Positions 1-64,000 of a stretch of 64,000 bases of DNA are shown here, piece by piece. The position numbers were made by a program, and so were the translations under genes. The stretch comes from Arthrobacter citreus (GTDB lineage Bacteria > Bacillota > Bacilli > Bacillales > Bacillaceae_G). A model generated the notes under the pieces. That model saw nothing but the letters and a program-made list of their open reading frames with translations, ran no database searches and had not been told where the DNA came from. The DNA is taken from contig CP053688.1 of assembly GCA_013200995.1 (NCBI GenBank), positions 1,550,001 to 1,614,000 on the forward strand. The letters run 5' to 3'. Within the stretch, counting starts at the first letter, position 1. Each line of letters starts with the position of its first letter.

Positions 1-450
1 TACAAGTGTTGTGCGTTCATTTAACTGTTTTCTTTCGCCTATTTGTTTGTATCCCATTTTTTCATATAAATGACAGTTTCGTTTTTCTTCTAGTAATGTT
101 CTTAATTCCCAAGTAGTTGCTTGTGGAAATTGACCCTCTATTAGCTGAATTGCTTTTTGTGCAATTCCTAAGCCTTGGTGCTCTGGTAAAATGAACATCG
201 GGCTAATCCAAAATTGCGTTTCTTCCTTCCAATATACACAGACTGCTCCAACAAGGACATCTTCATGCATAATTTTATAAAATCCTCCTGCAGGATAGCT
301 AATCCTCTTAATTACCCGATCTATTGATTCGTTTGCAGGACTTGTATCAAAATCTTTATATTTTTCTAACAATGGCAAAAAGGCTTTTACTTGCATGTCA
401 AAAATGATTTGTGCATCTGCGATTGTTGCTTTGTCTAATCGTAAGTTCAT
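1..450 (-). CDS. GNAT family N-acetyltransferase, C-terminus off the left edge
   Basis: This reading frame starts at an ATG at 450 and runs open for 150 codons off the left edge of the window, so the stop is not seen. It is preceded by a GAGGTG ribosome binding site. The product opens MNLRLDKATIADAQ, the usual first strand of a GNAT fold. It contains FWISPMFILPEHQGLGIAQKA, which matches the acetyl-CoA binding motif (Q/RxxGxG/A), and then a LYEKMGYKQ-like segment typical of the last helix-strand. The family transfers an acetyl group from acetyl-CoA to an amine; the substrate cannot be told from sequence. It stands alone on the minus strand, with about 135 bp separating its start from the next gene. 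Confidence 0.85.
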   Translation of the reverse strand, partial: MNLRLDKATIADAQIIFDMQVKAFLPLLEKYKDFDTSPANESIDRVIKRISYPAGGFYKIMHEDVLVGAVCVYWKEETQFWISPMFILPEHQGLGIAQKAIQLIEGQFPQATTWELRTLLEEKRNCHLYEKMGYKQIGERKQLNERTTLV

Positions 451-586
451 AATTTTCACCTCTAGTTAGTCGTGTTCATATTCTAATTTCTATATGTTTT
501 ATAGTTTTTCCTTGTTTATCTATTTTCCAAACAGATAATAACATCTAAATTAGACTATTTGTCAATGAAACTCGTATGTTTTTTAC

Positions 587-1054
587 TTATTTTACTTCTA
601 AAGCAAAAGCATAAAAAGCGTCACCATGTGAAACGTGTTTATCTTTTTTATCCCTCCAATATACTCCGTAAGAATAGTAATAGATTCCTTTTTTGATCGG
701 TACAGTAAAATGATTATTTTCAATTACTACTTCGCTTTCCTTATTATTGACTATCTCATTTAGGTGGATTTCTCCCGGTTTTGGGCTGTAATTCATTACG
801 ATTGTTACAACTTCACCCGCTTTTACTGGAATCTTCTTTTCATCTTTTAATAGTTCAATTGGTCCAGCCGTATCAACACACTCTGCATGCCCTTTTGTCT
901 CCCAACAATACGTTCCTAGCTCCGTTTCATATGTTTCATTCCCTATTTGAATCAGTGTTTTTGGAGGTTTATCACCTTTCAAACTATCACTTTGTGAACA
1001 AGCAGTAAAAGTAAAAAGGATAAAAAGCAGAGATACAATTAACCTTTTAGACAT
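587..1054 (-). CDS. Small lipoprotein of unknown function
   Basis: A 155-residue protein with a clear lipoprotein signal: positive residues, a hydrophobic stretch (LIVSLLFILFTF) and a TAC lipobox with Cys near residue 19. The mature part should therefore be anchored to the outer face of the membrane. It has no enzyme motif I recognise. It contains further cysteines near residues 50 and 59 (CWETKGHAEC) that could form a disulphide. A GGGAGG ribosome binding site precedes the ATG. It sits just downstream of the sigma/anti-sigma pair on the same strand, separated by about 60 bp with no visible terminator. Co-transcription with that pair is therefore likely, and it may be a sensor component or target of it (inference). 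Confidence 0.75.
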   Translation of the reverse strand: MSKRLIVSLLFILFTFTACSQSDSLKGDKPPKTLIQIGNETYETELGTYCWETKGHAECVDTAGPIELLKDEKKIPVKAGEVVTIVMNYSPKPGEIHLNEIVNNKESEVVIENNHFTVPIKKGIYYYSYGVYWRDKKDKHVSHGDAFYAFALEVK

Positions 1055-1113
1055 TTGCTATGCCTCCCATCTATTATTTGGACTATAAGTAACACTCAAT
1101 TTATGAGAAACAA

Positions 1114-1632
1114 TCATTTTTCTAAAAATTTTAATTTTGTTCCATCCTTTTGCTCTACAATTAGAACTTTCGTATTTTCATTTGTAGAATAAATTTTATC
1201 GCCTACATTTAAAATATTAGAAGAAAAATTGTCTTTTAAAACCGCTCCACCTCTAATCGCTTTTTTAACTACCCCTATTTGCTCTTTAATTGTAAATTTA
1301 TTAGTTTCGACATGCCCTTGCAACAAATACTCGTTACCGTTCATTAGTAAATAAGCAATAGTAGAATTTTGAACTGTACGATCCATTTCGTATACAGTCG
1401 AAATGTCACTAGAATCATTAAATAAATTTATAAAAGAAGGTTTATTAATCATCAAAAACGTTAGAAACAATAAAGCGAACACACCTAAAGCAATTGTAAT
1501 CCTAGCTCGCTTATTTTCTCGTTTATCTTGCGCCTTATTCCACACCTGATGAAATGTGACTTTAGTGTTATGTACATCCAAGTTGCTTTTAAGCGTCTCT
1601 TTAATTTCAGAAATTGGAGCGTTTTCCTTCAT
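1114..1632 (-). CDS. Putative membrane anti-sigma factor
   Basis: A 172-residue protein with a cytosolic N-terminal region of about 45 residues, one membrane segment near residues 47-64 (ITIALGVFALLFLTFLMI), and an outer domain of about 105 residues. Its start overlaps the stop of the upstream ECF sigma gene by 4 bp, indicating translational coupling. One-pass proteins encoded directly after an ECF sigma factor usually bind and hold the sigma factor until an outside signal releases it. I assign the role from this position and topology. No zinc-binding anti-sigma (ZAS) HxxxCxxC motif is visible, so it belongs to another anti-sigma type. Confidence 0.65.
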   Translation of the reverse strand: MKENAPISEIKETLKSNLDVHNTKVTFHQVWNKAQDKRENKRARITIALGVFALLFLTFLMINKPSFINLFNDSSDISTVYEMDRTVQNSTIAYLLMNGNEYLLQGHVETNKFTIKEQIGVVKKAIRGGAVLKDNFSSNILNVGDKIYSTNENTKVLIVEQKDGTKLKFLEK

Positions 1633-2171
1633 TTAGATTCACTCCTTTTTAGTCTGTGATCAACTTTAAGAATTTCATTGTCGGATAAGCGATTTCTCAA
1701 TTTTACTAGTGCATAATTTAATCTTGATTTACAAGTTCCTATTGGTATATTTAATGAGGCTGCCACTTCCTCCAATTTTAGTTCTAAATAATAATGAAGC
1801 ACAATTACTTCCCTACTCTTATAAGGTAACAAGTTAATCTCTTTCCAAAGTTCATCTTCCATTTCATTTTTTAAAATTGAATTTTCTACAACTTTGTCAG
1901 TTGAAATTGCAGAATTCAAACTAAAAATATGTTTTAACTTGTGTTTTCGAATCATATTACGCGTAACATTAACTGTTATTCTATAAATCCAAGGTTCAAT
2001 TGATTTAGTAACATCAAATAAATCCATTTTTTTAAATATGCGAATGAAGGTCTCCTGCGTTATGTCATCAGCCATTTCTTTTGATTTCGTCAAAAAGTAA
2101 GCAGTTCGAAACACTAAAGAAGAGTGTTTATTAAACAATTCTTCTAAACTATTTTTATTACTTTCAGCCAC
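1629..2171 (-). CDS. ECF-type RNA polymerase sigma factor
   Basis: A 180-residue sigma-70 family protein of extracytoplasmic-function size. Region 2 is visible around residues 10-75 (LVFRTAYFLTKSKEMADDITQETFIRIFKK, then PWIYRITVNVTRN). Region 4 lies around residues 115-165 (LPYKSREVIVLHYYLELKLEEVAASLNIPIGTCKSRLNYAL), with the helix-turn-helix that reads the -35 element. The start codon is GTG, preceded by a strong AGGGGGGAG site. It overlaps the putative anti-sigma gene by 4 bp. The regulon cannot be deduced here; the downstream lipoprotein gene is a candidate member. ECF factors commonly drive their own promoter, but I did not find a convincing repeated promoter motif. Confidence 0.9.
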   Translation of the reverse strand: MAESNKNSLEELFNKHSSLVFRTAYFLTKSKEMADDITQETFIRIFKKMDLFDVTKSIEPWIYRITVNVTRNMIRKHKLKHIFSLNSAISTDKVVENSILKNEMEDELWKEINLLPYKSREVIVLHYYLELKLEEVAASLNIPIGTCKSRLNYALVKLRNRLSDNEILKVDHRLKRSESK

Positions 2172-2311
2172 TAGATCTCCCCCCTTTTTTACCTTTTACT
2201 TTATATACACTTAAAACCAATTTATAGTTCGGTATTTTTTATATAAATTTATGTTCTATTAAATTAACTTTAAAAACATGATTATATAGTATGTATTTTC
2301 TAATGAAGACA

Positions 2312-2341
2312 AACAAAAAAAGCCACGTAAAGTGACTTTTG
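2312..2341 (-). terminator. Rho-independent terminator of the gtrA operon
   Basis: Read on the minus strand, an AAGTCAC / GTGGCTT stem (one G-T pair) with a short loop is followed by a run of seven T. It lies about 80 bp past the stop of the GtrA-family gene and closes that three-gene transcript. Confidence 0.8.
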
Positions 2342-2421
2342 ATTTTGTTAAACAAACTAGTTTTACTGAGAAGAGAAAGTTGTACGACCTTTTTCTAATC
2401 TCAGTAATTACTACTATTAAA

Positions 2422-2859
2422 TTATATTCCTTCTTCATCAACCAATTTTTCATTTTCCCGTTTATTATGGAAAACAAACAATTTTTGGCCAAAGTAATTT
2501 ACGATTGTGTATAAACCTGTGCTAATTAAAACAGCTAAATCAGTTTTCATTTTATCTGAAATAAAATCAGTATTGCTTAATGAGAAATCGATTAATTTTG
2601 CCCCAAGATTATATGCAATAAAATAACTTGCCAAAATGACGATGATAAATAGTGGAACACTTTTTGAGACTGAACTTTGACTTTTAAATGTAAATTTGCG
2701 ATTTAATAAATAACTTACACATGCTCCAATTGTATTGCCTAAAAATGTAGACCACCAATATGACAAGCCAAGTAAATGTAGTAATAAATAGATTGCAGAT
2801 AATCCGACAATCGTATTTAGAACTCCTACTGCAATAAAACGAAAAAAGGTTCTATTCAT
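2422..2859 (-). CDS. GtrA family membrane protein
   Basis: A 145-residue protein with four hydrophobic segments and the GtrA-family opening (FFRFIAVGVLNTIVGLSAIYLLLH, then LGNTIGACVSYLLNRKFTFKS). GtrA-like proteins are proposed to flip or present polyprenyl-phosphate-linked sugars for modification of cell-surface polymers. The start overlaps the upstream glycosyltransferase gene by 8 bp, so the two are translationally coupled. This pairing (GtrA with a GtrB-type GT2 enzyme) is the standard arrangement for sugar decoration of teichoic acids or other wall glycans. The decorated polymer is not known from sequence. Confidence 0.88.
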   Translation of the reverse strand: MNRTFFRFIAVGVLNTIVGLSAIYLLLHLLGLSYWWSTFLGNTIGACVSYLLNRKFTFKSQSSVSKSVPLFIIVILASYFIAYNLGAKLIDFSLSNTDFISDKMKTDLAVLISTGLYTIVNYFGQKLFVFHNKRENEKLVDEEGI

Positions 2860-3859
2860 CTTTCAACCCATTATGCACCACTTCTTTTAGAAACTCGAAA
2901 GAATTGTTCGTGGAGTATAAATCCGTTTCAATCGCATATCTTGGGCGTTTTTTAACTTCATGGTAAATCTTTCCGATATATTCACCAATTATTCCGATTC
3001 CCATAAGCTGAATTCCACCTAAGAACCAAATTGAGACCATTAATGACGGCCAACCAATAATTGTATTTCCTAAAATATGCTGTGCAACTGTATAGCCTCC
3101 AGCAATTAAACTAAAGATTATTGATAAAAATCCTAGCAATGTAACGAATCTTATTGGAGCTATACTAAAAGAAGTAATTCCATCAAATGCAAATGAAATC
3201 ATCTTTTTTAATGGGTATTTAGATTCGCCAGCTAATCTTTCCTTACGATCATAGTAGACCTTTGTAGATGGGAAACCTACAAGTGGAACTAGTCCTCTTA
3301 GGAAAACATTAATCTCTTTATATTTGAATAACTCATCTAATGCTCGTTTACTCATCAACCTAAAATCTGCATGATTCGGCACTAAATTAATCCCTATTTT
3401 ACTCATAAATCGATAAAATCCAAGCGCAGTTGAACGCTTAAAAAAAGTATCTGTTTCTCTACTATCTCTTACGCCGTAAACGATATCGTAACCATCTAAA
3501 TATTCTTCTACAAATGTACGAATGACATTAATATCATCTTGTAAATCGGCATCAATAGAAACAACACAATCTGAATGCTTGTTAGCAATTTCAAGACCTG
3601 CAATAAGCGCATTCTGATGCCCTACGTTTTTTGAAAGCTTTAATCCTTTAACATAATAATTTTCATTACTTTCATTTTCGATTAATTTCCATGTTTGATC
3701 TTTACTTCCATCATCTACAAATAGAATTTTACTATCATCTGAAATCAAATGGTCATCTATTAAATCTTCTAATACGAGAGAAAGTTGATTAGAAGTTTCC
3801 TTAAAAACTTCCTCCTCATTGTAACAAGGAACAACTATTGTTAATAAAGGTCTTTTCAT
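2852..3859 (-). CDS. GtrB/YkoT-like family 2 glycosyltransferase
   Basis: A polyprenyl-phosphate sugar synthase of about 335 residues. The N-terminal GT2 domain shows TIVVPCYNEEEV, VSIDADLQDD (DxD metal/nucleotide-sugar motif), an acceptor-side QLSL region and a VYYDRKERLAGESKYPLKKM segment typical of DPM1/GtrB enzymes. It ends in two membrane segments at about residues 235-305. An ATG six codons further upstream (3877) is possible, but the GGAAGGA ribosome site is 9 nt before the ATG at 3859, so I use that. The enzyme should move a sugar from UDP- or GDP-sugar to undecaprenyl phosphate at the inner membrane face. It is coupled to gtrA and follows the large membrane protein gene. Confidence 0.88.
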   Translation of the reverse strand: MKRPLLTIVVPCYNEEEVFKETSNQLSLVLEDLIDDHLISDDSKILFVDDGSKDQTWKLIENESNENYYVKGLKLSKNVGHQNALIAGLEIANKHSDCVVSIDADLQDDINVIRTFVEEYLDGYDIVYGVRDSRETDTFFKRSTALGFYRFMSKIGINLVPNHADFRLMSKRALDELFKYKEINVFLRGLVPLVGFPSTKVYYDRKERLAGESKYPLKKMISFAFDGITSFSIAPIRFVTLLGFLSIIFSLIAGGYTVAQHILGNTIIGWPSLMVSIWFLGGIQLMGIGIIGEYIGKIYHEVKKRPRYAIETDLYSTNNSFEFLKEVVHNGLKDE

Positions 3860-3885
3860 ATATATTATTCCTTCCATTTCAACCG

Positions 3886-5571
3886 TTATTTTACCTCATA
3901 TAAATAAATTCGCCATGCTGAATTTTTATTATCAAAGGTTTTTTTCAATACTAAGTCATTACTTTTTGCATTATCTATTGGCACTGCAGAAAAGATATAT
4001 TGCCCACCCATTTTCTTAAACACACTCATATTTAGCTGCAGATGATGAATTCTTACGTTCGAGTTCTTTTTGAATTCATAATTTTTCCCTAATTCCGCTA
4101 CAAAAATATAGCATCTTCCACCCCAATGATCGAAGTAATTTTCAAGTAAGGGACTTTTCTTAAGTTCTGGAGCTATAATTTTTCTAAATTGATGCTTATA
4201 CTTTAAAGAATAAAAATTATTATAAGTATCAAGTGTGTAAAAACCGTTATATTGTGCAATCGCTGGATGAATCCCAATACTTGCAACTCGGTAACTATTT
4301 TTCGGTTTACCAATGTATTTTGCAATTTCTGTAAATTGATTAACTGCATAAAATTGTTTATATGACGGCTTACCAGCTACTCGATATACGATTTCATCAT
4401 TTGCACAAAACATAACAAGAACTTGAACAACGAGACATATTTTTACAAACTTCTGCCATCCTTTTCCTTTTAACCATAAAAGATAGCCACCAACTGCAAA
4501 CATCATATAAATAATTAATGGCCTTAAAAAATGGAATCTAGCAAAATTAAATGTGTTTAATAGTTGATAATGGTCTTTTAACGGCTTCCATCCTTTATAA
4601 AACCAAAATGCATACCAAACGGAAAGTAAAAAGTTTAAGATAAATAAATAATAAAATCTTCGCTCAGTTAGATTTCTCTTTTTATTTTTTATTGTCCAAA
4701 ACGTTATAAACGATAACGGTACGATGACTAGAGTGTGAAGAGTCAAAACATGAGTATGCCCTAAAAAATAGTTCTTGAATACTAATCGAACCGTATGCCA
4801 AAAACCTAAAGTTGAGCTTACAAACTCATTTCTACTAGTAGGTTCAGTTGGAAAAACCAATGAATAAACAAGACGATACTCGATCCCTAAATATATTAAC
4901 GTCATTAATAAAATACTTAAAAAGAAAACTAAATTCGGTTTCTTTTTGACAATTACGTCCCTTAGCCATAAAAAGCCCATAAATGTTAAAAAGAAAAAGA
5001 ATCCTAATACAAAACTAGAATAGAATGGTAATAAAATTAAAGTAATCCAGTCTTTCCAATTGTGTTTGCCGCTTCTTATATTCAAAAATGCCCAAAGTGC
5101 TAATGGCATCCCTAATGTACTTAACATTCCTGATGGCCAAAATGGAGTTAGTGCAAACGCAAGCGAAACCCATACTCTAATCATGTAGTTTTCTTTTAAT
5201 GTTATAAAATGTTTTTTTAATAACAAATACATACCCAAAAATGCAAAAACTCTAGTGATTGCTTGGGCAAATGAGTAAGCTAGCATTGGTGGAAATATAT
5301 TATTTAGCCACTGAATCCCACTAAATTCTGTTCCATATGCATTTCTTGGTAATCCATTAATGATTTGTGGGATTGTAGAATTTAACCCACCAAATAATTC
5401 ACCAGAATTTCTAAGTGTTTTATACCATGCTATATTTGAATCCAGATTATCATGAACTCTTATATGAGCGTTTTCTCCTAAAATGAATAAAGGAGAAAGA
5501 TAGATCAGCATTAAAATGAATGCTAATACTAAATGTTTTTTTTCTTGACTCCAATTCGAATAAAATTTCAT
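3886..5571 (-). CDS. Large polytopic membrane protein (YkoS/DUF6044-like)
   Basis: A 561-residue protein with about ten hydrophobic helices in its first 400 residues and a soluble C-terminal domain of about 150 residues. The overall plan resembles GT-C fold lipid-linked sugar transferases and the Bacillus YkoS/DUF6044 proteins. A conserved-looking extracytoplasmic loop follows the first helix (HIRVHDNLDSNIAWYKTL), where GT-C enzymes carry acidic catalytic residues. It is the first gene of a transcript with the GT2 and GtrA genes (27 bp before the GT2 ATG). The three likely act as one surface-sugar decoration module: charge the lipid, flip it, transfer the sugar outside. Family recognition is from memory of the N-terminal pattern, not a search. 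Confidence 0.7.
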   Translation of the reverse strand: MKFYSNWSQEKKHLVLAFILMLIYLSPLFILGENAHIRVHDNLDSNIAWYKTLRNSGELFGGLNSTIPQIINGLPRNAYGTEFSGIQWLNNIFPPMLAYSFAQAITRVFAFLGMYLLLKKHFITLKENYMIRVWVSLAFALTPFWPSGMLSTLGMPLALWAFLNIRSGKHNWKDWITLILLPFYSSFVLGFFFFLTFMGFLWLRDVIVKKKPNLVFFLSILLMTLIYLGIEYRLVYSLVFPTEPTSRNEFVSSTLGFWHTVRLVFKNYFLGHTHVLTLHTLVIVPLSFITFWTIKNKKRNLTERRFYYLFILNFLLSVWYAFWFYKGWKPLKDHYQLLNTFNFARFHFLRPLIIYMMFAVGGYLLWLKGKGWQKFVKICLVVQVLVMFCANDEIVYRVAGKPSYKQFYAVNQFTEIAKYIGKPKNSYRVASIGIHPAIAQYNGFYTLDTYNNFYSLKYKHQFRKIIAPELKKSPLLENYFDHWGGRCYIFVAELGKNYEFKKNSNVRIHHLQLNMSVFKKMGGQYIFSAVPIDNAKSNDLVLKKTFDNKNSAWRIYLYEVK

Positions 5572-5843
5572 ATTTGTTACACCACTTTACAATTACTTAT
5601 TTCATTTTTAGTTATTTAACTTTCACTCGAAAAATTAACTGTCAATTTAAATCTTACTTTTATAAAGGCAACTACTATTCAATAATCCTATAAAAATGAA
5701 ACGAAAAAATTTAAGACCATTTAATAATAAAACTCTAATATGAAATTCTCATGAAAATTAAGATAAAATTTCATTTAAATTTTTATTTTTCTTCGTAAAA
5801 ATGTAAAAAATATTAATTTTTTAATAGTTTGTATCATAACAAT

Positions 5844-5884
5844 TTGACAAAGTTAACTTTCAATATAGTTAAATACGTTTACTA
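5844..5884 (+). promoter_or_regulatory. Promoter region and possible cre site before the alpha-galactosidase gene
   Basis: The 348 bp between the divergent genes at 5571 and 5920 are very AT-rich and hold no gene. A TTGACA lies at 5844-5849 with only weak -10 candidates (TATAGT at 14 bp, TAGTTA at 16 bp). At 5870-5884 the minus-strand reading TAGTAAACGTATTTA fits the CcpA cre consensus at most positions. Repression by glucose would suit a galactosidase gene, but the match is imperfect. Confidence 0.35.
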
Positions 5885-5919
5885 GGAAAACATTAAATTT
5901 AAAACCTTGAGGTGTTATT

Positions 5920-8145
5920 ATGCTTATTTTTGTAGATGAAGATAAAAAACAGTTTCATCTTACAAATGGAAAAATAAGTTATTTGTTTTATGTAATGAGA
6001 AACGGTCATCTAGGGTCATTATATTTTGGAAAGGCTATTGATATTCATTCTGATTTTTCTCAAATTCTAAATGATCATACCCCGACAACCTACACTTCTT
6101 ATTATTCTGGTGACCGATCATTTAGTCTTGAAACGTTAAGACAGGAATACCCAGTCTATGGATCTTCTGATTATCGGGAACCTGCACTTAGTATCCGTCA
6201 GCTTAATGGAAGCCATATTTCAAATTTCATTTATAAATACTATTCAATAACAAAAGGAAAACCCCTTTTACAAAGTTTACCAGCTACTTATACAGAAAAT
6301 GAAGAAGATGCAGAAACCATTCAAATTGTCTTAGAAGATTCAATCCTTCATGCCGAACTTATATTATCCTATACAATTTTTAAAAATTTATCTGTCATTA
6401 CTAGAAGTGCGTATATTTATAATCAATCGTTGCATCCATTTTATTTAGAACGATTTATGAGTGCATCCATTGATTTTCCTGACAAAGAATTCACAATGAT
6501 TCAATTAAGTGGTACTTGGGCAAGAGAACGACATATAAAGGAACGAACTTTAGAACAAGGTACCCAAAGTATCTCTAGTATACGCGGGTCGAGTTCACAT
6601 CAGCATAATCCATTTATTGCTCTTAAAAGAAAAGAAACAACAGAAACGCAAGGTGAGGTATATAGTTTTAATTTCATTTATAGTTCAAATTTTTTAGCCA
6701 ATATAGAAGTCGATCAATATGATACAACAAGGGTATTAATGGGAATCCACCCATTTCGATTTACATGGAAACTATCTGAAAATGAACACTTCCAGTCACC
6801 TGAGGTCGTCATGGTATATTCTGAAAATGGTTTAAGCGGAATGAGTCAAACTTATCATGATCTATATCGTAACCATTTAATAAGAGGAAAATGGAAAAAT
6901 GCTGATCGACCAATTTTAATTAATAATTGGGAAGCTACTTATTTCAATTTTAATGAAGAAATTCTTCTTAATTTAGCTAAAGATGCAAAGGAATTAGGAA
7001 TTGAATTATTTGTCCTTGATGACGGATGGTTTGGGAAAAGGAATAATGCTTCTACCTCTTTAGGTGATTGGTATCCAAATTTTGCGAAATTCCCTAATGG
7101 TTTTAAAAATTTTGCACAAAAAATTAATGACCTAGGGTTAAAATTTGGACTTTGGTTTGAGCCAGAAATGGTAAGTGCAAATAGTAATTTGTTCAAAAAT
7201 CATTCTGATTGGATCATTAGTACACCAAATCGCCCAATTACACTAGGAAGAAATCAATTTGTATTAGACTTCTCAAAGAAAGATGTCATCGAGGAAATCT
7301 TTCTTAAAATGGCCAGCATTATACGAGAAACAAATTTAGAATATATAAAATGGGATATGAATCGATATATTACAGAAGCTTATTCAAGTTCACTAAATTC
7401 CGATCAACAAGATGAATTTTTCCATCGCTATATTTTAGGGGTTTATGATTTATTCGAACGATTAATCACTGAATTTCCAAATGTCTTATTCGAATCATGC
7501 GCTGGTGGTGGAGGACGATTTGATCCTGGTTTACTTTATTATGCCCCACAAGCTTGGGCTAGTGATAATACCGATCCAATCGAACGAATTAAAATACAGT
7601 ATGGTACATCACTCCCCTATCCAATTTCAAGTATCGGTTCTCATATATCCGCATCGCCTAATCATCAAACTCAACGTTATACCCCATTATCAACGAGAGC
7701 AAATGTCGCCTTGTTCGGAACATTTGGTTACGAATTGAATCTATCTGTTCTTTCCAAAGCAGAAAAATTTGAAATTACAAATCAAATTCTATTTTATAAA
7801 GAACATCAATCATTAATCAGAAATGGTGATTTTTATCGTTTAATTAATCCGTTTAAAGGAAATGAAGCTGCTTGGATGATAGTTAGTAAAGACAAAAGCG
7901 AATCAATTATAGGCTGGTATAAAATACTTGCAACTCCAAATCCACCTAAGTTTCCAAAATTAAAATTGGTCGGATTAGATCCAAATCTCAACTATTTAAT
8001 AAGTGGCCAAAATCAAACTTTTTTTGGAAGTGAATTAATGTACAATGGTATTCCGCTATCACCTGAATTCAACGGTCCTAACAAAAAGACTGCTAAACGA
8101 TTCGGTGATTTCCAATCTGTGATTATATATTTAGTCAGTATTTAA
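5920..8145 (+). CDS. Alpha-galactosidase, glycoside hydrolase family 36
   Basis: A 741-residue intracellular enzyme (no signal peptide) that should remove alpha-1,6-galactose from melibiose and the raffinose family. The N-terminal beta-sandwich (about 1-320) precedes the TIM barrel, which begins at NNWEATYFNFNEE and FVLDDGWFG. The barrel carries the GH36 catalytic signatures: KWDMNR with the nucleophile Asp479 and ASDNTD with the acid/base Asp549. A C-A-G-G-G-G run at ESCAGGGGRFDPG lies between them. Length and catalytic positions match the roughly 730-residue Bacillus/Geobacillus AgaN-type enzymes. It is a single-gene transcript, flanked by a promoter region and a strong terminator, with no transporter beside it. 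A GAGGTG ribosome site precedes the ATG. Confidence 0.92.
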   Translation: MLIFVDEDKKQFHLTNGKISYLFYVMRNGHLGSLYFGKAIDIHSDFSQILNDHTPTTYTSYYSGDRSFSLETLRQEYPVYGSSDYREPALSIRQLNGSHISNFIYKYYSITKGKPLLQSLPATYTENEEDAETIQIVLEDSILHAELILSYTIFKNLSVITRSAYIYNQSLHPFYLERFMSASIDFPDKEFTMIQLSGTWARERHIKERTLEQGTQSISSIRGSSSHQHNPFIALKRKETTETQGEVYSFNFIYSSNFLANIEVDQYDTTRVLMGIHPFRFTWKLSENEHFQSPEVVMVYSENGLSGMSQTYHDLYRNHLIRGKWKNADRPILINNWEATYFNFNEEILLNLAKDAKELGIELFVLDDGWFGKRNNASTSLGDWYPNFAKFPNGFKNFAQKINDLGLKFGLWFEPEMVSANSNLFKNHSDWIISTPNRPITLGRNQFVLDFSKKDVIEEIFLKMASIIRETNLEYIKWDMNRYITEAYSSSLNSDQQDEFFHRYILGVYDLFERLITEFPNVLFESCAGGGGRFDPGLLYYAPQAWASDNTDPIERIKIQYGTSLPYPISSIGSHISASPNHQTQRYTPLSTRANVALFGTFGYELNLSVLSKAEKFEITNQILFYKEHQSLIRNGDFYRLINPFKGNEAAWMIVSKDKSESIIGWYKILATPNPPKFPKLKLVGLDPNLNYLISGQNQTFFGSELMYNGIPLSPEFNGPNKKTAKRFGDFQSVIIYLVSI

Positions 8146-8155
8146 TAGAGTTGGC

Positions 8156-8190
8156 CAAAAAGAATCTTCACCGTGAAGATTCTTTTTGTT
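8156..8190 (+). terminator. Rho-independent terminator of the alpha-galactosidase gene
   Basis: A long perfect stem (AAAAAGAATCTTCA / TGAAGATTCTTTTT) with a 3-nt loop and a T-rich tail, starting about 10 bp past the stop. Because the arms begin with A and end with T runs, it could also work on the other strand. Confidence 0.9.
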
Positions 8191-8348
8191 TAAAAAATGT
8201 AAGCTAAAGATCCGTCAGATCAATGTTCTATTAAAAGATTAAGGTGCTCTAAAAAATTTTTAATAAAATTGCCTGCATTTTCATTTTCCTTTCATAATTA
8301 TTTGTGAATATATAAATGTAATTAAATAGATCAAATGAAAGGAATTTA

Positions 8349-9545
8349 ATGATGGAGGAAAATAAAATTAATCTGAAAGCATTGCTTAACAAAGTACCTG
8401 AAGTAACAATTTATTTCTGGATTATCAAAATTTTATGTACAACTGTAGGAGAAACATTTGCTGATTTCCTGAATTTTAACCTTGGTTTAGGATTAGGGCT
8501 AACTACGATTATCATGGGCGTTGCATTTTTTATCTCACTATTTTTTCAGTTCAAAGCAAACAAATATTCTCCAAGTATTTATTGGATAACTGTTGTTCTA
8601 ATCAGTGTATTTGGAACATTGGTAACTGACAACTTGACTGACGCAATGGGAGTACCTCTTGAGACAAGTACAATTGTTTTCTCCGTATTACTAGGATTAA
8701 CGTTCCTATTTTGGTATCTTAGTGAAAAAACACTCTCTATTCATTCAATTTTCACAAGAAAAAGAGAAGTTTTCTATTGGCTTGCCATTCTTTTCACTTT
8801 TGCACTAGGAACTGCTGTTGGAGATTTATATTCAGAACAACTTGGGTTAGGGTACTTTAATACAGGATTAACAGTAATTATTGTTATTCTTTGCGTCTTT
8901 TTAGCCTGGAAGTTTTTGAAACTTGATGGGATGTTAGCTTTTTGGATTGCATATATTCTAACTCGCCCACTTGGAGCATCTTTAGGGGATTACTTGTCCC
9001 AATCAAAAGTGAATGGTGGATTAGGGCTAGGTACTACAAGTACAAGTATTATCTTTCTAGTCGCAATTTTAGCAATCATCGTTTTCCTTGCTGTTACAAA
9101 AATTGATATTTCAGCAAAAGATGAAACCACAAAAACAAACAAAGTAACCGATCGTAAGAAAAATATAATGACACAAACTATTTTGGTACTATTTATTTTC
9201 TTAGCAGTTGGTATTGGAGGCTATGTTAAATTATCATCAAAAGCCGCAACTACTGAAACAACATTATCAGGCCAATTATCAGATTTTGTTACGATAGAAA
9301 ATAATCTACTAACTGAAGTGAATACAAAGAACTTTACTACAGCTAAAAAAGATGCTGACAATTTGGAACATCAATGGGATCTATCAGAGGCTAAACTTAG
9401 AAAAATAGATGGAACCACATGGACTAAAATTGATGGCACGATCGATGTAGTATTAGCAACTGTTCGTACAACGAATCCAGATGCTAGCAAATGTAAAACT
9501 GTAATCAATCATTCGCTTAGTGTAATAGACGCTGCGAATAAATAA
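8349..9545 (+). CDS. DUF347/COG4705-like membrane protein with a C-terminal helical tail
   Basis: A 398-residue protein. Residues 15-250 form four related units of two helices each, beginning near residues 22, 78, 143 and 198. They share a pattern of W-I/L-x-K/Y-x-L...G-x-x-x-x-D (WIIKILCTTVGETFADFL; ILTRPLGASLGDYLSQ). This is the repeat arrangement of the uncharacterised DUF347/COG4705 membrane proteins. A charged linker (255-273) leads to a further membrane helix at about 275-294 and a mostly helical soluble domain of about 100 residues rich in T, K and D. That tail is not part of the usual repeat family as I know it. Function is unknown. The gene is monocistronic and has its own terminator. 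Confidence 0.75.
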   Translation: MMEENKINLKALLNKVPEVTIYFWIIKILCTTVGETFADFLNFNLGLGLGLTTIIMGVAFFISLFFQFKANKYSPSIYWITVVLISVFGTLVTDNLTDAMGVPLETSTIVFSVLLGLTFLFWYLSEKTLSIHSIFTRKREVFYWLAILFTFALGTAVGDLYSEQLGLGYFNTGLTVIIVILCVFLAWKFLKLDGMLAFWIAYILTRPLGASLGDYLSQSKVNGGLGLGTTSTSIIFLVAILAIIVFLAVTKIDISAKDETTKTNKVTDRKKNIMTQTILVLFIFLAVGIGGYVKLSSKAATTETTLSGQLSDFVTIENNLLTEVNTKNFTTAKKDADNLEHQWDLSEAKLRKIDGTTWTKIDGTIDVVLATVRTTNPDASKCKTVINHSLSVIDAANK

Positions 9546-9623
9546 AAATCGTTTACGAAATTGGAGCAGAAATTTAAAAATTTAGTTTTTTATTAAAGTC
9601 TCTCCTCTTTCCATAAACATAAT

Positions 9624-9680
9624 GATTAAGACACTAGTTTTTGAAGATCAACTTCAAAAGCTAGTGTCTTAATTTTTTTA
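9624..9680 (+). terminator. Terminator after the DUF347-like gene
   Basis: A long stem AAGACACTAG...TTGAAG / CTTCAA...CTAGTGTCTT with a small loop and one bulge, then AATTTTTTT. The rest of the 364-bp gap up to 9910 holds no gene. At 9766-9780 the stretch ATTTAAACGTTTTCT resembles a cre site, of unknown relevance. Confidence 0.88.
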
Positions 9681-9909
9681 AAAACCCCTTTTTCTTCTTC
9701 GTTTCTCATAATAGTCAGCATTCGACTTCTAGTTTATTTTCTCCGTTCATTTAAAGATATTAGATATTTAAACGTTTTCTAGAATTGTACGACAATTTAC
9801 TTTAACAAGGATTTAATTAAATAGAATAGAAATATATATAGATTAGATATTTATTAAAACGTACTTAACGGGAAATTAATAATACTCCATCAAATAGGAG
9901 GAATGTGGC

Positions 9910-10458
9910 TTGAAGAAAAAATGGATAATTTCAGCATTGATAGTTCTCTCTTTATTTGGTTGTAACAATACGAAAAACGGTACTTTAAATACATCTAATT
10001 TAAAGAAAGTTGAACAATCAAAAGGAAATATCACTGAGGAACAATTAAAAACCTTACCAGTGAGGTATGAAGCGTCCTCATTAAAAGAAGGGTTAGATTC
10101 ACTTCCTTTTAACGTAAAAATTCCGAATGATATTCCATTTGATGCTATGCCTTTTCGAATTTCTACAATTGATGATATTAAACACGATAGAAAAAAATTG
10201 AGAGTTGGTTTTACAACATTTTCAAAAGAAAAAGACGAAATGATTATCTTAACGATTACCGTTCACAATTTTGAAGTGGAGTATAATGGTACCAGCGAGG
10301 AGGTTAAACTGTCAGGTGGAGTAATCGGTCACTATTATGGAAATTCGCTCACATTTGAAAAAAATGGTATTTATTACGAAATCGGATACAATAACAAGAA
10401 TATATCATCTGAACAACATAGGAAAGACATGATCAAAATCGCAAACCAAATGCTATAA
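9910..10458 (+). CDS. Lipoprotein of unknown function
   Basis: A 182-residue protein starting with TTG, placed 8 nt after an AGGAGG site. The signal peptide ends in LFGC, a lipobox with Cys18. The mature part has a Thr/Asn-rich linker and then a beta-rich domain containing LPFNVKIPNDIPFDAMPF and a late NGIYYEIGYN strand. That layout recurs in the lipoprotein encoded at 49366-49878 (PERLPFRAKDV ... KDGLYHSISLLF), suggesting two diverged members of one family. The style recalls DUF4367-type extracellular domains, but I cannot confirm the family. A small membrane protein gene follows about 100 bp later on the same strand. Confidence 0.7.
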   Translation: MKKKWIISALIVLSLFGCNNTKNGTLNTSNLKKVEQSKGNITEEQLKTLPVRYEASSLKEGLDSLPFNVKIPNDIPFDAMPFRISTIDDIKHDRKKLRVGFTTFSKEKDEMIILTITVHNFEVEYNGTSEEVKLSGGVIGHYYGNSLTFEKNGIYYEIGYNNKNISSEQHRKDMIKIANQML

Positions 10459-10560
10459 ATTTTTAAATAGCAAAATAAGACCCATATTATAAAACAAGTT
10501 GTTTAACTAACATATGGGATTGGTTGAAGGATTAAAAGTTTTAAAAATAGGTGAAAACAA

Positions 10561-10872
10561 TTGAAACTAAAGACATTTTATACGTTTATTTTATTACCAT
10601 TAATCACACTGGGAGTAATTTACTTAAGGATAAAACATAAAATTACTACTAGTACATTCGGGTTAATTGGTCTATTTCTTGCAATTATTGGATATGTACG
10701 TATTCAATTTTTTGAAACTATGAAAACTGAAGAAAGACCAAACACTGACTTAGAAGACCATTTAAATCCTATCAAAAATAGGAAATATTATGTTGGTGGA
10801 TTAGTAATGGTTTTAGGCGTTTTTTACTTTTTAATTTTGATTTTTAGCACTTTTGGGGAATTTAAAAATTAA
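10561..10872 (+). CDS. Small membrane protein, unknown function
   Basis: A 103-residue protein with three predicted membrane helices at about residues 5-22, 31-50 and 77-97 and a charged loop (MKTEERPNTDLEDHLN) between the second and third. It starts at TTG with an AGGTG site 7 nt upstream. No family is recognised. It follows the lipoprotein gene with a 102-bp gap holding a loose CCCATAT/ATATGGG inverted repeat but no T-run, so the two may be co-transcribed. Confidence 0.6.
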   Translation: MKLKTFYTFILLPLITLGVIYLRIKHKITTSTFGLIGLFLAIIGYVRIQFFETMKTEERPNTDLEDHLNPIKNRKYYVGGLVMVLGVFYFLILIFSTFGEFKN

Positions 10873-10888
10873 ATCAACTAGTTTTATG

Positions 10889-10922
10889 TAAAAGAAGTAG
10901 ATTTCCATCTACTTCTTTTTTA
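10889..10922 (+). terminator. Terminator after the small membrane protein gene
   Basis: The stem AAAAGAAGTAGAT / ATCTACTTCTTTT, with a TTCC loop region and a terminal T-run, lies about 20 bp past the stop. It is nearly symmetrical and could act on both strands. Confidence 0.88.
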
Positions 10923-11081
10923 ATTCGCTTTCTTATATAATTGATTCTTATTTATCAACTCCAAACTTAATATAGTTATAAGTTAGAAATGTAAGATAAT
11001 AATTTTTGAAATACATCCACATCATTTGTGATTAGGAAAACTGGAAGGAACATCAGTGTAATTACTGGAAGGAGATTAGCA

Positions 11082-11144
11082 ATGAAAAGGAAGATAAATA
11101 ATCTTTTTATGAATTTCATTGCTATGGAGTGTGATAAGATTTAA
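11082..11144 (+). CDS. Possible 20-residue peptide ORF
   Basis: An ATG follows a near-ideal GGAAGGAG site at 7-nt spacing and opens a 20-codon frame (MKRKINNLFMNFIAMECDKI). Its end overlaps the 3' end of the convergent DUF2642 gene. The only support is the ribosome site; no promoter or homologue is recognised. It could be chance, a regulatory peptide, or the remains of a longer gene. Confidence 0.2.
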   Translation: MKRKINNLFMNFIAMECDKI

Positions 11145-11787
11145 TATGATTCAGCCTCAATAATGTTACCTCTCCACTTGCAGCTACTAATTCAATTACT
11201 CCTTCCTCCACTTTTTTGAGCAAACCAATTTTCATTGGATCAAGTCCGCCATCAAAAACGACAAATTTTCCTTGTTCTTTTTTTAATTGTGATTCAATTA
11301 AACGTGAAAATGGCATATTGGATGGATTTACTGGTAATATTTCGATTTCTGCGTTGTAGGGATTTGCATTATGGTTGTATGGTGTTAGCCATTTTAAATG
11401 AGATAACGAGATATATAACATTTTAAAAACTGGTGAATAAAACACGATATAGTCACTTAATACGTTTGTAATATATCCATGAAATGTGATGTTTCCAGTT
11501 ACATAAATTTCTGCAAAAATTCCTTTTGCATTCATTAATATTTTTCGATAAGATACTGTGCCTATGTCTTCAGCAATTGAAGGGTTAACTGGATGATCGA
11601 TCTTATCTTTAAAGTTGTTACTAAGATTAACCCTGTGGACATGAAACCATGGAATATAATAATATTTCTGACCGTTATATAAAACTAATACGTCTTTTCC
11701 ATAATCAGTTAGAATGCCTTCAAAATAATTCTCTCCTGATAATTGGACATAAACTTTTTCACCAAGCAATGATTGTACATTACTCAA
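11122..11787 (-). CDS. DUF2642 domain protein with repeated LSm-like modules
   Basis: A 221-residue protein starting at TTG behind an AAGGAGG site. Residues 1-60 (LLGEKVYVQLSGENYFEGILTDYGKDVLVLYNGQKYYYIPWFHVHRV) form a DUF2642 unit, a small LSm/SH3-like barrel. A second copy is at about 78-140 (NAKGIFAEIYVTGNITFHGYITNVLSDYIVFYSPVFKMLYISLSHLKW). A third, shorter one fills the C-terminus (KFVVFDGGLDPMKIGLLKKVEEGVIELVAASGEVTLLRLNHIKSY). DUF2642 proteins are common in spore-forming Bacillaceae and some are spore-coat associated; that role is only a possibility here. It lies 27 bp downstream of the transporter gene on the same strand and is probably co-transcribed. Confidence 0.72.
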   Translation of the reverse strand: MSNVQSLLGEKVYVQLSGENYFEGILTDYGKDVLVLYNGQKYYYIPWFHVHRVNLSNNFKDKIDHPVNPSIAEDIGTVSYRKILMNAKGIFAEIYVTGNITFHGYITNVLSDYIVFYSPVFKMLYISLSHLKWLTPYNHNANPYNAEIEILPVNPSNMPFSRLIESQLKKEQGKFVVFDGGLDPMKIGLLKKVEEGVIELVAASGEVTLLRLNHIKSYHTP

Positions 11788-11813
11788 TTATATTTCCTCC
11801 TTTATTCTTTAAA

Positions 11814-13169
11814 TTAAGCAAATACTAATTGCACCCAATAATATAGTAGAAACAGCGAAACAATTGTTGTTAATGGGATTACGATTATTGATACATTTAG
11901 ATAATCCTTCCATTTTACTTTAATATTATTTTGTTTTAATATGTGCATCCATATTAGAGATGCTAAAGTACCTACTGGAAGTAATAATGAACCAATATCA
12001 CTACCGATTATATTAGCTAGATAAATAGTCTTTAACGTTATTGGATCAAGACCCATTTCTGTCAGTGTAATCGTTCCAACCATCAGTGCTGGATGATTAT
12101 TAAACAAATTCGATAGGATTGATACTAGTCCACCCATAATAAAACTTGCTTGTAATAATCCTTGATTTACGATTGGTTCACAGAATTTTACTAAGGCTTC
12201 AGTTAAACCAGCATTATGCAGTCCGTAAATAATCACATACATCGAAAATGCAAAGACTAAAATATGCCAAGGTGTCTTCTTTAAAATATCTACAGGGCTT
12301 GTCCGTAAGTGATACCATCTCCAAGCCAATAAGACGAGTGAACCTAAAACTGCTACATATTGAATCGGTATTCCCATAAATGAAGCGACGAATAATAAGC
12401 AACGCATTAGGAATACAAATCCTAATACCTTTAACATAAATTTTGTTCTTTTTTGTTTTGTTTCTACTGACATTTTTCCTTTTAAAGGATGAAAGTTTTT
12501 AATAAAAAAAGACTCTTCAATATCATCGGTAGACACTGGTAATCGTTTTGGTAATTTATTTCTTAATACCATGTACATTAGCCATGACATAAAAAGTAAT
12601 CCTGTACTTGCAGGGACAAACATCATAGCTGTGTGCATATAGAGAGTCATATGAACAATTTTTAAAGCGATTAAGTTTACGATATTACTTACACCAATCG
12701 GAGCACTTGAAGCTGTAGCAATTAATGCGCCACTGAGAAGATATGGGATTTGTTGATGTGGTTTTAATCGTAGGTTTTTTAATAGAAGAATTAAAATCGG
12801 AGTTGTTATTAAGATACTGCCGTCATTATTGAAGAGTAATGTCATTAAAAAGCAAAGTAGCTGGATATACCAATATAATCTGCGCCCTGACCCTTTTGCT
12901 AAACTTGCAAGCCTAGCTGCAGACCAATGGAAAAATCCAAAGCTTTCTAAAATAATCGCCATGACAATCGTTGCAATGATGGTAATCGATGCTTCACCAA
13001 TTTTGTGTACAATATCGATTAAATTACTTTTTGTCACAATCCCAGTTAGTAAAATGATGACTGCCCCAATTGCAGCAGGCCATGCTTCATTTATTCCTTT
13101 TGGTCTCCAAAAAATGATTGCCATTGTTAAAAGAAATACACTAGCACTCATTAGAATTTCAAAATTCAA
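11814..13169 (-). CDS. ArsB/NhaD-superfamily anion transporter (YdfA-like)
   Basis: A 451-residue polytopic protein of the ion-transporter superfamily. It carries the ArsB-type signature LFNNDGSILITTPILILLLK in the first half and the mirrored LSNLFNNHPALMVG in the second, which mark the two inverted repeats of the substrate site. About eleven hydrophobic helices are visible. Bacillus relatives are annotated as arsenite or general anion pumps. No arsR or arsC lies nearby, so arsenite as the substrate is not supported by context. Translation starts at TTG after an AAGGTGAG site. The downstream DUF2642 gene is close enough for co-transcription. Confidence 0.8.
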   Translation of the reverse strand: MNFEILMSASVFLLTMAIIFWRPKGINEAWPAAIGAVIILLTGIVTKSNLIDIVHKIGEASITIIATIVMAIILESFGFFHWSAARLASLAKGSGRRLYWYIQLLCFLMTLLFNNDGSILITTPILILLLKNLRLKPHQQIPYLLSGALIATASSAPIGVSNIVNLIALKIVHMTLYMHTAMMFVPASTGLLFMSWLMYMVLRNKLPKRLPVSTDDIEESFFIKNFHPLKGKMSVETKQKRTKFMLKVLGFVFLMRCLLFVASFMGIPIQYVAVLGSLVLLAWRWYHLRTSPVDILKKTPWHILVFAFSMYVIIYGLHNAGLTEALVKFCEPIVNQGLLQASFIMGGLVSILSNLFNNHPALMVGTITLTEMGLDPITLKTIYLANIIGSDIGSLLLPVGTLASLIWMHILKQNNIKVKWKDYLNVSIIVIPLTTIVSLFLLYYWVQLVFA

Positions 13170-13383
13170 TAAAACTCACCTTCTTTTAAAATATTTTTCA
13201 ATAGAACTTGTCCATTTGTTATATTATTATTCAAATATAACATTCATGTTTTAGGTTATTTCATTAAATTATGAAAGATAGTTGTTTTACCTATATAATT
13301 CAAATGTCCCGTAAAGATAAATGACTATCGTGGCATTTGTCCAATGTAATTGGGAGATTATCCGCTTTTACTATATAAATGAA

Positions 13384-13420
13384 AATAAAAAAGAGAAGCT
13401 CTCAATAAAGAGCTTCTCAG
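13384..13420 (-). terminator. Terminator of the GNAT gene
   Basis: On the minus strand the stem GAGAAGCTCT / AGAGCTTCTC is followed by TTTTTTATTTTC, about 85 bp past the stop at 13503. The rest of the gap 13170-13502 shows no gene. Confidence 0.88.
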
Positions 13421-13502
13421 AATGTTTAAATATATATTAGTCAATAGTTAAAATGTTACTAATTGTTGGAAGAACAAATTCTTCATAAAAGAATTCTTAT
13501 AT

Positions 13503-14024
13503 TCAAAACTTTGCTAATACATTTTCAATATCTTTCCATTCGTAAACTAGAAGATTCAATTCTTTCCCTGCCATATTTATCTTTTCAGATTTCAATAACT
13601 CAGCCCCATAATACTCGTAAAAATATCGGGTTTTATTGTCTTCTAACACTTCAACGAATACACTATTAAAATTTAATTCTTTAAATTGATTAAAAAGTTG
13701 CTTTAATAATTGTTTTCCAATTCCTGTTCCTTGATATTCTTCAAGTAGATAAATAGAAGTTAAGTCACCCGAATGTTCAACTTTATTCTTTTCTCTTTTA
13801 CCGCATGTCCCAAAACCAATAATTTCTCCCTCATTATTTTCTGCTACATAAATAAAATTTCTTTTATTAGAAAAATTTTGATTCCATATATCAGTTCTTT
13901 GATCATATGATAGGCTTTGTAAAAAATGATCTGGTATTATGTTTCTATAAGTAGTTCTCCAACTATCGACGTGTACCTTAGCTATTCCTTTTGCATCATT
14001 TAGATTAGCTTTTCTAATATTCAT
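13503..14024 (-). CDS. GNAT family N-acetyltransferase
   Basis: A 173-residue acetyltransferase with a complete GNAT core. It opens NIRKANLNDAKGIAKVHVDSWRTTYRNIIP, which resembles the PhnO/YkwB group. The central strand and acetyl-CoA loop read LTSIYLLEEYQGTGIGKQLL (QxxGxG, residues about 92-100), followed by VFVEVLEDNKTRYFYEYYGAE near the end. The substrate is unknown; small amines or protein N-termini are typical. The ATG follows GAGGTGG at 5 nt. It is an isolated minus-strand gene with its own terminator. Confidence 0.88.
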   Translation of the reverse strand: MNIRKANLNDAKGIAKVHVDSWRTTYRNIIPDHFLQSLSYDQRTDIWNQNFSNKRNFIYVAENNEGEIIGFGTCGKREKNKVEHSGDLTSIYLLEEYQGTGIGKQLLKQLFNQFKELNFNSVFVEVLEDNKTRYFYEYYGAELLKSEKINMAGKELNLLVYEWKDIENVLAKF

Positions 14025-14113
14025 TTAATCCACCTCAAACTTTAGAATTAAATATATATATTTCAGTTAACACTTGGATAGTCCTTCTATTATTCCATAT
14101 TCCTCCAGTTCGC

Positions 14114-14140
14114 ACAAAAATAGACTACCTAAGTAGTCTA
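14114..14140 (-). terminator. Probable terminator of the DUF2628 gene
   Basis: Minus-strand stem TAGACTAC / GTAGTCTA with a 4-nt loop followed by TTTTTG. It lies 155 bp past the stop at 14295, far but with nothing between. Confidence 0.65.
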
Positions 14141-14294
14141 CCGCCGTTCTGTTAACTTTTGCTAGATTTTATAGATTGCTTCATCTACTAATTATTACAT
14201 CTATCGTGAGGAACATGGATTAAAAATTTAAAATGTGTACATTCATTGGTAATCTATCTGTTTTTTTCAGCTTTAGAAAGCCATTAAATGATTT

Positions 14295-14816
14295 TCATTT
14301 ATTCCATTGGTACTCAATAAGGGAGAGTACCGTTATGATAGCGATTGTGAGCACAATTGCAAGTGCTACTGATTTACCACTTGTACCACCAACACGTTCA
14401 TATTCGGCGTTTTTTTCTTGTGCTGAAATTGATGTTCTTTTAATTGCATCAATTTTCTTCGCAGCATGAGCGAAATACATCGCGTTGCCGTACATTCCGA
14501 GGAGAACACTGATGATTAAATTCACAAAGCGGTCTAATGCACTCACCTGGCTAAACAATAAATCGGACAGGATATAATAAGCAAAATAAATACTGACCCA
14601 TCCCCACATCTTACGGTACGCCATCCAGTACACACCTAAAAAGAAACTTGCCCAGTTCCAACTCAATTGTTTGTGTTCCCGTGCGTAATCATAGTCAGAT
14701 TGCGAAAAAATTCTTAAACGATTTGCGTACACATTCGCATTGTTGCCTGCAAACTGCCAAAATCGTTCGACATCATTTGTGTCTATATTGTTACTTGTTT
14801 GATCTTGTTCTGACAT
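14295..14816 (-). CDS. DUF2628 domain membrane protein
   Basis: A 173-residue protein with an N-terminal cytosolic part. The DUF2628 hallmark follows, WNWASFFLGVYWMAYRKMWGW (residues about 54-74), then two or three membrane helices (IYFAYYILSDLLF; LIISVLLGMYGNAMYFAHA). A final helix, SVALAIVLTIAIITVLSLIEY, lies at the C-terminus after a charged linker. Proteins of this family are widespread and of unknown function. It is monocistronic here. Confidence 0.75.
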   Translation of the reverse strand: MSEQDQTSNNIDTNDVERFWQFAGNNANVYANRLRIFSQSDYDYAREHKQLSWNWASFFLGVYWMAYRKMWGWVSIYFAYYILSDLLFSQVSALDRFVNLIISVLLGMYGNAMYFAHAAKKIDAIKRTSISAQEKNAEYERVGGTSGKSVALAIVLTIAIITVLSLIEYQWNK

Positions 14817-14963
14817 AGATATTTCTCCCTTCTCTAATTAATAGTATGACAGACAAAATTGTTTATGAAAATAGTTTTTTGAATTATCTGAATATTACTT
14901 ACTTCCATCGAGGCATTCGAAATTTGAGTCTAAAACGTTTGGGTATTTATTTTGGATTCAAAA

Positions 14964-14995
14964 CAAAAAAAGATCTTCGAATTTGAAGATCTTCT
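14964..14995 (-). terminator. Terminator of the VOC gene
   Basis: Stem AGATCTTC / GAAGATCT followed on the minus strand by TTTTTTTG, 13 bp past the stop at 15008. A shorter T-run on the other side makes it partly bidirectional. Confidence 0.88.
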
Positions 14996-15007
14996 TTATA
15001 GACTATT

Positions 15008-15433
15008 TTATTGAGCTGGTATAGTTGAAATCTGCCATGTAACACCAAATTTATCTACTACTTGTCCGTATAAGGGACTCCAAAAAGTTTCGTGTAGTGA
15101 TATGATGACTTTCCCACCATCTTGTAATTTGCCGAATACTTCTTTCGTTGTTTCGACGTCAGTAATTGATAGTGCTAAAGAGGTTTGATCGCCAATTTGA
15201 TAAGGTAGACCTGTAAATGTGTCAGAGATCATTAAATCTGTTGAACCAACTTTGAGATGTGCATGTAAAATGCGGTTTTTCTCTTCGTCAGTTAGATTTG
15301 TATTTTCTTCCCCAGGCATGTCTCCAAATCTTTGAAGCACAAGGGTCTTTGTATTGAATGCATGTTCATAAAATGAAACAGCTTCCTGTCCATTTCCATT
15401 CAATATTAAATAAGGGCTGATACCTAAAATCAT
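15008..15433 (-). CDS. VOC family protein (PhnB-like)
   Basis: A 141-residue vicinal-oxygen-chelate protein of the PhnB/glyoxalase-like subgroup. The motif PYLILNGNGQEAVSFYEHAF is the typical first strand-helix, and FWSPLYGQVVDKFGVTWQIS is the characteristic PhnB ending. These proteins are annotated as possible glyoxalase/bleomycin-resistance relatives, but most have no proven activity. A GTG three codons upstream overlaps the AGAGGTG ribosome site, so I place the start at the ATG at 15433, 6 nt after that site. A related gene lies at 58770-59219. Confidence 0.85.
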   Translation of the reverse strand: MILGISPYLILNGNGQEAVSFYEHAFNTKTLVLQRFGDMPGEENTNLTDEEKNRILHAHLKVGSTDLMISDTFTGLPYQIGDQTSLALSITDVETTKEVFGKLQDGGKVIISLHETFWSPLYGQVVDKFGVTWQISTIPAQ

Positions 15434-15684
15434 AAGAAACACCTCTTTTAAAATTTTGAACTAACCTCTACATAGAGTTTCCATTTCTATATTTTCTACT
15501 TTAAGTCCTTAATTCCTTTAAATTTTAAAGTGGGTTATTTTAGTCTTGGTTTAATGCCTCACTGAGTTTTAAATGCTAGAAATTAACTATCCTTTACACT
15601 TCCATTTACTCTGATACACCTTTAACAGAAAGGATTTCGCTTTGATTCGCAAATAAATATAGTTATATCCTATTAGAATTTATT

Positions 15685-16167
15685 CTAATGGGATTCTTTA
15701 TTTTTTTTATTATATATTCCTCGAAACTTAAGAAATGAAACAATTCTCCAAGGGATAATATATGCGATTGCTATAGTTATAAACAGTGCTGCCACAGTCT
15801 CTGCGCCAAGATTCTTTAAATAATCGCGGAGTACAAACCGGATAATAAAGATCATTACAAAGAAGACGATGAAACTTTTATTCTTTGTAGCGTATATATG
15901 TTGATCGGATCGGAGCTCATAGTTAGTCGTCCAAATAAGTGGAATAGATAAAATAAATCCAAATAATAGTGCACAAATCCATTCCCAGAAAGCAGCATGA
16001 ACCGCTGGATTCAAAATAATGGGAATACTAGGTATCAGTATATAGAATATTGGGAGGAGTAGACGAACTCCATTTCCTTTAATTGGGCGATACATCGCTC
16101 TCGTTCTACGCCATAAAACTAATGCAGCAATCACAATAACAATCATGTAAAAAGAAGAAGCATTCAT
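15685..16167 (-). CDS. CcdC-like (DUF1453) membrane protein
   Basis: A 160-residue protein with five hydrophobic helices. It shows the CcdC/DUF1453 pattern, namely WRRTRAMYRPIKGNGVRLLLP after the first helix and a closing IAYIIPWRIVSFLKFR. Bacillus subtilis CcdC is also 160 residues and is encoded with the cytochrome c biogenesis gene ccdA, although its role is unclear. Here no ccdA or ccdB is adjacent, so this may be a paralogue. The ATG follows GGGAGTG. Confidence 0.65.
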   Translation of the reverse strand: MNASSFYMIVIVIAALVLWRRTRAMYRPIKGNGVRLLLPIFYILIPSIPIILNPAVHAAFWEWICALLFGFILSIPLIWTTNYELRSDQHIYATKNKSFIVFFVMIFIIRFVLRDYLKNLGAETVAALFITIAIAYIIPWRIVSFLKFRGIYNKKNKESH

Positions 16168-16435
16168 AAATTCACTCCCATAATTTAACTTTAAACATTT
16201 ATGTATATTCTTTAGTTAACTAGTTAAGAAGTATAAAAGAAATAGATGAATTACTAATGGTAATTTATAAAAAACTCATTGAATAGTTGTTCACTAGGAG
16301 ATTTCTCCATTTTTATCTCTCAACTACTACTTCTATTGTTTTAGTATAAAATTAATTTTTTAATCCTTTAGCGAATTTATCTACTATAATATTGATTAGC
16401 GAATTTTTATCTTTTCTCTATTTCTTCTTTTTAAC

Positions 16436-16473
16436 CAATAAAAAAACCCCAACACAAATAGCGTCAAGGGGTA
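16436..16473 (-). terminator. Terminator of the arabinose operon
   Basis: The minus-strand stem starting CCCCTTGACGCT and ending GGGG is followed by TTTTTTTATT, about 15 bp past the araB stop. The stem has an internal mismatch. Its first 12 nt are identical to those of the glnA terminator at 34536-34572. The remainder of the gap up to 16168 holds nothing I can identify. Confidence 0.8.
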
Positions 16474-16487
16474 AGATTTCTCATTCA

Positions 16488-18086
16488 TTATTTAAGAAAA
16501 TCTATTGCTGCTCTTTCGATTTCCAAACCATTAATGTAACGTTCCATAAATAACTCAAATCCTTCTACATCTTTTGGATCAGGAGATATTGATTTCCCTA
16601 CTTTTTCTATAAATACTTGCTGGTTTAAATATTCTTCCAATAATTCGTTGCCTGATTTGTTGAGCATATAAGATGCTAGCAGTGCAATCCCCCATGCTCC
16701 TCCCTCTCCTGCTGTTTCCATTACCGATACTGGAACATTAAGAGCGGCGGCCATGATGTTTTGTCCTACACCTTCCGTTTTAAACAAACCACCGTGACCT
16801 AGTATTTCATCTAGTTTCACTTCTTCTTGTTTGAGAAGAATATCCATCCCAATCTTCAGTGCACCTAAGGCTGTATATAGATGAACACGCATGAAATTAG
16901 CCAGATTGAAATTGCTATTTGAAGAACGTACAAACAATGGACGCCCCTCTTCGAAGTGAGTCATATGTTCACCGGAAAGGTAACCATAAGCAAGTAAACC
17001 GCCACAATCCGGATCTCCTTGAAGAGCTAAGTTATAGAGAATTTCATATAATTTATTTCCATCAACTTCCATCCCTATTACTTTTGAGAATTCATCAAAC
17101 AGGCTGGTCCATGCATTTAAATCTGAAGTGCAGTTATTAGAATGAGCCATGGCTACCAAATTACCACTAGGTGTCGTGACTAGGTCAATTTCAGGATATA
17201 CTTTGGACAACTCCTTTTCTAATACTACCATTGCAAATACAGAAGTTCCCGCTGATACATTACCGGTTCGCTTAGCTACACTGTTTGTTGCGACCATACC
17301 AGTACCTGCATCACCTTCTGGCGGACAAAATGGAATACCAGGCTGAAGTTCTCCAGTAACATCTAGAAGCTTTGCACCTTCTTTTGTAAGATAACCTGCA
17401 TATTCGCCTGCCACCAACACCTTGGGCAGAATCTCTTCTAGTTTCCAAGGTAAATTATGTGCTGTAATCAAATCATTGAATTGATCAATCATTTTTTGAT
17501 TATAGTTTCTAGTATTCAAGTCAATTGGAAATACACCTGAAGCTTCACCAATTCCTAGCACTTTCTGTCCTGTCAATTTCCAATGGATATAACCAGCAAG
17601 AGTAGTCTGAAAGGTAATATCTGCTAAATGTTCTTCCTGATTCAAAATTGCTTGATATAGATGTGCGATACTCCAGCGCTGAGGAATTTGAAAGTTAAAT
17701 AACTCTGTTAGCACTTTTGACGCATGTTCGGTAATATTGTTACGCCAAGTACGAAATGGTACTAAAAGTTCTGCATCTTGGTCAGACGCCATATATCCAT
17801 GCATCATTCCACTAAAGCCAATAGCTTCTACTTTTTGTAAGGAGACTCCGAATTGGCTTTTTACTTCATCAACCAACTTTTTATAGCTGTTTTGTAAACC
17901 CTTCCAAATATCCTCTTCACTATAGGTCCATATATTGTTGATATAACTATTTTCCCAATCATGACTACCCGAAGCAATCGGTACATGATCTTCTCCAATG
18001 AGCACTGCCTTAATTCGAGTTGAACCAAGTTCTATTCCAAGAACTGTTTTACCACTTTGAATGGCGTCTCTTCGATCGAGACTCAT
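16488..18086 (-). CDS. araB: Ribulokinase, FGGY family (lactobacillus/clostridial AraB type)
   Basis: A 532-residue FGGY-family kinase that should phosphorylate L-ribulose to L-ribulose-5-phosphate. The nucleotide-binding start is [54 protein letters not shown] and [15 protein letters not shown] mark the sugar and ATP sites. It is unlike the roughly 560-residue B. subtilis AraB and instead resembles the Lactobacillus plantarum AraB type, which keeps the same [16 protein letters not shown] segment. The start is set to the ATG at 18086, 6 nt after GAGGTG; an upstream GTG lies inside that site. It is the last gene of the operon and follows araA by 42 bp. Confidence 0.88.
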
Positions 18087-18128
18087 CTTACTCACCTCAA
18101 GCCCTAGAATTTATGCAAATCTATTAAT

Positions 18129-19613
18129 CTATCTGTAAATAACATCGTTCCAACGTAATTCATTATTGAATGCCTCTGTTTTAGTATCTTTGTTAATTAC
18201 AACCATCTCTATTCCAGTAAGTTCAGCGAAATCTCTCAGCTGTTCAGTCGTTACTTTGAAAGAAAAGCTAGTATGGTGCGCTCCTCCGGCTTGAATCCAA
18301 TTTTCAACCGCTTGATTTAAGCTGGGTTCGGTTTTCCATAACACTCTTGCAACTGGAAGATTTGGCATCTCTATTTCTGGTTGAACTGCTTCAACCTCAT
18401 TAACTAGTAATCGAAAGCGATGTCCAAGGTCAATGATCGTTGCATTTAATGCGCTACCGCCTCTCCCATCAAATACAATTCGAGCTGGATCTTCTTTGCC
18501 ACCAATTCCAAGTGGATGGACCTCAATTTTTGGACGAGTTGCTGAGATTGAAGGGCAGACTTCAAGCATATGCGCACCAAGAACCATTTCATTTCCCGGT
18601 TCAAAATGATAGGTGTAGTCTTCCATAAATGATGTCCCTTCATTTCCTGCTATAATTTTCATCAATCTTACAAGTGCTGCCGTCTTCCAGTCACCTTCAC
18701 CTGCAAAACCGTATCCTTGTTCCATCAAACGTTGAACAGCAAGACCTGGAAGTTGTTTCATGCCATGCAAGTCTTCAAAAGTTGTCGTAAATGCAGTATA
18801 TCCGCCTTCTGCAAGAAAATTCTTCATCCCTAGTTCAATTCTAGCTTGATAACGGATTGACTCTCGGATTGGACTATCGCTCAGCCCTTCAGGCGTAATG
18901 TCATATTGCTGCTCATATTCAGCCATTATCTGGTCAATTTCATGTTCGGTTACATCATTCATTCGCTGAACGAGGTCTCCCACTCCGTATCCATTCACAG
19001 TCCAGCCAAGCTTGATTTGTGCTTCAATCTTATCACCCTCGGTTACTGCAACTTGACGCATATTATCACCAAATCTTGCAATTTTAAGATTTTTACTTTC
19101 CTCAAATCCTGCTGCAGTTCTCATCCAGCTGCCAATTCGTTCTCTTACTGTTGGATTCTCCCAATGGCCCATAATAACTTTACGCTTAATTTTCATGCGA
19201 GCTGTGATAAAACCATGTTCGCGGTCTCCATGCGCGGCCTGATTCAAGTTCATGAAATCCATATCAATTGTATCCCATGGTATATCTCTATTAAATTGCG
19301 TGGCTAAGTGTAGATATGGCTTTTGAAGTGAAGAAAGACCCGCAATCCACATTTTAGATGGTGAAAAAGTGTGCATCCACGTAATGATTCCAGCACAATT
19401 TTGATCAGCATTTGCTTCTAACATTAATTTACGGATTGATTCTGAATCTTTTAATACTGTTTTAAAAAGTACTTTATATTGGATACGAGAATCATCGTCC
19501 AGCCCATTTACTATCGCTTTAGAATTCTCCTCCACTTGACGAAGTACATCTTCTCCATACAATAATTGACTTCCAGTTACAAACCAAAATTCATAGTTTT
19601 TTGTAGATAACAA
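18129..19613 (-). CDS. araA: L-arabinose isomerase
   Basis: A 494-residue enzyme that converts L-arabinose to L-ribulose with a Mn2+ cofactor. The opening YEFWFVTGSQLLYGEDVLRQVEENSK is diagnostic, and the length is within two residues of B. subtilis AraA. Conserved segments include TWMHTFSPSKMWIAGL, LHLATQFNRDIPW and TFEDLHGMKQLPGLAVQRLMEQGYGFAGEGDWKTAAL, which hold the metal-binding Glu and His residues; GAHMLEVCP follows. Translation begins at TTG, 7 nt after AGGAGG. It lies between araD and araB. Confidence 0.96.
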   Translation of the reverse strand: MLSTKNYEFWFVTGSQLLYGEDVLRQVEENSKAIVNGLDDDSRIQYKVLFKTVLKDSESIRKLMLEANADQNCAGIITWMHTFSPSKMWIAGLSSLQKPYLHLATQFNRDIPWDTIDMDFMNLNQAAHGDREHGFITARMKIKRKVIMGHWENPTVRERIGSWMRTAAGFEESKNLKIARFGDNMRQVAVTEGDKIEAQIKLGWTVNGYGVGDLVQRMNDVTEHEIDQIMAEYEQQYDITPEGLSDSPIRESIRYQARIELGMKNFLAEGGYTAFTTTFEDLHGMKQLPGLAVQRLMEQGYGFAGEGDWKTAALVRLMKIIAGNEGTSFMEDYTYHFEPGNEMVLGAHMLEVCPSISATRPKIEVHPLGIGGKEDPARIVFDGRGGSALNATIIDLGHRFRLLVNEVEAVQPEIEMPNLPVARVLWKTEPSLNQAVENWIQAGGAHHTSFSFKVTTEQLRDFAELTGIEMVVINKDTKTEAFNNELRWNDVIYR

Positions 19614-19685
19614 TGTAAATCCTCCTAAGTAAATAAAAGATCGTAATCTAAAAAAATAGGTTAAGTTAAACTAAACTCCTCTGCA

Positions 19686-20381
19686 TTACTTTTGGCCATA
19701 ATAGGCATTTGCACCATGCTTACGAAGATAATGCTTATCAAGAAGAAATTGGTCAATCGCCTTTATTTGAGGGTTCAGTATATAAGTATTTAACGCCATT
19801 TTTGCTACTTCTTCTAAAACCACGGCATTATGTACCGCTTCGTAAGCATTTTTTCCCCAACTAAATGGAGCGTGACCAGATAGTAAAATACCTGGTACTG
19901 CCACAGGGTCAAGCCCTTCTTTTTTGAAGGTTTCAATAATAACGTTTCCTGTTTCACGCTCATATCCACGGTCAATTTCCTCCCTTGTCAACGTACGAGA
20001 ACATGGAATATCTCCATAGAAATAATCCGCATGCGTTGTACCAAGTGCAGGAATTTTCCTCCCTGCTTGGGCCCAACTTGTAGCCGCCGGAGAGTGAGTA
20101 TGCACAATTCCACCTATTTGAGGAAATGCACGGTATAAGGCAAGATGAGTTGGTGTGTCAGAAGAAGGTCTTAAGGATCCTTCAACTATATTTCCGTATA
20201 AATCTAAGACAACAAGATCATCTATTTGTAGCTCGTCATATGGTACACCACTGGGTTTAATGACAACCAACCCTGTTTCATGATCAATTCCACTCACATT
20301 TCCCCAAGTAAAAGTGACTAAACCATGTTTTGGAAGCTGAAGATTCGCTTCCAAAACATCTTTTTTTAATCTTTCTAACAT
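19686..20381 (-). CDS. araD: L-ribulose-5-phosphate 4-epimerase
   Basis: A 231-residue class II aldolase-fold enzyme that converts L-ribulose-5-phosphate to D-xylulose-5-phosphate, the entry to the pentose phosphate pathway. [25 protein letters not shown] and [35 protein letters not shown] carry the phosphate site and the zinc-binding [11 protein letters not shown] and [11 protein letters not shown] supply further ligands. Its length matches the family (about 229-231). It is the first of the three catabolic genes and follows the secreted glycosidase gene by 97 bp, without a terminator between. Confidence 0.95.
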
Positions 20382-20478
20382 GATGTCTCCTCCTTTGGAT
20401 TAGGCAAATTTCGCCACAATCAAAGTGATTTTAAAGACGGGAGTTTCAGATTTACTTACTAGATTGAAATTTTCATAT

Positions 20479-23400
20479 CTACTTAATATAGAACTCAAGT
20501 TCAGCAACATTGCCATACCCGCCATCCGGGCTTACATATCGAATATAGCGATAAGCTGTTTCGCCTGATAATTTTGCTACATTCCATCCAAGCTCAGGTG
20601 TTGAAGAAATCGTGTATAGATCAACAAATCCTTCAGTCGGTGATATGTTTGAGCCTTGAATTTTTCCTCCTACCATTCTTCCTGTATAGCCTGCACGCGG
20701 ATAGTAACGTATTTCTTTTACCACACTTTGATTACCTGATCCTAAGTCAATTCCTGTATAGCCACCATTTGCTTGACTAAAGTCATAGAAAGTATTGATA
20801 TTTCCATCAAATGCCTTATCATATTCCCCACCTGGTGCCCATGGAGGATTTTTTCCAAATGGTACTCCTGTTACTTGAGCTAGCTGATTTGTAATATTTA
20901 CGACCATTTCACTTACAACTCCAGATCCATCCGCTGCCGTAGCTACAACTTTCACTTGACCATTTTTACCTACTTTATTTGCAGATAACAATCCATCCGA
21001 AGAGATCGTAGCTAATTCAGTTTCTGAACCATTTAAATTAAATACGGACCACTTAACACTCTGCTCAGCATTTGCAGGAATAACCTGTGCTTCCAGTTTC
21101 AATGTGCCACGATTTGTCGTAATTGTTTTTTCTCCATTTTTTCCGGTCAAACTAATTTTAGATACATTATCATAAAGATCAATCGAATTAAGGCTGTCCT
21201 CAATAGTAACTGAATCTCCGTTACTTTTTCCTAAAGTTATATTCGATGATGAAATATAGGTCGTTAACTTTTCATTTACCTTAGCTTTCATATTGATTTT
21301 TACTAGATCACTCACTTGTTTAAAATGTCCTGGTGCGCCTTCTAGTACAATATCCACTACTCCTGGCTCGACTGATTTCTTAGTTGTAACCTTAATTTTG
21401 CTACTTAGAGATTCAGCTGAAACAAAATCCATTGTTTCAGAATCATAGTTTAGTTGCATCTTAAATGTGTGAATATTATCTTCTAAATCGTTAAGCGAAT
21501 AAGTAAGATTAAACGAATTATTTACTTTTACTGAATTCGGTCCTTTTACCGATAATGTCGTTTCAGTTGTTTCTGGTGCTGCAATCTCAATTTTATCAAT
21601 ATTCGGTGCATATTGTTCATAATCCGGTGACTCCGTATCGTTATAGAATCGAATTGTGTTAGTACCTTTTTTAAGATTTACCTCCAAAACAATCGATTTA
21701 AATGTTTCCCAACTATACGTACTTCTAAAGTAAGTCTTTTCTCCAGATCCACCATTAACGCTAATGTTTGCATGTCTTTCAACTACGTTTGCATTATAAT
21801 CATGATTACCTTTTTGTTCATTATTTGCATAGTGAACAATCAACTTATATTTTCCACTTTTTGGAACGACAATATCATTAAACTGAAGATAATTATTGGC
21901 ACCTTTTCCGATTAAACCAACATATTTATTCCCTGAAGCATATGCGCTTTCTTGTACATTAGCTGTGCCAGCAACAGTATTACTCGTTTTTTCAGCCTCG
22001 ATAACTTGAATTAATCCCTCAGTATCCTTAGGTGCCGCTTTTACCTCTAGATTATCGATATTTAAATTACCTTTTACATTCTTTAATTCTATTAAGTTAA
22101 TTCCAGCTTTTAGATAGCGAATTTCTGAATGAGTATTCCAATCATCTTCTGAATTTGTACGTTCTAACTTAATATCCTTCACTTTGTTTCGGTCGACATA
22201 GTATTCCACACTGCTGTTTGCACTGTCTGTTGAGTACTTAAAATTCGCCTCATAATATCCATTTTTTTCTACATTCACGACAAACATAACGCCTGAATGA
22301 TCATCTTTTGAAAAATCAACATAACCAGTGCCACTATATTGATCAAGTTTTGAGTTTACTATTCCATCTGTTTCAGCATATTCCGCCTCGTACAAATCAG
22401 CTTTTGGAGCTAAAACCCCTGCAAACTTACCAACTCGTGTAATGTCAATTCGGTCTAGAAGAGCTACTCTCGTTAAAAGTCCATCCTGCATGACGGGCAT
22501 TCCAGAGAACGTTAGTGTATGTTCACCAGCTTTTAAGTCTAAATATACCTTTTTGATGCCTATAAATTTAAAGCCAATATTAGCTTGATAAACAATTTCG
22601 GTTGCATCTCCGTTATCAACCTTAAACGCGTGTTTCGCAGTTTTTCGTCGATCGGCAATCGCTGCTTCAGGGCCTAGTGGACCGTTTCCATAATAAACAT
22701 CCATTAAATATTTTCCATCTTCAGGTACATTGACTGTAAATTTCACACTGCTATTTTCATCATCAATGCCTCCAACTTGTTTCCCACCAGAAGTAGGCCA
22801 TTCTATATATGCGCTGCTATTACCTAAATCATATACACTTGCTTTTCCACTAAGCTTTGCATTTTCTGCTTCATAGATTTTTTTCCATGGCTGTTTCGGA
22901 TAGGTTGTTTTTGCTGTTGCAGGAGTGACAATCGCTTTATATGCAGACATATTGTTCATATTTGAGACAGGAACGATTACTTTACCATCAACAACTGGAT
23001 AATCTTTTTCTTGTACGACTACTGGATTACCTGCAGCACCATCAAATCCAGTCCAAGCACTTTCCCAAATCGTTACATGTACTGAATTACCAAATTCTTG
23101 GTGCTTATTAAATCCTTTTAACACAAGATCAGCACTACCATTAGTACCTCCAAAAACGACTTGAGATTGCTTTTTCGATTGGTCAATTGTTGCAATTCCT
23201 TCTAATCCCATTTCGTTAACATTTGGAGGAGTTACTTCAACCGATTGTTTTCCCTTCATTTCCGCGGTCCATTTATAAAGCCACCAAGCTCCATTAACTT
23301 GATTATTTCCTACAACCAAGTCATTTAAATTGTCAGCCATATGCCAATATGGAAGTTCTCCATATACTTTACTTCTTTCAAACTTTGCAAGAAATTGCAA

Positions 23401-24213
23401 AAGTACGCCTTGATTAGATGGATCTCTCGGACGAGCATATTCATTAATATTAATTTCAAGCGGTCCGATTCCTAAGTCTTTTTCGATTGAACGAAAATCA
23501 TTATATCTGGAGTTCCATCCTGAGAAGAAATTATCTCCTAGTTCATGCCAAGTTACGATATCAGGTAAAACATTATTTTCTTTAGCAAATTTGAAGAAAT
23601 TACGATAAACAGTGGAGTTATAGCTAGCAAAGTTTGGTCCTGCAATCTTGGCATCTGGATGAAGTGATTTTATTTTCTCAACGACAGTTTTCCAATCTGA
23701 GAAAAAACGTGCTTGCGCATCAGCATTCATTCCGCCATACCAAATTTGATCTGGTTCATTGAACGGTACATAAACAAATGTATTTTTATTTGGATTCTCA
23801 ACAACTTTTTTCACAATCGTCTCGACTTTATTCACATAATCTGGAATACCAGTAAATTCGTATGGCCACTTTTCATAATAATCCTGCAAGTAGATTTGTA
23901 TTTGTTGACCTCCCGCTTCAAGGAAATAGTCTGAAATCTTTAAAGCATCACCATTTGGATGTTGCAACCCATCTGGGGCTTTTTGAACTGCTGCATTTGG
24001 CTTAAGCGGGATAATCGTGTTAATGTCAGGAACATTTGGTTCACTCATACCATATAAGAAACCAGCTCCTCCGTTTAACATCTTTCCAGTTTCTTTCGAT
24101 AAATCAACTTCTAGCTGTGGGTCTGCTGCTGCAGAGGTCTTTCCCGGTGCAAAGCTAATTCCGCTGCAAATTAAGATTGTACAAAAAAGACAGGTAACGA
24201 TTTTTTTTAACAT
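20479..24213 (-). CDS. Secreted multidomain clan GH-A glycosidase with carbohydrate-binding, cohesin-like and discoidin domains
   Basis: A 1244-residue exported protein. A signal peptide (about 1-29, ending KTSAA) precedes a (beta/alpha)8-type catalytic region at about 35-430. VYVPFNEPDQ gives a probable acid/base Glu153, and LEININEYARP gives a probable nucleophile Glu258, the clan GH-A arrangement. After it come three CBM6/35-like domains (about 446-593, 606-726 and 736-879; each opens with a YEAE/IEAE motif). A cohesin-like beta-domain (885-1012), a Big2-type immunoglobulin-like domain (1016-1108) and a discoidin/CBM32 domain (1113-1244) follow. No LPXTG or S-layer anchor is seen, so it is probably released. 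Inside the arabinose operon it likely frees arabinose-containing sugars from arabinan or arabinogalactan; the exact specificity and GH family are unproven. Confidence 0.8.
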   Translation of the reverse strand: MLKKIVTCLFCTILICSGISFAPGKTSAAADPQLEVDLSKETGKMLNGGAGFLYGMSEPNVPDINTIIPLKPNAAVQKAPDGLQHPNGDALKISDYFLEAGGQQIQIYLQDYYEKWPYEFTGIPDYVNKVETIVKKVVENPNKNTFVYVPFNEPDQIWYGGMNADAQARFFSDWKTVVEKIKSLHPDAKIAGPNFASYNSTVYRNFFKFAKENNVLPDIVTWHELGDNFFSGWNSRYNDFRSIEKDLGIGPLEININEYARPRDPSNQGVLLQFLAKFERSKVYGELPYWHMADNLNDLVVGNNQVNGAWWLYKWTAEMKGKQSVEVTPPNVNEMGLEGIATIDQSKKQSQVVFGGTNGSADLVLKGFNKHQEFGNSVHVTIWESAWTGFDGAAGNPVVVQEKDYPVVDGKVIVPVSNMNNMSAYKAIVTPATAKTTYPKQPWKKIYEAENAKLSGKASVYDLGNSSAYIEWPTSGGKQVGGIDDENSSVKFTVNVPEDGKYLMDVYYGNGPLGPEAAIADRRKTAKHAFKVDNGDATEIVYQANIGFKFIGIKKVYLDLKAGEHTLTFSGMPVMQDGLLTRVALLDRIDITRVGKFAGVLAPKADLYEAEYAETDGIVNSKLDQYSGTGYVDFSKDDHSGVMFVVNVEKNGYYEANFKYSTDSANSSVEYYVDRNKVKDIKLERTNSEDDWNTHSEIRYLKAGINLIELKNVKGNLNIDNLEVKAAPKDTEGLIQVIEAEKTSNTVAGTANVQESAYASGNKYVGLIGKGANNYLQFNDIVVPKSGKYKLIVHYANNEQKGNHDYNANVVERHANISVNGGSGEKTYFRSTYSWETFKSIVLEVNLKKGTNTIRFYNDTESPDYEQYAPNIDKIEIAAPETTETTLSVKGPNSVKVNNSFNLTYSLNDLEDNIHTFKMQLNYDSETMDFVSAESLSSKIKVTTKKSVEPGVVDIVLEGAPGHFKQVSDLVKINMKAKVNEKLTTYISSSNITLGKSNGDSVTIEDSLNSIDLYDNVSKISLTGKNGEKTITTNRGTLKLEAQVIPANAEQSVKWSVFNLNGSETELATISSDGLLSANKVGKNGQVKVVATAADGSGVVSEMVVNITNQLAQVTGVPFGKNPPWAPGGEYDKAFDGNINTFYDFSQANGGYTGIDLGSGNQSVVKEIRYYPRAGYTGRMVGGKIQGSNISPTEGFVDLYTISSTPELGWNVAKLSGETAYRYIRYVSPDGGYGNVAELEFYIK

Positions 24214-24279
24214 TCATTTGTCTCCCTTTTTATTATTTTTACAATCTAGATCTCCACGGTGTAAGAACTTGATGAATTT

Positions 24280-26415
24280 TTAGTTTTTTTTCTGATTGTT
24301 TACTGTAACTTCAAATAGTCTTGCAGCATTCCTTTTAGGGATATTAACTGTTAATGTGCCACTATGTTTGTTCCATTTGTAATCTACTTCACCTTTTGAT
24401 GGATAAGCTAATTTCACTTCTACATCTTTATTATTTAGATGGTTTAAAGGGATAAGGAATTTTTCCTCACTTGAATCCTGTCTCCAAACGGCTATAAAAT
24501 TCTTATTTCCGTTTCTTAAGGCAAAGCTCATCCAAGAATCACCAAGATTAGGTAAATCGGTTGGCCAATAAGGGGTACTAGTTGCGATGTATTGACGAAT
24601 TGTTTTATAGTATTCAATTGCTTCTTTTACTAAAAGAAAGCGTTCTGGACTTATTTCAGCAAGATGTCCGCTTTGATGAATTCTTAGGAGTAAGCTATTT
24701 ACCATGTTAAAAATTACTTCTTCTTCATCTCCTTCTTTTAACGGATATGACCAAACTGCACACTGTTCGGGTGTTACTAGAGAGGTTGCTGCAGCAGCTA
24801 TTGCACCATTTTTTAAGTAGTCTGTTTGATCACTGCTAGATTGAAGGCTATGACGGCTTAGTAAACTATAATCCATTCGCATCCCACCGCTACTACAGTT
24901 TTCGATTACTAAATCAGGATATTTTGCAAATATTTGATCAAGCCAGCCTAAATAAGCCCGGTTATGCTCAAGTAAACCATCACCCATTGAATCTGCATGA
25001 TAATCAGTACCCACTCCAGCATTAATGTTATAGTCCATTTTGATGTACCCAACACCATACTCGGCTACTAATCTATTAATTATTCCAGTTGCAAAATCTC
25101 TTACCTCAGGATTTCGATAATCTAACTGATACCTAGAATGATCAATCACTCTCTTACCATGTCGCAGAAAAAACCATTCATCTGGAACTTTACTTGCAAG
25201 TGGGCAGTTGATTCCCATTACTTCTAGCTCTAACCAAAGTCCAGGTACCATACCCATGCTCCGGATATAATTTAAAACTTCAGTAATTCCATTTGGAAAA
25301 CGCTCTTTAGAAGGAATCCACTCCCCTACTCCATCCCACCAATAACCATCTGAATACCACCCACAATCGATGCAAAAATATTCGCAACCAGCTTCAGATG
25401 CAGCATCAATTAGCGGTAGCAATTTTTCTGTCGTTGGGTCGCCGAATAAGCAATTCATATAGTCATTAAAAATTACTGGTAAATGTTTATTATCATTATT
25501 TGGACGACGAATTCTTCTACGATATGTAGTAATTTCTGAAATTGCATTTTCCATCCCCCCACAAATTGCGCCAATTGCAACAGGTACAGAAACAAAGGTT
25601 TCGCCAGGAATTAGCTCTTTCCACCACTGATTCTCATTTTCTGTAGGTCCACTTAACTGTAAATAAAGTGAACCCGCTATATCGCTTATTTCCCAATGCC
25701 AAGAACCGTGGTGTTCAATTTGCCAAATAAAACCTGTTCCAGTCTCTGTATTTTCTAAAAAAGCCATTGGAACATATTGTGAAGTTGACCACGTTCCAGT
25801 ACTTGAATAAGATAATCTTTTCATTGAAAATTCATTAACTGTGTATAACCCCAATTCGGTCAATGAGTATTGTTGCCATTGTGCTTCTCCATACCATGTA
25901 TTATGGGGGATATGTAATCTCATTTTTTCCTCTCTGTTTGCTAACCCCTCTTTATCAATACCTGTATAAGCAAAAGATGAAACATACTCCATACCAACTG
26001 GCTCGTTTCCTTTATTAACAACCTCTGTCCACGTTCTTACAATCTGAACACCGTTAAAAAATTGCAAAAATGAATTGACCTCAACATTAGTTATTTCATC
26101 AATCATTTCAAACACAATTCTACGGCCGTTTAAATTGCCAGTATCCTTAAAATTTCGTAATTTTAAGCGTCTCCCCGGATTTGTTCCAGTATGTTTTGAA
26201 CCATGATGATCATTTTGATTTTCACCAGAAAAATGAATTTCAACAAGACGATACTTACTTCTTTTACGATCATCCCAATTTAAATACTCATTTGAAGGAA
26301 TAGACGAAAAGTGAAGAAATCTAACATCTTTGTCCTCGGTGACCTCAAATGCAAGGAAAATTCCGTTTTCTTCGATTTCGATTATTTTTCCAACTTTTTC
26401 TATTACTTCTGACAT
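24280..26415 (-). CDS. GH36-like glycosidase, probably acting on imported arabinosides or galactosides
   Basis: A 711-residue cytoplasmic enzyme of the alpha-galactosidase superfamily. It has an N-terminal beta-sandwich (about 1-305) and a barrel with FCIDCGWYSDG and GLWLELEVMG. YIKMDYN holds the presumed nucleophile Asp461, and HSLQSSSDQTDY holds the presumed acid/base Asp529. It is only distantly similar to the GH36 enzyme at 5920-8145. Beta-L-arabinopyranose has the ring geometry of alpha-D-galactose without C6, and some members of the alpha-galactosidase families cleave beta-L-arabinopyranosides. With araBAD next door, that activity is a reasonable guess; alpha-galactosidase is the alternative. 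A perfect AAGGAGG site precedes the ATG. It lies 12 bp from the permease gene upstream. Confidence 0.8.
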   Translation of the reverse strand: MSEVIEKVGKIIEIEENGIFLAFEVTEDKDVRFLHFSSIPSNEYLNWDDRKRSKYRLVEIHFSGENQNDHHGSKHTGTNPGRRLKLRNFKDTGNLNGRRIVFEMIDEITNVEVNSFLQFFNGVQIVRTWTEVVNKGNEPVGMEYVSSFAYTGIDKEGLANREEKMRLHIPHNTWYGEAQWQQYSLTELGLYTVNEFSMKRLSYSSTGTWSTSQYVPMAFLENTETGTGFIWQIEHHGSWHWEISDIAGSLYLQLSGPTENENQWWKELIPGETFVSVPVAIGAICGGMENAISEITTYRRRIRRPNNDNKHLPVIFNDYMNCLFGDPTTEKLLPLIDAASEAGCEYFCIDCGWYSDGYWWDGVGEWIPSKERFPNGITEVLNYIRSMGMVPGLWLELEVMGINCPLASKVPDEWFFLRHGKRVIDHSRYQLDYRNPEVRDFATGIINRLVAEYGVGYIKMDYNINAGVGTDYHADSMGDGLLEHNRAYLGWLDQIFAKYPDLVIENCSSGGMRMDYSLLSRHSLQSSSDQTDYLKNGAIAAAATSLVTPEQCAVWSYPLKEGDEEEVIFNMVNSLLLRIHQSGHLAEISPERFLLVKEAIEYYKTIRQYIATSTPYWPTDLPNLGDSWMSFALRNGNKNFIAVWRQDSSEEKFLIPLNHLNNKDVEVKLAYPSKGEVDYKWNKHSGTLTVNIPKRNAARLFEVTVNNQKKN

Positions 26416-26427
26416 GTTGAAACCTCC

Positions 26428-27273
26428 TTATCCTTTAACTGAACCAGCTGTCATACCTTCGATCAAATATCTTTGTAAATAAATGAACATAATGACGATT
26501 GGAATTACTGCTAACACAGATGCAGACATGATACTACCCCAATCTGTAGAATATAGCCCTTTAAAAAGTGTGATTCCTGGTGTTAACGTACGATGAGCTT
26601 CGTCATTAATGAAAACATAACCAAACATAAACTCATTCCAAGCGTTAACAAACGCAAATAGTGCTGTTGCTACAATACTTGGAATCGAAATCGGAAGGAT
26701 AATTTGAAAAATTATTCGAACCCTTGAACAGCCATCCATTTCCGCTGCTTCTTCTAACTCATATGGAATAGAATCAAAGAATCCTTTTAACATAAAAGTA
26801 CATAAAGGAACCATAAACGTTGTATATGCTAGAATCATAGATGCATATGTGTCCAACAAGCCAAACCTTTGCATCAAGATATAAAGTGGTACTAATAATA
26901 GAACCCCTGGAATCATCTGAGATAATAGCATCGTTATATTTAGGAATTTAACCCCTTTAAATCTTTGAAACCTACTCAATGCATAGCCTGCAAAGATCGA
27001 TACCAATATTGATATAAGCGTTGTAGAAATTGCAACTATGAAACTATTTATAAAAAACGTAATAAATTTTGTATTTACAAGCACATTTTGAAAATGTGAA
27101 AAAGTAGGATGTTTAATAAAGAAACTAGGATGGGTACTACGTATTTGATCAGTTGGTTTCAAGGACGTAACCAACATCCATAGAAATGGGAACACGCAGA
27201 ATATCGAGATGACGATTAGTACAACATAGGTTACAATTTTACTGACGAGCATCCTTCTTTTACTCATTAGCAT
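26428..27273 (-). CDS. ABC sugar transporter permease, AraQ/MalG type
   Basis: A 281-residue inner-membrane permease with six hydrophobic helices and the MalG-type EAA loop (YELEEAAEMDGCSRVRIIFQIILPISIP, about residues 175-202), which docks the ATPase. Its length equals that of B. subtilis AraQ. It forms the channel with the neighbouring MalF-type permease for oligosaccharide uptake. No ATPase gene is present in the operon. This is usual for the CUT1 family in Bacillus, where a shared ATPase (MsmX) energises several systems. It follows the first permease gene by 23 bp. Confidence 0.9.
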   Translation of the reverse strand: MLMSKRRMLVSKIVTYVVLIVISIFCVFPFLWMLVTSLKPTDQIRSTHPSFFIKHPTFSHFQNVLVNTKFITFFINSFIVAISTTLISILVSIFAGYALSRFQRFKGVKFLNITMLLSQMIPGVLLLVPLYILMQRFGLLDTYASMILAYTTFMVPLCTFMLKGFFDSIPYELEEAAEMDGCSRVRIIFQIILPISIPSIVATALFAFVNAWNEFMFGYVFINDEAHRTLTPGITLFKGLYSTDWGSIMSASVLAVIPIVIMFIYLQRYLIEGMTAGSVKG

Positions 27274-27296
27274 GTCACTATCACTCCTTACATAGA

Positions 27297-28247
27297 TTAA
27301 ACTCTATTTTTTCTGACATTATAGTAGTAATTGACTACAAAAATAGTAATCATAAATCCGATCATCATCGTTGCCAAAGCTGATGCTGACCCAACATCAA
27401 ACTGTTTCATTGCATACCGATAGATCATAATTGGGAGGGTTTCAGTCGCATTAAGTGGTCCGCCTTCTGTCATAACCCAAATAAAATCAAAATTTATAGC
27501 TGTCCAAATTAGATGTATAAATATTAATACAACTGATACCGGTTTTAATTGTGGCAACACAATTTTAAAAAACCGTTTCATCGCACCTGCTCCGTCAATC
27601 GCTGCTGCTTCTAATAATTCTTTAGGAATCGATTGCATTGCAGCTAGTAAACAAATAGTATAGTATGGAAAACTTCTCCAAATATTAACAAAGGTTACTG
27701 TTAGCAATGCTGAATTTAATTCACCTAACCAATAGTAAGGTTTATCTAATATCCCAAACTTTGTAAGAAGAAAATTAATAATTCCATAATCAGGGGTTAA
27801 CATCCAGATCCATGTCGTTCCCGCAATGACAATTGGAACAACCCAAGGTATAATAATTAATCCTCTAAAAATCGCTCTTCCTTTTAACTTTTGATTTAAG
27901 GCTACTGCAGAAATTAAACCTAAAATAAACTCACCTGCTACAGAAAGTACAGTCCAGATGGTCGTATTGGAAAGTGCCTTAGTAAAATTTTCATCATGAA
28001 TAACATTTTTATAATTTTCCAATCCCGAAAAGGAAGTTTTTAAAGTACTAACGAGGTTTTTAAAATGGAAGCTATCCCACACGACATTGATCAGAGGCAA
28101 TGCAATTAGGGCAAGAAAGAAAAGTATCGCAGGAATTATAAATAAATAAGCTTGAAACATATTCTTCTTTTCTTTGGAAAGTCCCCGTTTCACTTTTACT
28201 TGTTTTAATCCAAATTCTTTATTAACTTGCTTAGTTTCTATGTTCAA
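27297..28247 (-). CDS. ABC sugar transporter permease, AraP/MalF type
   Basis: A 316-residue permease with an N-terminal cytosolic tail, six hydrophobic helices and the EAA loop PKELLEAAAIDGAGAMKRFFKIVLPQLKP (about residues 205-233). Length and order (binding protein, this gene, then the MalG-type gene) match B. subtilis araN-araP-araQ. Translation appears to start at TTG at 28247, 9 nt after a GGGGG site. It is separated from the binding-protein gene by a hairpin, a common way of making more binding protein than permease. Confidence 0.9.
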   Translation of the reverse strand: MNIETKQVNKEFGLKQVKVKRGLSKEKKNMFQAYLFIIPAILFFLALIALPLINVVWDSFHFKNLVSTLKTSFSGLENYKNVIHDENFTKALSNTTIWTVLSVAGEFILGLISAVALNQKLKGRAIFRGLIIIPWVVPIVIAGTTWIWMLTPDYGIINFLLTKFGILDKPYYWLGELNSALLTVTFVNIWRSFPYYTICLLAAMQSIPKELLEAAAIDGAGAMKRFFKIVLPQLKPVSVVLIFIHLIWTAINFDFIWVMTEGGPLNATETLPIMIYRYAMKQFDVGSASALATMMIGFMITIFVVNYYYNVRKNRV

Positions 28248-28299
28248 GAGTATGTACCCCCACTTTCGATACGGATGTTAAACGGATGATTTTAAGTAA

Positions 28300-28342
28300 T
28301 AAAAGAGCAAGTATTGCTTGCATGCCTATACAATACTTGCTA
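28300..28342 (-). terminator. Intercistronic hairpin between binding-protein and permease genes
   Basis: Inverted repeat GCAAGTATTG / CAATACTTGC with a loop of about 14 nt, followed on the minus strand by TCTTTTATT. The weak T-tract suggests partial termination or protection of the upstream mRNA from 3' decay rather than a full stop, as the operon continues. Confidence 0.65.
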
Positions 28343-28356
28343 CTTCTTAAACGAAT

Positions 28357-29655
28357 TTATTTACCGCTAAGTTCGCCTGATTTCTGTAAATCACTATTAA
28401 TTTGATCTGATAACCATTCTGCAACTTTTTTAGGACTTTGCTTTTGCAATAATGACTTTGCAAGTGCATCCTCCATACTTTTTGTAACGCCACCTAAAGA
28501 GATTTCAGGATATGTTACTCCAGTTGAAGCTAAGTCAGTAAAACCTTTACCCCACTGGCTATCGCTGACAACATCTGTACGTGGAGAATTAGTCGGACGA
28601 ATGTTAGATTGCCATTCTTTTCCTAAGATATAGCTTGCAAATTCCCATGTTTCTTTCGGATGTTTACTGTTTTTGTATAAATATAGAGGGCTAATTTCTA
28701 GGAATGTTGCTGGTTTTTCCTTATAAGGAGGAGCTGCTACTTTTACATCTTTCATTTCTTTAGGATTTTCTTTTGCTCGATCTTCAATCCATGGTCCGTT
28801 TACGACCATTGCATACTGTCCAAGAGAGAAGTTAGTATCTTCTTCTTCCCATCCCCATGCTTTCGCATTCGCTGGAATTACGCCTTTATCTTGCATTTCT
28901 TGATAAAATTTAAAAACGTCTGCCGCTTTTGCTAGTTGATCGGGATTATCTTTCCAAGTATTTTTGAATTTGCCATCATCCATTTTCTCAGCAATCTTAA
29001 GATCATTTGAAGCTAAGTATGCAAGTAGCTCTTGAGGCGAACGCACTCCTGCACCTGCTATACCGAATGCTGGTTTACCAGTAGCTTTTTTAATATCACC
29101 TGCTACTTTAATTAAATCGTCAAAGGTTTTTGGAGGTTCTTGAACCCCAGCTGCTTTTAACATATCTTCATGGTATAAAAGTGCTCGAATTCCCAAATAT
29201 TGAGGTAGAGCAGTAACCTTCCCTTCGAATGTTAGGGCTTTCATTACATTCGGATAAATTTTATCTTTATCAGCCCAAGCATTTACATAAGGAGTTAAAT
29301 CCTGTAAAGCACCCATTTTGTTAAATTCTCCATACCATTCACTTAACCCCCAGCTTAAATCTGGAGCTGCACCACCACTAATTGCTGCTACTAATTTATC
29401 GTGAAGAGCATCGAACGTAATAACTTGCGTATTAATCTTAATATTTGGATGCTCATCTTCAAATTTTTGAATTTGCTCTTTCGTTTTTTTCTCTTCTTCA
29501 GAACCTGGTGCCCATGAAGCCCAGTACTGCAAAGTCACTTGTTTATTTCCGTTTTTATCAGTCGAAGCTTCTTTCGAATTATTACATCCGGCTAATGTAG
29601 TCGAAAAGACGAGTAGTAACATAAATATTATTAAAAAGGACTTTTTCTTCACCAC
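28357..29655 (-). CDS. ABC transporter sugar-binding lipoprotein (AraN-like)
   Basis: A 432-residue extracellular solute-binding protein of family 1. The signal peptide ends in the lipobox LAGC (Cys23), so the protein is tethered to the membrane. The fold markers are TLQYWASWAPGSEEEKKTKEQIQKFEDEHPNIKIN, FDALHDKLVAAISGGAAPDL and YAMVVNGPWIEDRAKENP. Its length is almost identical to B. subtilis AraN (433), which binds arabino-oligosaccharides; I infer the same ligand class from the operon. The start codon is GTG after GGGAGAG. It is the promoter-proximal gene of the operon, with the regulatory region at 29656-29842 upstream. Confidence 0.88.
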   Translation of the reverse strand: MVKKKSFLIIFMLLLVFSTTLAGCNNSKEASTDKNGNKQVTLQYWASWAPGSEEEKKTKEQIQKFEDEHPNIKINTQVITFDALHDKLVAAISGGAAPDLSWGLSEWYGEFNKMGALQDLTPYVNAWADKDKIYPNVMKALTFEGKVTALPQYLGIRALLYHEDMLKAAGVQEPPKTFDDLIKVAGDIKKATGKPAFGIAGAGVRSPQELLAYLASNDLKIAEKMDDGKFKNTWKDNPDQLAKAADVFKFYQEMQDKGVIPANAKAWGWEEEDTNFSLGQYAMVVNGPWIEDRAKENPKEMKDVKVAAPPYKEKPATFLEISPLYLYKNSKHPKETWEFASYILGKEWQSNIRPTNSPRTDVVSDSQWGKGFTDLASTGVTYPEISLGGVTKSMEDALAKSLLQKQSPKKVAEWLSDQINSDLQKSGELSGK

Positions 29656-29717
29656 TATAAAATCTCTCCCTAAGATTTTTTATAAAATAATTACAAATTG
29701 CAAACTCTCATATTCAC

Positions 29718-29783
29718 TAAAGTAACCACTTTAAGACAAAATACTAGAATGATGGTTAAGAAATAACTAATGCTAAACATTAG
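29718..29783 (-). promoter_or_regulatory. Candidate operators upstream of the arabinose operon
   Basis: The 187 bp between the LacI gene and the operon contain two short palindromes. TAAAGT-AACC-ACTTTA is at 29718-29733 and CTAATG-ctaaa-CATTAG is at 29767-29783. Either could bind the LacI-type regulator. Neither has the central CG usual in LacI operators. No strong -35/-10 pair stands out. Confidence 0.35.
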
Positions 29784-29842
29784 AAAACTATGTAACTACT
29801 AATCTTTTTCTACATAAAACCACCTCCAATATTGATCATCTT

Positions 29843-30862
29843 TCAACCACCACTACTTTCTCTGACGATTAATTTTGTTGGAACTGTTACTTTTAAAGGA
29901 ATATTCCTCCCGTTTATCCGGTCGAGTAATAGCTTCACTCCCGTTTGCCCCATCTCTTTTGTAAATACTTTCACAGTTGTTAATGGTGTGCTCGCAAAAC
30001 TTGCCAATTCAATATCATCGAAACTAACAATTGCTATATCATTTGGAACTGAAAGATTTGCTTCTTGGAGTGCTTTTAATGCACCAATTGCCATTGGATC
30101 ACTCGAAATAAAGAAAGCATCAGGCAGCTCCTTTTGTTGGATAGCCTTTTTCATTAACTCATACCCTTGTGACATGGAATATTCCCCAATAAATGTATAC
30201 TTTTGGTTATATATCCCTCTTTCTTTCATTAGCGTTTCATACGTTGTAAGACGTTTATCTTCAATAACAACTGTCTCATTTTTCAAATATTCAATATCCA
30301 CTCCACCTATATAACCTATCCGCTTGTATCCTCGCTCAAATAAATGCATCAATGCGGTTTCTGTAGATTTAACAAAATCAATAACAACTGAATCATATAA
30401 ATCTTCATCTGGAGAATGATGGATATATACCACGTTTTCAATGTTATCGCTAATAGCTTTGAATGCCCTTTCACTAATTTTCCCAACTATTATAATCCCA
30501 CCTAAATCTTTAAATAGGTGATTTGAACCAATATCATTCCACCTAAACATGAAAGTCGAAGAAATACCTTGGTTCAGCAATTCCTCTTCTACTCCTTGTC
30601 TAATTGTTAGGAAGTATGGATCAGCCATTTCTTCTTCCAATGTTTTAGAAAGTAAAATCCCAACACTAATCCCTGGCTTATCTGATTCCTGCTGTTCAAC
30701 TCGCCTTTCTAAAACTGTCTTATACCCTAGTTCCTTTGCAGCTTGTATTATACGTTCTCTCGTTTCTTCTAAAACTGTAATCTTTTGATCATTATTTAAA
30801 ACTCTTGAAACAGTAGCTGGTGACACTTGAGAAAGTTTTGCTATATCTTTAATAGTAGCCAT
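29843..30862 (-). CDS. LacI family transcriptional regulator
   Basis: A 339-residue repressor. The N-terminal helix-turn-helix and hinge read ATIKDIAKLSQVSPATVSRVLNNDQKITVLEETRERIIQAAKELGYK (residues 2-49). A periplasmic-binding-protein-like sugar domain follows (GIIIVGKISERAF; RGYKRIGYIGG; DAFFISSDPMAIGALKALQEANLSVPNDIAIVSFDDIELASFASTPLTTV). It ends about 190 bp upstream of the binding-protein gene on the same strand and is the obvious candidate controller of the operon. B. subtilis instead uses the GntR/LacI chimera AraR, so this locus is wired differently. An AGAGG site precedes the ATG. Confidence 0.92.
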   Translation of the reverse strand: MATIKDIAKLSQVSPATVSRVLNNDQKITVLEETRERIIQAAKELGYKTVLERRVEQQESDKPGISVGILLSKTLEEEMADPYFLTIRQGVEEELLNQGISSTFMFRWNDIGSNHLFKDLGGIIIVGKISERAFKAISDNIENVVYIHHSPDEDLYDSVVIDFVKSTETALMHLFERGYKRIGYIGGVDIEYLKNETVVIEDKRLTTYETLMKERGIYNQKYTFIGEYSMSQGYELMKKAIQQKELPDAFFISSDPMAIGALKALQEANLSVPNDIAIVSFDDIELASFASTPLTTVKVFTKEMGQTGVKLLLDRINGRNIPLKVTVPTKLIVRESSGG

Positions 30863-30906
30863 ATTATGAACCTCTCTACGTAATATTTTAGTGATTTTTA
30901 ATTTAT

Positions 30907-31077
30907 ATTTACTAATTTATTTACTGATTATATTTGTATGTTAACAGATACTGTAAATGCTTTCAATATCTTTTTTCTAATTTTTCTAAAAATTTCAACA
31001 AAACAACAGTTTAACTGCAGAGCTTAATCAAATTTTATTGTATATAACCACTAAATATTACCGGTAAATTATTTACT
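30907..31077 (-). promoter_or_regulatory. lacI-type gene promoter with repeated ATTTACT motif
   Basis: On the minus strand, TTGAAA (30961-30966) and TAACAT (30938-30943), spaced by 17 bp, form a plausible promoter for the LacI gene. The heptamer ATTTACT (plus strand) occurs at 30907-30913, 30919-30925 and 31071-31077, the first two exactly 12 bp apart. It may be part of an autoregulatory operator. The rest of the 30863-31261 gap is AT-rich with one terminator. Confidence 0.35.
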
Positions 31078-31121
31078 AAAAAAATAAATCCATATTTAGT
31101 TACTTAAAAATTTCCTGACGC

Positions 31122-31150
31122 ATAAAAAAAACCACCTAAAAAGGTGGCTA
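31122..31150 (-). terminator. Terminator of the GntR gene
   Basis: CCACCT / AGGTGG stem with an A-rich loop, followed on the minus strand by eight T. It lies about 110 bp past the stop at 31262. Confidence 0.82.
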
Positions 31151-31261
31151 GATTTTCGATTTTCTTTTCTATTCATCCCTTCAGAACTTTTAATAAAATC
31201 GTTCTGCAGTTTCCATTTGCATTTCTTCTTTTTTACTATTCTTTATAAATCGCTTATTCCA

Positions 31262-31996
31262 CTATTTGTTTATTCGATTAATTTTTATTGAACTAAGTTC
31301 GATTGGAATATAAATCTTATTTTTAAGTACAATATTCCCCAATGAGTTATATAGATTTTCAATTAATAATACGAATAAATTATTATTTGAACGTAATTCA
31401 TAATTTGAAGAAGGAAGGACTGATTCTGTAAATTTTATTTCGATTGTTGATGAATGTATTAGCATATAAATATCTTCTTCAAGTATTTTTAATACACTTT
31501 GTTGATCGTTAAGATTCATTTGATATTGGGAAGCTGTTTCACTTGGGAACATTGTAAAAGCATGTGCGACTATTTTATCTTTAGATTTGTACCATCTATT
31601 AAACCTAATCATCACTGCTGAATCTTTATTAAAGATCCTTTTAATGTAATCATAATCGTCCGAAAAACTAACTTCTAGAGAAGCATCTATATCATCAATT
31701 GTTTCTGTACAGCATTGAAAAACAGTATTTTCAATTTTTTCTAGGCCAACACTTCTTATATTCACATTTTGTTTTATAAAGTGCCCTTGTCCATGAATTG
31801 TTTCAATATAACCGTCCTCTTTTAGTAAACCCAATGCTTGTCTTAAGGTCATTCTACTAACATTCATCATCTTAGATAGTTCTGGTTCTGAAGGAAGCTT
31901 ACTTCCAATCGGATAGACTCCCTCATTAATTAGTTTAAATAATTTTTCATAAATCTCTACATATAGAGGTAATTTTTTTTTATTTTCAACGGACAT
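31262..31996 (-). CDS. GntR family regulator with UTRA domain
   Basis: A 244-residue HutC/UTRA-subfamily repressor. The winged helix is at residues 10-72 (PLYVEIYEKLFKLINEGVYPIGSKLPSEPELSKMMNVSRMTLRQALGLLKEDGYIETIHGQGHFI). A ligand-binding UTRA domain of about 150 residues follows. The ligand is unknown. It is transcribed divergently from deoD. The shared 356-bp region holds three identical copies of a 9-mer (TAGTTGTAT or its complement), two on its own side and one over the deoD promoter. It is therefore likely to control itself and deoD, which would tie it to nucleoside catabolism. Confidence 0.88.
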   Translation of the reverse strand: MSVENKKKLPLYVEIYEKLFKLINEGVYPIGSKLPSEPELSKMMNVSRMTLRQALGLLKEDGYIETIHGQGHFIKQNVNIRSVGLEKIENTVFQCCTETIDDIDASLEVSFSDDYDYIKRIFNKDSAVMIRFNRWYKSKDKIVAHAFTMFPSETASQYQMNLNDQQSVLKILEEDIYMLIHSSTIEIKFTESVLPSSNYELRSNNNLFVLLIENLYNSLGNIVLKNKIYIPIELSSIKINRINK

Positions 31997-32133
31997 AACA
32001 ACACTCCTTATAAGTATTATATCGAGTTATGAATTATTCGCAATCTTGTCTGTTAAGTGTAAAGGGAAAATACAATTAAAAAATGCGAAAGTTTAAGTTG
32101 TTATTGCTTTCTATATTATGTTGAAATATAATT

Positions 32134-32301
32134 TAGTTGTATCGAATTAGACAACTAAGTATACAACTATATTTCATGGTACAAATTCAGTCTTTTTGGA
32201 ACTTATTGTTTTTGTTTTATTTTGTAAGCGAAAACATATTAAGAAAGAATGATAAGCTTTAGATAAATTGACATGCGAAAAAGGAAGAATATTAGTTGTA
32301 T
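32134..32301. promoter_or_regulatory. Three operator-like 9-mers between the GntR gene and deoD
   Basis: TAGTTGTAT occurs at 32134-32142 and 32293-32301, and its complement ATACAACTA at 32161-32169. A partial copy (ACAACTA) lies at 32151-32157. The deoD-side copy overlaps the -10 region of a promoter with TTGACA at 32268-32273. The other pair falls around a minus-strand promoter (TTGTCT, 18 bp, TATATT) suited to the GntR gene. That is the layout expected for autoregulation plus repression of deoD. Confidence 0.6.
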
Positions 32302-32352
32302 AGGTTTTCTTAGTTACGTAAATAAAAAGAGTAGAAATGGAGAGAAGATAAT

Positions 32353-33063
32353 ATGACAACACCACATAATACTGCTAAAACAGAAGAAATCGCAAAAACA
32401 GTTTTAATGCCAGGGGATCCACTACGTGCGAAATATATTGCGGAAACTTATCTAGAAAATCCAACTCAATTTAATACTGTACGTAATATGTTTGGCTATA
32501 CAGGAACTTATAAAGGTAAACAAATGTCTGTAATGGGATCAGGAATGGGCATGCCAAGTATAGGAATTTATTCATACGAATTATATAAATTTTATGATGT
32601 AGAAAATATTATCCGTGTTGGTAGTGCAGGTGCTTATACAGATGAACTAAACATTCATGATATTGTGCTTGTAGAAAGCGCTTGGAGTCAATCAACATTT
32701 GCAAAAACTCAAGCAGGCGTAGAAGGTGACATTCAGTACCCTTGCGAAACCTTAACAAACAAAATTGAAGAAACTGCAAAACAGATTAATACTCCGATCG
32801 TTAAAGGAAGAATACATTCAAGTGATGTATTTTATTATGAAAGTTCAGTGCCAAATTTTGTTGATTTTTATAATGACCATAAGTGTATTTGTACTGAAAT
32901 GGAAAGCTATGCACTTTTTCATAATGCGAAAGTATTAGGAAAGAACGCAGCTTCTTTACTTACAATTTCAGATTCTTTAGTTACTCATGAAGAGATTAGT
33001 GCTGAAGCAAGACAAACTTCATTCGATAAAATGATGAAACTTGCATTAGAAGCTTGTTTGTAA
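32353..33063 (+). CDS. deoD: Purine-nucleoside phosphorylase, DeoD type
   Basis: A 236-residue hexameric (NP-I family) purine-nucleoside phosphorylase that splits purine (deoxy)nucleosides with phosphate into base and pentose-1-phosphate. Signatures are VLMPGDPLRAKYIAETYLENP, VMGSGMGMPSIGIYSYELY, IRVGSAGAYT, TEMESYALF (purine and ribose contacts) and LTISDSLVTHEE with the catalytic Asp. Length is the same as or close to other DeoD proteins (233-239). It is a single-gene unit with a promoter carrying a GntR-type site and its own terminator. Confidence 0.96.
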   Translation: MTTPHNTAKTEEIAKTVLMPGDPLRAKYIAETYLENPTQFNTVRNMFGYTGTYKGKQMSVMGSGMGMPSIGIYSYELYKFYDVENIIRVGSAGAYTDELNIHDIVLVESAWSQSTFAKTQAGVEGDIQYPCETLTNKIEETAKQINTPIVKGRIHSSDVFYYESSVPNFVDFYNDHKCICTEMESYALFHNAKVLGKNAASLLTISDSLVTHEEISAEARQTSFDKMMKLALEACL

Positions 33064-33258
33064 AATGTAGAAATATTAGATGTATTTAGGTACAATAGCA
33101 TTTATTAGTAACTTAGGATTTTTGGGGATTGCTTTATAATAGTAGAAAACGTTAAAAATCAAACAAAAATTTTATAAATAATAATATAGATATTATTTGA
33201 AAATGAAGACAAAGATTAATTAATCTTTAATTCAACAAACACATGCGTTAGTAATTAT

Positions 33259-33286
33259 GAAAAGCAGCCAATGGCTGCTTTTTTAT
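33259..33286 (+). terminator. Terminator of deoD
   Basis: AAAAGCAGCC / GGCTGCTTTT perfect 10-bp stem with a 3-nt loop and six T. It lies about 195 bp past the deoD stop; no other feature is visible in that gap. Confidence 0.88.
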
Positions 33287-33415
33287 ATCAGCATTTTGAA
33301 GGATAGTTAATTAATGCATGGTATAATTAACTTTTAATTCATTAAGTGATTAAAAATAATAATATGGATTAACAATTAAAGTCTTACAAAAAAATTTAAA
33401 AAAAGGGTTGAAGTA

Positions 33416-33658
33416 ATGGAGAAAATTTGTGGGCCGTGTTCTAAAAATATAGGAATCTCTAAAGAAGAACGCATGAAACTAGCAGACTCACGTATTAGCA
33501 AACAGATATACATCTGTCCAAATTGCGAAAATGAGCACAGTTATGTAAGTGCAGTAAAATTAGCTGTTCAAGTAAATAATACTTCGAAACAAGTAATTGA
33601 AAAGAAAAAATCCACAAAGAAAAAGATAGTGGAATCAGAACAATTTACATTATTTTAG
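33416..33658 (+). CDS. Small zinc-ribbon-like protein, unknown function
   Basis: An 80-residue basic protein with two CxxC pairs, C5-x2-C8 and C34-x2-C37 (ICPNC), the usual four ligands of a small zinc ribbon. A lysine-rich tail (EKKKSTKKKIVESEQFTLF) follows. The tail might bind nucleic acid or a partner; nothing more can be said. The ribosome site (AAAGGG) is modest. It is alone between deoD and the spoVR relic. Confidence 0.6.
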   Translation: MEKICGPCSKNIGISKEERMKLADSRISKQIYICPNCENEHSYVSAVKLAVQVNNTSKQVIEKKKSTKKKIVESEQFTLF

Positions 33659-33734
33659 TTTTAATATTTCCATAAAGTCGAACTTTTTATTTCAGAATTC
33701 CAGTTGAATACTGGTTAAATTAGCAAGCAATTCC

Positions 33735-33763
33735 TAAAAAAAAACCACCTTTTAAAGGTGGTC
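33735..33763 (-). terminator. Terminator-like hairpin downstream of the spoVR relic
   Basis: ACCACCTTT / AAAGGTGGT palindrome followed on the minus strand by nine T. It is oriented to end transcription from the spoVR remnant, so the original gene terminator seems to have outlived the gene. Confidence 0.78.
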
Positions 33764-33857
33764 TAAATATACTTCCGATGAATATTCTTTCCATCATAAC
33801 TAAACAACACAGACTTATTCTCAATATTTATCTCTAAATGTACAACTCTACCTCACA

Positions 33858-34366
33858 ACTGATGAATATAAGGCATTACCTTCTTCACATAATTACATCT
33901 AATTCCATAATTTTGATCTCTTACATTTTCCCATGCCTTATCGGTAACCTTATATTCCTTACCCCGTCGCTGGATTAAATACTTTATTCACACATGACAA
34001 GCTCTTTTGTTAAGTAGTTTCGAATAAATGGGCTATCGGACTCTAATTCACGAACTTCAAACATTTTTTCTCTTCCGCTGCCAGGTTTTACACCTAACTC
34101 ACACATTTCTTTAGATGGATGATTATATCATTCTTCAATGTCTCCAAACATACGTAATCCTAAGTAATATGGATTAAAGCTTGTTTTCGATGGTTGAACA
34201 GCACCCGCCTTTAGTTTTGCGTGTTCTCTTGCTTAGCTTGAGTCTAGGTTCAGTTCACTCATGATGCGGATGTGCCAGTAACTTGCCCAGCCTTCATTCA
34301 TAATCTTAGTTTCAAGACATAGCCAAAATTACGCCATTATTTCAGCATACCTTGTTTCGTTCCATC
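33858..34366 (-). pseudogene. spoVR: spoVR remnant (C-terminal third, with stops and frameshifts)
   Basis: No intact gene lies here, but the minus strand translates across about 165 codons into the C-terminal part of SpoVR. It reads [20 protein letters not shown], then [33 protein letters not shown], then [27 protein letters not shown] and, in another frame, GKEYKVTDKAWENVRD. In-frame stops are TAA at 34233-34235, TGA at 34128-34130 and TAA at 33984-33986. At least one frameshift lies near 33984, and a further stop is near 34330. The first roughly 290 residues of a normal protein of about 468 residues are missing. SpoVR acts in spore cortex formation. The relic is recognised by continuous homologous segments in order, which chance would not produce. 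The 34367-34535 stretch holds only an inverted repeat TTATCGGGC / GCCCGATAA. Confidence 0.88.
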
Positions 34367-34535
34367 TAATTCACGACTATAATTTTGATTACATAAAAGT
34401 ACGTAAGCAATATAATTCACCTATCAATGAAGATTTTTCTATGTAGGCAGTGTTCACTTTAATTTTTTTAATAATTCCCCGGGCATTTATCGGGCATTTT
34501 TTGAAATATTTTATAATACGAAAATAGCCCGATAA

Positions 34536-34572
34536 TAGAAAAAACCCTCAACGCCAACAGCGTCAAGGGGTG
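34536..34572 (-). terminator. Terminator of glnA
   Basis: Minus-strand stem CCCTTGACGC / GCGTTGAGGG (two G-T pairs) with a 5-nt loop and TTTTTT, about 10 bp past the glnA stop. Confidence 0.9.
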
Positions 34573-34578
34573 ATTTGA

Positions 34579-35913
34579 TTAATACACTGACATGTATTGA
34601 TCTCTTTCCCAAGGGTGAACTTGAGTTCGGAAGATATCCCATTCGATTTCTTTTGCTTCTACAAAGTGTTCGAATAAGTGAGATCCTAAAGCACCTACAA
34701 TAACTTCATCAGTTTTTAATAGGTCAAGTGCAGCTGCTAAAGTTGCTGGTAAGTCGATGATACCAACTTCTTCGCGCTCTTCTTTAGACATAACGTAGAT
34801 GTTACGGTCTACTGGAGCTGGAGCTTCTAATTTATTTTTAATTCCGTCTAAGCCTGCTGCTAATAATACTGATAATGCTAAGTATGGGTTTGCAGCTGGG
34901 TCAACTGAACGTACTTCTACACGTGTGCTTAAACCACGAGATGCAGGAATACGAATTAGTGGACTACGGTTTCTTGCAGACCAAGCAACGTAACATGGAG
35001 CTTCGTAACCTGGTACTAAACGTTTGTATGAGTTTACAGTTGGGTTTGTAACAGCTGTAAAGTTTGGTGCGTGTTTTAAGATACCTGCGATAAAGTGACG
35101 TGCAGTTTCGCTTAAACCTAATTCACCAGACTCATCGTAGAATGCGTTTTTGCCATTTGTAAATAATGATAAGTTACAGTGCATACCTGATCCGTTAACA
35201 CCGAATAATGGTTTTGGCATGAATGTTGCATGTAAACCGTGTTTACGTGCGATTGTTTTTACAACTAATTTAAATGTTTGAATGTCATCACAAGCTTTGA
35301 TTGCGCCAGCATATTTGAAATCAATTTCATGTTGTCCTGGAGCTACTTCGTGGTGAGATGCTTCGATTTCAAAGCCCATTTCTTCAAGTTCAAGAACGAT
35401 ATCACGACGGCAGTTTTCACCTAGGTCAGTTGGAGCTAAGTCGAAATAACCACCTTTATCGTTTAATTCAAGAGTTGGTTCGCCTTTTTCATCTAATTTA
35501 AATAAAAAGAATTCTGGCTCAGGTCCTAAGTTGAAATCCGTGAAGCCTAAAGCTTCCATTTCTTTTAACATACGTTTTAAGTTATTACGAGGATCTCCTT
35601 CAAATGGAGTACCGTCTGCATTGTAGATATCACAGATTAAACGAGCTACTTTTCCTTTTTCAGCAGTCCATGGGAATACTACCCAAGTGTCTAAATCTGG
35701 GAATAAGTACATATCTGATTCTTCGATACGAACGAATCCTTCGATTGAAGAACCGTCAAACATCATTTTATTATCTAAAGCTTTTTCAAGCTGACTTACT
35801 GGAATTTCAACGTTTTTGATAATTCCTAGTAAATCCGTAAATTGTAAACGTATGTACTTTACGTTTTGTTCTTTTGAAATACGGAAAATATCTTCTTTAG
35901 TAAACTTAGCCAT
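34579..35913 (-). CDS. glnA: Glutamine synthetase, type I-alpha
   Basis: A 444-residue enzyme that makes glutamine from glutamate, ammonia and ATP. Its length equals B. subtilis GlnA. Present are [18 protein letters not shown], with Arg62 (the residue tied to feedback inhibition in the Bacillus enzyme), [11 protein letters not shown], the metal-site [28 protein letters not shown] and the flap [12 protein letters not shown] with Glu304. An earlier in-frame start would add 28 residues of non-family sequence. I use the ATG at 35913, preceded by AAAGGGGA. It is third in the glnR cluster, behind a second synthetase gene. Confidence 0.97.
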
Positions 35914-35966
35914 TATAAAAGTTCCCCTTTCGTATGCAACAAACAAAATTAGTCTAACACACTTTA

Positions 35967-36012
35967 AAATAGAAAAGTAGAGAGATTCTACTTCCACTTT
36001 TCTATTTTTTTA
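35967..36012. terminator. Hairpin between the two glutamine synthetase genes
   Basis: AGAAAAGT...ACTTTTCT stem with an internal AGTAGA/TCT pairing. The T-run is strong on the plus-strand side and only TATTTT on the gene side. On the minus-strand transcript it may be a leaky terminator that sets relative expression of the two genes. Confidence 0.5.
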
Positions 36013-36028
36013 TTTTAAATTTTAGTGA

Positions 36029-37330
36029 TTAGCAGTTTAAATATGTTTCTTTTTCCCATTCTGATACACGCAGTCGATATGCATCCCATTCTTCTTTTTT
36101 GTTTTGAAGGAAGGAATAAAATACGTGTTTCCCTAAAACTTGCTGTAAAAATTCACTGTTTTCTAGTTCTGCAACTGCTTCAAGTAAGCTTCCAGGTAAT
36201 GTTTCAATTCCTTCTGCTTTTCTTGTTACATCATCCATCTTATACAAGTTTTCACTGCGTTCAGATGGAGGAGTTAATTTTCTTTCAATTCCATCCAATC
36301 CTGCAGAAAGTAATACAGCTAAAGCTAAATATGGATTTGCAGATGGATCTGGATTTCGTACTTCGATTCGAGTACCTGCACCTCTTGCAGCTGGTATACG
36401 AATTGTACATGTACGATTACTTTGTGACCAAGCTACATAGACTGGTGCTTCATAACCTGGAACTAAACGTTTATATGAATTAACAGTTGGATTTGTGACT
36501 GAAGCATTCGCTCGAGCGTGTGTTAATACACCTGCAATAAATTGTCGAGCTGTTTCAGATAAACCAATTGAATCATGTTGATCATAAAATACATTACCAT
36601 TATCATTTCCTAGACTCATATGACAATGCATACCTGAGCCATTTTCACCGAATATTGGTTTTGGCATAAAAGTTGCAACTAAACCATGTTTTTCAGCAAT
36701 TGTTTTAACTGTATATTTAAATAATTGAATATTATCAGCTGTTTGTAATCCTGGTGCGTATTTCCAATCGATCTCATGTTGACCGATTGCTACTTCGTGA
36801 TGTAAGGCCTCAACTTCTAATCCTAGTGACTGAAGTGCTTTCGTAACTTCACGACGTATTGTAACTGTTTTATCTAGGGGAGCTACATCAAAATATCCAC
36901 CGTTGTCATTTGGCACTAATTGATTTCCTTCTTTAGAAAATAAGAAGAATTCTGGTTCAGGGCCGACATTAAATGAAGTAAATCCTTTATCAGTTGCTTT
37001 TTCAATTGCACGTTTCAATACATTTCTTGGATCACCTTCAAACGGTGTCCCATCAGGATAATGAACATCACAAATGAAAAGTCCAACTTTCTCTGTAACA
37101 TCAACTTTCCAAGTATTCAAATCTGGAAAAAGCATCATGTCACTTGCTTCAATTTTCGTGAAGCCATTAATACTTGAGCCATCAAACATAGTTTCGTTGT
37201 TAAGTATTTTTTCAATTTGAGTAATCGGTAGTTCTAAATGTTTGAATACCCCTTCTATATCTGTAAAAAATAACTGTACAAACTCAAGGCTATATTTATC
37301 AACAGATTTTAAAATCGTTTCTTTAATCAT
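36029..37330 (-). CDS. Second type I glutamine synthetase paralogue
   Basis: A 433-residue glutamine synthetase that keeps the catalytic pattern: [48 protein letters not shown], the flap PGYEAPVYVAWS with Glu294, and RIPAARGAGTRIEVRNPDPSANPYLA. The residue aligned with the feedback Arg62 of GlnA is Lys59 (GFTKIEASDM). The ATP-side loop reads SQSNRTCTIRIPA instead of [13 protein letters not shown]. The C-terminus, which in GlnA contacts GlnR, has diverged (EWEKETYLNC against [11 protein letters not shown]). It sits between glnR and glnA, so it is probably expressed from the GlnR-controlled promoter. Whether it makes glutamine or acts on another amine is open. Confidence 0.88.
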   Translation of the reverse strand: MIKETILKSVDKYSLEFVQLFFTDIEGVFKHLELPITQIEKILNNETMFDGSSINGFTKIEASDMMLFPDLNTWKVDVTEKVGLFICDVHYPDGTPFEGDPRNVLKRAIEKATDKGFTSFNVGPEPEFFLFSKEGNQLVPNDNGGYFDVAPLDKTVTIRREVTKALQSLGLEVEALHHEVAIGQHEIDWKYAPGLQTADNIQLFKYTVKTIAEKHGLVATFMPKPIFGENGSGMHCHMSLGNDNGNVFYDQHDSIGLSETARQFIAGVLTHARANASVTNPTVNSYKRLVPGYEAPVYVAWSQSNRTCTIRIPAARGAGTRIEVRNPDPSANPYLALAVLLSAGLDGIERKLTPPSERSENLYKMDDVTRKAEGIETLPGSLLEAVAELENSEFLQQVLGKHVFYSFLQNKKEEWDAYRLRVSEWEKETYLNC

Positions 37331-37387
37331 TTATATTTCCCCCCATATAAATATAAAAGCTAGAAAAATCCGGTCTTAATCAATATC

Positions 37388-37789
37388 TTAATGAAAGAAT
37401 CGAGACATATCTCCTTGGCGTAGAGAAGTTTTTCCTAATTTACCATTTTGATATAACTCTTGGCGAAGCATTTTTCGAAGCTGTTCATCTGATATTGATT
37501 TTTCAACTATAACTTGTTGCACGACAGTTTCTTTGGATTTTTCTGACGATTTTAAATGGAGTACTTCTTTAATTCCTGCTAAATTCAAGCCTTGTTCGAT
37601 AAATGTTTTTATCTCTAATAATCGATCGACGTCGTTGAAAGAAAATAATCTACGATTACCTTCAGTACGTGCCGGTCGAATTAAATCATGCTCTTCATAA
37701 TATCGAATTTGTCTTGCAGATAATTCAGTTAACGAAATGACTATTCCAATCGGGAAAAGTGGCGTTGAGCGTCTTACTTGATCATTCAT
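37388..37789 (-). CDS. glnR: MerR-family nitrogen regulator GlnR
   Basis: A 133-residue repressor with a winged helix at residues 10-80 ([68 protein letters not shown]). A short C-terminal tail senses feedback-inhibited glutamine synthetase in Bacillus. Length and order (glnR then synthetase) match B. subtilis glnRA. A perfect GlnR box and a near-perfect one overlie its own promoter, so the operon should be shut off under nitrogen excess. The next gene starts 57 bp downstream. Confidence 0.96.
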
Positions 37790-37818
37790 AGCAATGCTCC
37801 TTTCGTTCTTCTATTAGT

Positions 37819-37869
37819 ATTTTATTCCATGTCAGATAATCTGTCAATACGATGTTAGAAAATCTAACA
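37819..37869 (-). promoter_or_regulatory. glnR promoter with two GlnR/TnrA boxes
   Basis: On the minus strand TTGACA (37842-37847) and TAAAAT (37819-37824) are 17 bp apart. TGTTA-N7-TAACA at 37853-37869 fits the GlnR/TnrA consensus TGTNA-N7-TNACA exactly. TGTCA-N7-TGTCA at 37830-37846 fits with one mismatch and overlaps the -35 and spacer. The spacing resembles the two operator sites of B. subtilis glnRA. Confidence 0.9.
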
Positions 37870-37924
37870 TGAAATTATTTGTTTTTTATTCTATGCAATA
37901 TTTATTAAAATTCTACTATTTATT

Positions 37925-37976
37925 AAAAAAAAAGAGGCCATCCGAATGGTCAGCGTATCGACACATAGGCGGCCTA
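37925..37976 (-). terminator. GC-rich hairpin with T-run; possible end of a small RNA
   Basis: A stretch of about 42 bp of unusually GC-rich DNA folds as AGGCCgCC...GGatGGCCT with an inner GTC/GAC pairing. On the minus strand it is followed by nine T (one C interrupts near the start). It lies about 395 bp beyond the mtnA terminator and just upstream of the glnR promoter, so it ends no known gene. Confidence 0.5.
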
Positions 37977-38241
37977 TTTTAAATTCCAAAAAAATTGCAG
38001 TTCTTCGTCTGTCTTACAGCTAAATGTGGGGTATTTTTGAAGTATTTTTCATTTAGATTTGCATGTATGATCCTCATTTATAGATTTCCAGCTATTTTCG
38101 TTACTTTTTTAGTTCATTTAAGGTGAATTAGCGCAAATTTACTAAATTTTTATTTTTGTGCATCTACTTTTGAGCAATTAATATGATCAGATACCCTAAC
38201 CCGTATGGGTAATATCTTATCCAAAATAGAATTCCTGTTAA

Positions 38242-38338
38242 TTTAATTGCAGTTTCACCAGTTTTATTCATTTTAATTGCAGTTTCACTTTACTTAATCG
38301 CACCTTTCACAGTTTAATTTGCACGTTCAACTCAAACT
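38242..38338. repeat. Degenerate 21-bp tandem array, core TTTAATTGCAG
   Basis: Core units start at 38242 and 38272 (TTTAATTGCAG, both followed by TTTCAC), 38293 (CTTAATCGCAC) and 38314 (TTAATTTGCAC). Spacings are 30, 21 and 21 bp. The 8-10 bp between cores vary. The same core and period occur at 50711-50844. The remaining 37977-38241 sequence is AT-rich with possible decayed units but no clear phasing. Confidence 0.7.
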
Positions 38339-38369
38339 ACTCTTATTTTTGAATTTCCTATAAATATAA

Positions 38370-38411
38370 AAATAAGGATGCCTAAAAATGTTACACTTTT
38401 AAGGCATCCTG
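38370..38411 (-). terminator. Terminator of mtnKA
   Basis: AGGATGCCT / AGGCATCCT stem extended by AAAA/TTTT, followed on the minus strand by TTATTTTTATATTT. It lies about 190 bp past the mtnA stop. The flank TTCCTATAAATA at 38355-38366 recurs beside the terminator at 50876. Confidence 0.78.
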
Positions 38412-38597
38412 TTTCTATTAATATTCAATTATAAAAATCGTTTAGTTAATGCAAAAATAGTACATCTAAATTCATAGGAATATACAAACTCACATAAAGA
38501 TATTCATCCGCTCGTAATTACTTTTTACTAGTTTCTTCCTATATAAATAATTTCGGAATAACTTTGTATTAAATCACTAGATAATGCATTATTTATA

Positions 38598-39647
38598 TTA
38601 AACTTCTTCCCAACCTTTGAATGTTTCTTTAAAATTACTCGAAACAATTCCCTTTTCTGTAATAATTGCTGTTATTAGTTCATTCGGTGTTACATCAAAT
38701 GCTGGGTTAAGAACATTAATTCCTTCAGGTGCAATTTGAATATTTCCGATATGTGTTACTTCCGTTCGGTCGCGTTGTTCGATGACAATTTCATTACCTG
38801 ATTCGATTGATGTATCGATTGTTGATAAAGGCGCAGCTACATAAAATGGAATTTGATAAAAGTTTGCTAATATCGCTAATTGTAATGTTCCAATTTTATT
38901 TGCAGTGTCACCATTTGCAGTAATACGATCAGCTCCAACAATGACTGCGTCCACTTTTTTATTTTGTAATAAGTAGCCGACCATATTATCAGTTAGTAAT
39001 GTAACTGGGATACCGCTTTGGTTTAGCTCCCAAGATGTAAGTCTTGCGCCTTGAAATACTGGTCTTGTTTCTGTTGCATACGCAGAAATTTCCCAGCCTT
39101 TTTCTTTTGCTAAGTGCAATGGCGCAAGCGCTGTACCATATCGGCTTGTAGCAATACTACCTGCATTACAATGTGTCAATACAGCCGCTCCATTATGCAA
39201 TAATGTTAAAGCGTTTTCACCAATTTCCTTGCAAGTCGCTTCATCTTCTACATGTAGTTTGATCGCTTCTTCCATAATGATTAACTTAGCCTCAGAAACT
39301 GTCTTTGCTTCTTTACTAGCTCCAATTAGTCTTTCAACCGCCCAAGCTAAATTTACTGCAGTAGGTCTTGCGCTAATTAATTCATCAGCTAATACTCTTG
39401 CTTGAGTATGAAATTCATCGATCTGTTCAGTCTGAATTTCTCGAACGCCTAAATATAGACCATAAGCTGCTGCTAAACCAATCGCAGGTGCGCCTCTTAC
39501 TTGTAGCTTAACGATTGCTTCTCGTACATCAAGCAATGTAGTTGCATCAAAATAATAAATTTCAGTTGGTAATTTCGTTTGATCTAAAATTTTTAAACTC
39601 TCACCGTTCCATTGTAAAGATTCGGGTATTTGCTGTAATGTAGTCAT
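38598..39647 (-). CDS. mtnA: S-methyl-5-thioribose-1-phosphate isomerase
   Basis: A 349-residue enzyme of the methionine salvage pathway that turns methylthioribose-1-phosphate into methylthioribulose-1-phosphate. It belongs to the eIF2B-alpha-like fold. RGAPAIGLAAAYGLYLG, LTHCNAGSIATSRYGTAL with the catalytic Cys, and VIVGADRITANGDTANKIGT with the catalytic Asp are all present. Its length is close to B. subtilis MtnA (353). It begins 3 bp after mtnK, and its ribosome site lies inside the end of mtnK. The pair is controlled by the SAM riboswitch at 40848-41062. Confidence 0.95.
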   Translation of the reverse strand: MTTLQQIPESLQWNGESLKILDQTKLPTEIYYFDATTLLDVREAIVKLQVRGAPAIGLAAAYGLYLGVREIQTEQIDEFHTQARVLADELISARPTAVNLAWAVERLIGASKEAKTVSEAKLIIMEEAIKLHVEDEATCKEIGENALTLLHNGAAVLTHCNAGSIATSRYGTALAPLHLAKEKGWEISAYATETRPVFQGARLTSWELNQSGIPVTLLTDNMVGYLLQNKKVDAVIVGADRITANGDTANKIGTLQLAILANFYQIPFYVAAPLSTIDTSIESGNEIVIEQRDRTEVTHIGNIQIAPEGINVLNPAFDVTPNELITAIITEKGIVSSNFKETFKGWEEV

Positions 39648-39650
39648 CGA

Positions 39651-40820
39651 TTATTTCTCCAATCCAATTATTAAATTACCAATATTGTTAATATTAAATC
39701 TATTTTTAATGCAAAATGCTCCGAATTTTAAGACTTTTTTCTTTACTTGAATTTTTTGATTTTCCTCAAGTGAATCAATATCTTCAACATGAGCAAGACC
39801 GATACTTCTTCGGATTAATTCGCATCCAATTACTCCAATTGCGTCCACCCAGTACCCCTCTAATTTTTCTTTAATTAGAGCCTGTTGGTTAAATGGTCTA
39901 ACACTATGCTCTTCCCATAATCGAATAAATGTTTCATTAAAAACTTTTTCAATGTTTAAAATATGTTCAACAATTTCTTCTTTTTGCTCAGTTCGGCTGA
40001 AAAGTTGAAAAATTAAATTCGCTTGAATTTGACCTAAATCAAACCCGATTGGTCCTACAAACGCAAACTCTGGGTCAATAACTTTTGTTTCTGTTGCAGA
40101 CACGAAAATACTTCCTGTATGTAAATCTCCGTGTAATAACGCTTCTTTTTTTGATAAAAAGTCTAATTTTAACTTTGCTACTTCTATTTGTAGAGCTTCA
40201 TCATTCCAAAGTTCTTGAATTACTTCTGTTAGCTCTGCTTCATAACTGTTTGTTTCGCAGTTAAAGTATGGGTCAGTATAAACAAGATTTTCTGTTATAT
40301 CACAAAGTTCTGGATTGTTAAATAGATACTCTAGCTCTTTTTTCTTAGCTGGAGTTGTTCCGAGATCAGAAGTAAAAAATAACGATTTTGCTAAAAAATC
40401 ACCGATATGTTCTGCCAAAAACGGGTAACTCTTTTTCTCAATTAAGCCTTTTCGTAAAATTTGTAAATGTGAAAGGTCTTCCATTACTGTTACAGCTTGC
40501 TCTTCATCATGTTCTAAAATTTCCGGTGAATGTAATGGAATTAAATCATTATATATTTTTGTTGCATTACTCTCGATTGTTGCTCTATTTAATGTCAGAG
40601 GCCAGCTTTCACCAACAACTTTTGCATAAGGTAAAGCTTGTTTTATGATTAAGCCTTTTTCGCTTCCTACTGGTGTAACTTTGAAAACTAAGTTTAAATT
40701 TCCATCGCCGATCTCTACACTTTCACATAATTCATTTGTAAAATAACCTAATTTTTGTAAATAAGTAATTGCAGTTGCCTCTGTTAAAGGTCTATATTCT
40801 TTTCTTTGAATGACAGTCAT
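39651..40820 (-). CDS. mtnK: Methylthioribose kinase
   Basis: A 389-residue kinase of the aminoglycoside-phosphotransferase fold that phosphorylates 5-methylthioribose. The start region LGYFTNELCESVEIGDGNLNLVFKV carries the nucleotide loop. LLHGDLHTGSIFV holds the catalytic HGD. VIDPEFAFVGPIGFDLGQIQANL is the metal-binding segment typical of MtnK. Earlier in-frame starts would run into the riboswitch terminator. The ATG at 40820 follows GAGGGGG by 9 nt and gives the family length (B. subtilis 397). It is the first gene of mtnKA. Confidence 0.95.
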   Translation of the reverse strand: MTVIQRKEYRPLTEATAITYLQKLGYFTNELCESVEIGDGNLNLVFKVTPVGSEKGLIIKQALPYAKVVGESWPLTLNRATIESNATKIYNDLIPLHSPEILEHDEEQAVTVMEDLSHLQILRKGLIEKKSYPFLAEHIGDFLAKSLFFTSDLGTTPAKKKELEYLFNNPELCDITENLVYTDPYFNCETNSYEAELTEVIQELWNDEALQIEVAKLKLDFLSKKEALLHGDLHTGSIFVSATETKVIDPEFAFVGPIGFDLGQIQANLIFQLFSRTEQKEEIVEHILNIEKVFNETFIRLWEEHSVRPFNQQALIKEKLEGYWVDAIGVIGCELIRRSIGLAHVEDIDSLEENQKIQVKKKVLKFGAFCIKNRFNINNIGNLIIGLEK

Positions 40821-40847
40821 ACAATTCATCCCCCTCGATTTTGACAA

Positions 40848-41062
40848 AATAAAAAGCCTCTTTTCCGAGACGAAAAGAGGCAATGTTAATTGGCTTTCGT
40901 CTCTTATCTACCAGAAAATTACTTTTCTGTTGGAATTAGCACCGTGCCTTACTGAGCAATTAAGCTCAGGCGTATTTATTACGCCCCATCTCACAATGGT
41001 ATTACAGTCGGTTGCTGGGCATCATCGGGCCAAATCCCTCCGCCTACTCGAAATAAGAGTTC
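40848..41062 (-). promoter_or_regulatory. SAM (S-box) riboswitch of mtnKA
   Basis: The minus strand shows the S-box core: GGCGGAGGGATTTGGCCC, GATGATGCCCAGCAACC and GGCACGGTGCTAATTCC, with P1 formed by CTCTTAT / ATAAGAG. GAGACGAAA in the 3' side of P1 can instead pair with TTTCGTCTC. That segment is the loop side of the terminator GCCTCTTTT / AAAAGAGGC (40848-40881), which ends in TTTTT. Bound SAM should therefore stop transcription before mtnK. Confidence 0.95.
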
Positions 41063-41110
41063 GCATATTTGATTTTATACTCGTATTTTAATTTAAAGAA
41101 TTTTAGTTTG

Positions 41111-41908
41111 TCAATTACTTTTTTGTAATTTTTTATAGATTCCTTCTCTTCTGTCTTCGAAGATTGGGATTGTACCGCGTATTTCATCGACTTTTTTAGG
41201 ATCAATTTCGCCAAAAATGATTTCCTCATTCGGACTACCTTTTGAAATTACTTCTCCCCAAGGATCGATTATCATCGAGCCTCCTCCAAAAGTATTCGCT
41301 AAATCCTTACCTACTCGATTACATGCTACGACATAGCATTGATTTTCAATTGCTCTTGCTTTTAATAATGTTTCCCAATGATTCATTCGTTGAATTGGCC
41401 ATTCTGCAACAAAAAATAATACTTTTGCGCCTTTTTGAGAATGAGCTCCGATCCATTCTGGGAAACGCAAATCATAACAAACAAAACCTGCGGCAGTTAA
41501 ACCATAAATTTCAAAAAGCCCATCGGTCTCACCTGCTTGAAGATAGTGATGCTCGTTCATTAGCTGGAACAAATGAATTTTATCATACGTTTTAACGATT
41601 TCACCTGTTTTGCTTATAACAATTAAAGTATTGGTGACACCATTTTCTCGCGCAATTGGAAATGATCCACAAATTAACGTTACATTATTTGATTTTGCTA
41701 TTAACTGGAGTTCAGAAATAATTTCCTCTTGATCAGCAGTATGCAATCCAATTTCTTCCAAACAATAGCCTGTTGTCCATAACTCCGGTAATACAATTAC
41801 CTCTACATTTTCTTTTACAGCCTCAATAATTTTAGATTTCATATTCTCAAAATTAGCTCTTGATTTGCCTAAAATAACGTCAGATTGAATGCAAGCAATT
41901 TTCAACAT
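41111..41908 (-). CDS. mtnU: Nitrilase-family amidase of methionine salvage (MtnU/omega-amidase type)
   Basis: A 265-residue carbon-nitrogen hydrolase with the catalytic triad Glu42 (VLPELW), Lys110 (YDKIHLF) and Cys144 (GFVCYDLRFPE). In Bacillus mtn clusters this enzyme sits beside mtnE. It is thought to hydrolyse the alpha-keto acid amide formed when the transaminase uses glutamine (omega-amidase), pulling the reaction forward. Here it is divergent from mtnE with 149 bp between. Its end is 49 bp before the mtnK riboswitch. The ATG follows AGGGTG. Confidence 0.85.
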   Translation of the reverse strand: MLKIACIQSDVILGKSRANFENMKSKIIEAVKENVEVIVLPELWTTGYCLEEIGLHTADQEEIISELQLIAKSNNVTLICGSFPIARENGVTNTLIVISKTGEIVKTYDKIHLFQLMNEHHYLQAGETDGLFEIYGLTAAGFVCYDLRFPEWIGAHSQKGAKVLFFVAEWPIQRMNHWETLLKARAIENQCYVVACNRVGKDLANTFGGGSMIIDPWGEVISKGSPNEEIIFGEIDPKKVDEIRGTIPIFEDRREGIYKKLQKSN

Positions 41909-42057
41909 AATTTATTCACCCTATTCTAAATTTTATAGACATTTTTAAATCGAGCATATATGATGGTGAAAGTTATTGCAACAGTCGTTCATGAAAATCA
42001 TTCGATTACAAAACGATCTAATCTACTTAAATAAATTCTATTTTTGGAGTGATTAAC

Positions 42058-43236
42058 TTGAATCATAATAAACTATTAAACAATTTACCTAAACAATTTT
42101 TTGCATCACTCGTTCAAAAAGTCAATGAGTCAATCAATAAAGGTCATGATGTGATAAATCTTGGTCAAGGAAATCCAGATCAACCAACACCAGACCATAT
42201 TATAAAAGCGTTGCAGCAATCTGTTGAAAATCCAACAACTCATCGTTATTCACCTTTTAGAGGGATGAGTACATTAAAAAAAGCTGTTGTAGAATTTTAT
42301 AAACGCGAGTATGATGTTGACTTAGACCCAGAAGAAGAAGTGGCTATTTTATTTGGCGGAAAAGCTGGATTAGTAGAGTTACCACTTTGTTTATGTGACG
42401 AAGGAGATACGATTTTAGTTCCAGACCCAGGATACCCTGACTATTTATCTGGTATTTCTCTTTCTAAAACGGTACCTTATATGCTTCCGTTACTTGAGCA
42501 AAATCAATTTTTACCAGATTATAGCTTAATTCCTCAGAAAGTTTTAGATGCTAGTAAAATTTTATTTATTAATTATCCAAATAACCCTACTGGTGCAATC
42601 GCAACAGAAGAATTTTTTAAACATACTGTGGAGTTAGCAAGAAATAATCATATTACAGTTTGCCATGATTTTGCATACGGTGCTTTTGGATTTGATGGCA
42701 AAAAACCATTAAGTTATCTTCAAACTCCTGGTGCAAAAGAGTGTGGTATTGAAATTTATACACTTTCTAAAACTTATAATATGGCTGGTTGGAGAATCGG
42801 TTTTGCAGTTGGTAATAAAGAGGTCATTTCAGCTATTAATCTATTACAGGACCATCTTTACGTTAGTATTTTCCCAGCTGTTCAAGAGGCTGCCGCTGTT
42901 GCATTAACAGAATCTCAAGAAAGTGTGAAAAAATTATTAGCACTTTATGAAGATCGCAGAAATGTCTTTATTAGCGGTTGTCATGAAATTGGTTGGGAAG
43001 TAACAGCCCCAGCAGGTTCCTTCTTTGCTTGGTTAAAAATTCCTTCAGGATTTACCTCACAAGAATTTGCAGATTTTTTACTTGAAAAGGCACATATTGC
43101 AGTTGCTCCTGGGAATGGTTTTGGCGAATTCGGTGAAGGTTATGTAAGAGTCGGTCTATTATCAGATAGCGAAAGACTAAAGGAAGCGGTTACTAGATTA
43201 AAAGAAATCGAATTATTTTCAAAATTTAATGTTTGA
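42058..43236 (+). CDS. mtnE: Methionine salvage aminotransferase
   Basis: A 392-residue PLP enzyme that transaminates 4-methylthio-2-oxobutyrate to methionine, the last step of salvage. VINLGQGNPDQPTP, VPDPGYPDYLSG, INYPNNPTGAIA and YTLSKTYNMAGWRIGF (Schiff-base Lys) mark the class I fold and match B. subtilis MtnE closely. A GTG at 42049 lies within the GGAGTG ribosome site. The TTG at 42058, 6 nt after the site, is the better start. It is divergent from mtnU and upstream of the second riboswitch. Confidence 0.93.
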   Translation: MNHNKLLNNLPKQFFASLVQKVNESINKGHDVINLGQGNPDQPTPDHIIKALQQSVENPTTHRYSPFRGMSTLKKAVVEFYKREYDVDLDPEEEVAILFGGKAGLVELPLCLCDEGDTILVPDPGYPDYLSGISLSKTVPYMLPLLEQNQFLPDYSLIPQKVLDASKILFINYPNNPTGAIATEEFFKHTVELARNNHITVCHDFAYGAFGFDGKKPLSYLQTPGAKECGIEIYTLSKTYNMAGWRIGFAVGNKEVISAINLLQDHLYVSIFPAVQEAAAVALTESQESVKKLLALYEDRRNVFISGCHEIGWEVTAPAGSFFAWLKIPSGFTSQEFADFLLEKAHIAVAPGNGFGEFGEGYVRVGLLSDSERLKEAVTRLKEIELFSKFNV

Positions 43237-43295
43237 CATTTAGAATTGTTCATGAAATAATGCGATTATATCAAGAATTCAAAATTAAATATTAA

Positions 43296-43436
43296 CTTTA
43301 TTCAGAGTAGGTGGAGGGACCGAGCCCGATGAAACCCGGCAACCGGCTAGTTAGATAGCACGGTGCTAATTCTCGCAGCGTTTTGCTGACAGATAAGGTG
43401 TAGGTAAACCTCTCCTTAGTGAGAGGTTTTTTGTTT
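43296..43436 (+). promoter_or_regulatory. SAM (S-box) riboswitch of mtnWXBD
   Basis: S-box core GTGGAGGGACCGAGCCCGAT, AACCCGGCAACC and GCACGGTGCTAATTC, closed by TTATTC / GATAAGG. The terminator AAACCTCTC / GAGAGGTTT with TTTTTT is at 43405-43434. TAAGG of the P1 3' side can pair with CCTTA of the terminator loop as antiterminator. Bound SAM should block mtnW-X-B-D. Confidence 0.95.
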
Positions 43437-43462
43437 GAATAAATACTTCCGGAGGTTATGAA

Positions 43463-44683
43463 ATGAGTGGAATAATAGCAACTTACCAAGTTTACGATAA
43501 AAATCACAATTTAGAAAAAAAGGCAGAGTCAATCGCACTTGGTTTGACAGTTGGTTCTTGGACGACTTTACCACAAAACGATCAAATCCAATTGCAAAAA
43601 CATAAAGGCAAGGTACTTTCTATTCACGAAGTTGAGTGTGAAGAAAATGTCATTAACTTTTTAGGCGATAAACCGACAAAAGGAATTATTGAAATCTACT
43701 ATCCTAGTTTAAATTTTTCAGCTGATATTCCAGCAATTTTAACAACTGTTTTCGGAAAACTTTCACTTGATGGGGAAATCAAACTAATTGATTTAAATTT
43801 TACTGATGACTTATTAAGTCTGTTTCCTGGACCAAAATTTGGTATAAAAGGTATTCGAGAAAAATTGGACGTATATGATCGCCCTTTATTAATGAGCATT
43901 TTCAAATCAATCATTGGTAGAGATATTCCATACATTTCGGAAGAATTAAAAAAACAAGCATTAGGTGGCGTCGATTTAATAAAAGATGACGAGATTCTTT
44001 TTGACACAATCACATCAATAACTGACCGTGTCACTCACGGGAAAAATATTTTGAATCAAGTCTACGAAAAAACAGGACACAAAACTTTATATGCGGTGAA
44101 TTTAACTGGCCGTACATATGAGTTAAAGGAAAAAGCGTTACGTGCAGCTGAGGCGGGTGCCGATGTATTTTTATTAAATGTATTTTCTTATGGAATTGAT
44201 GTACTTCAAGGTTTAGTAGAAGATCCTTCAATCAATGTTCCAATTATGGCTCACCCTGCTGTTTCAGGAGCTTTTACTGCATCGCCGATTTACGGAATTG
44301 ATGCTGGCTTATTACTTGGTAAACTTTTACGAATTGCAGGTGCCGACTTTAGCTTATTTCCATCACCATACGGTTCAGTTGCATTACAAAAAGAAACAGC
44401 ATTAAAAATCGCCGAAAATTTAACAGAATCAAATGGATTAAAAGAAACATTCCCAGTTCCATCTGCGGGAATTCACCCAGCGCTTGTACCTCAATTAATT
44501 CAAGATTTTGGAATAGAGCAAGTCATAAACGCCGGTGGTGGTATTCACGGTCATCCAGATGGTCCGATTGGTGGAGGAAATGCATTTAGAGAAGCGATAT
44601 CTGCTACTTTATCTGGTGTTGAATTAAAGGATTATGCACTTCCAAATACATCACTTGAGAAAGCATTACAACTTTGGGGGTAA
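43463..44683 (+). CDS. mtnW: 2,3-diketo-5-methylthiopentyl-1-phosphate enolase (RuBisCO-like protein)
   Basis: A 406-residue form IV RuBisCO homologue that enolises the diketo intermediate. [13 protein letters not shown], the [14 protein letters not shown] metal/carbamate loop (the Lys-Asp-Asp-Glu signature), [10 protein letters not shown] and [18 protein letters not shown] for the phosphate are visible. Several carboxylase residues are absent, as expected for this family. The ATG follows GGAGG by 7 nt. It is first in the mtnWXBD operon behind a SAM riboswitch; mtnX starts 8 bp later. Confidence 0.95.
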
Positions 44684-44690
44684 ATAAACA

Positions 44691-45344
44691 ATGGCAATAA
44701 AGATTTTTTGTGATTTTGATGGAACGATTACCGAAGGAGATAATATCGTCAATTTAGTTAAGCAATTTGCTCCTCCTTCAGTAAGCGAATTAACAAGCGA
44801 AGTATTAAATGGCAATATATCGATTCGTGAAGGAGTCGAGAAAATGTTCGCTACAATCCCTTCAACGAAAAAACAAGAAATGACTGATTTTGTAATCGAT
44901 CGTACAGTCATTCGAGATGGTATTAACGATTTTATTCAATTTGTAAATGATCAACAAATTGAGTTAAAGGTTGTTAGTGGCGGCTTAGACTTTTTCGTTC
45001 ATCCTATTTTAGCAGAGTACCTTCCACCTTCTGCTATTTTATGTAATCGTACTGACTTTACAGGTTCAACTGTAAAAATTCATTGGGATCATTCATGTGA
45101 TACATTGTGTTCGAATGACTGTGGAATGTGCAAGCCTTCTGTTAAGAGAAAATTTAGTGAATCAAATGATTTTATTATAGTCATTGGAGATTCAATTACT
45201 GACTTACAAATTGCAAAAGAAGCTAATTTGATTTTTGCAAGAGATTTCTTAAAGAATAAATGCGAGGAACTTTCCCTTCCGTATATTCCTTTTGAAAACT
45301 TCTATGATATCCGAGCTTCACTAGAGAAGGAGGTACTAGTATGA
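44691..45344 (+). CDS. mtnX: 2-hydroxy-3-keto-5-methylthiopentenyl-1-phosphate phosphatase
   Basis: A 217-residue HAD-family phosphatase. Motif I is IFCDFDGTITEGD with nucleophile Asp8 and general acid Asp10. VVSGGLDFFVHP is motif II, and IGDSITDLQIAKEA is the metal-binding motif IV. A CNDCGMCKPSVK cap segment is also visible. It removes the phosphate to give the acireductone. The last codons overlap mtnB by 4 bp (ATGA), so the two are translationally coupled. Confidence 0.94.
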   Translation: MAIKIFCDFDGTITEGDNIVNLVKQFAPPSVSELTSEVLNGNISIREGVEKMFATIPSTKKQEMTDFVIDRTVIRDGINDFIQFVNDQQIELKVVSGGLDFFVHPILAEYLPPSAILCNRTDFTGSTVKIHWDHSCDTLCSNDCGMCKPSVKRKFSESNDFIIVIGDSITDLQIAKEANLIFARDFLKNKCEELSLPYIPFENFYDIRASLEKEVLV

Positions 45345-45967
45345 AGGACTTTTTCAAACATTATGATGAAATCCGCGAAGTAAAAAAAGTACTTGCTGAC
45401 CGTGATTGGTTTTTAGGAACTAGTGGAAATTTATCAATTAAAGTAAATGACGAACCTTTAAACTTCCTAGTTACAACTAGTGGTAAAGATAAAACAAAAC
45501 ATACGTATGACGATTTTTTACTCGTGAATGAATTTGATCAATCTGTTTGGGATGATTCAAAGAAACCTTCAGCTGAAGCAATTTTGCATCGTTTAATTTA
45601 TCAAAATACGAATGCTAAATGTGTTCTTCATGTACACACTTTAGCAAATAACTTTATAACAAAAGATTTTCCATACCAAGATGAGTTATCTTTTTCAGGT
45701 ATCGAAATTATAAAAGCATTAGGATTATGGGAAGAAGATGCAGAAATTACAGTTCCAATTATTAAAAATCATGCACATATCCCTACCCTAGCAAATGAGT
45801 TTCTTCCACATATTAAGAACGATCATGGAGCAGTCCTAATTCATAATCACGGTATTACAGTGTGGGCAGAATCAGCATTTGAAGCGAAGAAGCATTTAGA
45901 AGCTTATGAGTTTCTATTCCAATACGCATTACAAGGCATACAAAAAAATTTATTTATTAAAAATTAA
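45341..45967 (+). CDS. mtnB: Methylthioribulose-1-phosphate dehydratase
   Basis: A 208-residue class II aldolase-fold zinc enzyme. LGTSGNLSIKV and TTSGKDKT form the phosphate site, CVLHVHTLANNF carries the HxH zinc ligands, and AVLIHNHGITVWAES supplies a later His. It dehydrates the isomerase product to the diketo compound used by MtnW. It lies between mtnX (overlap) and mtnD (19 bp). Confidence 0.94.
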   Translation: MKDFFKHYDEIREVKKVLADRDWFLGTSGNLSIKVNDEPLNFLVTTSGKDKTKHTYDDFLLVNEFDQSVWDDSKKPSAEAILHRLIYQNTNAKCVLHVHTLANNFITKDFPYQDELSFSGIEIIKALGLWEEDAEITVPIIKNHAHIPTLANEFLPHIKNDHGAVLIHNHGITVWAESAFEAKKHLEAYEFLFQYALQGIQKNLFIKN

Positions 45968-45986
45968 TTAGTTGGAGGAATGCATT

Positions 45987-46499
45987 ATGGCAACAATTTG
46001 GGTAGAAAAAAAAGATTTTCATATTACAAGTGATGTAGAAGTGAAAGCCTATTTAGAGGAACAAGGCGTTATTTATGAAAATTGGAATATCGAGCAATTA
46101 CATAGCTCATTAAAAGAAAAGTTTATCTTATCAGATGATGAAAAAGCGTCGATTCTTGAAACATTTAAAGCTGAAATCGATGATATTTCTTCAAGACGTG
46201 GCTATTTAGCAAATGATATTATTACTCTTTCAGAAGCAACACCAAATCTTGATGAGTTATTAAAAAACTTCAATCGTGAGCATCATCATACGGATGATGA
46301 AGTTCGTTTCATTGTAAGCGGCCATGGTTCTTTTATTATTGAAGGAACTGAAGGTTTCTTCCATGTTAAATTAAACCCCGGTGATCTAATTTCAGTACCA
46401 CCAAATGTTCGTCACTATTTCACATTAGCAGATGATCGTAAAGTAGTAGCTGTTAGACTATTTGTGACGACTGAAGGATGGGTACCTATTTACGAATAA
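45987..46499 (+). CDS. mtnD: Acireductone dioxygenase
   Basis: A 170-residue cupin that cleaves acireductone with oxygen to the keto acid of methionine and formate (Fe form). The metal ligands are visible as His99, His101 and Glu105 (EHHHTDDEVRF) and His143 (NVRHYF). A TTG further upstream (45972) would place the ribosome site GGAGG inside the gene, so the ATG at 45987 is chosen. It is the last gene of the operon, closed by the convergent terminator. Confidence 0.95.
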   Translation: MATIWVEKKDFHITSDVEVKAYLEEQGVIYENWNIEQLHSSLKEKFILSDDEKASILETFKAEIDDISSRRGYLANDIITLSEATPNLDELLKNFNREHHHTDDEVRFIVSGHGSFIIEGTEGFFHVKLNPGDLISVPPNVRHYFTLADDRKVVAVRLFVTTEGWVPIYE

Positions 46500-46511
46500 T
46501 CGTATATAAAA

Positions 46512-46556
46512 ATCAATTGACTCATATCCATTTTAAGATGTGAGTCAATTATTTTT
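46512..46556. terminator. Bidirectional terminator between mtnD and the YetF-like gene
   Basis: AATTGACTCATATC / GATGTGAGTCAATT stem with ATTTTT on the mtnD side and a T-rich tail on the other. It lies between convergent genes and overlaps the stop of the minus-strand one. Confidence 0.88.
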
Positions 46557-47247
46557 CTACTTCATTTAATTGATCTTCTCGGTAATCAATATATAACGAT
46601 CCATCTGTTTGTACTTCTACTAAAAATACATCTGAAATTGAGTGAATTCCTGCCCTTTCAAGCTGAGCATTTAACCATTTTTTATCTAAATTTAAATCTG
46701 ATAGTGCATCTTCATTTACTTCCCCATCAGTAATCACTGCAGTTGAAGTTGGAAATACCAATGTTTTTTTCCACGCTTTATTTTTTTTCGTTTTAACATC
46801 TTTTGTTTTCATAACCGATAGACTTCCATCAATTTCAAAAATTGCGTATTCTACATCTTTGAAAGAATAAATATTCTCACTTCGGAGCATCCCTTGAAAT
46901 TGCTCAGTATCTAATCTAGCCTTTTTTAATGCGTTTTCCATTATTTTTCCTTGTCTAATTAATATAATAGGCTCTCCAAGAATTAATCGACGGGCTGATT
47001 TAGATTTTAAGCTGATATACCCCATAATGATCGTCAAAACTGCCCAACCAACTAATCCGATGATGCCATCCTCAATATCTAATGTTTTAGATGTCGTAAG
47101 TGATGCAGCAATATTCCCAATCGTAATTGCCGTAATAAATGTAAAAACATCTAATTGGCTAATTTCTTTCTTCCCCATTAATCTAGTTAAAATAAATAAA
47201 ACAAAAAATGAGCATATAACTCTAAATAAAACTTCATTTAAGCTCAT
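46549..47247 (-). CDS. DUF421 (YetF-like) membrane protein
   Basis: A 232-residue protein with three N-terminal membrane helices. The DUF421 markers are LFILTRLMGKKEISQLDVFTFITAITIGNIAASL. A C-terminal cytoplasmic alpha/beta domain of about 140 residues follows, with GEPIILIRQGKIMENALKKARL and YAIFEIDGSLSV. Such proteins occur in several copies in Bacillus (YetF, YkjA, YdfR, YrbG) and are linked to spores in some cases. Their molecular role is not settled. It is a single gene convergent with mtnD. Confidence 0.85.
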   Translation of the reverse strand: MSLNEVLFRVICSFFVLFILTRLMGKKEISQLDVFTFITAITIGNIAASLTTSKTLDIEDGIIGLVGWAVLTIIMGYISLKSKSARRLILGEPIILIRQGKIMENALKKARLDTEQFQGMLRSENIYSFKDVEYAIFEIDGSLSVMKTKDVKTKKNKAWKKTLVFPTSTAVITDGEVNEDALSDLNLDKKWLNAQLERAGIHSISDVFLVEVQTDGSLYIDYREDQLNEVEK

Positions 47248-47604
47248 TTATTTCATCCTTTCTTTCAAACAAAGCAGTTTTATGTACTTACTAATCAACT
47301 TAGCGTTTGAAAAATCGAAATAAACTATTCCTTAATATAGAAAAAATAATGTTTGCTAAACTTCGAGATACACCAATTGTACTGGATAAATTTCAACATT
47401 TGAAAAGAAGTAATTGCTATCTTCATTTTTTCCCGCTAAAGTAAACAAATTTAGAATTGAAATTTTCGTTCCTTCAATCCGATTCTATTTCTAATCACGC
47501 TAAACAATCTATTTATACTCTTCATTTTAGCGACTAATAATTTACCGATTATTGAAGAAAATATTTATATTCTTTCATAATCATTAAATTATTGAGGTGA
47601 GGTC
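47248..47604. other. Intergenic region between divergent genes
   Basis: These 357 bp hold no gene or repeat I can recognise. A weak plus-strand promoter for the permease gene (TTGAAG, 18 bp, CATAAT) lies within the last 70 bp. Confidence 0.3.
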
Positions 47605-49104
47605 TTGAGTAAAAAACTTTCGCTAGTCGGTTTAATATTAATGGTGTTTACAACCGTATATGGCTTTGGTAATATACCAACTGCTTTTTATTTAATGGGA
47701 TATAGTGCAATTCCATGGTATTTACTTTCAGCTATTACGTTTTTTATTCCATTTGCTTTTATGATGGCTGAGTTCGGAGCAGCTTACAAGCATTCTGAAG
47801 GTGGTATTTATACATGGATGGCTGATTCAGTTGGGCCAAAGTTTGCCTTTATTGGTACATTTATGTGGTTCTCATCCTATGTAATCTATATGGTAAGTGT
47901 TTCTTCAAAGGTTTGGATACCACTTTCAACGTTCATTTTTGGTAGAGACAAAACGCAATCACTTTCCTTATTTGGCCTTTCCTCTACACAATCAATCGGT
48001 TTATTAGCATTACTTTGGATGCTAGTTGTTACTTTTTTTGCTTCAAAAGGAATTGAAAGTATTAGTAAAGTTACAACCATTGGTGGAATAACTGTTTCCT
48101 CATTAAATATAGTACTCTTAATCACCAGTATCATCATTTTTGCACTTAATGGAGGGAAGTTTGCTCAACCAATTAAAACATTTTCATCCGCATTCGCTCA
48201 TTCACCGAATCCAAATTATATATCCGGCCTTGCTATATTATCATTCGTAGTATTTGCCATTTTTGCATACGGTGGCTTAGAAGCTATTGGAAGTTTAGTT
48301 GATCAAACAGAGAATGCCGAACGCAATTTTCCAAAAGGGATTACAATATCAGCAATTATTATTTCAGTTGGCTATTCATTAGGAATTTTTTTAGTTGGTA
48401 TTTTCATAAACTGGTCGCATGATTTAAGCGCGAGCTCGACCAATTTAGGAAACATCACATATGTACTCATGTATAATTTAGGTTTAGAGCTTGGAAAAGC
48501 TTTTAATCTATCGTCAGCTACATCAGATACTATAGGCACTTGGTTTGCAAGAATCACTGGTTTATCAATGTTCCTTGCCTATACTGGAGCATTTTTCACC
48601 TTAATTTATGCACCATTAAAAACGATTATTAAAGGCACACCAAAATACTTATGGCCAACTAAATTCTCAGATACAAATGAAAAAGGTATACCAGTAAATG
48701 CTATGTGGATCCAATTTGCAATCGTTTCAATCATCATTATCCTTACTTCTTTTGGCGGTCAAGGCGCATCTTCATTTTTTAACAAATTGACTCTAATGAC
48801 TAACGTTTCGATGACTTTACCTTATATATTTTTAGGAATTGCCTATCCAATGTTTAAAAAGAATGATCGAATCGACAAACCATTTCAAATATTAAAGTCA
48901 AATTCTACTGCTTTATTTGCAAGTATACTCGTCATATTAGTAGTTGGGTTTGCTAACTTTTTTACAATCATCCAACCAGCTATTGAAGGTGATTTTAACT
49001 CGACAATATGGATGATAGCTGGTCCAATCTTCTTTTCAATATTAGCATTATTAATCCTTAATCGCTCCAGGAAACAAAACCAAAAAGAGAAGAAAATCGC
49101 TTAA
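47605..49104 (+). CDS. APC-superfamily amino acid permease, YjeM-like
   Basis: A 499-residue transporter with about twelve helices and the glutamate/GABA-antiporter family opening LVGLILMVFTTVYGFGNIPTAFYLMGYSAIPWYLL. Further markers are GAAYKHSEGGIYTWMA and FAYGGLEAIGSLVDQTENAERNFPKG. Its length is one residue short of E. coli YjeM (500). The substrate is not established for this subfamily. Translation starts at TTG after GAGGTGAGG. It is followed by a small ORF but is probably its own unit. Confidence 0.85.
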   Translation: MSKKLSLVGLILMVFTTVYGFGNIPTAFYLMGYSAIPWYLLSAITFFIPFAFMMAEFGAAYKHSEGGIYTWMADSVGPKFAFIGTFMWFSSYVIYMVSVSSKVWIPLSTFIFGRDKTQSLSLFGLSSTQSIGLLALLWMLVVTFFASKGIESISKVTTIGGITVSSLNIVLLITSIIIFALNGGKFAQPIKTFSSAFAHSPNPNYISGLAILSFVVFAIFAYGGLEAIGSLVDQTENAERNFPKGITISAIIISVGYSLGIFLVGIFINWSHDLSASSTNLGNITYVLMYNLGLELGKAFNLSSATSDTIGTWFARITGLSMFLAYTGAFFTLIYAPLKTIIKGTPKYLWPTKFSDTNEKGIPVNAMWIQFAIVSIIIILTSFGGQGASSFFNKLTLMTNVSMTLPYIFLGIAYPMFKKNDRIDKPFQILKSNSTALFASILVILVVGFANFFTIIQPAIEGDFNSTIWMIAGPIFFSILALLILNRSRKQNQKEKKIA

Positions 49105-49186
49105 CAATTCTTTCCCACAATTTGTTAACATCACTTTTGAAAGTAACTTAGAATTGTGGCACATACTAATTTTGGAGGTGATAATT

Positions 49187-49327
49187 ATGGGTCACAATCA
49201 AAATCCACATATAAAAAAGAAAAACAAAAATAAAGGGCAACCAATACCAGCTGCAATCAATTCTGAAGGCTATTTTGCCCCAAGTAAATCAAATACTGAA
49301 GCACTTAATGAAACTAAAAATCAATAA
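49187..49327 (+). CDS. Small basic protein, 46 residues
   Basis: A 46-codon ORF with an almost perfect ribosome site (TTGGAGGTG, 7 nt before ATG). The product is MGHNQNPHIKKKNKNKGQPI followed by an Ala/Ser/Asn-rich tail. It is hydrophilic, Lys/Asn-rich and lacks Cys and Trp, like several minor small acid-soluble or spore-associated proteins of Bacillus, although I match it to none. An inverted repeat CCACAATT / AATTGTGG (49115-49159) lies just upstream. Confidence 0.6.
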   Translation: MGHNQNPHIKKKNKNKGQPIPAAINSEGYFAPSKSNTEALNETKNQ

Positions 49328-49329
49328 AA

Positions 49330-49358
49330 AAATGACCGTCAAATTTTTTTGGCGGTCT
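49330..49358 (-). terminator. Terminator of the lipoprotein gene at 49366
   Basis: GACCGCCAAA / TTTGACGGTC stem (one G-T pair) followed on the minus strand by TTTTTTTATT, starting 7 bp past the stop. It may also serve the small ORF on the other strand, though the T-run there is poor. Confidence 0.8.
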
Positions 49359-49365
49359 CTTATAG

Positions 49366-49878
49366 TTATTTACTTATCGAATCTGCAGTTTTTACTAAAT
49401 CTCTAATAGTAAATTGTTTACCTGTTTCCTCTGAAAAAAGAAGTGAAATTGAATGATATAGCCCATCTTTCTTCCAACGAATCGTTTTTGTATTATCATC
49501 ATCATCATCAATTAAAACTTTTGTACCATCTTTTAATTTTGTTATTTTTAAAGGTTGCTGATTTTTTGGGAAGGTGTATTTTTTATTATGATAAGTGATG
49601 ACAAACATTGTGATCTCTTCTTCTTCATTTGAGTAATTAAAAGAAGTAGCATTAATAGCTCCATTTGATTTATTATTTAGTACATCCATAGTGACGTCCT
49701 TTGCTCTAAACGGTAGCCTTTCTGGTACTACTAGCTCTTCTTGTACATCTTTAGGTAATTGATCTACCACGTTTTTCACAGTTTTAGGATATTCTTTTTT
49801 TAATGATTCAACTGCATTATTACCATGCGAACAAGCTGTTATGAAAAGAATTGAGAATAAAAGAATTATTTTTTTCAA
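49366..49878 (-). CDS. Lipoprotein of unknown function
   Basis: A 170-residue lipoprotein (signal peptide ending ITAC, Cys16) with a Glu/Lys-rich linker. A beta-rich domain contains VPERLPFRAKDVTMDV, an acidic DDDDD stretch near residue 126, and WKKDGLYHSISLLF. The order of these blocks parallels the lipoprotein at 9910-10458, including the closing helix, so both look like one family with low identity. No function is known. It is monocistronic. Confidence 0.7.
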   Translation of the reverse strand: MKKIILLFSILFITACSHGNNAVESLKKEYPKTVKNVVDQLPKDVQEELVVPERLPFRAKDVTMDVLNNKSNGAINATSFNYSNEEEEITMFVITYHNKKYTFPKNQQPLKITKLKDGTKVLIDDDDDNTKTIRWKKDGLYHSISLLFSEETGKQFTIRDLVKTADSISK

Positions 49879-49961
49879 TTCACTAATAGCCTCCCTATTT
49901 TTCCAAATCTATCGTTTAATTTTTCTATTTAATATCTCTAAATATCTTCATTTTAACCTTA

Positions 49962-49999
49962 AAAAAATAAAAACTGCCTTTATTGTATAAGACAGTCTT
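49962..49999 (-). terminator. Terminator of the 72-residue protein gene
   Basis: Minus-strand stem ACTGTC-TTAT / ATAAAG-GCAGT followed by TTTTTATTTTTT, about 15 bp past the stop at 50011. Confidence 0.8.
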
Positions 50000-50010
50000 T
50001 AATCTTATTC

Positions 50011-50229
50011 TTATAGTTCAACAATAACAATTTTCCCTTGTTGTACATATAATAATATTTCTGCATTTTCCGTTTCATTTCGGTATGTATAACATGTAAG
50101 ATCTTCAATCCCACCGTGTGAAACATCGTGAACTGTATTTATTAGTTTGTATTTATTACCTCTAAATTCTATTTTTCTTTCGATAGATGGCTGTTCTTCT
50201 AAAATTTGTTCCTTCGTTCGAAAATTCAT
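50011..50229 (-). CDS. Small protein, unknown function
   Basis: A 72-residue protein with a predicted beta-rich core (RKIEFRGNKYKLINTVHDVSHGGIEDLTCYTYRNETENAEILLYVQQGKIVIVEL) and no membrane segment. The ATG follows AAAGGAGTG by 5-6 nt, and a terminator follows, so it looks like a real gene. I recognise no family. Confidence 0.6.
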   Translation of the reverse strand: MNFRTKEQILEEQPSIERKIEFRGNKYKLINTVHDVSHGGIEDLTCYTYRNETENAEILLYVQQGKIVIVEL

Positions 50230-50268
50230 GTAATCACTCCTTTGTTCATCAATAGTATTGCCATAATC

Positions 50269-50622
50269 TTAGTTTTCAATTTTAAGTGCCGTACTGAATC
50301 CAATGACATAACCGTCAAAATCCCGCACAGAAAATTCCTTCTTCCATACTCCCAAATCAAACTCAGGTAATTCAGGCTCGGAATCAATCACAGCACCATT
50401 TGCTTTTAATTCATCATAAAGCAAATTTAGTTCATCAAAATTATTAACATAAGCGTAAGCATTCCAAGTATCTTTATTCGGCCTAACATCTTCCTTATTC
50501 TTCGCTTGAATTAATTTAAAACCTAATCCAAAATTATCTCTTACCGCCCAATATTCGTTAACTTCAGACCTCCTCCTAACTTTTGTTTTCCCATAATATG
50601 TAAATTCAATTATTTTATCTAT
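50269..50622 (-). pseudogene. N-terminally truncated VOC/glyoxalase-like gene
   Basis: A minus-strand frame of 117 codons is open from 50622 to a TAA at 50269 but has no ATG, GTG or TTG at a usable position. Its translation (YWAVRDNFGLGFKLIQAKNK, then NAYAYVNNFDELNLLYDELKANGAVI, then EFSVRDFDGYVIGFSTAL) is the second half of a VOC fold. The first beta-alpha unit is missing. Upstream sequence shows only stops, so the gene seems to have lost its 5' end. Confidence 0.7.
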
Positions 50623-50710
50623 TTACCTTCCAATTCACATAATGAAAACTTCTTTATTTATCAATCTTTTACTACATGTTAAAAATTTAAGTGTCATAAA
50701 TTATAGGGAA

Positions 50711-50844
50711 TTTAATTGCAGTTTTTTTAATTTTATTTGCAGATTCTCTATTTTCATTTACACTTCGGCCTTTATTTGCAGTCTCTGATTTCTTATTTGC
50801 ACATTGAACAGTTTAATTTGTACTTCGACTTTTATTCAACCACT
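50711..50844. repeat. Degenerate 21-bp tandem array, core TTTATTTGCAG
   Basis: Core units start at 50711 (TTTAATTGCAG), 50732 and 50771 (TTTATTTGCAG), 50753 (TTCATTTACAC), 50792 (CTTATTTGCAC), 50813 (TTAATTTGTAC) and weakly at 50834. Spacing is 21 bp except one step of 18. The cores are about 11 bp and the remainder of each unit varies. It matches the array at 38242-38338. Confidence 0.75.
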
Positions 50845-50875
50845 TTTTCTTCAAAATATTCCTATAAATAGAAAA

Positions 50876-50910
50876 TGAGGGTGTCCATTACCCTTTTGGA
50901 CACCCTCTCT
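50876..50910. terminator. Terminator downstream of the TetR gene
   Basis: GAGGGTGTCC / GGACACCCTC perfect 10-bp stem, 5 bp past the TetR stop. The T-tract on the minus strand is CATTTTC, and on the other side CTCTTTTATT, so direction is not certain. The 12-mer TTCCTATAAATA (50859-50870) separates it from the repeat array. Confidence 0.75.
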
Positions 50911-50914
50911 TTTA

Positions 50915-51529
50915 TTAGACTTCTAGAGCCATTTTTAAAAGTTCTACAAACAAGATTGATTGTTCTCTCATCATCAATTCTTCATTCGAAATGATTGCAT
51001 AATCTAATGCTAGTCCATCAATAAAAGAAACAATCATTCTTGCTACTATTTCACTATCATACTTAGAGCTAAATTCTTTATTTTTTTGACCTTCTTTAAT
51101 GACATCAGAATAGATTTTTATTCCAAAGTGATACCGCTCTTTTCCATATTTTCTTCTTCTACTATCATTTCGACCAGTTATAAAAAACTCTAAAACACTC
51201 GGTGCCAAAGGATCCATTTTATCATTTGGCACCCTGCTTTCACCAAAAATCCTTAATAAGAGCAATTCCCAATATGAATCAACTTTTTGATTTAACTTCT
51301 CACGTGTTTCATCGTATACTCTTGAGAGTGAATCAGCTAATATTGCTTCAAACAAATCTTCTTTATTAGCAAAATATTGATATAATCCTCCTCGACTTAC
51401 GTTTGAAGCATCCATTACATGCTTCATTGTAGTTCTTTCATAGCCATTTTCGATAAATACTTGTTTAGCCGCTTCTAATATTTTAGTTCGACGTTGCTGT
51501 TGGTGCTGCTTGCTGACTTTCGGAGACAT
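50915..51529 (-). CDS. TetR/AcrR family repressor
   Basis: A 204-residue repressor with the TetR helix-turn-helix at residues 15-62 (TKILEAAKQVFIENGYERTTMKHVMDASNVSRGGLYQYFANKEDLFEAIL). A divergent ligand domain follows. Its first 47 bp overlap the end of the MFS transporter gene, so it is expressed from the transporter's transcript. Two GACA-N4-TGTC palindromes at that promoter are the likely binding sites. The plan, an exporter with its own repressor gene behind it, is typical of drug-efflux loci, but the inducer is unknown. Confidence 0.9.
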   Translation of the reverse strand: MSPKVSKQHQQQRRTKILEAAKQVFIENGYERTTMKHVMDASNVSRGGLYQYFANKEDLFEAILADSLSRVYDETREKLNQKVDSYWELLLLRIFGESRVPNDKMDPLAPSVLEFFITGRNDSRRRKYGKERYHFGIKIYSDVIKEGQKNKEFSSKYDSEIVARMIVSFIDGLALDYAIISNEELMMREQSILFVELLKMALEV

Positions 51530-52745
51530 CTTTCTTCCCTCGCTCTAATCTGTTTTTTGTTAAAAGTCCGATTAGTGAAACAAACACTAAAAGCGACGCA
51601 GTTATAATAAAAGTTGGAATAACACCTAAAACCGTTGATAACCATCCTCCTAATAACGGGCCGATAATTGTTGCTGTAGTTGTTACACTTCCAATTACAC
51701 CAAATACTCTCCCTGTTAACGCAACAGGTGTTTCGACTTGAACTGATGCCTGGAATGGTACAAAAACTAAGCAAGCTGCAAAGCCTGCAAACAGACCTAA
51801 TAATGGTGCCCAAACAATTGAATAATCGACATTATAATGTGTAAATACCGCCATCATACCAAAACCAAGTCCGATTCCACAAACTCCAATTAACATTAAA
51901 GGATAGGCACGATAATTCGTTTTCTTCACTAAAATTAAACTAGAAAAAAACATTCCAACCCCAGATCCAGTTACTAAATAGCCGAATAAACCTGGAGACG
52001 CATTTTTAAGTTCCCTGATTAAAACGATAATTTGCGAATCTGATAATTGCAAGATTAATAGACTAAAACCTAAAAACAACATACCTACTAAAATTTGTGT
52101 ATTTGATTTAATAAATGTAACGCCTTCCATAAATTCAGCTTTAAAAGTAGATTTGCCCTTTTCTTTTTCTTCTTTAATCTGTTCAACAGCTTTTGGTAGG
52201 AAGAAAATTAAGATTGCCGAGATAATAAAAGAAACTGAATTAATATAAAATACTGGTGTAGTACCAGCTGCTGAAACTAGTATCCCACTTAAAATCGGTC
52301 CAAAAATTTTCGTTGCCGAGTCAATCATCGTTGTAATAGACATCGCACTCTTTATTTCTTCATTCGGAACTAATTCTTTTAACTTACCATTTTTTGCAGG
52401 ATTAAAAATTGCTGAAAACAATCCAATCGTAAACAAACAAATGTAAACCATCCACAAAGTATTTGCTAATGCAAGGATAACAAACAATCCCGCCCGAATA
52501 AGATCAGAGATAACCATTAAATATTTTCGCCCAAACCGATCTGCTATCGTCCCTGCTACAGGGCCTAATAAAGCCATCGGGACAGCAAGACATAAAATAA
52601 TAAATGATACTTCAATCGGCGTTGCATTCCACTTTATCCCAACAAGAGTAACAATTGCCACAATACTTAACCAATCTCCTATACTAGAAATTGCTTGAGC
52701 CGTCATTAATGTCAAGAAACCTTTATTATTCATGATCCCCTTCAT
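51483..52745 (-). CDS. MFS transporter
   Basis: A 420-residue major facilitator with about twelve helices. The family motif A-like loop is GTIADRFGRKYLMVISDLIRAG (residues about 63-84), and the opening GFLTLMTAQAISSIGDWLSIVAIVTLVG is typical of the MFS_3/enterobactin-exporter-like (EntS/YfmO) group. It probably exports a small lipophilic compound. The ATG at 52745 is 8 nt after AGGGGG; a TTG one codon upstream is less likely. The gene is first in a two-gene operon with the overlapping TetR gene and has a strong promoter with two operators. Confidence 0.88.
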   Translation of the reverse strand: MKGIMNNKGFLTLMTAQAISSIGDWLSIVAIVTLVGIKWNATPIEVSFIILCLAVPMALLGPVAGTIADRFGRKYLMVISDLIRAGLFVILALANTLWMVYICLFTIGLFSAIFNPAKNGKLKELVPNEEIKSAMSITTMIDSATKIFGPILSGILVSAAGTTPVFYINSVSFIISAILIFFLPKAVEQIKEEKEKGKSTFKAEFMEGVTFIKSNTQILVGMLFLGFSLLILQLSDSQIIVLIRELKNASPGLFGYLVTGSGVGMFFSSLILVKKTNYRAYPLMLIGVCGIGLGFGMMAVFTHYNVDYSIVWAPLLGLFAGFAACLVFVPFQASVQVETPVALTGRVFGVIGSVTTTATIIGPLLGGWLSTVLGVIPTFIITASLLVFVSLIGLLTKNRLERGKKDVSESQQAAPTATSN

Positions 52746-52765
52746 CAAACTTACCCCCTTAAAAC

Positions 52766-52817
52766 GACATTGGTGTCTTTTTTATTTAATTATAGCGACA
52801 CTAATGTCGTTTTTCAA
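52766..52817 (-). promoter_or_regulatory. Promoter and twin operators of the MFS-TetR operon
   Basis: Minus strand: TTGAAA (52812-52817) and TATAAT (52789-52794) are 17 bp apart. A palindrome GACACTAATGTC (52797-52808) fills the spacer. A second, GACATTGGTGTC (52766-52777), lies in the 5' leader, with centres 31 bp apart. A TetR dimer at either would block transcription, giving negative autoregulation. Confidence 0.85.
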
Positions 52818-53037
52818 TCAGTTTTTTCTGATATTTCCAACTATTTATTAATTCTTCGTTTAAATTTATTCAAAAATGGGATTAAAAGTATATTTTTTTT
52901 GCTTACTTGCAAACTTCTCTTAAAGTAAGTTGTCTTTGCGCAGTTTTTATATAGCTGTAGCCTTAATTATTCTAAATATGATTAAAAGAGAATAAAATTT
53001 CAAATGATAAAAAAATTTATAGAAAGAGTTGGTTCTT

Positions 53038-54498
53038 ATGAGTCTAATCCATAAACTTTCAAAGGACCAGATGATTTCCATCATTCGTAATGGATTAACT
53101 ACAACAAATAATCCACAAAAAATTACGATTGTTGGAGCAGGATTGGCAGGTCTAGTAGCCGCTTCATTATTAAAGGAATCAGGTCACCAAGTGATCATAT
53201 TAGAAGCAAATAATCGTGTCGGTGGAAGAGTTTATACGGAAAGAGAGGCTTTTACAAATAACCAATACATGGATTATGGTGCTATGCGTATACCCGAAAC
53301 TCACTATCTTGTTTTTGAATATATTAATAAATTTAATTTATCAGTTCATAGGTTCATTAATAGTACTCAAAATGACTTGATTTATATTAATGGAGTAAAA
53401 ACTACAAAAAAGGAATACGAACAAAATCCTGATATTATAGGCTATCCAGTCATTCCTTCTGAAAAGGGCCTTAACTATGAACAACTTTTAGAACTAGTTA
53501 TTAAACCTATTTTAGATTATATTAATCAGAATCCTGATGCTAATTGGGAAGAGATTATCAAACTTTTTGATCATTATTCGATGGATCAGTTTTTAAAATA
53601 TTATCCTAATGGTACTAAATTATCCCAAAATGCTGTTGAATCAATTAAAGCCCTTCTAGGTACAAGAGGTTTTCCGGAATTAGCATTTACGGGTATTTTA
53701 AGAGAATTCAAGATTTTATTTTCAAATCCTTATTTATTCGAAATTACAGGAGGAAACGATAAACTGCCAAATGCATTTTTACCTCAACTAAAAAACGAAC
53801 TATTTTATGGGCAAAAAATGACTAAAATCACTCAAGATAAGGATCAAATAACAATTCATACAGTACACACAAAAAGTAATGAATCATTTCAAACTTCTTC
53901 AGATTTGGCAATTATTACGGTTCCATTCTCTGTACTTAATTTTGTAGAAATAATACCTCAGAATTCCATTTCGTATAGTAAGTGGCTTGCAATCCGAACT
54001 ACTCACTATATGGCATCAACTAAAGTTGGATTACAATTTAATACGAGATTTTGGGAGAAAGAAGGATTATATGGTGGAAGGTCAATCACTGATTTACCTA
54101 TACGGTTTACTTATTATCCTAGTAGAAATTTAGGCAGTGATGGCCCTGGGACTGTATTAGCTAGTTATACTTGGGAGGATGATGCCCTATACTGGGATAG
54201 TTTGTCTGAAAATGAACGAATACAGCAAGCATTAAAAGATTTATCCTATTTATTTGGAAATCAAGTATATACCGAATTTGTAACAGGCTTCACTCATAGC
54301 TGGACCCAAGATCCATATGCAGCCGGAGCAGTTTCAATGTTAAAGCCTGATCAACAAAAGGAAATTGGAGATTATATCGCTTCTCCAGAAGAACGAATAC
54401 ATTTTTCAGGTGAACACACATCTTCAATACCAGGTTGGATGCAAGGTGCAATTGAATCTGGCATTCGAGTTGCTTATGAAGTAAATTCGCAAAATTAA
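53038..54498 (+). CDS. Flavin-dependent amine oxidase
   Basis: A 486-residue FAD enzyme of the monoamine/L-amino acid oxidase family. The FAD-binding motif is KITIVGAGLAGLVAASLLKESGHQVIILEANNRVGGRVYT (residues about 28-67), followed by MDYGAMRIPE. FSGEHTSSIPGWMQGAIESGIRVA at the end closes the flavin site. No signal peptide is seen, so it is intracellular. It should oxidise an amine or amino acid, producing hydrogen peroxide; the substrate is unknown. I use the ATG at 53038, 9 nt after GAAAGAG, rather than a TTG three codons upstream. It is monocistronic. Confidence 0.88.
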   Translation: MSLIHKLSKDQMISIIRNGLTTTNNPQKITIVGAGLAGLVAASLLKESGHQVIILEANNRVGGRVYTEREAFTNNQYMDYGAMRIPETHYLVFEYINKFNLSVHRFINSTQNDLIYINGVKTTKKEYEQNPDIIGYPVIPSEKGLNYEQLLELVIKPILDYINQNPDANWEEIIKLFDHYSMDQFLKYYPNGTKLSQNAVESIKALLGTRGFPELAFTGILREFKILFSNPYLFEITGGNDKLPNAFLPQLKNELFYGQKMTKITQDKDQITIHTVHTKSNESFQTSSDLAIITVPFSVLNFVEIIPQNSISYSKWLAIRTTHYMASTKVGLQFNTRFWEKEGLYGGRSITDLPIRFTYYPSRNLGSDGPGTVLASYTWEDDALYWDSLSENERIQQALKDLSYLFGNQVYTEFVTGFTHSWTQDPYAAGAVSMLKPDQQKEIGDYIASPEERIHFSGEHTSSIPGWMQGAIESGIRVAYEVNSQN

Positions 54499-54531
54499 TT
54501 GAATCTAACCAAATTGATTGTAAAGTTGCTT

Positions 54532-54557
54532 AGGCAACTTTTTTTTATTGTAGGTAA
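54532..54557 (+). terminator. Terminator of the amine oxidase gene
   Basis: AAGTTGC / GCAACTT stem with a TTAG loop followed by eight T, about 35 bp past the stop. Confidence 0.9.
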
Positions 54558-54634
54558 TCGCATTATTTACGTAAAACTGACAGAAAAATTATATACTACT
54601 AATTTAATCACACTGTCCAATTGAAAGGGATTGA

Positions 54635-54799
54635 AAAAAGTGTTTATGTCGACTTATAAGAATATTAAAACTAAGTGAAGATGAGACACTAGTGGTAGCG
54701 ATTTTAAATCTATTAAAACCAATTCTATTAATCCAATGGTTTTATAGAGTAAAGACAGAAAAAGCTATAAGAGACTCTATAAAAACTATTGAAGAATAA
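54635..54799 (+). pseudogene. Possible remnant of a small gene
   Basis: A 54-codon open frame after a TGA reads LIRILKLSEDETLVVAILNL, then KPILLIQWFYRVKTEKAIRD, then SIKTIEE. It has no ATG; the only start-like codon is GTG at 54692. In another frame an ATG at about 54646, behind AAAGGGATTG, opens ten codons and stops. The protein-like composition and helical pattern suggest a small gene with a lost start or a frameshift. It may also be chance. Confidence 0.3.
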
Positions 54800-54860
54800 A
54801 TAAAAAAATTACTGAAAATTTGTCGGATTAATGTCATCGTGCTCAAGTAGTCAATTTCGC

Positions 54861-54897
54861 AAAAAAAAAAAATAGAAGCACAAATTGGCTCCTATCT
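54861..54897 (-). terminator. Terminator of the AAA+ ATPase gene
   Basis: Minus-strand stem ATAGGAGC / GCTTCTAT (one G-T pair) with an 8-nt loop followed by twelve T. It lies about 55 bp past the stop at 54953. Confidence 0.82.
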
Positions 54898-54952
54898 TTA
54901 ATTTAATTTAATTTATTTTTTTATCCCATGTACACCCAAATACTGAATCCAA

Positions 54953-56227
54953 TTATTCAAAAGAAAACCCAACAGATTGACCCTTTTCCCAATTTTGTTT
55001 TTTCTGTTTACGTAAACTTGATCTCATTTCATCGCAAAGTCGAATAATATCAACCTTTTGTTCACAATCCCACTCGATAATGATTGAAATATATAACTCA
55101 TTCAATTGGGCATATGAAAAATCACTAGTTGAATCAATTAATAACTGCATTTCTTCATGATTTAAAATTCGAGATAGTTTCTTCTTCTGTAAATAACTAG
55201 AGCGCATTTCTTTTGTAGGTTGCTTAATTTCATAAGCTCGATCAAATCTACCAGAGCGATTCATTAATGCTGGATCGATTCTTTCAGGATAATTAGTTGT
55301 CCCAATTAAAAATAAACCTTCTTTTGAAGTTGCACCATCTATCGTATTTAGAAATACTGAACGTACTGATGCAGGCATACTATCAATATCCTCTATTACC
55401 AATACCATTGGCGTTAATTTTAATACTGAACTAAAGACTTCCTTAATCGTGTAACTTGATGTATATTCTGTTATTTGCCAATACGCAACTGGTGCGTTAA
55501 TACTACTTGCGATTGATTTTACTAAAGTCGTTTTTCCATTACCCGGATCTCCAAACAATAAAAATCCTCGTTTATAAGGGATTTCATAAGTTTTAAAGAA
55601 CTCTCGCCCTTCATTAAAGAAATGGTCAATTGATCTATAAATTTCTCTTTTTAACGGCTCTTCTAAAAACACATCTTCCCTACTAACCATTTTAGTGATA
55701 TTTTCAATTGAAGTTTCTACACCGTCATCTGTATCTGTATATACCGTTACATAATTTTTAATATAATCTCGTTTTCTTTTTAACACATATTGAAAAAAGG
55801 ATGAAAGACACGTATCATTTTTAGCAAAAATTAAGTCTCTATTATACTGATTATCGGCTTCAAAAATCATTGCTTTCGATAAAGCTACCCCATAATTCGG
55901 ATAATAATATAGCCCATTTTCAACTCGAGGTTTAATAATGAGTTCCATTACTTTTTCAGTGTGATTCGAAGAAATAGTTTTTGTTTCAAGCTCTTTATAA
56001 ATATGGCTGATTAATTGAACCTCTATTGATTCTTCTTTAAGATCCTCTTCAAGAATTTCCCAAATTTCATTTGTTGTTTCTTCATCAGAATACATATGGA
56101 ATTCTACTCCAAATTGTTCAAAAAGCTTATGTTGGATTGTTGAGATGATCTTCCCGTAATCGTAATAAAAAGGTAAAGTATTTCGTTCCATATCTTTCGA
56201 ATCAAATAAGACAGTTCTTTTTGTCAT
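54953..56227 (-). CDS. AAA+ ATPase (YjoB/BCS1-like)
   Basis: A 424-residue protein. A unique N-terminal domain (1-185) has no membrane segment. The AAA+ module follows: Walker A GDPGNGKTT (226-234), Walker B MVLVIEDID (274-282), sensor 1 GTTN (309-312) and the arginine-finger region NRSGRFDR (323-330), then a helical lid. The length and plan resemble B. subtilis YjoB (423 residues), an ATPase with chaperone-like properties under SigW control, and more loosely the BCS1 group. I cannot place it more exactly. It is a monocistronic gene next to a repeat array. The ATG follows AAGGAG. Confidence 0.8.
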   Translation of the reverse strand: MTKRTVLFDSKDMERNTLPFYYDYGKIISTIQHKLFEQFGVEFHMYSDEETTNEIWEILEEDLKEESIEVQLISHIYKELETKTISSNHTEKVMELIIKPRVENGLYYYPNYGVALSKAMIFEADNQYNRDLIFAKNDTCLSSFFQYVLKRKRDYIKNYVTVYTDTDDGVETSIENITKMVSREDVFLEEPLKREIYRSIDHFFNEGREFFKTYEIPYKRGFLLFGDPGNGKTTLVKSIASSINAPVAYWQITEYTSSYTIKEVFSSVLKLTPMVLVIEDIDSMPASVRSVFLNTIDGATSKEGLFLIGTTNYPERIDPALMNRSGRFDRAYEIKQPTKEMRSSYLQKKKLSRILNHEEMQLLIDSTSDFSYAQLNELYISIIIEWDCEQKVDIIRLCDEMRSSLRKQKKQNWEKGQSVGFSFE

Positions 56228-56347
56228 GCAATTCTCCTTTGTTTTCCAATCTTTCTTATCATTCTAAATCCTTCGTTTCTATATGTCTAGGGTTGAACGT
56301 ATTAGATAATACTTAATTTTGTATTAAATATAAGGGCTTGCCTACCT

Positions 56348-56473
56348 AAATACGAACAAATTTTGAACTTTATTCATAAAGTTGTGAACATTGCTCATGA
56401 AGTTAGTATTTTTGTGCATAAAGTACTGATTTTTGTTCATAAAAGACGGAATATCGTTCATAACGGGTTTGAG
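56348..56473. repeat. 21-bp tandem array, core GTTCATAAA
   Basis: Six consecutive 21-bp units starting at 56348, 56369, 56390, 56411, 56432 and 56453. In the last five, positions 4-12 of each unit vary around TGTTCATAA; the rest differs. The first unit instead reads TACGAACA...TGAAC. The lengths are exact to the base, with no indels. Confidence 0.85.
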
Positions 56474-56504
56474 GCAATTTCTGTGGGTTGAAGTTTATAT
56501 TTTA

Positions 56505-56609
56505 TATTACGAACATTAAGTGAACAATATTGATAAAGTTGTGAACTCCGTTGATATAATACTAGTTTTCGTTGATAAATAGGCTATTCTCGTTGATATA
56601 TTCCTTATT
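56505..56609. repeat. 21-bp tandem array, core CGTTGATA
   Basis: Five consecutive 21-bp units starting at 56505, 56526, 56547, 56568 and 56589. The first again reads TACGAACA...TGAAC, and the second shares AAAGTTGTGAAC with the second unit of the neighbouring array. The last four carry TTGATA where the first array has TTCATA. Confidence 0.85.
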
Positions 56610-56675
56610 AGATATAAATCGTATATTAGATAGTATAAAAACCGACTAATTATACCCACCGATTCACGAAAACAC

Positions 56676-56713
56676 TAAAAACCCACAAGTTAAATTAATT
56701 TACCTTGTGGGTC
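56676..56713 (-). terminator. Terminator of the VanW gene
   Basis: ACCCACAAG / CTTGTGGGT stem with an AT loop followed on the minus strand by TTTTTAG. It lies about 25 bp past the stop at 56736. Confidence 0.85.
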
Positions 56714-56735
56714 ACTATATAATTGCTCAATACTT

Positions 56736-57713
56736 TTAATCCCCAACTAAATTATGCGGTGGTATAATCTTTCCTTTTCTAGAAGGATTGGAATGATGTC
56801 GGTCTTCTTCTGTATTTATTTCCTCAGGTAGACGTTTTGGTGCAATCGGTACATTTTTCATTTCATAATTAATCACATCTGAAGAATGTAGTGTAACAAT
56901 CATGCTACCACCATATCTTTTTGCTCGAATTAAGATTGGCTGATTATATTTATTTTGGAAACGGAAGTCCGGCCCGTACCAGCTAACTGTCGCATCACGG
57001 CCTGCTGGTACATAGGGAACTCGCCTACTATGGGAATATCGTTCAATAATTTTCAAACCAGCTCGATCAACGGCATTAAAAAGCGTTGAAGACACTTGGC
57101 ATATTCCTCCTCCAACACCCTCAGACAATTCGCCTCTTACGATAATTGGAGCTCGTTTATATCCCTTTGCACCACTTCTTTCTCCTACAACCTTATTGAA
57201 GGAAAAAATTTCATTCGGAAAAACGACATAATTATCTATTGCTTTTGCAGCAAGTGAAATATTGTGTACACGGCTTGTATTATTAGAATTAAAATATGTT
57301 ACATATTGACCGATTTGTTGAATTTTAATATGGGCTAATAATTCGCTATCTACTTTCGGATAAATATCTAACTCTGGTACTTCAATTTGTGATGGACCTT
57401 TTCCATAAAAATATGTAGTAAATTTATCTTTAAATTCATTTCGATAAAGTTTGTAACCCACTTGACCAGGCACAATTCTACCTTCTTCATTAATAGATGC
57501 ATTGATTGGTTTACGATAAATTTCTTGATCAAGTTTTTCAATAAATTCATTAAACTTTTTATCATTTATCATTGGTGTCCCTGGAAGTGCCATTGTAAAA
57601 TCTGTCCGATTTACAACTGCAATTGGATGACCCTGTTGAATAACAGTTAAGCTGTCAGGAAGTTCAACAGATTGTGTTAATATGAAAAAACTAGCTAATA
57701 TTTTTTGCAACAT
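56736..57713 (-). CDS. VanW family protein
   Basis: A 325-residue protein with a hydrophobic N-terminus (LQKILASFFILTQSV, a weak signal or anchor) and a VanW domain in its second half. The domain contains SFNKVVGERSGAKGYKRAPIIVRGELSEGVGGGICQVSSTLFNAVDRAGLKIIERYSHSRRVPYVPAGRDATVSWYGPDFRFQN. VanW occurs in some vancomycin-resistance clusters but is widespread in Bacillus and Clostridium wall-associated proteins (YoaR-like). No van genes are nearby. The chosen ATG at 57713 is 9 nt after GGGAGGT; an earlier start would add 11 residues through the ribosome site. Confidence 0.88.
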   Translation of the reverse strand: MLQKILASFFILTQSVELPDSLTVIQQGHPIAVVNRTDFTMALPGTPMINDKKFNEFIEKLDQEIYRKPINASINEEGRIVPGQVGYKLYRNEFKDKFTTYFYGKGPSQIEVPELDIYPKVDSELLAHIKIQQIGQYVTYFNSNNTSRVHNISLAAKAIDNYVVFPNEIFSFNKVVGERSGAKGYKRAPIIVRGELSEGVGGGICQVSSTLFNAVDRAGLKIIERYSHSRRVPYVPAGRDATVSWYGPDFRFQNKYNQPILIRAKRYGGSMIVTLHSSDVINYEMKNVPIAPKRLPEEINTEEDRHHSNPSRKGKIIPPHNLVGD

Positions 57714-57785
57714 AGTTGGATTACCTCCCAACTTTAGTATGAACAAGATTTAATACTTTCATGTTTTTTCCTTTTTAAAGTTTTC

Positions 57786-57818
57786 CAAAAAAAATCGGGC
57801 TGCAATAATCGCAGCTCA
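57786..57818 (-). terminator. Terminator of the phosphotransferase gene
   Basis: GCTGC / GCAGC stem extended by flanking pairs, with a GATTATT loop, followed on the minus strand by eight T. It lies about 10 bp past the stop at 57829. Confidence 0.85.
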
Positions 57819-57828
57819 ATTCAATTTA

Positions 57829-58713
57829 CTAATTATTCGAAATGTATTCTTTAACTATGATATTAATCGTGTTAAATGCCTCATCTTCAATTGCTCTATT
57901 AGAACCCTTATTTGCATCATAAGTAATTAAAGCCTTCCATAATGCCCAACCTCTTGCTCGATTCCAAGTGTTTTCATCAAACTTTAAAACCTCTTTGAAG
58001 GTTTTTCTACTATTCGCATCGAAAAATGTCCACGCCATTGCAGCATCGCAAGAAGGGTCTCCCACGCCAATAATTCCAAAGTCAATTACAGCACATAAAT
58101 TATCATTGTTTACAAGTAAATTCCCAGGAGCAATATCACCATGCACCCATACTGGTTCTCGGTCCCATTTGGAGTTAAGAGCTGTTTGCCAAATTTCTGT
58201 TAATAAATCTTCGCTAAAAGTCTCTTTTGTTCGATCGATTGTATCTCTTGTTTCTTTGTCGTAAACAGCTAGATTTCCGCCTCTATAGAAATTATGCTCT
58301 CCTGCTTTTGGTCCGTGACTTGCGTCAATTAACTGTAGTTCATTTAAAAATTGCCCTAAATCAGTTGCAAAATTATTTAAATCACTTAAATTATTTTTAT
58401 TCAATGTTTCCCCAACAATCCATTCATTTATAGTCCAAGGCCATGGATAGTATTTACTTGGTTTTCCTTTAGCTAGCGGTTTAGAGATTGGTAAACTTAG
58501 TTTACTTGCCAATATTGGCAGCCAAGTATGTTCCTTTTCAACTTGAGGGACATAGCATTTTGCACTTGGTAATCTAATACTCATTCGATCTCCTAAATGG
58601 AAGGTTCTGTTATCATGTCCGCTTAATTCAACAGGTTTTATTTCTAAATTAGACCACTGTGGAAATTGTTCTTTGATTAAGTTTTTAACTAAATCAACAT
58701 TTATATTTTCCAT
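57829..58713 (-). CDS. Aminoglycoside phosphotransferase family protein
   Basis: A 294-residue kinase-like protein of the APH family. VWVHGDIAPGNLLV carries the catalytic HGD (residues about 187-200), and AVIDFGIIGVGDPSCDAAMAW carries the metal-binding DFG-like motif. The N-lobe reads VELSGHDNRTFHLGDRMSIRLPS. The group resembles YcbJ-type and macrolide phosphotransferase relatives. Most such chromosomal copies in soil Bacillus have unknown substrates, so antibiotic inactivation should not be assumed. It is a single gene with its own terminator. The ATG follows GAGGAG. Confidence 0.82.
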   Translation of the reverse strand: MENINVDLVKNLIKEQFPQWSNLEIKPVELSGHDNRTFHLGDRMSIRLPSAKCYVPQVEKEHTWLPILASKLSLPISKPLAKGKPSKYYPWPWTINEWIVGETLNKNNLSDLNNFATDLGQFLNELQLIDASHGPKAGEHNFYRGGNLAVYDKETRDTIDRTKETFSEDLLTEIWQTALNSKWDREPVWVHGDIAPGNLLVNNDNLCAVIDFGIIGVGDPSCDAAMAWTFFDANSRKTFKEVLKFDENTWNRARGWALWKALITYDANKGSNRAIEDEAFNTINIIVKEYISNN

Positions 58714-58769
58714 TTTTTCTCCTCAGTGTTAATGCTCATTTTATTAAACATTAACAATTAATCTATTTT

Positions 58770-59219
58770 TTATTGTTGAGTAATTAAAATGAATGTAACG
58801 CCAAATTGATCTGTTACTGTTCCAAATGCAGGGCTAAATGGAACCTCCTCTAGTGGTGCGATGATCTGTCCACCTTGTCGTAATGAATTAAAAATACTTC
58901 TAGTTTTTTCTACATTGTCTACTGAAAGGTTAATAGTAACTTCTACTTTTTTATTTTGAGCAGGCTGGACAAATTCCACTTCTTCACTACTTACGTCTGG
59001 ATTTGTCTGAGTAGGTGCGTCAAATAAAATCAGTTCACTTTCACCAATTTTTAGTATTGCGTTAGAAATACGACTCTTTAAGGCTTCAGAACAAGGGAAT
59101 GGCATTTCTCCATAAGTTTGTATAGAAAGAATTTTTGCCTCAAGTTCACTTTCATAAAAATGAACTGCTTCTTTAGCATTACCACTCATTACAATACATG
59201 GTGTAATTTTCATAGTCAT
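58770..59219 (-). CDS. VOC family protein (PhnB-like)
   Basis: A 149-residue PhnB/glyoxalase-like protein (ITPCIVMSGNAKEAVHFYESELEAKILSIQTYGEMPF ... FSPAFGTVTDQFGVTFILITQQ). It shares the plan and several blocks with the VOC protein at 15008-15433 and is probably its paralogue. Activity is unknown for this subgroup. It follows the PatB-type gene by 16 bp on the same strand and is likely co-transcribed. An AGGAGGT site precedes the ATG. Confidence 0.88.
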   Translation of the reverse strand: MTMKITPCIVMSGNAKEAVHFYESELEAKILSIQTYGEMPFPCSEALKSRISNAILKIGESELILFDAPTQTNPDVSSEEVEFVQPAQNKKVEVTINLSVDNVEKTRSIFNSLRQGGQIIAPLEEVPFSPAFGTVTDQFGVTFILITQQ

Positions 59220-59235
59220 TAAAACTACCTCCTTG

Positions 59236-60429
59236 TTAATTTTGATTAACGTTTAATTTATAAGCTTTGACTGCTTTCTCTAAAAGTGCCATAGCTTCTT
59301 CTAATGTTTTTTTAGTGCAGGCATAATTTAATCGCATAAAACCATCACCATTTAGTCCAAAACCACGGCCTTCATTTAAACCTAATTTCGCATCGTTTAT
59401 TATGAATTCGTTTAAATGGTCGCCTTTTAGGCCTAGACCTCTAAAATCAAGCCATCCTAAATAGGTCGCTTCTGTAACTCTCATTTTCACTTCTGGAATA
59501 TTAGTTTTTAAGTAATTATGTATGTACTCTGCATTACCTTTTAAATAGACCAGTAGCTCATCTAACCATTCTTCTCCTTCGTTATAGGCTGCAATTACTG
59601 CATCAATACCAAATATATTTAAATTTTCCAAACTCGCACGTGCAATTGCATGTGTAAACTCAATTGATAGTTCTGGATTTGGAATAATTGCAAGTGAAGA
59701 AAATAAGCCTGCAATATTAAATGTTTTACTTGGAGACATAAACGTTATACTCATGTTTGCCGCGTCTTCACTTAAAGAATAAAATGGTGTATGACTACCT
59801 TTTTCAAAAACTAAATCAGCGTGAATTTCATCTGCAATGATTATGATTTTATTCTTTTTACATATTTCGAATAGTCCTGATAATTCTTCTTTCGTCCACA
59901 CTCTTCCGACTGGGTTTGCTGGGCTACATAAAATTATCATTTTAGTTTTAGTTGTTATTTTATTTTGTAGATCTTCTAAATCCATATAATAATAGCCATC
60001 TTCTTCGATTAAACAATTTTCAATGATGATTCTACCATTATTTTTAATCGTACTGAAAAATGGGAAATAAACTGGTGGTTGAATGATGATTTCATCTCCA
60101 GGCTTCGTAAATGCATCAATGGCTAAATTTAACGCTGGAACAACACCAGGTACAGTCTTTAACCATTCGCGTTTAATTGAAGTATTATAGCGCTTGTTTG
60201 CCCATTTCATAGCTGAAGCAAAAAAATCTTCAGGAATATGGCCATACCCGTAAATAGGATGTTGGGCTCTTTTTGTGATCGCTTCAACAATTCCAGGAGC
60301 GCAAGCAAAATCCATATCAGCAACCCATAAAGGTAAAACTTCTGTATTACCAAATACTTTATCAACCGAATCCCACTTCGTACTATTCGTTTTTCTTCGA
60401 TTATGTTCTTCATTAAAGTTAAATGTCAT
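59236..60429 (-). CDS. patB: PatB/MalY-type aminotransferase (cystathionine beta-lyase)
   Basis: A 397-residue fold type I PLP enzyme. Recognition comes from LPLWVADMDFACAPGIVEAITKRAQHPIYGY, VPALNLAIDAFTKPGDEIIIQPPVYFPF, ILCSPANPVGRVW, ADEIHADL and MSPSKTFNIAGLFSSLAII with the Schiff-base Lys. B. subtilis PatB is a C-S lyase acting on cystathionine. Such an enzyme supplies homocysteine for methionine, which fits but does not prove a tie to the salvage genes 13 kb away. It heads a two-gene unit with the VOC gene. Confidence 0.88.
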   Translation of the reverse strand: MTFNFNEEHNRRKTNSTKWDSVDKVFGNTEVLPLWVADMDFACAPGIVEAITKRAQHPIYGYGHIPEDFFASAMKWANKRYNTSIKREWLKTVPGVVPALNLAIDAFTKPGDEIIIQPPVYFPFFSTIKNNGRIIIENCLIEEDGYYYMDLEDLQNKITTKTKMIILCSPANPVGRVWTKEELSGLFEICKKNKIIIIADEIHADLVFEKGSHTPFYSLSEDAANMSITFMSPSKTFNIAGLFSSLAIIPNPELSIEFTHAIARASLENLNIFGIDAVIAAYNEGEEWLDELLVYLKGNAEYIHNYLKTNIPEVKMRVTEATYLGWLDFRGLGLKGDHLNEFIINDAKLGLNEGRGFGLNGDGFMRLNYACTKKTLEEAMALLEKAVKAYKLNVNQN

Positions 60430-60826
60430 ATTAATCCCCTACCGTTCTTCATTCAATCAGTAATTACAATAATTAAGTTTTTAGTTAACTAATAGTATTT
60501 CTGCAAACGAAATTTATATCCTAATTATACTATTCCACAAAAAAATTCAAATCTATATTCTTCAAATTTTTAATTTAATACTCATAATGCTGATCTATAA
60601 ATTTGTTAGTACGTGAAAATACACAAGAAACTTTAAGATTCGATGAATTGGTCATTGTAATTAGAACTAGAATTGAGCCAAATTAGGAGTTTACTACTGT
60701 GCGTCGTTTTAATTTTAATGAATGAAGAATTTTTTACAATTAGTAAGGAGATAACAATTATAGTATTTGTTTAAATAATACATGGTTGCAAATATGTACC
60801 AAAAGGTAATGAATGGAGGTTATGTA
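60430..60826. other. Intergenic region without recognisable gene
   Basis: About 400 bp of AT-rich sequence between the divergent patB gene and the small ORF at 60827. No terminator, repeat or operator stands out. Confidence 0.3.
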
Positions 60827-61015
60827 ATGAAAAAAGAGGATGAATATACTGATGATATGAATCAGTTGTTGGAAATTATAAATGCAAAAGGTGACACTGG
60901 TGAACTGCTTGAAATTGTTGACAAATATAAGCAAGCAGAAAATCCGGAGTGCAATCACGATCTCTTTTATCAAGAGCTAAGAGTGATCGCTGAGGATAGT
61001 GCTAAAGAAGATTAA
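60827..61015 (+). CDS. Small acidic protein, 62 residues
   Basis: The product MKKEDEYTDDMNQLLEIINA continues with KGDTGELLEIVDKYKQAENP, a Cys/His pair (PECNHDL) and a charged helix (RVIAEDSAKED). The ATG at 60827 is 7 nt after GGAGG; an upstream in-frame ATG at 60782 lacks a site. It is helical and soluble, of unknown family. A hairpin follows. Confidence 0.6.
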   Translation: MKKEDEYTDDMNQLLEIINAKGDTGELLEIVDKYKQAENPECNHDLFYQELRVIAEDSAKED

Positions 61016-61041
61016 AAATCTATCTAGAATATGCTAATAAG

Positions 61042-61075
61042 AGTAGTGGAACTTTTTTGCTCCACTACTATTTAT
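61042..61075. terminator. Hairpin between convergent genes
   Basis: AGTAGTGGA / TCCACTACT 9-bp stem with a 10-nt loop containing six T. The downstream T-tract is weak on both strands. It lies between the ends of the genes at 61015 and 61119 and probably serves one or both. Confidence 0.55.
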
Positions 61076-61118
61076 CTATTACTAATACTATACTGAATTA
61101 TTATGTATTAGAGACATT

Positions 61119-61727
61119 TTATAAACTATATTTCTCAGTCGGAATTTTACCTTTTAAAATATCGTATTCGGCTTTCATCTCACCAAACTTCTGAGCATTT
61201 CCGTTATCCGGTGCATAATCTGGGTGCCACATTTTTGTATATTCTCTCATTTGCTTCTTCCAAACTTCAGCATGTTCATTAGGATCGAAGTATTTAAAAT
61301 TATGTTTTTTATTTTTTTTGATTGAAGTAGAGTAATTCCTTAAATACTCTTCCCATACTCTAGCCCAATCAACTATTTTCTTTTTGTATTCTTTTGCTTT
61401 CTCAGCATTTTTTCTTTTTTCTTCCCTTTTCCAGTCTTCCATTCTTTGACTAAAATCTTTTACGCCTTCTTTTGAGTTTCTCCATCTTTGTTCTGCATCT
61501 CTTATTTCCTGATCTGTAATACTATCCGAATCTGCATTATTGTTAAGAAATTCATTTTGATTTTCAAATTCATTTTGATTTATTTGAAATTCGTACATTT
61601 CTTCAATCATTTTTTCCAATAGTTCTGCACTGGTTTTCCCTGTAAGTTGGGAGAGCTTTTCTAATTTTTCTGTAGATTCTATTTTAACTTTGTGAGTTAT
61701 ATAGACGTATTTAGCTTTTCCTCTCAA
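61119..61727 (-). CDS. J-domain-like protein with N-terminal RHH-like helix pair
   Basis: A 202-residue basic protein. Residues about 10-45 (VYITHKVKIESTEKLEKLSQLTGKTSAELLEKMIEEMYEF) look like a short strand and two helices, as in ribbon-helix-helix DNA-binding proteins. The middle is a long charged helix (WRNSKEGVKDFSQRMEDWKREEKRKNAEKAKEYKKK). The C-terminus (REYTKMWHPDYAPDNGNAQKFGEMKAEYDILKG) has the HPD tripeptide and helix III pattern of a DnaJ J-domain, at an unusual C-terminal position. It might recruit DnaK to a DNA or protein target (inference). The start is set to the TTG at 61727, 9 nt after AAGGAG. Confidence 0.65.
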   Translation of the reverse strand: MRGKAKYVYITHKVKIESTEKLEKLSQLTGKTSAELLEKMIEEMYEFQINQNEFENQNEFLNNNADSDSITDQEIRDAEQRWRNSKEGVKDFSQRMEDWKREEKRKNAEKAKEYKKKIVDWARVWEEYLRNYSTSIKKNKKHNFKYFDPNEHAEVWKKQMREYTKMWHPDYAPDNGNAQKFGEMKAEYDILKGKIPTEKYSL

Positions 61728-61836
61728 GCACCTCAACTCCTTAATTAAATGTTACTATACAAGGATGTATCTATATATTAAAAAATGAAGTCAATCATGT
61801 TACATTACATGCACTGTATGTACATATAATTGAGCT

Positions 61837-61950
61837 ATGTTTGGTCTAAAAAGTATCATATATAAAATATTAATAATAATGGGTTTGTTGTTATTTACGT
61901 TTGGCAGTTTTCATTCAAAGAGAATCAAACAACAGAAATGTCTGTATTAA
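61837..61950 (+). CDS. Possible small single-pass membrane peptide
   Basis: A 37-codon ORF gives one hydrophobic helix (IIYKILIIMGLLLFTFGSF, residues 7-25) with a basic tail (HSKRIKQQKCLY). The ribosome site is weak (TGAG, 3 nt before the ATG). The size and plan are those of small membrane proteins or type I toxins, but nothing else supports this. The remainder of the 61737-62121 gap has only AT-rich sequence. Confidence 0.25.
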   Translation: MFGLKSIIYKILIIMGLLLFTFGSFHSKRIKQQKCLY

Positions 61951-62121
61951 AAATTAAATAATTTTTATTATCAACTTATTTTATTCTATATTAATCCATT
62001 GCAACCTTTTTTAAATCGATAATTATTTTTTATCAAGCTCAATAATTTTTTTAAAATTCTAACTTAATTAAGTTTTTTGTACAATTAATATATGAACTAA
62101 TCGACTTGAGGAGTGATTTTT

Positions 62122-62730
62122 ATGATTAATCAATTTAAAAATATCCCAACAACTTGCATTTCAGATGTGATGGATGGATTAAATAATATGGATCCTTCCA
62201 TTAAGCCTTTAAAAGAAGAATATAATTTTGTAGGAAAAGCACTAACAGTTAAAATTCCTGTTGGTGATAATTTAGCAGTGTTAAAAGCAATTCGAGAAGC
62301 GACTCCTGGAGATGTGATAGTCGTTGATGCTAAGGGAGATCAGTATCGTGCAATTGCAGGAGACTTTGTTGTAGGGATGGCAAAAACAATGGGGGTTTGT
62401 GCGATTGTTGTTGATGGGGTAATTCGAGATATAAGCGGTACGAAGAAATTAAATTTCCCAGTATTTTGTAAAGGCACCACCGTAGCTTCAAGTGGGAAAC
62501 ATGGAATTGGAGAAATTAATGTGCCGATTTCTTGTGGAGGTGCATCAGTAAACCCAGGAGATATTATTGTAGGTGATGCTGATGGAGTAGTTGTAATCCC
62601 TCAATCTGATGCAAAAACAATATTAGAAAAGTCTTTAGATAAATTGAAAAAAGATGAAATTAGAGAAGTACAAGTTTCTGCTAATATTGATGCGATTAAG
62701 TCTTATATTGATCAAATGCTATTGAAGTAG
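62122..62730 (+). CDS. RraA-like protein / possible aldolase
   Basis: A 202-residue protein of the RraA/HMG-aldolase fold. It has TPGDVIVVDAKGD, AIAGDFVVGMAKTMGVCAIVVDGVIRD (the conserved G-D-x-x-x-x-x-A-x-x-x-G and DGxxRD active-site motifs) and NPGDIIVGDADGVVVIP. Members with these residues act as 4-hydroxy-4-methyl-2-oxoglutarate/oxaloacetate lyases; others regulate RNase E, which Bacillus lacks. An aldolase or decarboxylase role is therefore more likely. The ATG at 62122 is 8 nt after GAGGAG. It is monocistronic. Confidence 0.85.
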   Translation: MINQFKNIPTTCISDVMDGLNNMDPSIKPLKEEYNFVGKALTVKIPVGDNLAVLKAIREATPGDVIVVDAKGDQYRAIAGDFVVGMAKTMGVCAIVVDGVIRDISGTKKLNFPVFCKGTTVASSGKHGIGEINVPISCGGASVNPGDIIVGDADGVVVIPQSDAKTILEKSLDKLKKDEIREVQVSANIDAIKSYIDQMLLK

Positions 62731-62756
62731 TCGAAAAATGTTTACTTTAATAGATT

Positions 62757-62806
62757 AATAAGGTTCTTTAATTAGCCTTACGAGAACTAAAATAAGAACC
62801 TTATTT
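62757..62806. terminator. Bidirectional terminator between convergent genes
   Basis: AATAAGGTTCTT / AAGAACCTTATT perfect 12-bp stem with a loop of about 25 nt, between the ends of the RraA-like and nitronate monooxygenase genes. Confidence 0.75.
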
Positions 62807-62826
62807 AATCGCATTTTCATTAGATG

Positions 62827-63906
62827 TTAAAATTCTATTTTTATTTTTTTGACATCATCTATTATTTTAGTAATCAATTCTTTTACAGTTACTTTATTAG
62901 CTAATCTCGGACTTTGTCCTGACCAAAGAGACATATACTCTTTATTACTTTGTTTGGCAGCTGCTTTTCTAATAGTTTGTGTAATCGTATTTTGTATAGG
63001 AAACTGAGGAACTGAGTTTTCGTGTTGTCTCATTTCCATAACAAATTTATTTCCGACTCCTCTTGCCCATTTTCCTGAAAATGAACGAGTCAAAACTAAC
63101 TGCTCTTCAGTTGCATTTAAAATTGCATTTTTATGTACTTCATGCGCCCCACTTTCAATACAGGTTAAAAATGCAGTACCCATTTGTACCGCTTTTGCCC
63201 CTAAGCACATCGACGCAGTTAATCCTCTTCCATCCATAATTCCGCCTGCAGCAATTACTGGGATGTTAACGTGGTCTACAACTTGTGGAATAAGTGACAT
63301 TAAACCAATTAAACTTTCCTCATCGTCACTTATGAAATTACCTCTATGCCCACCTGCCTCACTACCTTGAACAACAACTAAATCCATTCCTGCTTTTTCG
63401 ATTTCAATCGCTTCTTTCAGCGTTGTAGCTGTTCCAATCAAAATAATGTTATGAAACTTTAATTCTTTAATTAATTCTATAGATGGCAAACCAAAAGTAA
63501 AAGAACAAATAGGTACCTTCTCTTCAATTATTACTTTAATTTGTTCATGAAATGTTTCGGTAAGTCTATTAAAACTTGGTAGTTGTATCCGCTCATCTTG
63601 TTTTAAATTTAATTCTTCATTTATTGGTAAGAGCAAATGATTACTTGCTTCTATTTCATTTTCATCAATTTTGAAATCATTTGGAACAAACAAATTTATT
63701 CCAAATTGTTTAGAGGTTAATTTTTTTATTTCTCTAATTTGTTCGCGTATTTGCGAGGGAGTCATATAACCGGCCCCGATTGTACCTAAACCACCGCAAT
63801 TTGATACTTCGGCAACAAGCTTCGAAGTTGTAATTCCGCCGGCCATTGGTGCTTGAATAATTGGATATTCGATATTTAAAAGCTCTGTAACTTGATTTTT
63901 GAACAT
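62827..63906 (-). CDS. Nitronate monooxygenase family protein
   Basis: A 359-residue FMN-dependent TIM-barrel enzyme. The family signatures are YPIIQAPMAGGITTSKLVAEVSNCGGLGTIGAGYM at the N-terminus, FGINLFVP, LVVVQGSEAGGHRG (catalytic His and flavin contacts) and VIAAGGIMDGRGLTASMCLGAKAVQMGTAFL (phosphate loop). It should oxidise nitronates such as propionate-3-nitronate; some relatives reduce enoyl groups (FabK). The ATG at 63906 is 6 nt after GGGGTG; the GTG within that site is less likely. It is convergent with the RraA-like gene. Confidence 0.9.
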   Translation of the reverse strand: MFKNQVTELLNIEYPIIQAPMAGGITTSKLVAEVSNCGGLGTIGAGYMTPSQIREQIREIKKLTSKQFGINLFVPNDFKIDENEIEASNHLLLPINEELNLKQDERIQLPSFNRLTETFHEQIKVIIEEKVPICSFTFGLPSIELIKELKFHNIILIGTATTLKEAIEIEKAGMDLVVVQGSEAGGHRGNFISDDEESLIGLMSLIPQVVDHVNIPVIAAGGIMDGRGLTASMCLGAKAVQMGTAFLTCIESGAHEVHKNAILNATEEQLVLTRSFSGKWARGVGNKFVMEMRQHENSVPQFPIQNTITQTIRKAAAKQSNKEYMSLWSGQSPRLANKVTVKELITKIIDDVKKIKIEF

Positions 63907-63941
63907 CAATTTCACCCCATTTATTAGTTATTTTCAATCTA

Positions 63942-63985
63942 ACAAAAAAAGTCCCGAATAGTCTACTAACACTACCCGGGACTTA
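63942..63985 (-). terminator. Terminator of a gene beyond the right edge
   Basis: AAGTCCCG / CGGGACTT stem with a 20-nt loop followed on the minus strand by TTTTTTTGTT. It must end a minus-strand transcript that starts outside the window. Confidence 0.82.
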
Positions 63986-64000
63986 CCTATTAATATATTA

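Follow-up and report, generated by a model that had tools for sequence, protein, structure and literature searches.

The stretch of DNA considered here (the window, 64 kb, GC content 33%) lies on the main contig, 5.207 Mb long, of a genome of 5.47 Mb that comes in three contigs. Between a gene for an AAA-family ATPase and a gene for a VanW-like protein, anchors that stand 500 bp apart, it holds two blocks of short direct repeats. Written in rows of 21 letters, the blocks display six units at positions 56348-56473 and five at positions 56505-56609, which bears out the count, the coordinates and the period given in an initial annotation of this DNA. The arrays had been termed exact: this is true of the period, but the units are not identical and their spacers vary. 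TRF scores of the two blocks are 63 and 65. The unit that opens each block has, as had been seen, the form TACGAACA...TGAAC, and the next one contains AAAGTTGTGAAC. The cores then read, in order, ATTCATAA, GCTCATGA, GTGCATAA, GTTCATAA and again GTTCATAA in the first block (module 1), while TTGATA is present throughout in the second (module 2, with ATTGATAA, GTTGATAT, GTTGATAA and GTTGATAT). Positions 56346-56610 thus make a single copy of a composite intergenic element, comprising a head and units spaced by 21 bp (Table 1). Elsewhere in the window, two SAM riboswitches (RF00162) score above the curated threshold, at 40901-41059 (minus strand) and 43295-43399 (plus strand).

Table 1. Repeat modules, flanking genes and related arrays, in window coordinates
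Feature	Position	Strand	Basis or content
AAA-family ATPase gene	54953..56227	-	
Module 1 head (AAATACGAACA...TTGAACTTT)	56346..56371	+	gapless alignment to 31 other heads; head-model match at genome position 1606348
Module 1, class C	56372..56464	+	five cores: 56372, 56393, 56414, 56435, 56456
Module 2 head (TACGAACATTAAGTGAACAAT)	56503..56528	+	head alignment and head-model match
Module 2, class G	56529..56600	+	four cores: 56529, 56550, 56571, 56592
VanW-like protein gene	56736..57746	-	
Third class (TGCAAATAA on minus strand)	38247..38324	-	period as in the focal element, separate from it
Third class, second window copy	50716..50823	-	

Searching the genome for the core at a spacing of 21 bp shows that such arrays recur along the chromosome and are not a local feature. 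GTTCATAA forms 18 pairs when any gap of 2-32 is allowed; 17 of them are spaced by exactly 21 bp and the last one spans a degenerate unit, with no pair at all for the reversed-pattern control. GTTGATA makes 253 pairs (3 in the control) and GTKCATAA 50 (none in the control). The heads are equally recurrent. Thirty-two of them form a gapless alignment of 77 columns, and a sequence-only model made from it has 121 matches in the genome, the 32 source sequences matching by construction (up to 150 candidates were scored per genome). Positions are taken from the 98 matches listed among these 121. All 98 are on the main contig, without significant strand polarity (56 of 98, p = 0.19). The head consensus is AAATRCGAACAnnAtrTGAACtwT; it is followed by a first unit, rTTsATAAAGyTGTGAACTTC, then by the 21 bp units, each of which associates a constant core with a freer spacer, two helical turns away from the next. 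A detection blind to core position 4, requiring at least four units per array, found 87 arrays and 518 units in the pieces fetched. Steps between units (n = 431) measure 21 bp in 405 cases, 20 in 23 and 22 in 3. The number of units per array peaks at five (42 of 87) and reaches 22, and the units of some arrays are identical (from genome position 2035249 onward, for example). At the level of sequence, this anatomy of a head and phased units is certain.

Core position 4 splits the arrays into two kinds, GTTCATAA ('C') and GTTGATA ('G'). It is G in 426 of the 518 units, C in 76 and another base in 16. The base that separates the two focal blocks, remarked upon in the initial annotation as common to all later units of a block, is a property of whole arrays across the genome: 72 of the 87 keep one base throughout, against a mean of 29.4 and a maximum of 39 when bases are shuffled, the 15 impure arrays being real exceptions. 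A walk along the units behind 96 of the 98 listed heads, those that could be placed, gave 64 arrays all G, 16 all C, 15 mixed and one neither; in mixed arrays the odd bases sit mostly at the far end. The classes do not differ by one coordinated base change, as had been proposed. First units left out, position 3 is G in 20 of 64 C units and in 1 of 354 G units, while position 8 is A in 61 of 64 C units and T in 234, A in 117, of 354 G units. These further differences argue for two recognition words rather than a single substitution. In G units, the strongest harmonic of AT content has two cycles per 21 bp (p = 0.003, spacer permutation), as in DNA bent round something; for C units this harmonic is not significant (p = 0.085).

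The arrangement of the classes bears on the origin of the shared base, for which concerted evolution or matching to a binding partner had been put forward. Among the 97 steps between neighbouring listed heads, 11 are shorter than 600 bp (1.1 expected), and 10 of these 11 join heads of the same orientation. All six close pairs of mixed class run C then G. Where a C block lacking a listed head of its own lies beside a G head, the order is C then G in four cases and G then C in one (near 4277 kb of the genome). By hand count from the listings, 11 places where the classes adjoin were thus found, 10 of them with C first; the focal locus itself is a C-then-G composite. No exchange of class appears in 11 orthologous arrays of a congener, G007, followed unit by unit. 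When 14 arrays are aligned more loosely, misaligned double arrays among them, scattered changes at position 4 affect 16 of 57 aligned units (GC 5, GA 4, CG 3, GT 2, CT 1, CA 1). C and G are two standing classes; local concerted evolution is not supported, and a partner is the better option.

The window also carries arrays of a third class. Those annotated at 38.2 and 50.7 kb do exist, with TTGCA-type units and a 21 bp period. The first has units at 38247, 38277, 38298 and 38319 (steps 30, 21 and 21), the second at 50716, 50737, 50758, 50776, 50797 and 50818 (steps 21, 21, 18, 21 and 21). Counted by hand over the genome, 65 pairs of TGCAAATAA are spaced by 21 bp in 54 cases, 18 in seven, 19 in two and 20 in two. 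There are 31 clusters of this class, of which 29 are on the leading strand (hand count, using GC skew and the position of dnaA); after several of them comes a near-palindrome like ATACCTATACCGGTTAGGGTAT.

Congeners differ at the focal site. G007 keeps block 1 unit for unit, and block 2 there has decayed. Seven others (G002, G004, G005, G006, G009, G011 and G012) retain both neighbouring genes with no array in between; in the remaining four only the VanW side was found, so that they were not counted. The anchors are 170-210 bp apart in the seven array-free genomes, 439 bp in G007 and 500 bp here; the intergenic ends of the seven align too poorly to place the boundary of the element. Matches to the head model fall from 121 in our genome to 54 in G007, 17 in G009, nine in G012, eight in G005, seven each in G002, G004, G006 and G011, two in G010 and none in G001, G003 and G008. 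G007 apart, the 23 congener loci gather at few places: 11 (in seven genomes) at the place of L079, about 3.2097 Mb, five (in five genomes) at that of L084, about 4.2771 Mb, and one at L269, while six matched no piece of our genome compared. Seven congeners keep short forms at L079, L084 or both. At the shared places the elements are short, with one to three units after a head-like one, and form two modules at the L079 place. Absence of the focal copy from seven congeners, together with short forms at two loci, points to an expansion in one lineage. The simplest history would be that an old short composite, present at one or two loci, gained units and spread to further places in the lineage of G000 and G007. 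Since 11 of 12 congeners have few copies or none, the element must be dispensable.

Once in place, arrays tend to stay. Of the listed heads, 94 have at most four mismatches; for 14 of these the sampled G007 contigs contain the flanks on both sides, and array sequence is present in every case, although three are mere remnants with one or two near-exact cores. Positions have therefore been stable since the two genomes split. Within these arrays, cores change more slowly than spacers. Unit by unit, the 11 orthologous arrays differ at 41 of 387 core and 236 of 516 spacer positions, and an alignment of five loci gives 37 of 342 in cores, 151 of 456 in spacers and 411 of 1320 outside; both samples took loci where G007 keeps the head, and the walk along the 11 arrays stops at decayed units. 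Without this choice, the 14 arrays show 144 of 619, 332 of 822 and 283 of 756, respectively, a core effect that is weaker although still marked (core against spacer, p = 6e-12, positions not being independent). Misalignment of double arrays and decay of some arrays each account for part of this weakening. With the remnants in G007, it suggests that the constraint on cores is only moderate.

Gene context was read with a simple custom ORF finder. Heads occupy 77 gaps: 32 convergent, 39 tandem and six divergent. The 151 other gaps of at least 60 bp in the same pieces comprise 24, 81 and 46. The convergent excess (p = 4e-5) and the divergent deficit (p = 9e-5) are both clear. In tandem gaps, 23 heads run along the genes and 23 against, and one head only lies within a frame of at least 150 codons. 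This lack of orientation preference, and the avoidance of divergent gaps, are unlike an RNA element or a promoter site. BOX elements too have a convergent bias, which the authors, in the account consulted, read as tolerance of insertion (PMC3049150); on that reading the bias alone is no argument for function. On a larger scale, no listed head (98 of the 121 matches) falls in the 339 kb around dnaA (genome C1:3627888-3966441), and only 11 of the 98 are in the first 1.56 Mb, which includes the likely terminus.

Beyond the genus, 397 genomes of the order were searched for three GTTGATA spaced by 19-22 bp, and 28 of them, ours included, from 15 families, contain such a triple; the reversed control is found in three genomes (G301 twice, G383 and G394). 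In a sample of 398 genomes of the phylum (ours and six from the order among them) the sole other match is a simple repeat of 7 bp, and GTTGATA arrays are restricted to the order within the samples searched. Spacing varies with the genome: exactly 20 bp in G301 (17 of 17 steps), exactly 21 in G274 (12 of 12), 20 in 22 of 24 steps of G378, and a mixture of 20 and 21 in G281 (9/9), G258 (7/5) and G028 (6/7). The same core at 20, 21 or both points to the helical turn, not to codons. Heads of these other genomes differ from ours. At 20 loci of low-copy genomes, ten arrays are in gaps and nine overlap only frames below 110 codons; the array of G099, within a LysM protein of 458 codons, is likely coding. 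Two single-linkage protein clusters span five and three of these 20 loci, but they consist of ABC-transporter and LysM proteins, common families. The few further clusters of two loci reflect mostly the shared synteny of L205 and L217. In G107, a sister of the GTTGATA-using G026, the 200 kb viewed contain arrays with other cores, TTATCCGAAGT, GTTAGACA and TATACGGTA, at 20-21 bp (L150:103-339, L150:1523-1840 and L148:10452-10539). As to viruses, 31 contigs match the GTTGATA triple (L188 in steps of 20 bp) and two the C-type pattern. A phage origin was discarded: by eye, the listed matches, L188 aside, look like coding heptads of 21 bp or simple short-period repeats, unlike the element. One of our arrays compared with plasmid and phage records gave no match, and searches of open-licence PMC papers turned up nothing recognisable as arrays of this kind in Bacillales.

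What could such an element be? The best explanation, to which we grant about even chances, is a dispersed BOX-like element built of phased modules that a candidate protein would bind. A fixed head is followed by usually five units, in places as two modules, C then G. Each unit presents one core of 7-9 bp on the same face of DNA, two helical turns from the next, and a sequence-specific protein would bind these cores side by side, bending or coating the stretch. The two classes might then correspond to two specificities of one such protein, or of two paralogues. The role would be architectural (local nucleoid structure, or marking of a convergent or tandem gene boundary) rather than the control of promoters. 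Recognition at the level of DNA is suggested by the slow cores, the absence of orientation preference in tandem gaps, the avoidance of divergent gaps, and searches that found neither RNA structure nor inverted ends. That the element has a function for its host appears likely.

The main rival, which we hold possible though less probable, is a functionless dispersed repeat: a purely parasitic, non-autonomous element of the BOX or MITE sort, with cores that reflect source copies or binding of a transposition protein. Indeed, copies are dispersed, intergenic and modular. About 100 of them share a near-identical head, they arose in a burst in a single lineage, the focal one is missing from seven congeners with intact flanks, and their convergent bias, which also fits tolerated insertions, is that of BOX (PMC3049150). 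According to the same description BOX elements vary in module number and result from a past burst, but they have terminal inverted repeats, target duplications and a predicted RNA fold (PMC3049150). Searches here for inverted ends and for a fold came out negative, and the modules consist of short cores in helical phase. With the head as query, an inverted copy downstream of 44 arrays (from 41 pieces picked for having arrays) is no better than in shuffles or upstream. Furthermore, array sequence is present in G007 at 14 of 14 testable places, three as remnants, and cores slower than spacers in place would not be expected of parked parasites. Slippage homogenising a functionless local array, which the initial annotation would have preferred had there been no other arrays and no conservation in relatives, is very improbable. 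It would explain identical units and arrays of up to 22 units, yet copies are genome-wide with orthologues in G007, head and core are common to about 100 places, cores agree while spacers differ, and the same word and phase recur in 15 families; genome-wide recurrence refutes it as a full account. A regulatory or structured RNA transcribed from the arrays deserves just as little credit. Folding of the plus strand is a little better than in shuffles (z -1.23), but the other strand has z -0.78, the consensus energy is -0.59 kcal/mol with no covarying pair, and orientation to transcription is indifferent. No Rfam family reaches its curated score in the element, where two matches to eukaryotic families are far below threshold. 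Degenerate coding repeats, 21 bp being seven codons, are scarcely credible. On the GTTSATA strand, 40 of 67 arrays leave one frame open, but it has as many stops as column shuffles (39 against 35.5). On the other strand, one frame shows a deficit of stops (54, against 75.5 in column shuffles), but steps of 20 and 22 bp occur here, and related arrays elsewhere have 20 bp or mixed steps.

Returning to a protein that would read phased cores, known systems offer several comparisons. In plasmid iterons and ParR-type centromeres, a cooperative protein reads direct repeats that are some 20-22 bp long and helically phased; these are confined to a single replication or partition site, together with the corresponding gene. 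The phase is alike here, but about 100 copies are spread over the chromosome, with no recognisable gene in cis: recurring neighbours at the 20 low-copy loci are only generic ABC-transporter and LysM proteins, those of our own arrays being partly annotated. DnaA had to be considered, since its box is similar to the cores in reverse complement, and TTATCCAC occurs in congener elements. That the arrays are clusters of DnaA-like boxes titrating the replication initiator is improbable, if somewhat less so than slippage or RNA. On the other strand the cores read TTATCAACA and TTATGAACA, one base off TTATCCACA, and GTGCATAA reads TTATGCAC; cores are one or two bases from TTATNCACA, a consensus matched by GTGCATAA units of C arrays if T precedes, and ancestral forms include TTATCCAC. 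Element regions at the 23 congener loci, which are not independent, hold 13 TTATCCAC in 13.8 kb against none in 56.7 kb of flank. G arrays, however, shun the consensus box: just one of 518 units has the GG at positions 3-4 that would turn it into this box. DnaA boxes leave one position free, whereas this base is fixed within arrays. Our dnaA region uses ordinary TTATCCACA boxes, hence the specificity of DnaA has not shifted, and the stretch around the gene, 3.628-3.966 Mb, is free of listed heads. DnaA as the reader is disfavoured. Clusters of DnaA boxes away from dnaA are known in Bacillus subtilis; away from our dnaA (3763763-3765137), ordinary TTATNCACA clusters lie at C1:3736500-3736730 and C1:4002120-4002720.

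Before its family was searched for, RemA would have been the best-fitting of the known mechanisms. In the model put forward for it, a ring of this protein wraps some 100-160 bp of DNA whose direct repeats are periodic, rich in AT and poorly conserved (PMC8481266). The likeness lies in the periodic AT-rich repeats; sites described in that work are 10 bp repeats at promoters (PMC8481266), while ours have a period of 21 bp. Eight genomes of this genus were searched for the RemA-like family PF04025 without any match, whereas nine others of the order have two matches each, so that RemA is hardly the reader here. Apparent loss of this family of a conserved biofilm regulator in the eight genomes is an observation in its own right. 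A further parallel is found in the TAACTGA repeats of Beggiatoaceae, a fixed heptamer in many intergenic sets of direct repeats, patchily distributed and with no known reader (PMC4679880). The word is another one, however, and these repeats are mostly just upstream of start codons and taken as translational signals; a 21 bp phase is not among the features reported in the text consulted (PMC4679880).

What does this mean for the order at large? A bolder proposal, which we regard as unlikely and tentative, would be that the order possesses an as yet undescribed architectural DNA-binding system reading a 7-base core every two helical turns, its specificity set by the three bases before ATAA (TTG; TTC or TGC; with CAA as a third class). 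In the lineage of the present genome, about a hundred of its docking arrays would have accumulated and would together form a scaffold along the whole chromosome, with at least two and perhaps three kinds addressed independently. One word, one phase, two nearly pure classes and about 100 places are a bait for a candidate DNA-binding protein. If nothing binds, this would be an unusual dispersed repeat, devoid of BOX-type inverted ends and RNA fold, the positional stability of which needs explaining. If a protein does bind, it would be an architectural factor with sites that can be counted, deleted and moved, and with a change of specificity recorded in sister arrays.
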